Assembly (NCBI GenBank): GCA_030066735.1
Contig: JASJBB010000018.1
Location: 1 to 43,719 of the forward strand
Direction of reading: 5' to 3'
Length of the DNA stretch: 43,719 bases
Source: Woeseiaceae bacterium
GTDB lineage: Bacteria > Pseudomonadota > Gammaproteobacteria > Steroidobacterales > Woeseiaceae
The notes beneath the pieces were generated by a model, which saw only the letters and a list, made by a program, of their open reading frames with translations, ran no database searches and was not told the origin of the DNA. Shown here piece by piece: positions 1 to 43,719 of the stretch (position 1 is the first letter of the stretch; each line of letters starts with the position of its first letter). The translations under genes and the position numbers were made by a program.

Positions 1-870
1 CCGACCGTCGAAGCGGTCATCCGCGACCTCGCGCAACGCTTTGCGGCGGCGGGTCTAAGCTACGGGCACGGCACCGACAACGCGCTGGATGAAGCGGCTT
101 GGCTCGTGTTCGCGACTCTCGGGCTGGAACACGATGACGCGACGGCTGCCTACGCCAGTGAAGTCAGTACCGAAGATGCCGACGCGATCAACGCATTGGC
201 GGCGCGCCGCATCGACGAACGCATACCGGTTGCCTACCTCATCAACCAGGCCTGGTTCGCCGGCCTCGAGTTCTATGTCGACGACCGGGTTCTCGTGCCA
301 CGGTCGCCGTTTGCCGAGCTGATCGCCGCCCGTTTCGAACCATGGCTTGCGCCGGGTTCGCTGCGCCGTGCCGTCGATCTCGGGACCGGCAGCGGTTGCA
401 TTGCGATCGCGATTGCCGCCGCCTTCCCCGAGGCCGAGGTCGATGCCGTCGATATTTCGGCGGGCGCACTCGAGGTCGCCCGAATAAACGTCGAGCGCCA
501 TCACATGGAAGATCGCGTTCACCTCGTCGAGTCGAATTTTTTCGCCGGACTGGAAGGGCGTCAGTACGAACTGATCGTCAGCAATCCTCCGTATGTCGAC
601 AGGGCGGACATGGAAGCTCTGCCAGAGGAGTTTCGGCACGAGCCGGAACTCGGGCTGGCGGCAGGTGACGACGGTCTGGATTCGGTTCACGTCATCCTGC
701 ATGATGCATCGCGTTTTCTCAGCGACGGTGGCATTCTGGTCTGCGAAGTCGGCAATAGCCAGGCAGCGCTGGAAGCGGCCTATCCGGACCTGGCGTTCAC
801 GTGGCTCGACTTCGAGCACGGCGGGTCGGGTGTGTTCCTGCTGACGAAGGACGAATTACAGGGTCTCTAG
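1..870 (+). CDS. prmB: PrmB, 50S ribosomal protein L3 glutamine methyltransferase (5' partial)
   Basis: S-adenosylmethionine-dependent N5-glutamine methyltransferase that modifies ribosomal protein L3 in the cytoplasm. The reading frame is open from base 1, and the translated stretch before the first internal GTG (106) already matches the PrmB N-terminus ([14 protein letters not shown]), so the true start lies outside the window. The family motif [12 protein letters not shown], the SAM-binding [12 protein letters not shown] and the catalytic NPPY (SNPPYVD) are all present, and the C-terminus [13 protein letters not shown] is typical. aroC begins one base after the stop, so the two are probably co-transcribed, as in many gammaproteobacteria. 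The NPPY proteins PrmC and PrmB are related, but the YGHGTDN and PRSP motifs favour PrmB. Confidence 0.95.
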
Positions 871-871
871 C

Positions 872-1957
872 GTGTCGGGCAACAGCATAGGAAAGAATTT
901 CGTCGTCACGACCTTTGGCGAGAGCCACGGCGTCGCGCTTGGCTGCATTGTCGATGGCTGCCCTCCGGGCATGGCGCTCGAGGCCAGCGATATCCAGGCA
1001 GACCTGGAGCGGCGCCGCCCGGGCAAGTCGCGCCACGTGACGCAGCGCAAGGAGCCCGACCAGGTCGAGATTCTCTCCGGGACCTTCGAAGGCGTGACCA
1101 CGGGAACGCCGATCGGGTTGCTGATCCGCAATGTCGATCAGCGCAATCGGGACTACGAAGCGATCAAGGACAAGTTCCGGCCCGGCCACGCCGACTACAC
1201 CTACCAGCAGAAGTACGGCATCCGCGACTATCGCGGCGGCGGTCGCTCATCGGCTCGCGAGACCGCCATGCGCGTGGCGGCCGGGGCGATCGCTCGCAAG
1301 TACCTGCGCGAACGCGCCGGCATAGAGATTCATGGCTACCTCGCGCAGATCGGGTCGATCGAACTCGAGTGCAAGGATTTGTCGATCGTCGACGACAACC
1401 CGTTTTTCTGTGCCGATCCCGACCAGGTGGAGAAGCTCGAGGCTTACATGATCGAACTGCGCAGAGCGCAGGATTCGATCGGCGCCAAGATCAGCGTACT
1501 GGCCACCAATCTCCCGCCCGGGCTGGGCGAACCGGTCTTCGACAAGCTCGAAGCGGCTTTGGCGCACGGACTCATGAGCATTCCGGCCGTCAAGGGCGTC
1601 GAATTCGGCGCCGGATTCAGGGCCGTGTCGCAGCATGGCAGCGAGCACCGGGACGAGATCGGCCCGGACGGTTTCGCGAAAAACGATGCGGGCGGCACGC
1701 TGGGGGGCATTTCGTCCGGCCAGGATTTGCTGACCAGCATTGCGCTCAAGCCCACATCGAGCATTACCAGGCCGGGCAAGACGATCGACACGCAGGGCAA
1801 GGAAACCGAGATCGTGACCAAGGGACGTCACGACCCGTGCGTCGGATTACGCGCGACCCCGATTGCCGAAGCGATGGTCGCACTGGTGCTCATGGACCAT
1901 TACCTGCGCCATCGTGCGCAAAACGCAGACGTTGAATCGGAAACCCCCGCAGTATGA
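872..1957 (+). CDS. aroC: AroC, chorismate synthase
   Basis: Catalyses the last shikimate-pathway step, 5-enolpyruvylshikimate-3-phosphate to chorismate, using reduced FMN. The 361-residue length is normal. The GESHG signature (residues 16-20), the arginine-rich [12 protein letters not shown] region and the glycine-rich [13 protein letters not shown] segment are present. The start is a GTG one base after the prmB stop; no alternative start precedes the conserved N-terminus. The 3' end overlaps the asd start by 4 bases, indicating translational coupling. Confidence 0.97.
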
Positions 1958-2976
1958 CCAGCAAATATGATGTCGCCGTCGTCGGTGCTACCGGCGTGGT
2001 CGGCGAAGCGATGCTCGAGATCCTCGCCGAACGCAAGTTCCCGGTAGGAGAAATACACGCACTGGCCAGCGAGCGTTCGGTCGGCAAGACGGTCGAGTTC
2101 GGCAATCGCGAACTCGTCGTCAGCGACCTGGCGGAGTTCGATTTCTCGACGGTGCAAATCGGTCTGTTCTCGGCCGGCGGGTCGATCTCGGCCGAATTCG
2201 CGCCCAAAGCTGCCGCGGCCGGTTGCGTCGTCATCGACAACACCTCGCATTTTCGCTACGACGACGACATTCCGCTCGTGGTGCCGGAAGTCAACCCGGA
2301 TGCGATTGCCGATCACAAGACGCGCGGCATCATCGCCAACCCCAATTGCTCGACCATCCAGATGGTCGTTGCGCTGAAACCGATTTACGACGCCGTTGGT
2401 ATCGAGCGTATCAACGTCGCGACCTACCAGGCTGTTTCGGGCGCCGGCCGGGATGCCATGGACGAGCTGGTGCGGCAGACGTCATTGCTCATGAACGGCC
2501 GGCCGCTCGAGATCGACGGGGATGCGAAACAGATCGCGTTCAATGCCGTGCCGCACATCGACAGCTTCCAGGACAACGCCTACACCAGGGAAGAAATGAA
2601 AATGGTGTGGGAGACACGCAAGATATTCGGCGACGACAGCATCCAGGTGAATCCCACGGCTGTCCGTATTCCGGTGTTCTACGGACACTCGGAGGCCGTG
2701 CACATCGAGACAAGAGACCGGATCTCAGCCGAAAAAGCCCGCGAATTACTGCGCGCTGCCCCGGGGGTCACGCTGGTCGACGGCCAGGAAACCGGCCAAT
2801 ATCCGACAGCCGTCACTGACAGTTCGGGTTCCGACCCTGTATACGTAGGTCGCGTGCGTGAGGACATTTCTCACCCACTTGGACTAAACCTGTGGGTTGT
2901 GTCCGACAACATACGTAAGGGCGCGGCTCTAAATAGCGTCCAAATTGCTGAAATATTGGCGAAAAACCATTTATAA
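1954..2976 (+). CDS. asd: Asd, aspartate-semialdehyde dehydrogenase
   Basis: NADPH-dependent conversion of aspartyl-4-phosphate to aspartate semialdehyde, the branch point for lysine/diaminopimelate, threonine and methionine. The 340-residue protein starts with the Rossmann motif [13 protein letters not shown]. It carries the nucleophile in NPNCST (Cys132) and the substrate-binding segment [10 protein letters not shown]. It belongs to the shorter Asd class that in Pseudomonas sits directly before fimV. The ATG overlaps the aroC stop. Its last codons overlap a strong promoter for fimV. Confidence 0.96.
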
Positions 2977-2984
2977 GCTATAGT
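2956..2984 (+). promoter_or_regulatory. sigma-70 promoter for fimV
   Basis: TTGGCG (2956-2961), a 17-base spacer and TATAGT (2979-2984) fit the sigma-70 consensus well. The elements straddle the asd stop codon, and transcription would begin near 2991, about 85 bases before the fimV ATG. The local sequence is AT-rich against a GC-rich background. Prediction only. Confidence 0.65.
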
Positions 2985-3076
2985 CCACCATCATATGTTA
3001 AAGCGGTCTGCGCGCCGTGCTGCGGCCTCGTGCGGGGTCGTCTCAGCGGTGCTTTGGGGAGCTGGAGAATAATATT

Positions 3077-6000
3077 ATGTCGAGACGACTCTCTCGAATC
3101 TCGCTTGTGCTTGTCCTGATACTGTCAGGCGAGGTCTGGGCCCTGGGCCTGGGAGACATCACGATGAATTCGGCTCTCAATGAGCCGCTCAATGCCCGCA
3201 TCGAGCTGTTGTCCGCAACGCCGGAAGAACTCGATAACCTGACGATCGCGATGGCCTCGGCCGATACGTTCGAGCGTTACGGCATCGATCGTCCGTTCTA
3301 TCTCAGCGACATGCAGTTCTCGATCGTGCGCAGTGGCCGTGCAGACGGCAACTACGTTCAGGTCAGGTCGGTTTCGCCGATGGCCGAGCCGTTCCTCACG
3401 TTCCTCGTCGAAGCGTCATGGTCGCGTGGCCGATTGCTTCGCGAGTACACGGTTTTCCTCGACCCGCCGACTTTTGCGCCGCCCGTGGCCGATACCGCGC
3501 CGGCCGTGCAGGCGCCGACACGCGCAGCGCCATCGGACAGCGGCCGCATTGACCGCACGCCACCGCCGGCTGCAACGCCGCGTCCGACGCCGCGTCCAGC
3601 CCCTGCGCCGCGCGCGGCTGAGACGCAACCACAGCCCGAGACCGCGCCACCGCCGCAGGCCCAGCCGGCGCCCGTCGTTGACGATACGCCGTTCAGCACC
3701 GCTACCGGCGCGGACATGGTCGTCGAACGCGGCGACACGCTCTGGGGTGTTGCATCACGCGTGCGCCCTGACTCGCGTCTGACGATGAACCAGACGATGC
3801 TCGCCATCTTCGAGGCGAATCCCGAAGCGTTCGGCGGCAACATCAATATTCTGCGCGCCGGGGCCGCTCTGCGAATCCCGAGTGCCGACGAAATTTTCCA
3901 GATCAATCGTGCCGATGCGCTGCAAGAAGCCAGGCGTCAGCACGCCGCGTGGGACGGCGGAACAGCCCCGGTCGTCGCCGACACGTCGACACGACCGAGC
4001 CTCACGCTGGTTCCTCCCGACGAGGACATCGGTGAGACCGCGGATACCTTCGTCCCGGAACCGGAGCCCGAACCCGAGCCATTGGTCGACGCCGAGACAC
4101 TGCGCGAGCAGGAGATTCTCGATCGCATCACCGAACTGGAAAGCGCCGATGTACCGCAGCAGCAGTCCCTGATCGAAATCCGGGACAACGAACTCGCCCA
4201 GCTTCGCGAGGAGCTTGCGCGCATCAGGGGCGAGGTCTACGAGCCGGTGCCCGAGGATCCGTTTGTCGACGAACTCGATCCGGATGCCGTCGAGGAAGTC
4301 GGTCTCGACGAGATGGCCGAGGACGCCGGGGACATGGCCGAAGACGCCGTTGCCGACGATGTGACGGCGGATGAGGCGGCAGAGTCCGACGTCATCCGGA
4401 CGCCGCCGCGGGTTGCGGAGCCGAGCCTCGTCGATCGCATCATCGAATTTGCGACCGGTATATACGGCATCATTGCCGCTGCCGTAATACTCGTCGTCGG
4501 GGCGCTGGTCTGGTTCATGCGCCGCGGCGGTGGCGACGACGACATCGAGGATTGGCAGCCGATCGACAAGGACGAGCTTGCAGACGGCGCCATGGAAGCG
4601 ACCGAGTCGCTGGCGGCGCCGACGGGCGAGGAGTCATTCGTTGTCGTCGAACAGGAGCCCGCGAGCCCCCTTGATGAAACGATCGATGCAGAGGCCCCGC
4701 CTATTACGGCGGAGCCGACCGAAGAGATGCCGATTGCCGCGCCCGACCTGGGCGAATCCACCGACGACGCCGCACAGCTCACTTCGCTGGAGGATACGTT
4801 CAGCTCCGAGACGGCCATCAACCTCGACCAGTCGGACCCGATCGCCGAAGCCGACTTCCACATGGCTTACGGCCTCTACGACCAGGCAGCCGACCTCGTC
4901 AATGGCGCACTTCAGATCGAGCCGGAGCGTGCCGACCTGCTCACCAAGCTCTGCGAAATCTACTTCGTCTGGGGCAACCGTGACGCCTTCATCGACGCCG
5001 CAGGGCGCCTCAAGGGTGTCGTAGGCGACGGCGACAGCGCCGACTGGGACAAGATCGTCATCATGGGCCAGCAGATTGCGGCCGATGACGAGCTGTTCGC
5101 CGGCGCGAGCGCGGCCGGTGCCACCAAGGCCGTCGACCTCGCCTTTGACGAAGGCGGCGACGATACGGGCGCGCTGGATATGGATTTCGGCGCCGAGGGA
5201 GACGAGCCGGCCGACGTGCTGGATATCGGCGCCGTCGACAACGAAGAGACGGTACCCGTCGACGCGGATGGCGGCATCGACTTCACGCTGGACACGACGG
5301 GCGAGGCCGAGGTGACCCCGGTCGACGAGATGGATGAGACGGCCGAGAGCCCCACGGTTGAGGCGGTCGACTTTGACATTACCAAGGAGATTCCTTCGGT
5401 CGACGAGACGGCGGAGATTGCCGCCGACGACACCGCGGAAATTTCCGCTACCGCGGAGACCAGGGAGGCGGCGCTCGACGAGACGGCTGAGAGCCCGACG
5501 GTTGACGCGTCGCTGTCCGACGAGACCACGAGCGGGCCGACGATCGAGGAGCAGTTTGACGTTCTGTCGGGTACGGCCGAGCTGCCGTCACTCGACGATA
5601 CGATCGGTGATGCGATCGAGGCCAGCGGCCAGTCAGCCGACGCGACGGCCGAGATCAACCTCGACGAGCTGGACCTCGAAATCGACAGCATGGCCGAGAC
5701 GGAACTCGCCTCGCTCGACGATCTCGACTCTACCGGGAAGATGGAGCAGCTGGTTGACACGAGTATCGAAGAAGCGGTCGAGGACCCCGGCGCGGTCACG
5801 GGCAAGAACCTCGAGCTGGACCCCGATGCAACCGGCGTCCAGGAAGCGCTCGATGCCGGCGAGGATACCGGCGTCAACGAAGCGCTCAGCGACACGGGCC
5901 TGCACGCGCCCGATGAAAGCCTGCTCGACGCCACGGGCGTGACCCAGGTTCTTAGCGCCGACCTCGCCGTTGAGACTACGACCGATGCCGAGGGCGATGC

Positions 6001-6568
6001 GCAGGCCGAAGAAGACGCAACAATGCTTGCGACGACCCTGGGCACCGAGCCGCTGGAGGATAGCCTGCCCGACGATGCCGAGACCCTGCTCGCAAGTCTC
6101 GACGATGACGCGACCGGCGCGGGCGACTTCGACTTTGCCAAGACGGAAGCGTTGCCCAAGGATGCGTTCACGGGCGAAATGAACATGGACGAGACCGGCG
6201 AGATGCCGGCCGTTGCCAGCACCGACGTCGAACTCGATCTCGACGATCTCACGGCGGCCCTCGAAATCAGCGACAGTGGCGATACGGTCGAACAGCAGCG
6301 CGACGACGCGACGGTCGAACAGCCCCGCCCGGCGCCGGCAGACTTCGATGCAGCTGGCACGGTGTCGCTCGGCGCCGATGACATGAGCGACGAGCTGTCC
6401 GAGGCGCGCACGATGACCGAGGTTGGCACCAAGCTCGACCTGGCGCGCGCTTACGTCGACATGGGCGACCCGGCGGGCGCTCGCTCGATTCTCGAGGAAG
6501 TCCTCGACGAGGGCGACGAGGGTCAGCGCCAGCAAGCGCAACAACTGCTGGATTCCTTGCCCAGCTAA
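3077..6568 (+). CDS. fimV: FimV, polar-hub / pilus assembly regulator
   Basis: Large inner-membrane, peptidoglycan-binding protein that in Pseudomonas organises the cell pole and type IV pilus assembly. The ATG at 3077 is preceded by GGAG and opens a signal peptide ending near VWA; an upstream in-frame ATG at 3017 has no such context. Order over 1163 residues: FimV N-terminal domain (GLGDITMNSALNEPLNARIE), a Pro-rich linker, a LysM domain (about 214-270), a coiled-coil stretch, a transmembrane helix (about 462-482), a TPR-like patch, then a very acidic region of about 500 residues with recurring DETAE and DATG motifs. It ends with the conserved FimV C-terminal domain (MTEVGTKLDLARAYVDMGD). 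The acidic region is low-complexity and probably length-variable between strains. Confidence 0.93.
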   Translation: MSRRLSRISLVLVLILSGEVWALGLGDITMNSALNEPLNARIELLSATPEELDNLTIAMASADTFERYGIDRPFYLSDMQFSIVRSGRADGNYVQVRSVSPMAEPFLTFLVEASWSRGRLLREYTVFLDPPTFAPPVADTAPAVQAPTRAAPSDSGRIDRTPPPAATPRPTPRPAPAPRAAETQPQPETAPPPQAQPAPVVDDTPFSTATGADMVVERGDTLWGVASRVRPDSRLTMNQTMLAIFEANPEAFGGNINILRAGAALRIPSADEIFQINRADALQEARRQHAAWDGGTAPVVADTSTRPSLTLVPPDEDIGETADTFVPEPEPEPEPLVDAETLREQEILDRITELESADVPQQQSLIEIRDNELAQLREELARIRGEVYEPVPEDPFVDELDPDAVEEVGLDEMAEDAGDMAEDAVADDVTADEAAESDVIRTPPRVAEPSLVDRIIEFATGIYGIIAAAVILVVGALVWFMRRGGGDDDIEDWQPIDKDELADGAMEATESLAAPTGEESFVVVEQEPASPLDETIDAEAPPITAEPTEEMPIAAPDLGESTDDAAQLTSLEDTFSSETAINLDQSDPIAEADFHMAYGLYDQAADLVNGALQIEPERADLLTKLCEIYFVWGNRDAFIDAAGRLKGVVGDGDSADWDKIVIMGQQIAADDELFAGASAAGATKAVDLAFDEGGDDTGALDMDFGAEGDEPADVLDIGAVDNEETVPVDADGGIDFTLDTTGEAEVTPVDEMDETAESPTVEAVDFDITKEIPSVDETAEIAADDTAEISATAETREAALDETAESPTVDASLSDETTSGPTIEEQFDVLSGTAELPSLDDTIGDAIEASGQSADATAEINLDELDLEIDSMAETELASLDDLDSTGKMEQLVDTSIEEAVEDPGAVTGKNLELDPDATGVQEALDAGEDTGVNEALSDTGLHAPDESLLDATGVTQVLSADLAVETTTDAEGDAQAEEDATMLATTLGTEPLEDSLPDDAETLLASLDDDATGAGDFDFAKTEALPKDAFTGEMNMDETGEMPAVASTDVELDLDDLTAALEISDSGDTVEQQRDDATVEQPRPAPADFDAAGTVSLGADDMSDELSEARTMTEVGTKLDLARAYVDMGDPAGARSILEEVLDEGDEGQRQQAQQLLDSLPS

Positions 6569-6586
6569 GAGTCGATCCGCCCCTAA

Positions 6587-7363
6587 GTGCGCATCGCGAT
6601 CGGTCTGGAGTACGACGGCACGGCGTACAACGGCTGGCAGCGCCAGCGCACCGGCCACGGCGTCCAGGCCTGCGTCGAGCAGGCGCTTGAAACCGTTGCG
6701 AATCACCCGGTCGAGGTCGTCTGTGCCGGTCGAACGGATACCGGCGTGCACGCATCGGGCCAGGTCGCGCACTTCGATACCGACAGCGAGCGCGAGCCGC
6801 GCAGCTGGCTGCTCGGGGCCAACAGCAATCTTCCCGATGACGTCAACCTCACCTGGACGCAGGCCGTCAATGACGAATTCCATGCCCGCTATTCGGCGGT
6901 TTCACGCAGCTACCGGTACCTCATCCTGAATCGCCTGCAGCGCTCGGCGCTGTTCCGCCATCGGGCGTGGTGGGTCCACGCCGACCTCGATGCGCAACGC
7001 ATGCATCGTGCGGCGCAGGCGCTGGTCGGCGAACACGATTTTTCGGCGTTCAGGGCGGCCGGCTGCCAGGCGAAAACGCCGATGCGCAATATCCAGTCGA
7101 TCAGCGTTACTCGCAACTCCGACTGGCTCGCCGTCGAGGTCACGGCCAACGCGTTCCTGATGCACATGGTCCGCAACATCACCGGTACGCTCGTCGCTAT
7201 CGGCTGTGGTGAAGAGGGCGAGGCCTGGGCCGGCGAGATTCTGGACAGCCGCGACCGCACCCGGGCCGGCGTTGCCGCGCCACCGCACGGCCTGACCCTG
7301 ACCGACGTCAGCTATCCGGCCGAGTTCGAATTGCCGGCCAACCCCAACCTCAAATTGAGATAA
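6587..7363 (+). CDS. truA: TruA, tRNA pseudouridine(38-40) synthase
   Basis: Isomerises uridines 38-40 in the tRNA anticodon arm. The N-terminus IGLEYDGTAYNGWQRQ and the catalytic aspartate in CAGRTDTGVHA are typical, and the 258-residue length is normal. It starts with GTG 18 bases after fimV. In Pseudomonas trpF follows truA; here accD follows directly 9 bases after the stop, so the trp gene is missing at this site. Confidence 0.96.
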   Translation: MRIAIGLEYDGTAYNGWQRQRTGHGVQACVEQALETVANHPVEVVCAGRTDTGVHASGQVAHFDTDSEREPRSWLLGANSNLPDDVNLTWTQAVNDEFHARYSAVSRSYRYLILNRLQRSALFRHRAWWVHADLDAQRMHRAAQALVGEHDFSAFRAAGCQAKTPMRNIQSISVTRNSDWLAVEVTANAFLMHMVRNITGTLVAIGCGEEGEAWAGEILDSRDRTRAGVAAPPHGLTLTDVSYPAEFELPANPNLKLR

Positions 7364-7372
7364 GATGCGCCC

Positions 7373-8239
7373 ATGAGCTGGTTCGAGAAATTAATGCCAT
7401 CACGCATCAGCACGGAGAAGCGCACGCGCTCCGTGCCCGAGGGCGTATGGATCAAGTGCCCGCAGTGCGACGCGCAGCTGTATCGCAACGAGCTGGAGCG
7501 CAACCTGCAGGTGTGCCCCAAGTGCAATTATCACATGCGCATTGGTGCTCGCCAGCGGCTCGATTTCTTTCTGGACCCCGACTCCCAGCAGGAACTGTCC
7601 TCCCAGCTGGAGCCGCAGGACCCGCTCAAGTTTCGCGACAGCAAGCGTTATCGCGATCGCATCGTCCAGGCGCAACGAAAGACCGGCGAGAAGGACGCGC
7701 TCGTTTCCGTGACCGGCACATTGCTGGGACGGCCGGTCGTTGCGTGTGCCTTCGAGTTCGCCTTTATGGGCGGGTCCATGGGGTCGGTCGTTGGCGAACG
7801 TTTTGCCCGTGCGGCGAACCATGCCGCGGAAAACAAGATGCCCCTGGTGTCCTTTGCCGCGAGCGGCGGCGCGCGCATGCAGGAAGCGCTGTTCTCGTTG
7901 CTGCAAATGGCCAAGACCTCCGCCGCATTGGCGCGGTTGGGCGAGGAACGCGTGCCGTTCGTTTCGGTACTGACCGATCCGACAACCGGCGGCGTGTCGG
8001 CGAGCCTCGCCATGCTCGGCGATGTGAATATTGCCGAACCCAATGCGCTCATCGGTTTTGCCGGGCCCCGAGTCATCGAACAGACCGTGCGACAGAAGCT
8101 GCCGGAAGGCTTCCAGCGCAGCGAGTTTCTGCTGGATCATGGCGCGATCGACATGATCGTCGACCGGCGCGAAATGCGTGAGCAGGTGGCGGACCTGCTC
8201 GCCAAGTTCGAAAACCGCCCGAGCCCCGTCACCAGCTAG
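7373..8239 (+). CDS. accD: AccD, acetyl-CoA carboxylase carboxyltransferase beta subunit
   Basis: Beta subunit of the carboxyltransferase that forms malonyl-CoA for fatty acid synthesis. The zinc ribbon is complete (Cys29, Cys32, Cys48, Cys51). The carboxyltransferase core shows [18 protein letters not shown] and SGGARMQEA. 288 residues. No convincing Shine-Dalgarno precedes the ATG. A TAAGAT hexamer (7361-7366) overlapping the truA stop ends 6 bases before the ATG, so a leaderless transcript is possible in addition to read-through. Confidence 0.97.
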
Positions 8240-8244
8240 CTCCC

Positions 8245-9516
8245 GTGGATACCGCTGCGACGCCTTTGTCCCAATGGCTGGCGAGGCTGGAGACGGTTTC
8301 GTCGCGGGAAATCGACCTGGGGCTCGAGCGCGTGTCCAATGTCCTCGAGCGCCTCGCGTTACCCGCCGCCGACACCGTGCTGCACGTGGCGGGAACGAAT
8401 GGTAAGGGCTCCAGTGTGGCGATGCTCGAGGCGTTGCTGCGACCGACCGGCGCCCGCGTAGGCAGCTACACGTCGCCGCACATCCTGCGATACAACGAGC
8501 GCATTTGCATTGATGGCAGGGATGCCGACGACAGCGAGATCATCGCGGCCTTCGAGCGGGTGGAGGCGGTGCGCGACGGGGAAGAGCTGACGTATTTCGA
8601 GTTTGGCACGCTCGCGGCGCTGGTCGTGTTTGCCGAGGCCGGCGCCGATACGCTGTTACTCGAGATTGGCCTGGGAGGGCGGCTCGACGCGGTCAACGCC
8701 GTTGAGCCCACGGCCGGTTTGATCACCAACATCGGCCTCGATCACTGCGCCTGGCTTGGCGAGGACATCGAGTCGATTGCGTTCGAGAAAGCCGGCATCA
8801 TGCGCCCGGGAAAACCCGTGGTATTCGGCTCGCATGACATGCCCGACGCCATCGGCGCGCATGCGCGGGACATCGGTGCGCAGCTGCTGGCCGCAGGCCG
8901 TGACTATGACTGGCAACTGGCGGACGACAGCTGGTCGTGGCGTGGCGCCGGCCTGGCGCTGGACAACCTGCATCGTCCGGTTCTCGTCGGCGATCACCAG
9001 GTCGCCAACGCTGCCGGTGTGCTCGCACTGTTGGAGGTCTGCGGTTTCGGCGGCGCACTGGATCGCGATGCCGTCAACGCGGCGCTGGCCGACGTGCAGC
9101 TCGACGGCCGTATCCAGTCCATCGCGCTTGATACGCACTGGGTCGTCGACGTCGCCCACAATCCCGACGCGGCCGAGGCCCTGGCGCGGGGCCTGGAGGG
9201 GTTCCCGGGCCGCACCGTCGCAATCGTCGGCATGCTGGACGACAAGGACGTGGAGAGCGTCGTGCGGCACATCGACGGCCGTGTCGACGAGTGGATTGCC
9301 GTAACGGCGGATAGCCCGCGCGCGATCGGCGCTGCCGAACTCGGTGAGCGCATCAGCGCCGTGGCCAGCGGCAGATGCCAGGTAGCCGATTCACTCCACG
9401 CCGCCATGGAACGTGCCGAACAGCTCGCCGGTCCCGGGGACCGTGTGCTGGTTACGGGCTCTTTTTATCTGGTTGGACCCGCGCTCGACCAGCTATACTC
9501 GCGTCGCAAATCATGA
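8245..9516 (+). CDS. folC: FolC, dihydrofolate/folylpolyglutamate synthase
   Basis: Bifunctional Mur-ligase-like enzyme adding glutamate to dihydropteroate and folates. The P-loop VAGTNGKGSSVAML, the SYTSPHIL motif and the late VDVAHNPDAAEAL are all present in 423 residues. It starts with GTG 5 bases after accD. The stop overlaps the ATG of the following SPOR gene (ATGA), indicating coupling. Confidence 0.95.
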   Translation: MDTAATPLSQWLARLETVSSREIDLGLERVSNVLERLALPAADTVLHVAGTNGKGSSVAMLEALLRPTGARVGSYTSPHILRYNERICIDGRDADDSEIIAAFERVEAVRDGEELTYFEFGTLAALVVFAEAGADTLLLEIGLGGRLDAVNAVEPTAGLITNIGLDHCAWLGEDIESIAFEKAGIMRPGKPVVFGSHDMPDAIGAHARDIGAQLLAAGRDYDWQLADDSWSWRGAGLALDNLHRPVLVGDHQVANAAGVLALLEVCGFGGALDRDAVNAALADVQLDGRIQSIALDTHWVVDVAHNPDAAEALARGLEGFPGRTVAIVGMLDDKDVESVVRHIDGRVDEWIAVTADSPRAIGAAELGERISAVASGRCQVADSLHAAMERAEQLAGPGDRVLVTGSFYLVGPALDQLYSRRKS

Positions 9517-10106
9517 TGGATCGAGCATTGAAAGAACGCATCATCGGCGCCGCCGTACTGGTACTGGTCGTCGTACTCGTGGTTCCCGTATTTCTGGATG
9601 GCCCGCCCGAGGAGGGCGCAGTGGTCAGCGAGCGAGTGCCGCTGCCGGGCCAGTCCGACCAGGAGACACGAACCGTGGTGCTCGATCGCGACCGCAGCAG
9701 CCCGGTGCCGGCCAGCGAAGGCAGCGAGCCCGCCGTGACGACGCCGCGGCCGCAACCGGCGCCGGTGCGGGCCGCGACGGAGTCCGAACCCGAAGCCGAG
9801 CCCGAGGCGAAGCCGGCGCAACCGGAACCGGCTCCGCAGGATGCGCCGCAGACGGCTGCCGACTCATCCTCGACGGGGATGTGGGCAGTCCAGCTGGGCA
9901 GCTTCGGTAACGCGGAAAATGCCGAGCGGCTGGCCGCCGATTTGCGCAGCAAGGGACACGCGGCCTTTCTCAGCCAGGTATCGACCTCGGCGGGTCAGCG
10001 CCATCGTGTGCGAATCGGACCACAGAAGGACAGGGCGGCGGCCGAGGCCGTCGCCTCGAAACTGCGAGCGGCCGGCCACGACGTGAAGGTGCTGCCACAC
10101 CCGTAG
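9513..10106 (+). CDS. dedD: SPOR-domain cell-division protein, DedD-like
   Basis: Bitopic inner-membrane protein whose SPOR domain binds denuded septal peptidoglycan. The 197 residues comprise a short cytoplasmic start (MMDRALKERI), one transmembrane helix (about 11-28), a Pro/Glu/Ala-rich periplasmic linker and a C-terminal SPOR domain (about 120-195) beginning MWAVQLGSFGNAENAERL. The start at 9513 overlaps the folC stop; a longer in-frame start at 9375 lies deep inside folC and would precede the transmembrane helix with an unrelated tail. The folC-dedD-cvpA-purF order supports DedD over other SPOR proteins. Confidence 0.88.
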   Translation: MMDRALKERIIGAAVLVLVVVLVVPVFLDGPPEEGAVVSERVPLPGQSDQETRTVVLDRDRSSPVPASEGSEPAVTTPRPQPAPVRAATESEPEAEPEAKPAQPEPAPQDAPQTAADSSSTGMWAVQLGSFGNAENAERLAADLRSKGHAAFLSQVSTSAGQRHRVRIGPQKDRAAAEAVASKLRAAGHDVKVLPHP

Positions 10107-10134
10107 TTGTAGCCGCTCGGGACTCTGTTAGAAT
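10107..10134 (+). promoter_or_regulatory. sigma-70-like promoter for cvpA-purF
   Basis: TTGTAG (10107-10112), a 16-base spacer and TAGAAT (10129-10134) directly follow the dedD stop. Transcription would start about 35 bases before cvpA. No PurR-type operator was recognised. Confidence 0.5.
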
Positions 10135-10173
10135 CTCGTTCCATTCCAACCGGCCGCGGACCCGCCATCCCTG

Positions 10174-10674
10174 ATGCCGATCATCGACATTGTCATCATC
10201 GTTGCCGTCACAATCTCCGTCATCATCGGCATCGTCCGGGGATTCGTTAAGGAAGCCATCTCGGTTGCGGCGCTGCTCGTCGCGATCTGGGCTGCGCTCT
10301 ACTTCGGCCCTTCGGTCGGAAAAGTGTCGGATAGCTGGATCGCATCGCAGGATCTGCAGTTGTGGTTTGGCCGCATCCTGATTTTCGCGTTGATTCTGTC
10401 GATTGGCGGCCTGCTCGGCTGGGGTATTGCCAAGCTCGTGCGGCTGTCGATTCTGAGCGGCATGGACCGGCTGGCCGGGACCGTTTTCGGCGCCGGGCGC
10501 GGCGTGCTGCTGGTAGCTCTGCTCGTTCTGGCGGGCGAGTTCGCTGGCTTCAGCAATGACGAATGGTGGCAGCGGTCGCTGCTGATTCCGTACCTCGAGC
10601 AGGTGGCGGACTGGATAGAGGTAATGGCGCCACAGGGGTATGAAATCCTGGTGCCGGATGAGGAGCTGATCTGA
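10174..10674 (+). CDS. cvpA: CvpA family membrane protein
   Basis: Small inner-membrane protein of the colicin V production family, classically located before purF and linked to envelope stress tolerance; its molecular role is unclear. In 166 residues, hydrophobic segments lie near 3-22, 26-46, 64-86 and 105-125. The conserved N-terminal pattern IIGIVRGFVKEAIS and the glycine-rich GTVFGAGRGVLLVALLV are present. purF begins 3 bases after the stop, so the two genes are one transcription unit. Confidence 0.93.
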   Translation: MPIIDIVIIVAVTISVIIGIVRGFVKEAISVAALLVAIWAALYFGPSVGKVSDSWIASQDLQLWFGRILIFALILSIGGLLGWGIAKLVRLSILSGMDRLAGTVFGAGRGVLLVALLVLAGEFAGFSNDEWWQRSLLIPYLEQVADWIEVMAPQGYEILVPDEELI

Positions 10675-10677
10675 GTT

Positions 10678-12219
10678 ATGTGCGGTGTCGTCGGCATAGT
10701 GTCCCATTCACCGGTCAACCAGGCCATTTATGACGCGCTGACCGTGTTACAGCATCGCGGCCAGGATGCCGCCGGTATCGTGACCTGGGGCGAAGATGGT
10801 TTGCGGCAACGCAAGAGCAACGGCCTTGTTCGGGACGTGTTTCGTCAACGCCACATGCTGCGTTTGTCGGGAAACGTGGGCATTGGCCATATTCGCTACC
10901 CGACCGCCGGCGGCTCGCTGGCCGCGGAAGCACAACCGTTCTACGTCAACTCGCCCTACGGCATCTGTCTCGGGCACAACGGCAACCTGACGAACTACGA
11001 CGAGCTGGCCGAACTCCTGGCCAGGGAGGATCGTCGCCACCTGAGCACGGGGTCCGACTCGGAAGTGCTGCTCAACGTCTTCGCCCACGAGCTGCAAAAT
11101 CGCGTTAACGGAACACCGACCCCGGACCAGGTCTGGGACGCGGTAGAAGCAGTTCATGAACGCTGCAAGGGCGGCTATGCGGTTGTCGCGCTGATCGTCG
11201 GCATCGGCATCGTGGCGTTTCGCGATCCCAATGGCATTCGACCATTGGTGCTGGGCGAGCGCGCGTCGGAGAAAGGCCCCGAGTATATGGTCGCGTCGGA
11301 AAGCGTCGCGCTGGACGTCTTGCAGTTCGAACGCCTGCGTGACGTCAAACCGGGTGAGACCGTCTTCATTGAGAACGACGGCACGCTGCACACGCGCGAG
11401 CATCGCAGCACGACCACACACACTCCGTGCATCTTCGAATTCGTGTATTTTGCACGCCCGGATTCGATCCTCGACAACCTGTCGGTCTACAAGACGCGCC
11501 TGCGCATGGGCGAGCAGCTCGCCGGCAAGATTGTCCGCGACTTTCCGGACCACGATATCGACGTCGTCATCCCGATTCCCGATACGAGCCGCACGTCCGC
11601 CGTGCAGGTGGCGCATCACCTCGGCACCAAGTACCGCGAGGGCTTCATCAAGAACCGTTATATCGGCCGCACGTTCATCATGCCGGGCCAGGCGGAGCGC
11701 GCCAAGTCGGTGCGGCACAAGCTGAATGCCATCGATCTCGAGTTTCGCGGCAAGAACGTGCTGCTGGTCGACGATTCGATCGTGCGCGGCACCACGTCAC
11801 GGCAGATCATCAAGCTGGCGCGCGAGGCCGGGGCCAGGAAAGTCTATTTCGCGTCGGCGGCGCCGCCGGTGCGATACCCGAACGTCTACGGCATCGACAT
11901 GCCTGCCGCCTCGGAGCTGATCGCGAACGGCCGCTCGGTCGAGGAGATCCAGGAACTGATCGGGGCGGACCGGCTGATCTACCAGGACCTGCACGGGCTC
12001 ATTCGCTCGGTTCGGCACGACAACTCGGACATCAGGGAATTTGATACTTCCTGCTTCTCCGGCGAATATGTCACCGGTGATGTTACGGACGAGTATCTCG
12101 ATGAAGTCGAGCGGCGTCGCAACGATTCCGCCAAGCAGCAGCAAGAAGCCAGGCACGAGGGCCGGGCGGTTGTCGACGCGCCGCACGCCAAGAGCACCGA
12201 CACCGCTGTCGGCATGTAG
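10678..12219 (+). CDS. purF: PurF, amidophosphoribosyltransferase
   Basis: First committed step of purine synthesis, PRPP plus glutamine to 5-phosphoribosylamine. Cys2 (MCGVVGIV) is the class II amidotransferase nucleophile exposed after removal of Met1. The PRPP-binding motif [16 protein letters not shown] lies near residues 362-378. The 513-residue length is normal. It is coupled to cvpA upstream; the kinase gene downstream begins 27 bases after the stop. Confidence 0.97.
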
Positions 12220-12246
12220 CCGGGTCCCTCGGCAGGGCGGTGACCG

Positions 12247-13452
12247 GTGAGTATCAAGATGATGATCATCGACGGGCAGGCGGATTTCCGCAGCTTGCTG
12301 ATGCATCACGTCACCACGCACTGGCCGGACGCCATCATTTCCGCTTACGACCCCACCGAGGCCGGCTACCTGCCGGACGAGTTCTCGGGCGCCGGCAATG
12401 ACATCATTCTGTTGGGCAGCGAACATGGCGACCGGGATGCGATGCAGGTGCTCAGCCAGTTCAACCGCAACCCGGCGTTTCCGGCGGTGGTCTACTTTGG
12501 CCCGAAGAGCGACGAAAAGGCGGCGTTGAAGACCGGCGCCGCGGCGTTTTTTCCGCGGCTGGAAGTGCACCACGACGCCCTGACTATCAAGCTCAGCGAT
12601 ATCCTGGTTTCGCGCCGGCGCGTGGCATCCACCGGTTCACTGTTCGTCGGCGATGAACGTACCGGCATTCACCCGCTGATCCGCGGCTACAATTTTCTGG
12701 AAAAACTCGGCGCAACGTCGCACTCGTCGATCTACCTTGCCGAGCGAGAGTCGACCGGCGTCAAGGTCGTTCTGAAGGTACTGCAGCAGTTGCCGGACGT
12801 TGCCGACAACATCGGCGCGTTCGATCGTTTCCTGCAGGAGTACGAGATGATCGCCGAGATCGACCACCCGAACATCGTGCGGATCTATGACCTAGGGGTC
12901 AGTGACGAGCATGCGCACATCGCGATGGAGTACATCGATGCCGGTGACCTGAAACGCCGCATATCGGCTGGAATCTCCGAACCCGATGCGGTGCGTTACC
13001 TGCGCCAGATTGCGAGCGCGCTGGCCGAGCTCGACCGCGTCGGTATCCTGCACCGTGATCTCAAGCCGGGCAACATCATGCTGCGCGGCGACGATTCGAT
13101 TGCACTGATCGATTTCGGCCTGGCCAAGCGCATGCGGCTGCGCATGGAGCTCACCGACGAGGGCGAAATCTTCGGTACGCCGTATTACATGAGCCCGGAG
13201 CAGGGGCACGGCAACGGCGTGGACCACCGCAGCGACATTTACAGCCTGGGCGTGATTTTTTACGAGATGCTGACCGGCGAGAAACCGTTCCGCGCGGATT
13301 CGGCGATGGGCATCATCTATCAGCATGCGCAGGCGCCAGTTCCACTGCTGCGGCCGCGCTTCGCGAAATACCAGGCCTTGCTGAACATGATGCTGGCCAA
13401 GAAGCCCGACGACCGGCTGCAATCGGCCGCGGAGATTGACGAATGGCTGTAG
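12247..13452 (+). CDS. Ser/Thr protein kinase with degenerate receiver domain
   Basis: The 401-residue protein has two parts. Residues 1-120 look like a response-regulator receiver (MMIIDGQADFRSLL), but the position where the phospho-acceptor aspartate is expected reads glycine (DIILLG, Gly57), so phosphorelay input is unlikely. Residues about 140-401 form a Hanks-type kinase with the VLKVL lysine, catalytic loop HRDLKPGNIM (Asp271), DFG (Asp289) and the MSPEQ variant of APE. The glycine-rich loop is weak (KLGATSHSSIY). No membrane helix is seen, so it should be cytosolic. It starts with GTG, and its last 10 bases overlap the miaE start. The substrate is unknown. Confidence 0.85.
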   Translation: MSIKMMIIDGQADFRSLLMHHVTTHWPDAIISAYDPTEAGYLPDEFSGAGNDIILLGSEHGDRDAMQVLSQFNRNPAFPAVVYFGPKSDEKAALKTGAAAFFPRLEVHHDALTIKLSDILVSRRRVASTGSLFVGDERTGIHPLIRGYNFLEKLGATSHSSIYLAERESTGVKVVLKVLQQLPDVADNIGAFDRFLQEYEMIAEIDHPNIVRIYDLGVSDEHAHIAMEYIDAGDLKRRISAGISEPDAVRYLRQIASALAELDRVGILHRDLKPGNIMLRGDDSIALIDFGLAKRMRLRMELTDEGEIFGTPYYMSPEQGHGNGVDHRSDIYSLGVIFYEMLTGEKPFRADSAMGIIYQHAQAPVPLLRPRFAKYQALLNMMLAKKPDDRLQSAAEIDEWL

Positions 13453-14063
13453 TGCCTGCGGCAATCGCCGGTTTTCTGCACAACGAGACGCCGCAGGAGT
13501 GGATCGACGAGGCAGCTGGCCGGCTGCCGGAGATGCTCCTGGATCACGCGAACTGCGAGCTCAAAGCCGCGTCGACGGCGCTCGGGTTCCTGTACCGGTA
13601 TCCGGACCGGACGCAGCTTGCCCAACGCATGTCGAGACTGGCGCGCGAGGAACTGCGTCACTTCGAGCAAGTGCGCTCGATCATGGATGACATGGGCATC
13701 CCGTTCGAGCGCCTGAGCGCGTCGCGCTATGCCGGCGGCCTGCGCGACGCCGTGCGCGACGAGGAACCCTGGAAGTTACTGGATTTGCTGCTTGTCGGGG
13801 CCCTGATCGAGGCTCGCTCCTGCGAGCGATTTGCGAAGGTTGCGCCGCGCCTGCCTGAACGGCTCGGCAAGTTCTACAGCGGACTATTGGCCTCCGAGGC
13901 GCGCCACTTCGAACACTACATTGCGTTCGCGAAGTCGGAAACCGGCCTGGACGACGCCGAAATTGATGCCCGCCTCGGCGAGTTGAAGGACATCGAGGCG
14001 CGGCTGATCGCCGACCCGGATCCGCAGTTCCGCTTTCATTCCGGAACCCCGATCGAGCTGTAG
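13443..14063 (+). CDS. miaE: MiaE, tRNA-(ms2io6A)-hydroxylase
   Basis: Nonheme diiron monooxygenase hydroxylating the isopentenyl group of ms2i6A37 in tRNA. The 206-residue all-helical ferritin-like protein carries the paired iron ligand motifs EELRHFEQV, EARSCERF and SEARHFEHY. Its ATG lies inside the end of the kinase gene, a 10-base overlap suggesting translational coupling. The TAG stop is supplied by a REP-like palindrome that follows. Confidence 0.93.
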   Translation: MAVVPAAIAGFLHNETPQEWIDEAAGRLPEMLLDHANCELKAASTALGFLYRYPDRTQLAQRMSRLAREELRHFEQVRSIMDDMGIPFERLSASRYAGGLRDAVRDEEPWKLLDLLLVGALIEARSCERFAKVAPRLPERLGKFYSGLLASEARHFEHYIAFAKSETGLDDAEIDARLGELKDIEARLIADPDPQFRFHSGTPIEL

Positions 14064-14082
14064 GAGCCCGCCCCAGCGGGCG
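14060..14082 (+). repeat. REP-like palindrome, copy 1
   Basis: GTAGGAGCCCGCC followed by CCAGCGGGCGA forms a hairpin (GCCCGC/GCGGGC, 14066-14081) with no T-tract. The GTAGGAGC head and the GC-rich stem resemble the REP-type extragenic palindromes of gammaproteobacteria. It sits between convergent miaE and lpxH and provides the miaE stop codon. A second copy with the same head lies at 36292-36315 in the other orientation. Confidence 0.6.
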
Positions 14083-14086
14083 ACCG

Positions 14087-14809
14087 TCAGCGCGGCATTG
14101 CCTCGAGCTTCGGCCCGCGGGAATCCCAGCGCACGACGCTGCCCTGCTCATACCAGTCGCCCAGAACGATGCGCTTGGCTTTGCGATTGCCGAGGTCAAC
14201 CGTGTGGACGTCCGGGCGGTGCGTGTGGCCGTGCAGCAGCACGTCGACGTTGTGTTCCTGGATGACGCGCTTCACCTCGTCCTCGTTGACGTCCATGATT
14301 TCGAGGCTCTTGTTGATCGTCTGCTCGAGGCTCTGGCGGCGCGCCTCCTGGGCAATACGCAGCCGCTCCTTGAGTGGTTTCGCGTTCATGCTGGCCTGCC
14401 AGTCGGGGTCGCGCACCATCTTGCGGACCCGCTGGTACTGCACGTCGTCGATGCACAGGACGTCGCCGTGGCTGAGCAGCGTCTTGCGGCCGTACATCGT
14501 GACCTTGTACGGGTCCTTGAGGATCTTGACGCCGGTCTCGTTGGCGAAGCCCGATCCGATCATGAAGTCACGATTGCCGTGCATGAAATATACGGGAATA
14601 CCGCTGTCAGTGAGTTTGCGCAGCGCGCGCTTGATCGTGAAATAGTGGGTATTCGGATCGTCGTCGCCGACCCAGGCCTCGAACAGGTCACCGAGAATGT
14701 ACAGGTCGTCCGCCTCGTTGGCATCGGTCTCGAGGAACTGCAGGAACTGCTTGCCGATGTCCGGCCGGTCGGCCTCGAGGTGCAGGTCTGAAATAAACAG
14801 TGTGGTCAT
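14087..14809 (-). CDS. lpxH: LpxH, UDP-2,3-diacylglucosamine diphosphatase
   Basis: Calcineurin-like metallophosphatase that makes lipid X in lipid A synthesis at the inner membrane. Metal-binding motifs FISDLHLEADRP, LGDLFEAWVGDD, HGNRDFM and the late HGHTHRP are all present. 240 residues. It follows ppiA by 6 bases on the same strand, the order found in many relatives. Confidence 0.96.
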   Translation of the reverse strand: MTTLFISDLHLEADRPDIGKQFLQFLETDANEADDLYILGDLFEAWVGDDDPNTHYFTIKRALRKLTDSGIPVYFMHGNRDFMIGSGFANETGVKILKDPYKVTMYGRKTLLSHGDVLCIDDVQYQRVRKMVRDPDWQASMNAKPLKERLRIAQEARRQSLEQTINKSLEIMDVNEDEVKRVIQEHNVDVLLHGHTHRPDVHTVDLGNRKAKRIVLGDWYEQGSVVRWDSRGPKLEAMPR

Positions 14810-14815
14810 CTCGGT

Positions 14816-15403
14816 TTACTCGAACGCATAGCGCGAAGCTTTCTTGATGATGATCGGAATCATGGGCACGTCTTTTTGAAAGTCGCCCTGCGGCCCCGTC
14901 TGGACACTGACGATCTTGTCCACGATCTCCATGCCCTCGATGACCTGGCCAAACACGGTGTAACCCCAGTTGCCCCGGAACGGGTCCTTTTTCGGATCGA
15001 GCCGCTGGTTGTCGGCGACGTTGATGAAAAACTGCGAGTTCGCCGAGTGCGGGTCGCCCGTGCGCGCCATGGCGATGGTGCCGCGCACGTTGCTTAGCCC
15101 GTTGCCCGACTCGTTGGGAATGGTGCGATCGTCTTCCTTGATCTTGAGGCCGGGCGTGTAGCCGCCGCCCTGGGCCATGAACCCGGGGATCACCCGGTGA
15201 AAAATCAACCCGTCATAGAATCCGCTGTCGACGAGGTCGAGGAAATGGCCGACGGTCAGCGGCGCCTGCCGGCCGCTGAGTTCGAGGACGATGTTGCCCT
15301 CACTGGTCTCGAGCTTGACGTAGGCATGTGCCGGAACCTTGTCCGCGGCCAGCACAAACGAACTGCATAGCCCCAGGAGCAGGGCGATAAGGATCTGTTT
15401 CAT
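14816..15403 (-). CDS. ppiA: Periplasmic cyclophilin-type peptidyl-prolyl isomerase
   Basis: Catalyses cis-trans isomerisation of prolyl bonds. The 195-residue protein starts at 15403 (MKQILIALLLGL) after a GAGG ribosome site. The hydrophobic signal peptide ending near VLAADK indicates export; the upstream in-frame start at 15457 lacks this logic and would bury the signal. The cyclophilin core shows FHRVIPGFMAQGG and SQFFINVADN. It is upstream of lpxH in one operon. PpiB paralogues lack a signal peptide, so PpiA-type is favoured. Confidence 0.9.
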   Translation of the reverse strand: MKQILIALLLGLCSSFVLAADKVPAHAYVKLETSEGNIVLELSGRQAPLTVGHFLDLVDSGFYDGLIFHRVIPGFMAQGGGYTPGLKIKEDDRTIPNESGNGLSNVRGTIAMARTGDPHSANSQFFINVADNQRLDPKKDPFRGNWGYTVFGQVIEGMEIVDKIVSVQTGPQGDFQKDVPMIPIIIKKASRYAFE

Positions 15404-15586
15404 TGCTACCTCAAGCGAAATGTCGGCGCGGCGCAAGGGCGACCACGCCCCGACCATACCAAGAACCGCCGGAGGCGGCTATCTATCGCCGCACGCTGCG
15501 TTGACCTCAAAATAGAGCGTCCGTATCATCATGCCCCCGCGCGGTCCGGCCCCGGTCAGGGCAACGTGTGGCAAAATAACGGGTAT

Positions 15587-15663
15587 CGGGGCATGGCGCA
15601 GTCTGGTAGCGCATCTGCTTTGGGAGCAGAGGGTCGGCGGTTCGAATCCGTCTGCCCCGACCA
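15587..15663 (+). tRNA. tRNA-Pro(UGG)
   Basis: Cloverleaf read by eye: acceptor CGGGGCA pairs with TGCCCCG, discriminator A, encoded CCA. The anticodon loop TTTGGGA gives anticodon TGG. The T arm reads GGCGG-TTCGAAT-CCGTC. It stands alone between divergently oriented flanking genes; the next minus-strand gene ends 4 bases downstream. Confidence 0.95.
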
Positions 15664-15667
15664 CTCT

Positions 15668-16957
15668 TCAACAACCGGGTACGGTGACTGCCGCGGTGCC
15701 GTCGGCGAGGATGGCCGGCACCATTCTCAACGTGCATTCATTGCTCATCACACTGACATGGCTGTCCGCCATCGGGTAAATCGCGGTTGCCCTTGATCGA
15801 GCTGATTCCGTCAGCTGGCTCTCGACAGTAACAACGGTGTCGTCTTCGCGGCGCTCGCCGCCGCGTTCGTGGGCGAAGGTGTAGAACAGGTGATGCCGCG
15901 GCCCGCTTGAGAAATCGAGGCTGCCGATTTTTTGCAGGTAAGGGCTGCCCGGCGCCATCGCCCACCAGACCGGCGCCACGACGGGCGCCCATTTGATGCC
16001 CTGCGATGCGGCAGCATGGCCGCCGAACGGCGATGCAATACTGATGAACAGCCGCAGCTTGTCGCGAACGGCCGGGCTCGCCTGGTCGATCATGCCCTTG
16101 CTGACCAGGCCACCCATGCTGTGGGCGAGCACGTCGATCTGCGCCACGTCATAACGCTGCACGACTTCGTCGAGAATTTCGCTCAGTGCGTACGAGGTGT
16201 ATTCCAGCGACGAAGCGCTGGGGTAGTGGAACAACAGCAGCTGGAGGTCATCCGGGAGGGCAGCGGCGAGCTCGCGAAAGACCCTGGGAGTGTCACTGAT
16301 CCCGTGGACCGCCACGATGAGGTTCCTGGACGGTTCGAATTCCTCGAGCACATAGAGGCCGAAGCCGATCTCTCTCAGGAATTCCCCGGGTTGCCACATT
16401 CCGAGGTGGACGTTCTCCGGCGAGAAGTTCGGTTCATCCCAGGTGATCACCCGCAGGAAATTTTCAGTCTTGTTGGTGGTCGCTGCCAGGGTCTCAAGCG
16501 ACAGGTCGAGCGTGTCGGCAAGTACGTTGTGCGCCGACAGTTCGATATCCTGGACAGGCAGGCCCGGGATGTCGACCCGGTCGTCGATGTCCAGGTCGGC
16601 GAACCAGCTGACCATCGGGTCGTCGATCCGCACGGCCGGCTCCCCCGGCTGATAGACGAAGTCTCCGTTACTGTCTTCGAAGGCCACGGCAAAGTAGTCG
16701 CCCTGGGGCAGGAGCGCATAGATGATCTCACCGTGGCCTGCGGTTCGCACCGACCCGATCTCGCCAGAATCCCTTTCGATCAGTGCAAAGACGATATTGG
16801 CCTCGCCATTGCCGCCCCCGACCTGGCCCTTGAAGAAACCATAGCCGCTTTCGAGCCTGTTCATGTCCTGGTTCAGGTCCTTGATGACACAGGCGCCGAG
16901 CAGGGTGGCCGCCAGTAGCAGCGGAGCTAATCGTCTGGCGTGGGCGTTGAGCTTGAT
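15668..16957 (-). CDS. Putative lipoprotein alpha/beta hydrolase (possible AUC start)
   Basis: Probable envelope-anchored serine hydrolase of unknown substrate. The C-terminal half holds the alpha/beta-hydrolase oxyanion region (VAVHGISDTP) and the nucleophile elbow AHSMGG, followed by SPFGGHAAAS; a late DSHVSVMS may hold the catalytic His. The N-terminal half is beta-rich and unfamiliar. The first ATG (16864) would remove a perfect lipoprotein signal that lies in frame upstream: RRLAPLLLAATLLGAC, with lipobox LLGAC. Between that signal and an in-frame TGA there is no ATG, GTG or TTG. The codon placed 6 bases after a GGGAG ribosome site is ATC (16955-16957), so I place the start there. Confidence 0.7.
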   Translation of the reverse strand: MKLNAHARRLAPLLLAATLLGACVIKDLNQDMNRLESGYGFFKGQVGGGNGEANIVFALIERDSGEIGSVRTAGHGEIIYALLPQGDYFAVAFEDSNGDFVYQPGEPAVRIDDPMVSWFADLDIDDRVDIPGLPVQDIELSAHNVLADTLDLSLETLAATTNKTENFLRVITWDEPNFSPENVHLGMWQPGEFLREIGFGLYVLEEFEPSRNLIVAVHGISDTPRVFRELAAALPDDLQLLLFHYPSASSLEYTSYALSEILDEVVQRYDVAQIDVLAHSMGGLVSKGMIDQASPAVRDKLRLFISIASPFGGHAAASQGIKWAPVVAPVWWAMAPGSPYLQKIGSLDFSSGPRHHLFYTFAHERGGERREDDTVVTVESQLTESARSRATAIYPMADSHVSVMSNECTLRMVPAILADGTAAVTVPGC

Positions 16958-17146
16958 AGTGGTCTCCCGTCATCGTGCCGTTGGCGCGGCTGATTCCGAA
17001 GGCCGCTGCGGCATGCACCGGCGACCTCTCGCATGGTACTGGAAGTTGTGGTGCTTTTCGGGCCCTCGAGTGCGGAGCAGGTGGCGCGCCAGCGCGGCTT
17101 GAGGCATACTCGCGCCCGCCCGGAGGCAGAATTTCCGGGTGTACGA

Positions 17147-17443
17147 GCGCCCGTAGCTCAACCGGATAGAGCATCGGCCTTTGAGTGAGGAGCCCGTGTC
17201 GGGAAACGGAACCGGCACGGTGGACTGCACTGTAACGGGGAAACCTTAACAGGTAATGCTGATGGCAATCCCGTGGAAACCGGCGGGCCTTGTGTTTGGC
17301 TGGGATCCGTAGAGACTATACGTGCGGCACCTGAGACGGTGAAGAGATAGTCCAGACCACAAACCCGCGAGGGCGGGGCCGCGAAAGCGGTAGTTGGTAA
17401 GCTAAGCCGAGGGTTGCAGGTTCGAGTCCTGCCGGGCGCGCCA
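17147..17443 (+). tRNA. tRNA-Arg(UCU) interrupted by a group I intron
   Basis: Exon 1 is 17147-17181 and exon 2 is 17402-17443. Joined, they give a 77-nt tRNA: acceptor GCGCCCG/CGGGCGC, discriminator G, encoded CCA, anticodon stem TCGGC/GCCGA, and loop CTTCTAA with anticodon TCT. The T arm reads GCAGG-TTCGAGT-CCTGC. The 220-nt insertion falls between anticodon positions 34 and 35 (after U34). The tRNA can function only if the intron is removed. Confidence 0.93.
17182..17401 (+). other. Group I self-splicing intron in tRNA-Arg(UCU)
   Basis: 220 nt with no open reading frame. P1 can form between the exon end CCTT (17178-17181) and GAGG (17187-17190), placing the hallmark U.G wobble (U17181.G17187) at the 5' splice site. 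The intron ends with the terminal G at 17401. The catalytic core is recognisable: GTAGAGACTATACG (17309-17322) and AAGAGATAGTCC (17342-17353), which pair as P7 (GACTAT/ATAGTC) and closely resemble the core of the Azoarcus tRNA-Ile intron. Subgroup IC3 is likely by similarity and size. Confidence 0.92.
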
Positions 17444-17475
17444 GCTCCAAAGGCGCTGTACAATAGAAAATCTGT

Positions 17476-17552
17476 GGTGGGCGTAGCTCAGTTGGTAGAG
17501 CCCCGGGTTGTGATCCCGGTCGTCGTGGGTTCGAGTCCCATCGTCCACCCCA
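17476..17552 (+). tRNA. tRNA-His(GUG)
   Basis: Acceptor GTGGGCG (17477-17483) pairs with CGTCCAC, with the extra G-1 of tRNA-His encoded at 17476 opposite discriminator C and an encoded CCA. The anticodon loop TTGTGAT gives GTG. It follows tRNA-Arg by 32 bases and could share its transcript. Confidence 0.95.
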
Positions 17553-17556
17553 CTTT

Positions 17557-18045
17557 CTACTCTTCGCAGTCGTCCTCGGCATCCAGCAAGGCCAGGTCTT
17601 CCTCGCTTGCGCCGCGCGCCCAGTAGTCTCCCGCATCGAAAACGACCCGCCAGACGCCGTCGTCATTCAGGCGCCACGTCGAGTGAAACGAACCATAGGA
17701 CTTCGTCTCGGTGCCGTCTTCGTTCTTGCCAATGGCTTCGTAGACTCCCACGGAGAGCGCCAGCGTCCCGTCCTGGACAACCTCTACAAACCTGGGCCGC
17801 CAGCGAATGCTGGGCCCGTCTTCAGCCGTGAAGCGGCTCCAGCTCGCAGAAATTTCCTCGACACCCCGACGAGGGCGATTGCTGACAAACCGGGCATCCG
17901 CATCGAGGAAGGTCTTGAACGCCTCGATGTCCTTGCGCTCGATCGACTTGCTGAATCCGATCTCCCGGCATCGCACCTCGTCGGCCGGGTTGGCCGCGGC
18001 TGCCGCTGACATCAGTGCCAGCATGGCGATTCCGATTCTTTTCAT
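17557..18045 (-). CDS. Secreted NTF2-like (DUF4440/SnoaL-type) protein
   Basis: 162 residues with a clear signal peptide (MKRIGIAMLALMSAAAAANP) and a compact NTF2-like fold pattern: an N-terminal helix (KDIEAFKTFLDADARF), then antiparallel strands ending in WRVVFDAGDYW and an acidic tail. Proteins of this type are usually annotated DUF4440 or SnoaL-like and often have no known activity. The single gene sits between two tRNA genes on the opposite strand. No catalytic assignment is made. Confidence 0.7.
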   Translation of the reverse strand: MKRIGIAMLALMSAAAAANPADEVRCREIGFSKSIERKDIEAFKTFLDADARFVSNRPRRGVEEISASWSRFTAEDGPSIRWRPRFVEVVQDGTLALSVGVYEAIGKNEDGTETKSYGSFHSTWRLNDDGVWRVVFDAGDYWARGASEEDLALLDAEDDCEE

Positions 18046-18067
18046 ACCGCATCCCCTCTGCTAATAT
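18039..18067 (+). promoter_or_regulatory. Promoter for tRNA-Lys with GC-rich discriminator
   Basis: TTTTCA (18039-18044), 17 bases, TAATAT (18062-18067), followed by a GCGCCCCC run where transcription would start. GC-rich discriminators are typical of stringently controlled stable-RNA promoters. It overlaps the start codon of the divergent NTF2-like gene. Confidence 0.5.
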
Positions 18068-18109
18068 CGCGCCCCCATCGGCGAACATACGCCGGTTATC
18101 TCATACGGC

Positions 18110-18186
18110 GGGCCTCTAGCTCAATCAGGCAGAGCAACGGACTCTTAATCCGCAGGTTCGGGGTTCGATTCCCCGGGGGCCCACCA
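18110..18186 (+). tRNA. tRNA-Lys(CUU)
   Basis: Acceptor GGGCCTC pairs with GGGGCCC (one G.U), discriminator A, encoded CCA. The anticodon loop CTCTTAA gives CTT. T arm CGGGG-TTCGATT-CCCCG. The base of the anticodon stem is an A27-C43 mismatch, an unusual but tolerable feature. Confidence 0.92.
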
Positions 18187-18310
18187 CCCTCATAGCCGAC
18201 TCGTATTTCGCTTTCTTCCGCCCGGCGCACATGCCGGATATTGTCCAATGAGTGCCCCGTGACGCGACGAACGGAATAAACTTCCGAGAAGACGATACGG
18301 GAAGATATCG

Positions 18311-19471
18311 GTGAACGGTCGAACCTTAAGGCTGGAGTGCCACCGCGGCAAAAGCGGTTTCGACACAATCTTTGAAGACTGGTGCGATCTGATGGAGCGG
18401 ATCCACTACCAGAGCTTCTATCACCACCCATTCTGGTTCCGTGCATACCTGCGAGCGCATCCTGAGAAAGGCGATAACTTCGCGTTCTCCTGTGTTTATC
18501 GTGGGTCGGCGCTTGTCGGCGTGTTCCCGACCATCTCAGGACGCAAATCAGAAAGTGGCGCAATGGTCGCCGAACTGCCGGTCGGCGACGAGTTGTTCAT
18601 GGCCGACTGCGCGATTGCCGACGGCGAGGATGGCGGCGAAATCTATGACGTTTTTCGCAACTCGCTCAGTAATGTCACGGGCCGTCCCTGGGACGTGTTC
18701 CGGGCCACGTTTATGCTGCGCGACGGCCACCTTGGGAAAGCCATCTCGAGTCGCAACCCACTGAACTACACAGTATTCGCGCAGGGCCGCTGCGCCGAGA
18801 TGTCGATTCGCAATTACGACGAGGCTATCGCCGGTCTCAAGAGAAAGTTCAGAGGCAACCTCAACAACGCGAAAAACAAGCTCGAACGCGACGGCGATGC
18901 GCGTTTCGTCGTCGAGCGGTCGGCAATCCCGGTTCGGGGCATGTTCGACCAGTTCGTCGAACTGGAAATGGCGGGCTGGAAGGGCGATCCCTCGAGGCCG
19001 CGCGACGATTACACGACGCCGAGCGCGATCGGGCTAAGGGAAAGCAAGCACAGCTTTTACACGGACGTGATCGCGCAGTTTGCCGAGGCCGGGTGCGCTG
19101 AAATCAGCCAGCTGTGGCTCGACGATCGGCTCATCGGTTCAATCGTCAGCCTGATCCTGAACGACACCTGCTACGTTCTCAAAGTCGCCTACAACGAAGA
19201 GGCAGGACGGTACTCTCCCGGGCATCTTCTCATCGACCACGCCTACCGGCGATTTGCCCGGGAAGGCCGCATCAGGCGCATCAACATGATCACGGCCTAC
19301 CCGTGGGTCAGGGGCTGGGAGCCGTACTACCGCGACTACGTCGTCTTTCGCGACTTCAACCTGACGCTGCGGGGCGTGTTCGCCTGCCTGCGCAGCAAAG
19401 TGGGCGCGATGCGGCGCGACTACCGCAACGCGCGGCAGAAAGACCAAATCCACGAGCCCGTTAGGAAGTAG
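18311..19471 (+). CDS. GNAT-fold acyltransferase, CelD/FemAB-like
   Basis: 386 residues, GTG start after a GGGA ribosome site. The central and C-terminal halves match the FemAB/CelD-type acetyltransferase pattern (Acetyltransf_6-like): a basic helix (LKRKFRGNLNNAKNKLER), a strand-helix segment AEISQLWLDDRLIGSIVSLI, and the cofactor-binding region YSPGHLLIDHAYRRFAREG. Such proteins transfer acyl or aminoacyl groups, often to cell-surface or secondary-metabolite substrates. It is convergent with the HupE-like gene and lies 1.3 kb before the peptide synthetase, so a role in that cluster is possible but not shown. No signal peptide. Confidence 0.7.
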   Translation: MNGRTLRLECHRGKSGFDTIFEDWCDLMERIHYQSFYHHPFWFRAYLRAHPEKGDNFAFSCVYRGSALVGVFPTISGRKSESGAMVAELPVGDELFMADCAIADGEDGGEIYDVFRNSLSNVTGRPWDVFRATFMLRDGHLGKAISSRNPLNYTVFAQGRCAEMSIRNYDEAIAGLKRKFRGNLNNAKNKLERDGDARFVVERSAIPVRGMFDQFVELEMAGWKGDPSRPRDDYTTPSAIGLRESKHSFYTDVIAQFAEAGCAEISQLWLDDRLIGSIVSLILNDTCYVLKVAYNEEAGRYSPGHLLIDHAYRRFAREGRIRRINMITAYPWVRGWEPYYRDYVVFRDFNLTLRGVFACLRSKVGAMRRDYRNARQKDQIHEPVRK

Positions 19472-19492
19472 CCTTTCCTATTTGCCGGGCGC

Positions 19493-20629
19493 TCATCCGA
19501 TCACGCGTTCAACCAGCCAGTATGCCGCGACGACGGAGATCGCCACCGACCCACCCTGGATCACCACCGGGACGAACCAGGACTTCTTGCGCAGCAGGTA
19601 GAGCAACGGGAATACGGCAAGCACGATAGCCAGCTGCCCGAGTTCGACGCCCAGGTTGAACAAGACCATGACCTTGACGAGATCGACCATGCGGAAGGTA
19701 AGGTGCCCCATGACCGTGGCAAAACCGAGGCCATGAAACAGGCCGAACAGGAATATCACGACCCAGCGCTTCGGCAGGTATGGTCGTAAATTGTCCATCG
19801 CCATGACGATGATCGACAAAGCGATGACGATCTCCACCGGCCGGCTGGGAAGCTTCACGATGTCCAGCGCCGCGAGACTCAGCGAGATCGAGTGGGCGAC
19901 CGTGAAAACCGTGACAATACCCGCGACCTTGAGCAACGGATTGCGAAAACTCTCTTCGGGAACCCAGCGGCCGGCTTGCCAGAATACGACCGAGGTCAGC
20001 AGCAGCGACAGCAGGAACAGGATGTGATCGTAGCCAATCAGGATGTGCCAGGCGCCTTGCCACAGGAACTCGCGCAGCTGTAACAGGCCGGGCACATCCA
20101 CCAGGTCGAGTTCCTGGACGGCATTGTCCGGCCGAAAAATCAGCGCCGTGTATTCCTCGCCAAAGTCCCTGCCAGCGACCGCGTTGCGCTCAATGAGCAG
20201 CAGCCCCCGGTGACGTGGGTCCTGCTCGAAGAACAGGGTTTGCCGGATGATCAGGCTTTCGGGCAGGGCGCCCGCCCATTCGGCAGCGAAGTGCAGGTGC
20301 AGGAACTCGCCTTGCGGCAGGGTCATCCTGCCAGCGTCCCGGAAATCGAGTTGCAGCGGCTGGTCGAACGCGCTGATCTCGAGGTGCTCGCCCACGTAGG
20401 CGACAACGGGTTGCAGCGCGGCGGCGTCCGGCACTTCATCCTGAAGCTGCAGGCCGAACTTGCTGTCGAGTTCGTTCTGATGCAGTTCCACCCGAACGTG
20501 CAGCGCATCCTCGTCGATGTTCAGGAACACATAGTTCTCGCCCGTGCTGTGGGCGAAGGCGGCGTGCGCGAATGCGAGCAAGAGAATCGTGCCGCAGGTC
20601 TTCCTGACCTGCTTACATAATCCAGTCAA
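19493..20629 (-). CDS. HupE/UreJ-like membrane protein
   Basis: 378 residues. The TTG start sits 7 bases after a GGGGGAG ribosome site and is followed by a signal peptide ending near AFAHST. A beta-rich periplasmic domain (about 28-185) precedes six or so membrane helices; the segment WHILIGYDHILFLLSLL and the pattern VFTVAHSISLSLAAL with conserved histidines are typical of the HupE/UreJ_2 family. HupE/UreJ relatives are secondary metal (mainly nickel) permeases, but the substrate of this extended form is not known. It diverges from the peptide synthetase operon and shares its upstream region. Confidence 0.78.
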   Translation of the reverse strand: MTGLCKQVRKTCGTILLLAFAHAAFAHSTGENYVFLNIDEDALHVRVELHQNELDSKFGLQLQDEVPDAAALQPVVAYVGEHLEISAFDQPLQLDFRDAGRMTLPQGEFLHLHFAAEWAGALPESLIIRQTLFFEQDPRHRGLLLIERNAVAGRDFGEEYTALIFRPDNAVQELDLVDVPGLLQLREFLWQGAWHILIGYDHILFLLSLLLTSVVFWQAGRWVPEESFRNPLLKVAGIVTVFTVAHSISLSLAALDIVKLPSRPVEIVIALSIIVMAMDNLRPYLPKRWVVIFLFGLFHGLGFATVMGHLTFRMVDLVKVMVLFNLGVELGQLAIVLAVFPLLYLLRKKSWFVPVVIQGGSVAISVVAAYWLVERVIG

Positions 20630-20654
20630 TGCGGGTCTCCCCCTTCCTTTCTTA

Positions 20655-20683
20655 TTGGTTACACGCTGAAACGTATCTATACA
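20655..20683 (+). promoter_or_regulatory. Promoter for the peptide synthetase operon
   Basis: TTGGTT (20655-20660), 17 bases, TATACA (20678-20683) in an AT-rich 120-base gap, about 65 bases before the synthetase ATG. Just downstream, TAGTTTAGACTA (20702-20713) has 4-base inverted arms (TAGT/ACTA) and could be an operator. No clear Shine-Dalgarno precedes the ATG at 20750. Confidence 0.5.
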
Positions 20684-20749
20684 TGCATTGAAACAGCGTC
20701 CTAGTTTAGACTACTACACGAAACTTAATCCCTTAGTTTTGAATGTATT

Positions 20750-23700
20750 ATGACAATAACATCGACGGGGCCTACCCCTGAGTCGGGATCAATACGACAG
20801 CTTACTCATGTCGAGAATCTGATCTGGATCGGCCAGCGGATGGCGGGCAGCGCGCCTGTCTACAACATGGCGCTGGCGATAACGCTGCGCGGCGTCGATG
20901 CAAACCGGTTCGCGCAGGCCTACCCGCGCATGGCCGAGGGGTTTGCGCCGCTGCGCGCCAGCGTGCGCAATAGCGAAGCGGGGCCGCTGCTCGATCTTGT
21001 CACCGCGCAACCGCGCGACCTCGAGTTGCTCGACTTGCGCGCAGAAAACGACGCGCTGGCCAGTGCGAAAGACTGGATGGAGCGCGCGGCGGCTGAGCCG
21101 TTCGACCTGGACGAACCGCTGGTCCGCTCGGCGCTCATTCGCATCGATGACGACGATTACATCTGGTTCGTCAACCAGCACCACATCGTTACGGACGCCT
21201 GGTCCTGCAAGTTGATGGTGGCCGCCATGGACCGGGCATACCGCGACGAGCCCGGCGACGATGTCGCGGCGGCAATCGGCCAGTTGCCGCCAGCGAAAGC
21301 GATTACGGAGTCGCGACTGGAAGAGGCGCGCTCGCACTGGCGCCGGGTGTATCGCGGCGTACCGCAACAGGACCCGACCTTCGGCCGCCTCAATCCCGAC
21401 CGCGATGCCGCGTCGGACCGCCTCTGCTACCACCTCGACGCAGAGGAGGTTACGCGCTTGCAGGCAGTCGCGAGTCGCGAGTTTCGGTCGTTTTCGCCCC
21501 ACATGTCGCTGTTCATCGCGTTCTCCACCCTGCTGGTGTCCTTGATGAGCCGTATCTCGCAGCGGCGCAGCATCGGCTTCGAGGCGCCGTTTGCCAATCG
21601 CGCGACCAAGCGCGCACAGCAGACACCAGGGCTGTTCATCGAGCTCTTTCCGCTGGCCGCCGACGTTGACGGCGCATCCACGTTTGCCAGCGTTGGGGCT
21701 CAGATTCAAAAGCAGCTGCCGGAAACCGTGAAGTACGGCATACCGGGCTCCAGCGTACCGACCGGCAACAACGGCTGCGACGCCGTGCTCAATTTCATTC
21801 CGTTCCTGCTCGGCGATTTCGACGGCGCACCCGTGCAGGCGGAGTTCGTGCACCCGGGCGCGCATGACGCGGCGCACGCATTGCGGCTGCAGGTCTGGGA
21901 CCTGCGCAGCGACGGTGGGCTCACGATCATGTTCGACATGAACCACGCGATGATCGGCGCGGAAAACCAGGACACGGTGATCGGCTACTTCAAGTCGTTA
22001 ATGGCCGCGTTCATCGAACAGCCCGAGGCACGGGTGGCGTCGATCCCGCTGCTGCCGGATGCGCAGCGACGCAAGGTGATTGACGACTACAACGACACCG
22101 GCGACACGCCGCTGCCGCAGCAGCCAATCGTGCAGACGATTTACGAGCAGGCCGGCAGGACCCCGGACGCGCCGGCGTTGGCCTGCCAGGGCGACCGGTT
22201 GAGCTATGCCGAGCTCACAGCCCGGGTGGACGCAGCCGCGGCAGCGCTTGCGGACCTGGGAATCTCGGCCGGCGACCGGGTCTGCATCTCGGCCACGCGG
22301 TCGATGGCGCTGATCGAATCGATCCTGGCAGTCATGAGGCTCGGAGCGACCTATGTGCCGGTGGATCCCGACTATCCCGCATCGCGTCGTGCGGCGATCT
22401 ACGAGAACGTGCAGCCCCAGCTGCTCCTTAGCGACGACGGGCGAGGTGACGCCGCAGCCGGCGGCATTCACCACGCTGTGATGGCCGACTTGCGCAACGG
22501 CGAGACGGCTGCCGAAGCGGCGCAAGCCGCTTTGCCGGCATGGTCGCAGCTGGGGCTGGACGACCTGGCTTACGTCCTGTTCACCTCCGGGTCGACGGGC
22601 AAGCCGAAGGGCGTGCCTGTCAGCCAGGAAGGGCTGGCCGTCTACCTGCACTGGGCGGCCTCGGTGTATGGCGACGAGGGCCCGGTTACGATGCCGCTGC
22701 TGACGTCGATCGCCTTCGACCTGACCGTCACGTCGATGTTTTTGCCGCTGCTGAGCGGCGGCTGCGTGGTCGTCTATACGCCGACCACCGATGCATTCGA
22801 CGATTCGCTGTTTCGCGCCGTTGAAGACGATCTCGTCGATACCATCAAGCTCACCCCGTCTCACCTGCGCATGCTGCAGCGGCTGGACCTGCACCGGTCG
22901 CGAATTCGCAACCTGATCGTCGGCGGCGAGCAGCTCACTACCGATGTGGCCGACGCTATCGACCGCCAGTTCGGTAACGTGCGGATATTCAACGAGTACG
23001 GGCCCACCGAGGCCGTGGTCGGCTGCATGATCCATCAGCACGTCCCGTCTGACGCGGCAACCAATACGCTCGGTTCACATGCGGTTCCGATCGGCAGGCC
23101 GGCAGCCCACACGCGCATCTATCTGCTGAACGAGGCCCGGCAGCCGGTGCATCCCGAGGTAACCGGCGAAATCTACGTTCATCGCACAGGAGCCCCCACG
23201 GCATACCTCGACGCGCCCGACGCCACGGCCGGCGCGTTCTTCCCCGACCTAGTGGCGCCGCAGGAGACCATGTACCGGACCGGCGACCTCGCGCGCTTCA
23301 ATGCAAACGGAGACCTCGTGTATCTGGGTCGAATCGACCAGCAGGTGAAGGTGGCCGGGCATCGCGTGGAGACCGAGGAAATCGAGAGCGCCCTCACTCG
23401 TGTCGCAGGCGTCGAAGACTGCAGCGTCCTGCTCGATCGGCCGGCCGGCTCGGCGCCTGCCGCAGTCGTGCATTGTTCGGAGTGCGGTATCGGCAACGAC
23501 ACGCCGGGCATCAAGCTCGACCAGGCGGCGCGTTGCAACCTGTGCCGCGACTTCGACAAGTATGCGGGCCGGGTCGACGCCTATTTCCGGGAGCGGGAGC
23601 AGCTGCGCGAGGTCATCGCGGAGGCGGCCAAAAGAAAGACCGGCGAGTACGACTGCATGGCGTTGCTGAGCGGCGGCAAGGACAGCTCCTACGCGCTGTA

Positions 23701-24964
23701 CCAGCTCGTCAACATGGGCTTCAAGGTCTACGGGCTCACGCTGGACAATGGATTCATCTCGCCGGAAGCCCTCGCCAACGCCCAGCGCGTCGTCGACGAT
23801 CTCGGTATCGATCACGAGTTCGCTTCCTCGGAGCACATGCCGGAGATCTTTCGCGACAGCCTGAGCCGCTTCAGCAACGTGTGCCAGGGCTGCTTCAAAA
23901 CGATCTACACGCTAAGCCTGCGTCGCGCCGACGAACTCGGCATCCCGGTGCTGGTAACGGGCCTGTCTCGCGGCCAGCTGTTCGAGACGCGGCTCAACCT
24001 CGGCCTGTTCCACGGCAACCGCAGCGACGAGGAGATCGACCGCACCGTGCTGCAGGCCCGCAAGGCCTACCACCGCCGCAACGACGCGGTCACCCGGTGT
24101 CTCGGCAACGAGGAGTTCCTGGACGACGACATTTTCGAGCGTATCCAGCTCGTGGACTTCTACCGCTACTGGAGCGCGTCACTGACCGAGATGCTCGACT
24201 TCCTGCAAACGCGGGCGCCCTGGGTTCGTCCTGCGGACACCGGCCGTTCCACCAACTGCCTGATCAACGACGTCGGCATTCATGTGCACCGCAAGGAGCG
24301 CGGGTTCCACAACTACGCCGTGCCGTACAGCTGGGACGTACGCCTGCAACAGAAGGATCGCGAGCAGGCAGTGCACGAACTGAACGACGACATCGACGCC
24401 GGGAGGGTCAGGGAGATTCTCGAGGAAATCGATTATCAGCCCGTGCACAGGGAGGACCGCAGGGCCGAGCAGCTGGTCGCGTTTTACGCCGCGGCAGAGG
24501 CAAAGGACCCCGAACAACTGCGCGGGGCGCTCGAGGACGTTCTGCCCGCCTGGGCGGTTCCACATCGCTTTATCCACGTCGATTCGATTCCGCTGACCGT
24601 CAACGGCAAGGTCGACAAGAGCACACTGCTGGCGAAGCTGTCGGCGACGCCCTCGTCGCAGCCGTTTCGCACGCCGGAGACCGAAGGTGAGGAGGCGGTG
24701 GCCGAACTCTGGGCGGAACTCCTGCCCGTGGTGGAAATCGGAGCAGACGATAACTTCTTCGAGCTGGGCGGCACATCAATCGAGGCCATCGAGTTCATGA
24801 CGCGGCTATGTGACGGGTTCGGGGTCGAGCTGCCTTTGGACCTGATCTTCAATAAACCGGTTCTCGCGGAGGTCGCCGTGGAACTGGAGTCGGCGCTGGT
24901 TGCCCAGATCGAGGGGATGACCGACGCTGAAGTGCGTGCCGCACTGGAAAATGAGAGCGCCTGA
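20750..24964 (+). CDS. NRPS module 1: C-A(with PP-loop insertion)-PCP
   Basis: 1404-residue synthetase with a condensation domain (about 15-440; HHIVTDAW, His144/His145/Asp149, where the usual Gly after Asp is Ala) and an adenylation domain with FTSGSTGKPKG (611-621), NEYGPTE (748-754), YRTGD (842-846) and DQQVKVAGHR. About 340 foreign residues then follow (about 905-1245). The A domain resumes with LPAWAVPHRF and catalytic Lys1287 (NGKVDKS), then a carrier domain (LGGTSIE, Ser1343). The insertion has CSEC (909-912) and CNLC (929-932), a PP-loop SGGKDS (974-979), then CQGC (1045-1048) and a GLSRGQLFETRLNLGLF segment like the TtcA thiolase GHHxDD..ET region. The active-site residues read DLTKIGEVGK, one change from the code I recall for asparagine. 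Starting with a C domain implies an incoming acyl carrier, presumably the free pyrrolyl carrier encoded at 32056. Confidence 0.9.
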   Translation: MTITSTGPTPESGSIRQLTHVENLIWIGQRMAGSAPVYNMALAITLRGVDANRFAQAYPRMAEGFAPLRASVRNSEAGPLLDLVTAQPRDLELLDLRAENDALASAKDWMERAAAEPFDLDEPLVRSALIRIDDDDYIWFVNQHHIVTDAWSCKLMVAAMDRAYRDEPGDDVAAAIGQLPPAKAITESRLEEARSHWRRVYRGVPQQDPTFGRLNPDRDAASDRLCYHLDAEEVTRLQAVASREFRSFSPHMSLFIAFSTLLVSLMSRISQRRSIGFEAPFANRATKRAQQTPGLFIELFPLAADVDGASTFASVGAQIQKQLPETVKYGIPGSSVPTGNNGCDAVLNFIPFLLGDFDGAPVQAEFVHPGAHDAAHALRLQVWDLRSDGGLTIMFDMNHAMIGAENQDTVIGYFKSLMAAFIEQPEARVASIPLLPDAQRRKVIDDYNDTGDTPLPQQPIVQTIYEQAGRTPDAPALACQGDRLSYAELTARVDAAAAALADLGISAGDRVCISATRSMALIESILAVMRLGATYVPVDPDYPASRRAAIYENVQPQLLLSDDGRGDAAAGGIHHAVMADLRNGETAAEAAQAALPAWSQLGLDDLAYVLFTSGSTGKPKGVPVSQEGLAVYLHWAASVYGDEGPVTMPLLTSIAFDLTVTSMFLPLLSGGCVVVYTPTTDAFDDSLFRAVEDDLVDTIKLTPSHLRMLQRLDLHRSRIRNLIVGGEQLTTDVADAIDRQFGNVRIFNEYGPTEAVVGCMIHQHVPSDAATNTLGSHAVPIGRPAAHTRIYLLNEARQPVHPEVTGEIYVHRTGAPTAYLDAPDATAGAFFPDLVAPQETMYRTGDLARFNANGDLVYLGRIDQQVKVAGHRVETEEIESALTRVAGVEDCSVLLDRPAGSAPAAVVHCSECGIGNDTPGIKLDQAARCNLCRDFDKYAGRVDAYFREREQLREVIAEAAKRKTGEYDCMALLSGGKDSSYALYQLVNMGFKVYGLTLDNGFISPEALANAQRVVDDLGIDHEFASSEHMPEIFRDSLSRFSNVCQGCFKTIYTLSLRRADELGIPVLVTGLSRGQLFETRLNLGLFHGNRSDEEIDRTVLQARKAYHRRNDAVTRCLGNEEFLDDDIFERIQLVDFYRYWSASLTEMLDFLQTRAPWVRPADTGRSTNCLINDVGIHVHRKERGFHNYAVPYSWDVRLQQKDREQAVHELNDDIDAGRVREILEEIDYQPVHREDRRAEQLVAFYAAAEAKDPEQLRGALEDVLPAWAVPHRFIHVDSIPLTVNGKVDKSTLLAKLSATPSSQPFRTPETEGEEAVAELWAELLPVVEIGADDNFFELGGTSIEAIEFMTRLCDGFGVELPLDLIFNKPVLAEVAVELESALVAQIEGMTDAEVRAALENESA

Positions 24965-24966
24965 CC

Positions 24967-27786
24967 TTGGCAACCACCTCTGACAGCAACCGGACAGCCG
25001 ATTCCGAGGCGCGTAGCAGCCTGCTGAAGCAGCGGTTGCGGCAGCGCCAGCCGGAGGCCCGAGACGATTCCGCCCGGGCCGACACGAATGTTGTCCCGGA
25101 CGGACCGGTGGAACTCGGTCCCTACCAGCGGCCGCTGTTCGTGGAATACCGGATGTATCCGGAGCGCCGCACGGCCTGGATCATTCGCGGCTACCTGCTC
25201 GACGGCCATGTCGATGCCCGGCGCCTCGCCGCAGCCTTGTCGCAACTGCGCCAACGGCACTGGTACCTGAGCTGCGCGATCACGGCCGACGGCAAAGTAC
25301 ATCCGCGAGCAGCGGACATTCCGCTCGAAACCGTGGACTGTGCCGGGGATCCATGGGAGCAAGCGCGCCGCTATTGCCGCGGCCCGTTCAAGCCGTTCCG
25401 GCTGGAGCAGGGGGAGCTGTTCCGGGTCCACGTCTTCCAGGGCGGGGAACAGGCTGCGGTGGTGGTGGCCATCCACCACATACTCGCCGATCACCAGGCG
25501 GTCGACGTGTTGTCGACGGAGCTGAGCGCTCTCTATGAAAACGCAGCGTACGAGCTGAGTCCGCCGCCAGACCTGCTGCGCACTTACGATCAGCAAAGGG
25601 AAAACCTGGCGTCGCGGCGTCCGGCCCTCGAGGAATTCTGGCGCTCCTACCTGGACGGCCTGCCGCCTGTCAGGCCGCTGCCGCTGGCCCGTTCGCAGGA
25701 TACGGCGGGCGAGGGCAAGGGTGCGCTGGTACGCGCCGACGCGCGCCCCGGCCTCGCCGAAATGTGCCTCGCGGCGGCTGCCCGCGAAGGCGTGTCGTTG
25801 TACCAGTGGTTCCTTGCAGCCTGGACGGTTCTGTTGGCACGGTATCACGATCGCGACGACGTCCATCTCGCCACGATGTTCTCGACGCGAGCGGGTGCCC
25901 GGCAACAGCAGGCGCTGGGCTGTTTCCAGAATGTCCTGATCGCCAGGCCCGGTCTCGAATCTGCGGCGACGTTTGCCGATGTGCTGGCCGAAACGCGATC
26001 GGTCGTCGGCAATGCGATCGCACACGGCAGTCTGCCGCTCGACGAAATTGCCCGCCTGGCGCCGGCACGTCCGGGGGGCGGCCAGCTCTTTTCCACCCTG
26101 TTTACGCTGGTCGCCACGGCCCCCCAGCCCCGGCTGCTGTCCAGCAAAGTGCTGGCAGTCGAGGAACTCGACTACGCGGGCACGGCGTTCGACCTGACGT
26201 TCTTCGTCATCACATCCGACGAGGGACTGACTTTCGCGGCCGAGTTCAATACGGCGGTCTACGACGGCGCCGAACTGGAGGCGCTGTTCGATCACTACCA
26301 GGCGTTGCTCGGCTGCCTGGCGCGCGATACCGATGCCGACTGGCGTCGCTGCAGTCTCGTCGACCAGGACGGTCTCGAGGAGCTGCGCGCGGACTGGCGG
26401 CGAATCGCCGCTGCGCCTGCACCCGTCGAGCGCTTGCACGACGGGTTCTACCGGCAAGCCGCGTCGGACCCGGATGCGACGGCGCTGCGGTGGGGGCCGG
26501 ACGGTGACGTGCAGCAGATCAGCTACGGCGAGCTGGCCGCGCGGGCCGACGCCATTGCCGGTTTCATCGACTCCGTCGCCAGCAGCGACGATGCAATCGT
26601 CGCCGTCATCGGCGCATGGCGGCCGGAGTCGATCGCGGCAATGATCGGCATCCTGCGCTCGGGGCGCAGCTACCTGCCGGTCGACGCCGACTATCCGCCG
26701 TCTCGCGTCGAGCACATTCTGACCGATGCCGGCCGCCCGCTGGTGCTGCTGCAGGATGGAATTCCGGCGCCTGGCGGCTTCGCCGATCGCTGCCACGCGA
26801 TGAGCGCAGCGATGAATTCCGCGCGGGTACCCGAGACGCGCGACGACACCGGGGAGATTGCCTACGTCGTGTATACCTCCGGGTCGAGCGGCAAACCCAA
26901 GGGCGTGCGCGTCAGTCACGGCGCGGCCGTCTACTCGACCGGGGAAAGAAGCGCGGTCTACGCGGAGTGGCCGCCCGAGACGTTCCTGCTGCTGTCCAGC
27001 TTCGCGTTCGACAGCGCCGTGGCGGGTCTCTGGTGGACCCTGTCGACAGGCGGCTGCCTGCGGCTTGTAGACCGGCAGACGGCGCGAGCCGCCGATGCGG
27101 TCGCCGAGCTGATTCATCGCGAGCGCATTACCCATACGCTGTGCCTGCCGGGCCAGTGGAGCGACATCTGCCGCATCAGCGAACAGCCGTTCGATGCCCT
27201 GCAGCTCGTCATCGTGGCCGGAGAGGCTTGCACTGGCACCACAATCAGAAACCACTATCGAAGAGCGCCCAATGCAGCGCTGTTCAACGAGTACGGGCCG
27301 ACCGAGATGGCGGTCTGGAGCACGGTCCAGCGCCTCGAGCGCGGTGCAAGCGAGCCGGTCCCGATCGGCCGGCCGCTGAGCCTGACGCAGGCGCTCATCA
27401 CCGATGCCTACGGCAACCTGGTGCCGGGTGGACTATCCGGCGAACTGGTGCTGGCAGGCGCCGGAACGGCCGCCGGCTACGTCGGTGACAGGAACGGCGG
27501 GTTCATTGCCCATCCGCTCGATGAAGACGGCCGCGCCTATCGCACCGGGGACCGCGCGCGGCTTGGCAGCGACGGCCAGATCTACTATCTCGGCCGCAGC
27601 GACGAACAGGTCAAGCACCGGGGCTACCGCATCGGCATCGAGTCCATCGAGCAGTCGCTCGGCGCGGCCGGGCCGGAGGTGGTGGTCATTCCCTGGGACG
27701 GCCGATCGCTGGAAGATCTGCTTGCAGAGCTGCCCGAGGACCAGGCGCTCGCGCTCGTGGACAAATACCTGGCCGCGAAAGGGTAG
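24967..27786 (+). CDS. NRPS module 2, N-terminal half: C-A core without C-terminal subdomain
   Basis: 939 residues, TTG start 2 bases after module 1. A short Gln/Arg-rich leader is followed by a condensation domain (about 40-470; HHILADH, His170/His171/Asp175) and an adenylation core with YTSGSSGKPKG (636-646), NEYGPTE (774-780), YRTGD (858-862) and DEQVKHRGYRIG. The protein then stops about 50 residues later, so motif A9, the A10 lysine, and any carrier domain are missing. The last 25 residues form an amphipathic helix (LAELPEDQALALVDKYL). The pocket residues read DSALIAEVWK, which I cannot assign to an amino acid. The missing parts are encoded on the opposite strand in the next gene, 4 bases away. 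Confidence 0.88.
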   Translation: MATTSDSNRTADSEARSSLLKQRLRQRQPEARDDSARADTNVVPDGPVELGPYQRPLFVEYRMYPERRTAWIIRGYLLDGHVDARRLAAALSQLRQRHWYLSCAITADGKVHPRAADIPLETVDCAGDPWEQARRYCRGPFKPFRLEQGELFRVHVFQGGEQAAVVVAIHHILADHQAVDVLSTELSALYENAAYELSPPPDLLRTYDQQRENLASRRPALEEFWRSYLDGLPPVRPLPLARSQDTAGEGKGALVRADARPGLAEMCLAAAAREGVSLYQWFLAAWTVLLARYHDRDDVHLATMFSTRAGARQQQALGCFQNVLIARPGLESAATFADVLAETRSVVGNAIAHGSLPLDEIARLAPARPGGGQLFSTLFTLVATAPQPRLLSSKVLAVEELDYAGTAFDLTFFVITSDEGLTFAAEFNTAVYDGAELEALFDHYQALLGCLARDTDADWRRCSLVDQDGLEELRADWRRIAAAPAPVERLHDGFYRQAASDPDATALRWGPDGDVQQISYGELAARADAIAGFIDSVASSDDAIVAVIGAWRPESIAAMIGILRSGRSYLPVDADYPPSRVEHILTDAGRPLVLLQDGIPAPGGFADRCHAMSAAMNSARVPETRDDTGEIAYVVYTSGSSGKPKGVRVSHGAAVYSTGERSAVYAEWPPETFLLLSSFAFDSAVAGLWWTLSTGGCLRLVDRQTARAADAVAELIHRERITHTLCLPGQWSDICRISEQPFDALQLVIVAGEACTGTTIRNHYRRAPNAALFNEYGPTEMAVWSTVQRLERGASEPVPIGRPLSLTQALITDAYGNLVPGGLSGELVLAGAGTAAGYVGDRNGGFIAHPLDEDGRAYRTGDRARLGSDGQIYYLGRSDEQVKHRGYRIGIESIEQSLGAAGPEVVVIPWDGRSLEDLLAELPEDQALALVDKYLAAKG

Positions 27787-27790
27787 ACCT

Positions 27791-29146
27791 TCAGGCGAGG
27801 CTTTTTTCGACGTCGTCGATGACGACGGGAATCACCGACTCCGACATGAACGGATCCAGCAGGATGCCGTGGTGATCCGTATCGAGTACGTGCATCGCGC
27901 AGTCGTCGCGAAGGCGCCTCTGCCAGTCGCGACTGATCAACCAGGAATTGTCGGAACAGGCAATGAGCGCCGCCGGTCCCGAGTATTCCGCCGGCCGGAA
28001 GCTGCGGCGCAGCTCCTGAGCGCGGACATATTCGTAGTAGCTCGTGTCCGCACTCGTGTCTGCACCCGATGCAGTGCCGTTGCCTGGCGACGTGCCGCGG
28101 CGCCTGGCCGAGACTTTCGCGAGCCGCCGCCAGAAGCGTGCTCGTAACGGGTTATTGACCCACAGCCACTTGAGGTAGGGGTTCTGGCCCTGGCGGAGTT
28201 CGCCGGCATCATTGAGATCGAGTTCGAACCACGTGCGGCGGCGGTGAAGGAGCGAGGGTTCGATGAGTACCGTCAGCGTGGGTTCGCGCCCGGAAGCCTG
28301 CAGCTGTCGTGCGGCTTCGAACGCCACCATGGCCGAAAAGGACGAGCCGATGAGCAGGAACTTCCTGTCGTCACAGAGCTGCCGGATCTCGCTGGCGATA
28401 CCCTCCGCCAGGTGCTCGATACTGTCGTAGTGGATGTCCTGTTCGTTCTCGTCGCGCCACCGGTACTGCACGCCGAAGATGCTCCAGTCTTCCCTGCGCG
28501 GCTTCAGCGCATAGGCCAGCCGTGCCGATGAGAAAACGAACACAGGCAGTCCCGACGTGTGCTCGCTGACGGGGTAAACGTGATCGTGCTGGCGCGCACC
28601 TTGCTCGTTCAGCAGCGCTGCGATGCCCCGCGGCGTGGGATGATTCAGGAATTCGGTGATGCTGATGCGCTCGCCGGTGTTCTCTTCGAGCTCCAGAATG
28701 CAATCGACGGCCAGCAGGCTGTGTCCGCCGAGCTCGAAAAAATTCGAGTCGGGGCCGACGCTCACGCCGCCCAATACCTTCGTGAATGTCGCGACAGCAG
28801 ATGACATAACGCCGTTTGCACCAGTTTGGACATCGCCGGCAGGGCCGGACTCGCGCTGTTCGGGACGGACGAGCCCCGGCAGACCGCGGCGGTCGAGCTT
28901 GCCATGCGGGGTCCTCGGCAGGCTGCCTGTGGCGATAAAACGGGTTGGGCGTTCGTGCTCCGGAAGCCGCGCTGCCGCAACTGCCCGCAGCGCCTCTGGA
29001 TTGGCGCCTGAATCCTCTTCGTAGACCAGCACGAGCTCTCGCACGGACGGCGGCGGCGACTCGCCAGAGCGCTCCATGAGCTCCCTGAAGAGGCGCACTC
29101 TGTCCCTGTCGGAGAGCTGCTCGAGCTTGTTGCTTAACTCACCCAT
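27791..29146 (-). CDS. NRPS module 2, C-terminal half: A C-subdomain-PCP-thioesterase
   Basis: 451 residues. It opens with an amphipathic helix (LEQLSDRDRVRLFRELM), then the second half of an adenylation C-terminal subdomain (RELVLVYEED, ARLPEHERPTRF, and TPHGKLDRRG with the A10 lysine at Lys83). A carrier domain follows (ELGGHSLLA, Ser143), then a thioesterase (about 195-451) with GSSFSA as nucleophile elbow (Ser269; the usual last Gly is Ser) and a late DTDHHGIL holding the likely catalytic His. No adenylation core precedes it: an in-frame stop lies 7 codons before the ATG. Together with the convergent upstream gene it makes one complete C-A-PCP-TE module. Confidence 0.88.
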   Translation of the reverse strand: MGELSNKLEQLSDRDRVRLFRELMERSGESPPPSVRELVLVYEEDSGANPEALRAVAAARLPEHERPTRFIATGSLPRTPHGKLDRRGLPGLVRPEQRESGPAGDVQTGANGVMSSAVATFTKVLGGVSVGPDSNFFELGGHSLLAVDCILELEENTGERISITEFLNHPTPRGIAALLNEQGARQHDHVYPVSEHTSGLPVFVFSSARLAYALKPRREDWSIFGVQYRWRDENEQDIHYDSIEHLAEGIASEIRQLCDDRKFLLIGSSFSAMVAFEAARQLQASGREPTLTVLIEPSLLHRRRTWFELDLNDAGELRQGQNPYLKWLWVNNPLRARFWRRLAKVSARRRGTSPGNGTASGADTSADTSYYEYVRAQELRRSFRPAEYSGPAALIACSDNSWLISRDWQRRLRDDCAMHVLDTDHHGILLDPFMSESVIPVVIDDVEKSLA

Positions 29147-29191
29147 TATGTCCAGTAACCGGCGTCACTTATCTTCGGCAAGGTACCGCTT

Positions 29192-29211
29192 TCTGTGCCA
29201 TTCTGCACAGA
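29192..29211. promoter_or_regulatory. Inverted repeat, candidate operator
   Basis: TCTGTGC, 6 bases, GCACAGA: a perfect 7-base inverted repeat in the 180-base divergent gap between the thioesterase-half gene and the dehydrogenase gene. No T-tract, so an operator is more likely than a terminator. The cognate regulator is unknown. Confidence 0.45.
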
Positions 29212-29268
29212 GCTGACGCACACAAATACGATGCTGAATTCTGGCAGGTCGGCGGGGTCATGCCGGCC

Positions 29269-29313
29269 GTCGATACGACCTGTTACAAATGAAGTCGATA
29301 CGACCTGATACAA
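29269..29313. promoter_or_regulatory. Tandem 20-bp direct repeat with palindromic cores
   Basis: Two 20-base copies (29269-29288 and 29294-29313) differ at one position and start 25 bases apart. Each contains the palindrome GTCG-ATA-CGAC. They lie 15-59 bases before the dehydrogenase ATG at 29328, the place expected for an operator pair controlling the starter-unit operon. Confidence 0.6.
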
Positions 29314-29327
29314 CGACAATAAGAACT

Positions 29328-30473
29328 ATGCATCCCGACTGGAACGAAAAAGAACGCGGCCTGTACGAAAGCGTCGTCACGTTCTGCAAGGAAAGCCTGC
29401 AGCACGACGTCGGTGCGTTCGACGCCCGTAGCGAATTCCCGAAAGAGGCTTGGCAGAGTTGTGCCGACTTCGGCGTGCTCGGCTGGCGCGTGCCGGTCGA
29501 ACGCGGCGGCAAGGGCTATGGCGAGAGCCTGGTCGCCTACCTGATGGAAGCCTTCGGGTACGGCTGCGAGGACAACGGACTGGCGTTCGCAATCGGTACG
29601 CAGTTGTGGGGAGTCCAGACGGCCTTGCTGCAGTTCGGCAGCGAGGAGCAACTCGAGAAGTATGTCCCGGGCATGATGCGCGGCGAGCTGATCGGCGCGC
29701 ACGCCATGAACGAGGAAAGCAGCGGGTCCGATGCGTTCGCCATTGAAACGACCGCCGTTGCCGATGGCGATGACTTCCTGCTCAATGGCGAGAAGACGCT
29801 GGTCACCTTCGCGCCCATTGCCGACTTCGCAGTTGTATTCGCCAAGACGGCGCCGGATGCCGGCCAGTGGGGCATTTCGACATTCCTTGTCGATGCCGAT
29901 ACGCCTGGATATACCGCGAGCGCACCGGACGAGATGATGGGTCTGCGAACCGCGCCTTACGGCCGCGTGCTGCTCGAGGACTGCCGTGTTCCCGCCAGTT
30001 CGCTGCTCGGCAAGGCGGGAGCCGGCGCCAGTATTTTCAGCCACATCCAGGCCTGGGAGCGCAGCCTCGTGCTGGCGCCGCATATCGGAGCGATGCAGCG
30101 CCTGCTCGAGCAGAGCCTGGCCTTTGCGCGCGAGCGCAAGCGCGGCGGCGCCGCGATAGGCAAGCACCAGGCCGTGTCGCACCGGATCGCCGACATGAAG
30201 CTACGCCTCGAGACGGCGCGATTGCTGTTGTACAACACGGTGCGCAAGCAGCAGGACGGCGCGGCCGACCTCATGGACTCCGCCCTGACCAAGATCTATC
30301 TCAGCGAGTGCCTGACTCAGTCGGCGCTCGATGCGATAGCGATTCACGGCGGCGACGGTTATCTGACCGAAGCCGGCATCGAGCGCAACCTGCGCGATGC
30401 AATCGGCGCAACGATTTACAGCGGCACCACGGACATACAGCGCAATATCGTTGCGCGCTTGCTGGGACTGTAG
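29328..30473 (+). CDS. PltE-like prolyl-carrier dehydrogenase (acyl-CoA dehydrogenase fold)
   Basis: FAD-dependent, 382 residues. In the classical acyl-CoA dehydrogenase motif YEGTSEIQ the catalytic Glu is replaced: here it reads YSGTTDIQ (Ser365). A glutamate is instead present in AWERS (Glu244), the position used by isovaleryl-CoA dehydrogenase and by prolyl-S-carrier dehydrogenases such as PltE. The segments QAVSHRIADMKLRLE and IGATIYSGTTD resemble PltE strongly. Predicted reaction: oxidation of L-prolyl-S-PCP to pyrrole-2-carboxyl-S-PCP. I chose the ATG at 29328, since an earlier in-frame ATG (29289) would put the tandem operator inside the gene. It is followed 14 bases later by the adenylation enzyme. 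Confidence 0.82.
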   Translation: MHPDWNEKERGLYESVVTFCKESLQHDVGAFDARSEFPKEAWQSCADFGVLGWRVPVERGGKGYGESLVAYLMEAFGYGCEDNGLAFAIGTQLWGVQTALLQFGSEEQLEKYVPGMMRGELIGAHAMNEESSGSDAFAIETTAVADGDDFLLNGEKTLVTFAPIADFAVVFAKTAPDAGQWGISTFLVDADTPGYTASAPDEMMGLRTAPYGRVLLEDCRVPASSLLGKAGAGASIFSHIQAWERSLVLAPHIGAMQRLLEQSLAFARERKRGGAAIGKHQAVSHRIADMKLRLETARLLLYNTVRKQQDGAADLMDSALTKIYLSECLTQSALDAIAIHGGDGYLTEAGIERNLRDAIGATIYSGTTDIQRNIVARLLGL

Positions 30474-30487
30474 TCAGGGACGCTACG

Positions 30488-32059
30488 ATGTTCGATTTTC
30501 TCATTCATTCGCCAGTCACTCACTACGCACGGACGACGCCGGACCACGCGGCCTTCAGCTGCAGCGGCGCCGAACTCAGCTACGCCGAGCTCGACAGGGC
30601 AAGCAACCAGCTTGCACAAGCGCTGCTTGCCAACGGGCTGAAGCAGGGTGACCGCATCGGCATCTACATGCACAAGTCGCTCGAGCTGGGCGTCGCGATT
30701 TATGGCGCGCTGAAGGCAGGCGGTATCTTCGTGCCGCTGGATCCGTTCATGCCGACCGAGCGCCTGCAGTTCATCCTCGACGACTGCGATATCCGGCACG
30801 TGGTCAGCGCCGACGCGATGGCGCCGAAACTGGCGGAGCTGTCGGGCTCGTATCCGGGCTGGGTCTACGGCGTGGACGTCGAACTCGAATTGCAGACGGC
30901 CGGATGGCGGCAGATCAGGGAGCTGCCCGATGCGCAACCCGACGTCTGGATCGTGGACCAGGACCTGGCTTACATCATGTACACGTCCGGTTCGACCGGT
31001 CAGCCGAAGGGCATGATGCACAGCCACCACGGCAGCATCAGCTACGCGCGCTGGGGCGCCCAGCATGTCGGGCTGACCGCCGCAGACCGTGTCGCCAGCC
31101 ATGCGCCGCTGCATTTCGACCTGAGCATATTCGACTTCTTCTCGACCTCGCAGTCAGGCGCCACCGTCGTACTGGTGCCGGAACCCGTGACCAAGTTTGC
31201 AGCGAGCTGGACCGAGTACATCGAGAAGGAGCGCATCAGCGTCGTCTTTACCGTGCCGTTCACGCTTATCGACATGATGCAGCGCGGGGCGATGGAAAAA
31301 CGTGACCTGTCGTCGCTGCGGTGGGTGCTGTTCGGCGGCGAACCGTTTCCGCCCAAGCATCTGCGGGCGCTGATGGAGCAGTTGCCAGACGTTCGCTGGA
31401 CCAACGTTTACGGACCGGCGGAAGCGCCGTCATGCACGGTGTACGACCTGCCGCCGTTCCCCGAGCCGTTCCCCGAGCCGGTTCCGATCGGCACCGTGTC
31501 GGTCAACTCGCACGACCTGATCATCGACGAAGACGACCAGGATTGCGGCGTCGGCGAGGAAGGGGAGCTGTGCATCCGGAGTTCCACACTGACCAGGGGC
31601 TACTGGAACCGTCCGGATCTCAACAAGCGCGTCTACCTGTACCGGGAGAGCTTCGGGCCTTTCCCGGACGTCTGGTTCCGTACGGGCGACCTGGTCGTGC
31701 GTCACGAGGACGGCCTGCTGCGCTTTCTCGGCCGCAAGGATCGCATGGTCAAGACGCGCGGGCACCGCGTCGAGCTGGACGAGGTCGAGGCCGCGCTGGC
31801 GACGCACGCTGATGTCCTGGAAGCGGCGGCGTTCGTGGTGCCGGATGACATGGGCAGCAAGTCGATACTGGCTGCCGTGAAGCTGCGGGAGACCTCGAGC
31901 GCCGCGGTCGGCGACTTGCTGCAGCACGCGCGCACCAAGCTGCCTGGCTATGCCGTGCCGCAGAACCTGTTCGCCGTGCGGGAGTTTCCGCGCACGAGCA
32001 GCGGCAAGATCGACCGCAAGGAAATCATCAACCGGTATGTAGGCAGCGGTGCCGCATGA
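30488..32059 (+). CDS. Free-standing adenylation enzyme, L-prolyl-carrier ligase-like (PltF type)
   Basis: 523 residues, AGGGA ribosome site 7 bases before the ATG. Complete ANL enzyme: YTSGSTGQPKG (165-175), the pocket segment HFDLSIFDFF (Asp211), YGPAEAPSCTVYDLP, FRTGDLV, KTRGHRVE and the catalytic Lys507 in SSGKIDRK. The YGPxExxxCTxY pattern and a pocket I read as D-L-F-F-L-G-V-S-C-K resemble proline-activating PltF/RedM/AnaC enzymes more than typical module A domains. It lacks a fused carrier and should load the small carrier encoded immediately downstream, with which it overlaps by 4 bases. Confidence 0.83.
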   Translation: MFDFLIHSPVTHYARTTPDHAAFSCSGAELSYAELDRASNQLAQALLANGLKQGDRIGIYMHKSLELGVAIYGALKAGGIFVPLDPFMPTERLQFILDDCDIRHVVSADAMAPKLAELSGSYPGWVYGVDVELELQTAGWRQIRELPDAQPDVWIVDQDLAYIMYTSGSTGQPKGMMHSHHGSISYARWGAQHVGLTAADRVASHAPLHFDLSIFDFFSTSQSGATVVLVPEPVTKFAASWTEYIEKERISVVFTVPFTLIDMMQRGAMEKRDLSSLRWVLFGGEPFPPKHLRALMEQLPDVRWTNVYGPAEAPSCTVYDLPPFPEPFPEPVPIGTVSVNSHDLIIDEDDQDCGVGEEGELCIRSSTLTRGYWNRPDLNKRVYLYRESFGPFPDVWFRTGDLVVRHEDGLLRFLGRKDRMVKTRGHRVELDEVEAALATHADVLEAAAFVVPDDMGSKSILAAVKLRETSSAAVGDLLQHARTKLPGYAVPQNLFAVREFPRTSSGKIDRKEIINRYVGSGAA

Positions 32060-32295
32060 ATATCGACGCGCTTCGTGAATTCATCCAGACCGAGATTCTG
32101 AGCGATCCGGAATTCGTCATCGAAGCGGACCAGGACCTGCTCCTGTCCGAGACGCTCAACTCACTGAGCGTGACGCTGCTCATTGCGCACATCGAGACGA
32201 CCTGCAACGTGCACATTCCTCCGGAAGACGTAACGCTCGAGAACTTCAGTACGTTGCGGAGTATCGAGACCTACATCGGGAGCATCGCCCCCTGA
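32056..32295 (+). CDS. Free-standing peptidyl carrier protein (PltL type)
   Basis: 79 residues. Phosphopantetheine site Ser36 in the motif ETLNSLSV, where the usual D-S-L is N-S-L. A small acidic helical bundle of carrier-protein size. The ATGA overlap with the adenylation gene and the dehydrogenase just upstream match the PltF/PltE/PltL trio. It would carry proline, then pyrrole-2-carboxylate, to the first condensation domain. No phosphopantetheinyl transferase is present in the window. Confidence 0.85.
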   Translation: MNIDALREFIQTEILSDPEFVIEADQDLLLSETLNSLSVTLLIAHIETTCNVHIPPEDVTLENFSTLRSIETYIGSIAP

Positions 32296-32322
32296 CTGGC
32301 AGCGAGCTGGCAAGGTCTGAGA

Positions 32323-34347
32323 CTACCAGTGATAGGTGACTGACGTGCGTACCGAGCGCGGCTCGAGCGGACGGAAGTGTATGTCCTCGATGCCCTCTGC
32401 GGGCTCACCCGGCAGACGCGACGCGTAGTAGTACGCGATGTCGTAGTCGTCCGAGTCGAACAGGTTGAACACGTCCAGCCTGAAGCTGAAATCGCCCAGC
32501 CGGTAGCCGCCACCGACATTGACGAGCAGGGACGACGGAGCACGCACCGAATCGTCTTCGATGAGCGGCGACTCGCCGAGATACCGTGCACGCGCAGAGA
32601 TGAACAGGCCATTGCTCCACGCGCCGTTCAGTCCCAGCGTCGCGCTGGACTCGATGGCGCCGGGAATCTCGCGACCGGCGCCGGTGTTCTTGTCGAACGT
32701 CGAATCGGTGTAGGTGTACGCAAAGTTGACAGCCAGCCAGTCCGTGGCCTGGACAAACGTGGACAGTTCAACGCCGACGCGCGTTGTAGCGCCGAGGGCT
32801 TCGGTAGCGCCGCCGTCGCCGACGAACAGCAGCTCGGAGTCGAGGTTCAGCCAGAAGGCCGTCGCCGTGGCGTTGAAGCGATCGTCGCGCTCCAGGCGCA
32901 ATCCCAGTTCCGCCCCATTCGATTGCACCAGGGCATCGACCGGATCAGCCGGGTCGCCGGTCACCGGGTCCACGGTGATCGTGTTGCCGCGCACATCGTT
33001 GGAGTGGAAGCCGCGCCCCCAGTTGGCATAGAGCTCGGCGGAATCGCTGAACTTGTAAGCAACGTTGATCTTCGGGCTGACCAGGAAATCATCCCCATCG
33101 CCGCTGTTCTCGGCGCGCAGGGCGCTGACGTCCCAGTCGTAGTAGTCGGCACGCAGGCCGACGGAGGTGCGCAGGTTGTCTGTCGGCGTGAACTCCAGTT
33201 CCGCATAGGCGCTGGCAGAGAGCTGGTCGACGGAATCCGTACGCACGGCCTCCCGCCTTTGGCGCTCTGTAGTCTTGAAAAGCCCCACCTTGCCGATGTC
33301 GTCGTAGCGAATGTCGCCGCCCCAGTTGATCCTGATCGCCGTGTCCGTCGAGCCATCGAGCCGCAGCCCATAGATGCGACGGTTGTCGATCTGCTCGAAC
33401 TGATCACCGTTGACCGGGTCCTCGAGCAGGTAGGTGAAGTTCGATAACAGGGTGAAGTCGTAGTCAACGGCGTAGGCCGTCGCTTGCCACCGCTCGTTGC
33501 CGATGTTGCCGGTCAGGCTGTAACGGTCGGTGCTACCGCCGAGGTCCGGATCAATGAAGCCGTGTTCGTCGATGAGCCCGGACCGCACAGCCCGCAGCGG
33601 TATCTGGTCGGTCGAATCCCAGGACCCCGAATAGCCGAGCAGCGCGAAATGGGTCTCGAGATCGCCTGCCATACCGGCGTAGCTCGCGTAAAAGCGCGTT
33701 TGGGACAGGTCTTCGTCGAGCTCCCAGGGGCCTCGGTAGGTCGTGTAGTCATAGGCGCCCGTGATCGTGCCACCGGCGAATTCGCCCGACGCTCCTGCCA
33801 GGGCCCGGTAGTAATCGTCGAGGCCCGCGGTCACATTGAAGAACGACTCGTCCAGGCTCTCATACAGATCGAACTGAACGCTGCCGGCCGAGGAGAAGTC
33901 GCCCAGGGTCGCGGAGTAGGGACCCTTCCTGTAGGTCGTTATTTCGACGAGTTCGGGAATGATGAAGTTCAGGTCGAGGTATCCCTGCCCGTGTCCATGG
34001 GTACGCATATTAATCGGCACGCCGTCCACGAACGCCGAGAAATCGGTGCCATGGTCGAGGTTGAAGCCGCGCAGAAAGTACTGGTTAGCCTTGCCGGTTC
34101 CGGAATGCTGCGTCGCCACCATGCCGGGCACGGCCTCTGCCAGTTCGCCGACGCGCAGCATGGGCGGCAACCGAATGTCGTCGTAAGCAACGACGCCTTC
34201 GGAGGCGGAGTCGGCTGTGCCGATGACTTCCTGGGAGCGGCCGTAGACGATGAGTTCCTCCACGAGCTCGGTATTGCCTTCGTGAGAGAGAGCGATATCC
34301 GCCCACGCGACTGCGCAGAGGATCGAAACGACGGAGATGGCACGCAT
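32323..34347 (-). CDS. TonB-dependent outer-membrane receptor
   Basis: 674 residues from an ATG at 34347 that follows an AGAGG ribosome site and opens a signal peptide (MRAISVVSILCAVAWADIA); the longer in-frame start at 34386 adds an unlikely leader. A TonB-box-like EELIVYG comes first, then the plug with FLRGFNLDHGTDFSAFVDG and the His-rich MRTHGHGQGYLDLNF, then a 22-strand-type barrel ending in an aromatic residue (SVTYHW). Such receptors import iron-siderophores, cobalamin, copper or sugars; the ligand is not readable. Convergent with the carrier-protein gene and the only transporter next to the peptide cluster. Confidence 0.9.
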   Translation of the reverse strand: MRAISVVSILCAVAWADIALSHEGNTELVEELIVYGRSQEVIGTADSASEGVVAYDDIRLPPMLRVGELAEAVPGMVATQHSGTGKANQYFLRGFNLDHGTDFSAFVDGVPINMRTHGHGQGYLDLNFIIPELVEITTYRKGPYSATLGDFSSAGSVQFDLYESLDESFFNVTAGLDDYYRALAGASGEFAGGTITGAYDYTTYRGPWELDEDLSQTRFYASYAGMAGDLETHFALLGYSGSWDSTDQIPLRAVRSGLIDEHGFIDPDLGGSTDRYSLTGNIGNERWQATAYAVDYDFTLLSNFTYLLEDPVNGDQFEQIDNRRIYGLRLDGSTDTAIRINWGGDIRYDDIGKVGLFKTTERQRREAVRTDSVDQLSASAYAELEFTPTDNLRTSVGLRADYYDWDVSALRAENSGDGDDFLVSPKINVAYKFSDSAELYANWGRGFHSNDVRGNTITVDPVTGDPADPVDALVQSNGAELGLRLERDDRFNATATAFWLNLDSELLFVGDGGATEALGATTRVGVELSTFVQATDWLAVNFAYTYTDSTFDKNTGAGREIPGAIESSATLGLNGAWSNGLFISARARYLGESPLIEDDSVRAPSSLLVNVGGGYRLGDFSFRLDVFNLFDSDDYDIAYYYASRLPGEPAEGIEDIHFRPLEPRSVRTSVTYHW

Positions 34348-34415
34348 TGTTATTACCGCCTCTTGATGGACAGTTAATCTTTTCAAAAAAGCCTACGCGA
34401 AAACTCCGGCAGGCG

Positions 34416-34434
34416 AAATCACGAAAAGTGATTT
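34416..34434. promoter_or_regulatory. Perfect inverted repeat upstream of the TonB receptor
   Basis: AAATCAC, 5 bases, GTGATTT, about 70 bases before the receptor ATG in an AT-rich 125-base gap. It does not match the Fur consensus as I know it. It may be an operator for the receptor; the AT-rich stem and partial T-run also allow a weak plus-strand terminator. Confidence 0.5.
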
Positions 34435-34472
34435 TGTTAAATAAATCGGGGACTTGTTACAAAAAAATACGC

Positions 34473-36242
34473 TTAGCGCGGCTGTGGCACCGGCGCAGCC
34501 GGTAATTCCGGGCCAGGCCGGTTCCGCGCCGGACTGAGGCCGAGTTCCTGCCCGATCAGCCGCATGGCCGCCTCGGCCTGGCTGTCGCCCCTGAACCCCT
34601 CGCCGACCACTATCCTGCGACCCGACCGGTCAACGGCGTAGACGTTGTAGTGCATCACGTGCTTGCCGCCGCCCTGCTGCTGGAAGCGGCTGTCCTTCTC
34701 GAAATGATGGAACTCGTGTTTGCCCATCTGCCGGCGCCTGACCGGAATGCCGAGCCAGCGCCGCACGGTCGTAAAACCGCCGGCGTCGCGCGCGACTTCG
34801 AGCGAGTTGAACATGCCGTAAACGGTTCCCAGCGCGACCAGCCCGCCGATGCCGCCGAAGACCGCGCCGAACAGCCGCTGCCCTTCCTCGATGACCAGGT
34901 ACGCGCCGATCGCAGCGAAGGCCCCGCCGACGACGAATCCGGCAAGATGCGACCAGAAATTCCGCAGCATCGGGTAACGCATGCTGCGGCCGCCCATGCC
35001 CGTGACGAAGCGGATGTGGTTGCGGACGGCCTTGTCGTCCCGGGCGGTCTGTTTCTCGCGGCCCCGGTCGACGGCGAGCTGCGATAGCTGGCGCGACTGC
35101 GTTGCGGTCGCGTACACCGGTATGTCGAAACTGCGGTTGAGGTCCGTGCCGTCGAGTTCGCTGGTCAGGTCGAGCCGCCACAGGTAGTAGGTATCTTCCT
35201 CGCGCAGCGAGTCGGCTTCACGAAGGCCCGCGGGAACGTCGAACCGGAACGTCAGTCGCGTGCCGCTGCCGCTCGACTCCGCGTGGGCCACGATCATGTC
35301 CTGCCACTCGGCGCGCTCGTTGCGGCTGCGGTTCTTGCCGCTGCCCGAGACGTAGCTCTTGAGATTCGTGAGCGTCAGCTGGAATTCCACGGACGCATCG
35401 AACGGCTCGTTGAGTTCGATCGTGCCGCCGACGTGGCCGCCGATCGAGCCCGGGAACGGATCGAGCGTGACGGGCGTCGGCCCGAAGCGCCGCCACTCCA
35501 GCGTGCGCCGGATGGCCCAGGCGAGCAGCCCGATACCCACCATGGGAAACAGCAGCCCGACCAGCGCGATGGTGTTCTGCTTTTCGAGGACTTCTTCGTA
35601 GAGCACGAATGGCAGGGGCGCCGACACCAGGTTCCAGACCGCCGCGAACAGCCACATGCCAATCATGGACGCCTTGGAACTCGAACGAATCGTCGCCGTC
35701 TGCCAGGCGTCGTCGAGGAGCCACGGGCTCTCGGCATAGCGCGGGTCGTCCTTGTCCTTCTCCGGCGGCATGCGCCACACATAGAACAGCAAAGCGCCAC
35801 CGAAACCGCCGAACACGATCAGGAAGATCGACTTGAAGCCCGCCAGGCCCCAGCGCATCCCGCGATCGATGACCGCCTCGGCGGGATTGTCCGGATTAAC
35901 CCACACGAGGATGCGCTCGCCGTTCGAATGCGCGCGGCTGAGCTCGGATCCGATATCCTGCTGGTAGTCGCCGATATTGTCCGCTCCGCTGCTGACGCTA
36001 ACGCGGTTCGCGACGTATGACCGGCCGGCGACCGTGTATGCGTATTCGGCGTATGCCTCGTAGGTATCCGAGTCGTCGCCACTGTGCCGCGTGTACCCGC
36101 CGCTGAGCAGCCGCGCATCGACCTGCACCCAGTCGTTCATGCGAGTGACGTCGTACACGGCGCTGCCGATCGCCCACAGCATCCAGACGCCGACGCCGAA
36201 AAACGGCAGCGCGAACAGCGTCAGGAAGATCTTGCCTTTCAT
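34473..36242 (-). CDS. DUF3592-type membrane protein
   Basis: 589 residues. Membrane segments near 5-27 and 135-158 flank a DUF3592-like region (VDARLLSGGYTR, VGRSYVANRVSVSSG pattern, VWVNPDNPAEAVID). Further helix pairs lie near 190-240 and 425-470. Between them is a beta-rich extramembrane domain, and the C-terminus is Pro-rich. Function unknown. Two helix-loop blocks suggest an internal duplication of membrane pairs. No operon partner is obvious; a REP-like palindrome separates it from the next minus-strand gene. Confidence 0.72.
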   Translation of the reverse strand: MKGKIFLTLFALPFFGVGVWMLWAIGSAVYDVTRMNDWVQVDARLLSGGYTRHSGDDSDTYEAYAEYAYTVAGRSYVANRVSVSSGADNIGDYQQDIGSELSRAHSNGERILVWVNPDNPAEAVIDRGMRWGLAGFKSIFLIVFGGFGGALLFYVWRMPPEKDKDDPRYAESPWLLDDAWQTATIRSSSKASMIGMWLFAAVWNLVSAPLPFVLYEEVLEKQNTIALVGLLFPMVGIGLLAWAIRRTLEWRRFGPTPVTLDPFPGSIGGHVGGTIELNEPFDASVEFQLTLTNLKSYVSGSGKNRSRNERAEWQDMIVAHAESSGSGTRLTFRFDVPAGLREADSLREEDTYYLWRLDLTSELDGTDLNRSFDIPVYATATQSRQLSQLAVDRGREKQTARDDKAVRNHIRFVTGMGGRSMRYPMLRNFWSHLAGFVVGGAFAAIGAYLVIEEGQRLFGAVFGGIGGLVALGTVYGMFNSLEVARDAGGFTTVRRWLGIPVRRRQMGKHEFHHFEKDSRFQQQGGGKHVMHYNVYAVDRSGRRIVVGEGFRGDSQAEAAMRLIGQELGLSPARNRPGPELPAAPVPQPR

Positions 36243-36291
36243 GCCCTGACGGTAGCAGTGCCGGTCCGAACTTGCCGTGATGAGGGTCCCA

Positions 36292-36315
36292 TCGCCCGCC
36301 GCGGCGGGCGCCTAC
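36292..36315 (-). repeat. REP-like palindrome, copy 2
   Basis: On the minus strand it reads GTAGGCGCCCGCC followed by GCGGCGGGCGA, a GC-rich hairpin (GCCCGCC/GGCGGGC). It shares the GTAGGnGCCCGCC head and GCGGGCGA tail with copy 1 (14060-14082). As in copy 1, its TAG is the stop codon of the preceding gene on its own strand. Confidence 0.6.
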
Positions 36316-37715
36316 GCCTTCTCAGCGCGCCGGCACGCGTTCTTCAGCGATATCAAAAGCTTACGGTGACTGGCCAGCAGTCTCGCGTAGGGCAATTCGC
36401 GGCGGTCGGCCTTGGCGTGCAGCAGGCGCCGCGCCAGCCGTTTGTCCGCCGCGGTCCAGTCGCCGGTGGACGCGGCGGCGACGATCGGCCCCAGTGCGCT
36501 GACCCCGTGGCGTGCGGCGGGTCCGGTGGCGGCCAGCGACTGCGTCGCGAGCAGCGACACCGTGTCGAACCAGCGCTCGTCGAAGAATTCGCTCGCCTTC
36601 GCGCCGGGCAGCGTAAGGTGCATGTCGCAGCGGGCCAGCTCGCGCAGGGTCTTCACGCTGCTGCGGTACTTGTTGTCGCCGCGCATGCGCGCCGACTCGC
36701 TGTTCGCGAGCGCCCTGACGGCTGCGTCGACGGGGCGGTAGCCGAGGCGGTAGTAAAACCAGAACGCACCGCTCCTGAGCGCCTCGGTATTGTCGCCGCC
36801 GAACTGGTAGGCATTGGCAATGAATCGCGTGCAACCCGTCAGTGCGTGGTACACGCGCATGACCTGTGTCCAGAGGAAAGCGGCCTCGCTGCGGCGGAAC
36901 TCGTCGAAGACGTTAATGCCGGTATTGACCTGCCTGAACAGGGCGCTGGCTCCGCCATAGCCGATCGGGACACCATTGGCGAGCAGCAGGTAGCCCATCG
37001 TGCATTCGAGCGGGAACCGGTGTTCCGGCAGCAGCCCGAAAACGGCGACCCGGACGCCGCAGCCGACGTCGGCCAGGTAGACCTCGGCCGGGTTCGCATA
37101 GTTGAAGTGGTAGGTCTCGCGGTAGCGCGCGGCCAGCGAGGCCATCGCGATGTCGATCAGCCGCTGGCCCTTGCGGGGTGGCAGCAGCTCGATGTCGTCA
37201 AGCGGTTCCATGATGGCGCGCTTCGGCCAGCGGGGCCTGGTGCGCATGCCGTCCTCCCGCGTCACGACCGCCGACGGCCGCAGGCGATTGCGGGCCTTTG
37301 CGAAGCGGCTCGCCGCCAATTCCCAGCGCAGCGGAATGTCGGCCGCGTCATAAAGCTGGTTCCACACCCGCTGCATGCGGCGGTGATCGAGCTGCGCCAT
37401 GAGCCAGTCGAAATCGGTGCCGGCGAAACCGGCACTGGCCATGGCGACCCACTCCTCGGTGCTCGCCCAGCCGCTGTCGAAATAGTCGGTCTCGGCCGGG
37501 TGCAACAGCTGCGCCAGGAGTTCGTCGAGCCGCGACGTGTCCTCGAATTCCCCCCAGTCGATCGTCAGTTCGCCGGGGCAGCGCCGCGCCAGCCAGCGAG
37601 CGACCGGGAACGAGAAGCTGTAGTGCACCGGGCCTGCGGAGGCATTGCGCAGCGCCGCTAGCGCCGCGCTGCAGGCGTCGGCGGACAAGGGAAAAGCGGC
37701 GTCAAACAGGGACAT
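36312..37715 (-). CDS. Hypothetical protein, weakly GNAT-like
   Basis: 467 residues from MSLFDAAFPLS (an ATG 12 bases upstream is equally possible; neither has a clear ribosome site). A longer frame to 37853 is rejected because it runs into tRNA-Leu. The middle (about 245-345) contains a strand-helix pattern, CTMGYLLLANGVPIGYGGAS and FWFYYRLGYRP, reminiscent of GNAT proteins, but I do not recognise the family. The C-terminus is helical and basic. It is predicted cytosolic and lies upstream of the DUF3592 gene on the same strand. Confidence 0.65.
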   Translation of the reverse strand: MSLFDAAFPLSADACSAALAALRNASAGPVHYSFSFPVARWLARRCPGELTIDWGEFEDTSRLDELLAQLLHPAETDYFDSGWASTEEWVAMASAGFAGTDFDWLMAQLDHRRMQRVWNQLYDAADIPLRWELAASRFAKARNRLRPSAVVTREDGMRTRPRWPKRAIMEPLDDIELLPPRKGQRLIDIAMASLAARYRETYHFNYANPAEVYLADVGCGVRVAVFGLLPEHRFPLECTMGYLLLANGVPIGYGGASALFRQVNTGINVFDEFRRSEAAFLWTQVMRVYHALTGCTRFIANAYQFGGDNTEALRSGAFWFYYRLGYRPVDAAVRALANSESARMRGDNKYRSSVKTLRELARCDMHLTLPGAKASEFFDERWFDTVSLLATQSLAATGPAARHGVSALGPIVAAASTGDWTAADKRLARRLLHAKADRRELPYARLLASHRKLLISLKNACRRAEKA

Positions 37716-37782
37716 GGAGATAACCATGCGAAACAGCGGGGGCCGGCCACAATAGGTAGATGCCGTTGTCCGCAACACCCGG

Positions 37783-37788
37783 TATAAT
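37783..37788 (+). promoter_or_regulatory. -10 element for tRNA-Leu
   Basis: A perfect TATAAT 13 bases before the tRNA 5' end puts the start of transcription near 37795. The -35 region is poor (ATGCCG with a 17-base spacer), so the promoter is assigned by its -10 alone. Confidence 0.5.
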
Positions 37789-37800
37789 TTCCGGCTGGCA

Positions 37801-37886
<86 letters not shown>

Positions 37887-37931
37887 AGCCCAACATTGTA
37901 ACTAGCCGAAATTAATAGACTAAATACAAAA

Positions 37932-37954
37932 CGGGCGGCCTCCGGGGTCGCCCG
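37932..37954 (+). other. Stable hairpin in the tig leader
   Basis: CGGGCGGCC, loop TCCGG, GGTCGCCCG: a 9-base-pair stem 22 bases before the trigger-factor ATG. No T-tract follows, so it is more likely a processing or leader structure than a terminator. A possible promoter (TTGTAA at 37896, CTAAAT at 37920, 18-base spacer) would start transcription near the hairpin base. Confidence 0.5.
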
Positions 37955-37976
37955 ATGATCGTTAGAGGGAAGAAAC

Positions 37977-39266
37977 ATGCAGGTGACTGTCGAGTCGACC
38001 GGGACACTGGAGCGGCGCATGCGCGTCGAGCTGCCGGCCGAGCGTATCGAGCAGGAGGTCGCGTCCCGGCTCAAATCCGTGGGCCGCACGGCCAAGCTCA
38101 AGGGCTTTCGGCCGGGCAAGGTGCCGGCGAAAGTGGTCAAACAGCGCTACGGCAAGCAGATTCGCGAGGAAGTGCTCTCGGAGCTCATGCAGAAGAGCTA
38201 TACGGATGCCGTGATGCAGGAGAATCTGAACCCTGCCGGCGGTCCGCGCATCGAGACCGAGGACACCAAAGACGACACTCACTTCGCCTACGTGGCCACG
38301 TTCGAAATCATGCCGCAGATCGAACTCAAGGACCTGGACAAGATCAAGGTCGAGGTGCCGGACGTGACAATCGGCGACACCGACATGGACGAAATGATCC
38401 TGCGCCTGCGCCGGCAGAAGGCTACCTGGGAAGAAGTCGATCGCAAGAGCGCGGATGGCGACAAGGTCACCTGCGACTTCAAGGGCACGCTCAAGGGCGA
38501 GGAATTCGAAGGCGGCACGGGTACCGACGTGCCGGTGATCCTGGGCCAGGGCCAGATGCTGCCGGATTTCGAAAAGGGACTGACGGGTGTCAAGGCCGGC
38601 GACGAAAAGACCATCAAGGTCAAGTTCCCGAAGGACTACCCGGCCGAGGATCTGGCCGGCCAGAAAGTCGAATTCGCGACGACCGTGCGCCGCGTCGACC
38701 AGGAAATCCTGCCGCCCGTCGACGACGAGCTGGCGGCGATGTTCGACGTCAAGGAGGGGGGCCTCGAGCAATTCATGAACGATGTTCGAGCGAACATGGA
38801 GCGCGAGGCCGAAGAGAAGATCAAATCCGACGTGCGCGAACAGATCATGGCCGAGCTGCTCGACAAGAACCCGCTGGAAGTGCCGCAGACGCTCAAACAC
38901 CAGGAGGCCCACTCGATGCAGCATGAGGCGATGCAACGCATGGGCATCGAGGATCACGACCAGGCGCCGCCGATCGGCAATTTCGAGGACATGGCCGAGC
39001 AGCGCGTGCGCCTGAGCCTGCTGGTCAGCCAGCTTATCTCGGACCAGAAGCTCACGGCTGATGACGCGAAAGTCCGGGAACATGTCGAGAAGTTGTGCGC
39101 GAGCTACGACAACTCGGAAGACATGGTCAACCTGTACCTGGGCAATCCGCAGATCGTGCAGCAGATCCAGCCCGTGGTGCTGGAGCAGCAGGCCTTCGAC
39201 TGGCTGCTTGAAAACGGCACAAGCCGCACAAAGAAGGTAGCATTCACCGACTACATGAATCCGTAA
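37977..39266 (+). CDS. tig: Trigger factor
   Basis: Ribosome-bound chaperone and peptidyl-prolyl isomerase. 429 residues: N-terminal ribosome-binding domain with the signature [12 protein letters not shown] (residues about 43-54), a central FKBP-like PPIase domain (about 150-240; [17 protein letters not shown]), and a C-terminal helical chaperone domain. AGAGGGA ribosome site. It leads the quality-control block, 10 bases before clpP. Confidence 0.96.
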
Positions 39267-39276
39267 AGGAATACCG

Positions 39277-39894
39277 ATGAGCGAGACAGCACTGAACCTG
39301 GTCCCGATGGTCGTCGAACAGACGGCACGGGGAGAGCGCGCCTACGACATCTACTCGAGGCTGTTGAAAGACCGCCTGGTTTTCGTCGTCGGCCCGGTCG
39401 AGGACCACATGGCCAACCTGATCGTTGCCCAGCTCCTGTTCTTGGAGTCGGAGAATGCGGACAAGGACATCCACCTGTACATCAACTCGCCGGGCGGCAT
39501 CGTAACCGCGGGCCTGTCGATCTACGACACGATGCAGTTCATCAACTGCGACGTATCGACCATCTGCGTCGGGCAGGCGGCCAGCATGGGCGCGCTGCTG
39601 CTGGCGGGCGGCACCAAGGGCAAGCGGTTCGCCCTGCCGCACTCGCGCATCATGGTTCACCAGCCGAGCGCCGGCTACCAGGGTCAGGCGACCGACATCA
39701 GCATCCATGCCAGGGAGACGCTCGAACTCAAGGCGCGCCTCAACGAAATCATGGCGAAACACACTGGGCAGCCGGTCGACGTCATCGAGTCGGACCTCGA
39801 ACGCGACAACTTCAAGAGCGCAAAAGACGCTCAGGATTACGGCATCATTGACCACGTATTGGTCGAGCGCAAGGAAATGGGCGACGACGGCTGA
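39277..39894 (+). CDS. clpP: ClpP, ATP-dependent Clp protease proteolytic subunit
   Basis: Serine protease that forms the chamber degraded into by ClpX or ClpA. 205 residues with the N-terminal handle ([20 protein letters not shown]), catalytic Ser in [11 protein letters not shown], and His in [19 protein letters not shown] ribosome site 6 bases before the ATG. Followed by a strong terminator before clpX. Confidence 0.97.
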
Positions 39895-39956
39895 CGCTGA
39901 CCGCTTTAATATCAGTCACTTAGCACCAGTCCCTCGCGCTTATGGGACAGGGTCCT

Positions 39957-39985
39957 TTGCACCGAAAAATGCCCCGTGTTATATA
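39957..39985 (+). promoter_or_regulatory. sigma-70 promoter for clpX
   Basis: TTGCAC (39957-39962), 17 bases, TATATA (39980-39985). Transcription would begin near 39992, inside the left arm of the clpP terminator hairpin, so clpX transcripts would not form the full hairpin. Confidence 0.6.
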
Positions 39986-39988
39986 CAC

Positions 39989-40013
39989 AATCAGCCGTAA
40001 CAGGCTGATTTTT
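39989..40013 (+). terminator. Rho-independent terminator after clpP
   Basis: AATCAGCC, 6-base loop, GGCTGATT, then TTT: a perfect 8-base-pair stem with a short T-tract, 95 bases after the clpP stop and 22 bases before the clpX ATG. Confidence 0.75.
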
Positions 40014-40035
40014 AGTTACGAAAGGCACCAACCGT

Positions 40036-41355
40036 ATGAGCGACGAAACCCGCGGCAAGAACGAGGATGGCAAGCTCCTCTATTGTTCTTTTTGCGGCAA
40101 AAGCCAGCATGAAGTTCGCAAGCTGATTGCGGGCCCCTCCGTATTTATTTGCGACGAGTGCGTCGAGCTTTGCAACGACATCATTCGCGAAGAGCTGGAG
40201 GACACGGGCGAAGCGGGGCAGGACAAGCTGCCCAAGCCCATGGAAATCAAGGAAATCCTTGACGAGTACGTCATCGGCCAGCAGCGCGCCAAGAAGGTCC
40301 TGTCGGTAGCGGTCTACAACCACTACAAGCGCCTGCACGATCGGATCGATGACCGCAACAAGGACGACATCGAACTCGCCAAGAGCAACATCCTGCTGAT
40401 CGGCCCCACGGGCTGCGGCAAGACGCTGCTGGCCGAGACGCTGGCGCGGCTCCTGAACGTTCCGTTCACCATCGCCGATGCGACCACCCTCACCGAGGCG
40501 GGTTATGTTGGCGAGGACGTCGAGAACATCATCCAGAAGCTGCTGCAGAAGTGCGATTACGACGTCGACAAGGCGCAGACAGGTATTGTCTACATCGACG
40601 AAATCGACAAGATTTCCCGCAAGTCCGACAACCCGTCGATCACGCGCGACGTGTCGGGTGAGGGCGTCCAGCAGGCGCTGCTGAAGCTCATTGAAGGCAC
40701 TATCGCGTCGGTACCTCCCCAGGGAGGGCGCAAGCATCCGCAGCAGGAGTTCCTGCAGGTGGACACCGGCAATATCCTGTTTATCTGCGGCGGCGCCTTC
40801 GCGGGTCTCGACAAGATCATCCTGAATCGTTCGTCCAAGAGCGGCATCGGCTTCGTCGCCGAGGTCAAGACCGAAGAGAATGAGCAGTCTATCGGCGAGC
40901 TTCTGCACGAAGTCGAGCCGGAGGACCTGATCCGCTATGGACTCATTCCCGAATTTGTTGGCCGTTTGCCGGTCGTGGCAACACTCGAGGAACTTGACGA
41001 GGAAGCGCTCGTCCAAATCCTCCTGGAGCCGAAGAACGCGCTAACGAAGCAATACCGCAAGCTGTTCGAAATGGAAGGTGTGGAACTCGAGTTCCGCGAC
41101 GACGCACTCGCTGCAGTGGCGCAACGCGCCATGGAGAGGAAGACGGGTGCTCGTGGCCTTCGCACGATCCTAGAGAATGTGCTGCTCGACACGATGTACG
41201 ATTTGCCGTCATCGACGAGCGCAAAGAAAGTGGTCGTTGACGAAGCCGTCGTCACGGGCGAGAACAAGCCTTACGTCATTCACGAGTCGGACGATTCGTC
41301 GACCGCGAAGGTCGAACAGCAGCCGCCGAGACCCACGGGGTCCGACGGCGCCTAG
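40036..41355 (+). CDS. clpX: ClpX, AAA+ unfoldase subunit
   Basis: Recognises, unfolds and feeds substrates to ClpP. 439 residues with the N-terminal zinc-binding domain (CSFCGKS and CDECVELC), Walker A GPTGCGKT, Walker [11 protein letters not shown], and the sensor and arginine-finger regions of the ClpX family. The 3' end carries a variable Pro/Gln tail. Own promoter upstream. Confidence 0.97.
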
Positions 41356-41374
41356 ACACTTTAGCGTTACCCGG

Positions 41375-41402
41375 CTTGAAATAGTCGCCTGCGGACGCAT
41401 GT
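41375..41402 (+). promoter_or_regulatory. sigma-32 (heat-shock) promoter for lon
   Basis: CTTGAAA (41375-41381) is an exact sigma-32 -35 element. After the ideal 13-base spacer, ACGCATGT (41395-41402) matches five of the seven defined positions of CCCCATnT. It lies 33 bases before the lon GTG. Confidence 0.65.
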
Positions 41403-41434
41403 CCGTTGGCAGTGTATGTATGAGGTAAATACTG

Positions 41435-43719
41435 GTGTCTGAAGACGATCTGGTAACAGAACTCCAACTCGAAGACGACTCGCACGGCGTTCCTGTATTG
41501 CCGTTGCGCGACGTGGTCGTGTATCCCCACATGGTCATCCCGCTGTTCGTCGGCCGCGACAAATCGATCGTGGCGCTCGACAAGGCGATGAACTCGGGCA
41601 AGCGCATCCTGCTCGTGGCCCAGAAGACCGCCGACATGGACGATCCGCAGCCGTCCGATCTCTATGAAGTCGGCACGCTCGCGACGATCCTGCAGCTGCT
41701 GAAGCTCCCCGACGGCACGGTCAAGGTGCTCGTCGAGGGCTCGGAGCGCGCGCTGATCGACCGCTTCAACGTGGGCGACCATTTCTCGGCCGAGATCTCC
41801 ACGCTGGCCGAAGAAGACCGCCATGACGAGCGCGAGATCGACGTGCTGGTGCGCTCGATCATTGCCCAGTTCGAGCAATACGTGAAGCTGAACAAGAAAG
41901 TGCCGCCCGAGATCCTGACGTCGCTGTCGGGTATCGACGAGCCGGGCCGCCTGGCCGACACCGTGGCCGCCCACATGGCGCTCAAGCTGTCCGAAAAGCA
42001 GCGCATCCTCGAAATCCAGGACGTGAAAACCCGCCTGGAGCAGATCCTCGGCATCATCGAGGGCGAGATCGACGTGCTGCACATCGAAAAACGCATCCGC
42101 GGCCGCGTCAAGCAGCAGATGGAGAAGAGCCAGCGCGAGTACTACCTGAACGAGCAGATGAAGGCCATTCAGAAAGAACTCGGCGAGATGGAGGACGCGC
42201 CCAACGAGCTGGCCGACCTCGAGAACAAGATCGAAAAGGCAGGCATGACCAAGGAGGCCAAAGAGAAGGCAACCTCCGAGCTCAACAAGCTCAAACTCAT
42301 GTCGCCGATGTCGGCCGAAGCCACGGTCGTACGAAACTACATCGACTGGCTGCTGAAGGCCCCCTGGAAGAAGCGCAGCAAGGTCCTCAAAGACCTGCAG
42401 AAAGCCGAGGAGGTGCTCGAGGCCGATCACTACGGGCTCGAGAAGGTCAAGGAACGCATCCTCGAGTACCTGGCGGTGCAGCAGCGCGTCAAGCAGCTGA
42501 AAGGCCCGATCCTGTGCCTCGTCGGGCCGCCGGGCGTCGGCAAGACCTCGCTGGGCCAGAGCATCGCGCGCGCCACGAACCGCAAGTTCGTCCGCATGAG
42601 CCTCGGCGGCGTCCGCGACGAGGCCGAGATTCGCGGCCATCGCCGCACGTACATCGGCTCGATGCCGGGCAAGATCATCCAGAACCTGGGCAAGACCGGG
42701 GTTCGCAATCCGCTGTTCCTGCTCGACGAGGTCGACAAGATGGCCATGGACTTCCGCGGTGATCCGTCGTCGGCGCTGCTCGAGGTCCTCGACCCGGAAC
42801 AGAACTCGACGTTCCAGGACCACTACCTCGAGGTCGATTTCGACCTGTCGGACGTCATGTTCGTGTGCACGGCCAACAGCCTGAACATCCCGGCGCCGCT
42901 GCTCGATCGCATGGAGGTGATTCGCATCCCGGGTTACACCGAGGACGAGAAGCTCAACATTGCCTTGCGCTACCTGATTCCGAAGCAGATGAAGGAAAAC
43001 GGTCTCAAGGAACACGAGCTGCACATTTCCAAGAGCGCCGTGCTCGACATCATCCAGCACTACACGCGGGAGTCGGGCGTTCGCAACCTCGAGCGCGAGA
43101 TTTCCAAGATCTGCCGCAAGGTCGTCAAGTCACTGCTCCTGAAGCCGCGCGATACGCGCGTCTCGATCACGCCGAAGAGCATGGAAAAGTACCTGGGCGT
43201 GCGTCGTTTCCGCTACGGCAAGGCCGAGGACAAGGACCAGGTAGGCCAGGTTACGGGCCTTGCCTGGACCGAGGTTGGCGGCGAGCTGTTGACCATTGAG
43301 GCAGCCGTTGTTCCGGGTAAGGGCAAGCACTCCTACACGGGCCAGCTGGGCGAAGTCATGACCGAGTCAATCCAGGCAGCGATGACCGTCGTGCGCTCCC
43401 GCGCCGGCGTTCTCGGGGTCAAGGAGGACTTCCACCAGACCGTGGATGTGCACATTCACGTGCCTGAAGGGGCCACGCCGAAGGACGGACCGTCTGCGGG
43501 AGTTGGCATGTGTACCGCACTGGTGTCGGCATTAACCGACATCCCCGTAAAGAGCGATGTCGCGATGACCGGCGAGATCACGCTGCGCGGCGAAGTACTG
43601 CCCATTGGCGGCCTCAAGGAGAAGCTCCTGGCGGCCCATCGGGGCGGTATTACGACCGTGTTGATACCCCACGAGAACAAGAAGGACCTGGCGGAAATTC
43701 CGAAGAACATCAAGGACAA
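41435..43719 (+). CDS. lon: Lon ATP-dependent protease (3' partial)
   Basis: Homohexameric AAA+ serine protease degrading misfolded and regulatory proteins. The GTG start follows a GAGG ribosome site and opens [11 protein letters not shown], then the N-terminal domain ([20 protein letters not shown]). Walker [10 protein letters not shown], Walker [11 protein letters not shown], catalytic Ser in DGPSAGVGM and Lys in [10 protein letters not shown] are all present. The frame is open to the window end; about 761 of some 800 residues are seen, so only the C-terminal tail is missing. Confidence 0.96.

Follow-up and report, generated by a model that had tools for sequence, protein, structure and literature searches.

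The first NRPS module encoded in the window, that is, the whole stretch of 43,719 nucleotides analysed here, carries a PP-loop domain within its adenylation (A) domain, and this insert is very probably an AMDH (aminomutase/amide dehydratase) domain of the kind present in CysH (cystobactamid biosynthesis) and AlbIV (albicidin), acting on asparagine bound to the peptidyl carrier protein (PCP). The insert is a further case of a known AMDH type and is neither unique nor undescribed. The original prediction knew of no described NRPS with such an arrangement, which is not borne out: CysH and AlbIV share it, as described in the extracts of PMC7966384 and PMC12283262 used here, and the insert has 48-49% identity with AMDH domains of CysH-like proteins. 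The fold family, the insertion site, the conservation, the AMDH homology and the predicted Asn code were all computed for the window module itself.

The host module and its inserted domain

The module and the motifs of its insert are arranged as follows.

20750..24964, + strand: NRPS module 1, C-A(AMDH, probable)-PCP, 1404 aa, a single open frame
20801..22075, + strand: condensation (C) domain, residues 18-442 (Pfam PF00668, 1.1e-35)
22145..23194, + strand: adenylation core (AMP-binding), residues 466-815, code DLTKIGEVGK (Pfam PF00501, 1.4e-70)
23465..24445, + strand: inserted PP-loop (AANH) domain, probable AMDH, residues 906-1232
23474..23545, + strand: N-terminal CxxC pair, C909/C912 and C929/C932, putatively Zn-type, conserved in 67-68 of 68
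23669..23686, + strand: PP-loop SGGKDS, residues 974-979, in 68 of 68
23882..23893, + strand: C1045-x-x-C1048, aligned with CtaC Fe-S ligands C154/C157
24257..24259, + strand: C1170, aligned with CtaC Fe-S ligand C284, in 68 of 68
24455..24610, + strand: remaining C-terminal subdomain of the A domain (AMP-binding_C, A9-A10), residues 1236-1287 (Pfam PF13193)
24695..24877, + strand: PCP of module 1 (PP-binding), residues 1316-1376 (Pfam PF00550)

The A8 motif begins at residue 860, and an A9-like LPAWAVP followed by the A10 motif NGKVDK lies 3' of the insert; the earlier claim of a PP-loop domain inserted at the A8-A9 site is confirmed, the domain occupying residues 906-1232. Of eighty loci found, L081-L089 (distant AANH) and L012 (the record of L005, near-identical to L006) were omitted; with the window, L003, L006 and L007, the locus set used for counting comes to 74. 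Alignment A2 consists of the window and 67 loci, the fragments L028, L077 and L080 also being left out, and alignment A3 of the window and 58 loci, for which the sole criterion was a host ORF of at least 455 aa before and at least 150 aa after the domain; nine further rows are out of A3 for a short flank, five of them (L065, L070, L071, L074 and L075) being without a preceding A core. G860, R861 and K867 of A8 and K1287 are invariant in all 59 rows of A3, so the insertion point is common to the aligned modules, and the PP-loop domain lies at the identical site in 59/59 of them (the window and 58 others from diverse phyla).

The PP-loop SGGKDS is kept in 68/68 domains of A2, a set chosen partly by a pattern containing SGGKDS, and it is also present in the G042 copy, which was recovered by a whole-protein search. 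Equivalents of C909, C912, C932, C1045, C1048 and C1170 occur in 68/68 domains of A2 and that of C929 in 67/68, and therefore these motifs of the insert are not chance. The CxxC motifs at 909/912, 929/932 and 1045/1048 and the SGGKDS at 974 are exactly as had been claimed, but the inventory of six cysteines overlooked C1170, the seventh conserved cysteine and the third of Fe-S type. PP-loop similarity and conservation of the loop and cysteines in homologues, on which the original prediction had staked itself, are both present.

Predicted asparagine code, homology to CysH-like domains and likeness to AlbIV

The code of the window A domain, DLTKIGEVGK, is predicted to be Asn-type, and the form DL(T/S)K(I/V)GE(V/I)GK recurs in 54/59 rows of A3, a constancy that was seen ahead of the comparison with PMC12283262 and PMC7966384. 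Among the five deviating rows, the codes of L066 and L076 are near Gln/Glu codes, and those of L064, L068 and L069 near aminoadipate/Asn codes, in the part of PMC12283262 used here, which makes a side-chain amide plausible as the common target. In the same part, DLTKIGEVGK itself is given for the β-cyanoalanine domain of albicidin synthesis, which bears a 342-aa AANH insertion. AlbIV thus resembles the window module, by description (PMC12283262 and PMC7966384, in extract), in its insertion, its code and the β-cyanoalanine proposed for it, whereas the product class appears unrelated, judging by the neighbour genes.

CysH likewise has a PP-loop domain within an Asn-type A domain, with SGGKD and, judged by the CysH-like copies, matching cysteines; its homologues are all said in the extract of PMC7966384 to lie within Asn-type A domains with SGGKD. 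Asn bound to the T domain of CysH lost 18 Da in dependence on AMDH, and both dehydration and aminomutation were demonstrated (PMC7966384, same extract). Over its full length, the insert shares 49% (161/328) and 48% (158/327) identity with AMDH domains from two clusters of the cystobactamid type. Both comparison proteins are stand-alone A-AMDH-T proteins with all seven cysteines and SGGKDS, and they were assigned as CysH-like by gene content: a TauD dioxygenase (CysJ-like) and an O-methyltransferase (CysQ-like) are their neighbours, and in L129 also a chorismate-binding enzyme, which is the make-up of a cystobactamid cluster. In a tree from which four long rows had been removed, the window module and the CysH-like rows stand on one side (55 rows, SH-aLRT 100) against 15 other AANH rows; with those four rows and without the CysH rows, the support of the branch is 85/91. 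A sequence search of the PDB gave distant PP-loop proteins only, six of them at E <= 0.01.

The two systems differ in architecture. CysH is a stand-alone A-AMDH-T protein working with the trans-acting CysJ, CysQ and CysB (PMC7966384, in extract), whereas the module in the window comes with a C domain of its own and is joined in line by a second module, and no CysJ-like gene was found; a TauD gene of the CysJ type is absent from the 74 loci as judged by homology to the query proteins, by which unrelated dioxygenases would be missed.

By analogy with CysH, we infer a CysH-like reaction in the window copy by way of an adenyl-imidate. The host A domain would load L-Asn onto the PCP of its own module, and the embedded PP-loop domain would bind a second ATP and adenylate the side-chain amide oxygen of Asn; elimination of AMP would then give PCP-bound β-cyano-L-alanine, or the outcome may be aminomutation to isoasparagine, as known for CysH. 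The earlier proposal was that ATP activates an amide oxygen for replacement by sulfur or nitrogen, giving a thioamide, amidine or nitrile. The ATP-activated amide oxygen and the nitrile agree with the CysH reaction, but replacement by S or N is without direct support, HisH/HisF being present in 1/74 loci.

Fe-S-type cysteines and alternative functions

A thioamide synthetase was the early favourite for the insert and was dropped, CysH-like domains being far closer (48-49% versus 21% identity). In this reading, an embedded CtaC-like enzyme would exchange the amide oxygen of PCP-bound Asn, in its side chain or in the acyl-Asn bond, for sulfur delivered from a [4Fe-4S] cluster, producing a soft-metal ligand. 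CtaC, an inferred thioamide synthetase, has a PP-loop, an N-terminal CxxC pair and a PCP-bound substrate (PMC6772006); C1045, C1048 and C1170 of the insert are in register with its [4Fe-4S] ligands C154, C157 and C284, the PP-loop aligns with its D77/S78, and hhalign of A2 against a 180-aa CtaC piece gave a probability of 99.2. Moreover, a thioamide would fit the metal-uptake neighbours. However, CtaC is a free-standing enzyme that exchanges O for S, its identity to the insert is 21% over 314 positions, equal to that of the sugar amidotransferase P0016, and it branches apart from the embedded set with the stand-alone L095 (100/85). The three cysteines also occur in 16/19 non-AMDH AANH rows, including the WbuX-type P0016 and L098, and hence are no marker of sulfur transfer, and CysH, the nearest characterised domain, yields a nitrile. 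A thioamide product is therefore improbable.

The cysteines bear on CysH as well. According to the extract of PMC7966384, the CysH protein is brown, no Fe-S motif was found in it, and neither the fold family nor the metal or mechanism of its AMDH domain was settled; the cysteines aligned with the CtaC [4Fe-4S] ligands, which may hold a cluster in the insert too, may explain this colour.

That the insert is what remains of a PP-loop enzyme, with no catalytic role or with a regulatory one, is very improbable: the PP-loop is degenerate in three embedded copies from clostridia (SGGKGS in L094 and L100, SGGRGA in L101), so ATP use may fail for some embedded copies, but SGGKDS is intact throughout the partly pattern-picked main set and in G042. 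Slighter still is the prospect of an embedded WbuX/WbpG-type amidotransferase making an amidine from the amide and ammonia, because, although TIGR03573 is the top family for 68/68 members, the window copy scores 103.2 bits, half the cut-off of 203.2, homologues of HisH/HisF occur in 1/74 loci, adjoining that locus's own WbuX, with none near the window NRPS, 7/74 loci, the window not among them, have an upstream gene for an AsnB homologue that includes a glutaminase domain, and WbuX/WbpG enzymes act on N-acetyl sugars. The mixed likeness to these amidotransferases and to Fe-S thiolases that had been noticed is nevertheless borne out by the full-length TIGR03573 match found in the suggested HMM check, a cysteine layout shared by some members of that family, and the Fe-S-type cysteines.

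Gene neighbourhood and a possible role in metal uptake

The genes around the module are as follows.

19493..20629, - strand: HupE/UreJ-family membrane protein (PF13795, 6.4e-45)
24967..27786, + strand: module 2, C-A core, the frame stopping ahead of the A C-terminal subdomain
27791..29146, - strand: A C-terminal subdomain-PCP-thioesterase, the missing half of module 2 on the opposite strand
29289..30473, + strand: acyl-CoA-dehydrogenase family, nearest PigA / prolyl-PCP dehydrogenase (NF053553 366 bits, cut-off 500; NF045652 365 bits, cut-off 650)
30488..32059, + strand: stand-alone AMP ligase, presumed prolyl-AMP ligase, assigned by adjacency
32056..32295, + strand: stand-alone PCP, 79 aa
32323..34386, - strand: TonB-dependent receptor (PF00593 3.2e-31, and Plug)

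The C domain would couple the modified Asn to an acyl group, probably a pyrrole-2-carboxyl starter, after which module 2 and the thioesterase would complete the peptide. By homology to few query proteins, by which unrelated TonB, permease and dioxygenase types would be missed, a HupE/UreJ-type permease gene is present in 43/74 loci, a prolyl-PCP-dehydrogenase-like gene in 30/74 and a TonB receptor gene in 17/74, with homologues of the latter in 16 Bacteroidota loci. Within one genus, the module is confined to the two genomes which also carry the HupE/UreJ-type gene. The recurrence of these three genes suggests that the loci carrying them form a metallophore cluster family. The Pfam survey of neighbours covered 100 of 154 candidate genes, and no known chelator pathway was recognised among the scanned proteins. 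A nitrile would not be an obvious ligand for a metal, whereas the genes around the module look like metal uptake; this counts against the AMDH reading.

Neither this neighbourhood of AMDH modules nor the Fe-S alignment of AMDH with CtaC was found in print, in a weak literature search that did not seek post-2021 AMDH papers by name. A broader proposal joins two parts and is, as a whole, speculative and rather unlikely: that the loci make undescribed pan-bacterial metallophores, built from a pyrrole-type starter and AMDH-modified Asn and imported through a TonB receptor and a HupE/UreJ-type permease dedicated to them, and that AMDH domains belong with CtaC and TtcA among the [4Fe-4S] PP-loop enzymes, so that some AMDH domains could, given sulfide, make thioasparagine instead of the nitrile.

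Grouping AMDH with CtaC and WbuX, and matching three of its cysteines to the CtaC Fe-S ligands, offers a testable answer to the questions raised by CysH. In addition, the occurrence of the module with a HupE/UreJ-type gene across many phyla, and their joint confinement within a genus, suggest that the product, which could be isolated from cultured marine flavobacteria, serves some function related to metals.

Domain architecture and identity of the insert

The two NRPS modules of the window are arranged as follows.

20750-24964, + strand: NRPS module 1 (C-A-PCP), a single reading frame
24967-27786, + strand: C-A core of module 2, the first half of a split A domain
27791-29146, - strand: A C-terminal subdomain-PCP-TE, the second half of module 2, convergent with the first

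The PP-loop domain comprises residues 906-1232 of module 1 and is placed between A8 and A9 of the A domain. The best family for the insert in the profile search was TIGR03573, which aligned end to end with 103 bits against a cut-off of 203, and the Pfam matches (QueC and others) were limited to the PP-loop part. SGGKDS and seven cysteines are conserved across the 68-sequence set, that is, the window and 67 other loci.

Such an insert has been described in CysH of cystobactamid biosynthesis. The paper on it (PMC7966384) names it the aminomutase/amide dehydratase domain (AMDH), reports that T-bound Asn is dehydrated to β-cyanoalanine and that the AMDH is required for the isoasparagine linkers, and locates AMDH homologues in Asn-type A domains. 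When 195 Myxococcota genomes were searched, the domain was found in three, one of which is that of locus L016. The two others encode stand-alone A-AMDH-T proteins adjoining TauD, an O-methyltransferase and long NRPS-sized frames, one of the loci also having a chorismate-binding enzyme. Compared with the window insert, these two copies of the AMDH show 49% and 48% identity. In a tree including both of these copies, 55 AMDH-like rows stand together on one side of a branch with an SH-aLRT of 100. Judged by these sequence relationships, the window insert is a member of an already known kind of domain, the AMDH.

Distribution and variant forms

The inserted domain is widespread. The species-genome scan gave at least 80 loci, and in L010-L080 among the matches listed the domain lies inside or adjoining NRPS genes of Cyanobacteria, Actinomycetota, Bacteroidota, Pseudomonadota, Acidobacteriota, Chloroflexota, Bacillota and others. 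Three NRPS-type copies were also present among 11 plasmid records, belonging to Pseudohalocynthiibacter, Roseovarius and Streptomyces. Within the family of the window, a protein search detected the insert in 2 of 107 genomes, both of the same genus, and among 398 genomes drawn from the phylum it was detected in the window's own genome only. An A core upstream of the domain in the same frame is absent in the Streptomyces and Pseudomonas copies L007, L065, L070, L071, L074 and L075; in L070, L071 and L075 the domain is, by eye, still flanked by stretches like the A C-terminal subdomain.

Aberrant copies occur in Clostridia. Those of L094, L100 and L101 (the last presumed to be R. cellulolyticum) are embedded and have broken PP-loops, SGGKGS and SGGRGA, with a B12-binding-like stretch seemingly upstream in the same A domain, as judged by eye. 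In another clostridial genome (L102), an AANH domain, that is, one of the PP-loop superfamily, is fused behind a thioesterase at an NRPS end.

A separate subdomain-PCP-TE gene, as in module 2 of the window, was seen in eight loci (L003, L023, L030, L044, L049, L057, L079 and the window). By eye, a methyltransferase-like frame lies between the two halves in L003, and the adjoining frame in L023 and L079 has similar sequence at its end. The pattern in these loci is one that the break-up of an A-MT-A domain might have left.

Host specificity and the cysteines

Host A-domain sequence was available for 59 rows (the window and 58 loci), of which 40, including the window, carry the ten-letter code DLTKIGEVGK and 14 more an Asn-type variant of it. 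In PMC12283262, this code is listed for Asn-type domains and for the β-cyanoalanine domain of albicidin, which has a 342-aa AANH insertion. The codes of the remaining five rows are close to those listed for Gln/Glu (L066 and L076) or for aminoadipate/Asn (L064, L068 and L069). Furthermore, an AsnB homologue is encoded directly upstream in 7 of 74 loci (L007, L064, L068, L069, L070, L074 and L075), and none of those with a readable code has the Asn code. A side-chain carboxamide as the target of the inserted domain would fit both the host codes and the upstream AsnB genes.

CtaC, a thiotemplated thioamide synthetase, provides a comparison for the cysteines. A 376-aa frame in one of the genomes compared (G525) matches D77, S78, C154, C157 and C284 of published CtaC exactly when numbered from the first Met, and on this ground it was treated as CtaC. 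The frame and the window domain share 21% identity over 314 positions, and the three Fe-S cysteines of CtaC are in register with C1045, C1048 and C1170 of the window domain. The same three are found in 16 of 19 other AANH rows, so they do not discriminate among sulfur, nitrogen and nitrile chemistries. The CysH protein is described as coloured brown in PMC7966384, and cysteines of the Fe-S type would offer a reason for this colour.

Neighbouring genes and a possible link to metals

A homologue of the HupE/UreJ-family protein of the window was present in 43 of 74 loci; among the 52 with ample flank it was present in 37 and missing from 15. Four PF13795 matches were counted in the 3.34 Mb of the window's genome; at this density, taken from that one genome only, the chance of one in a 20-kb locus would be about 2%. 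When 61 genomes of the genus were compared, matches to the cluster-type HupE beyond 1e-40 came from the very two that carry the insert. A TonB receptor homologue occurs in 17 of 74 loci (16 of Bacteroidota and the window) and is missing from 37 of the 52 well-flanked loci, and a homologue of the PigA/prolyl-PCP-dehydrogenase-like gene occurs in 30 of 74.

In 13 Bacteroidota loci of the 74 (L030, L031, L036, L042-L045, L049, L052, L054, L057, L058 and L060), a His-rich, secreted-looking protein of 155 aa adjoins the NRPS; it had no match in Pfam or NCBIfam and is possibly metal-binding. In addition, contig C54 of genome G000 (L121:9299-10186) has a second HupE-type gene, interrupted by the contig end and 66% identical to that of the window over 128 aa, and a phosphopantetheinyl-transferase-like gene comes after it; from these two genes, there may be a second cluster in this genome.

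HupE/UreJ proteins are nickel permeases, and in cyanobacteria also cobalt permeases, according to PMC4771312 and PMC4284471. From this permease function and from the HupE/UreJ and TonB neighbours, we infer that the linked clusters may have a metallophore role. Two points merit specialist attention: the possible Fe-S in AMDH and what the HupE/TonB-linked clusters make.
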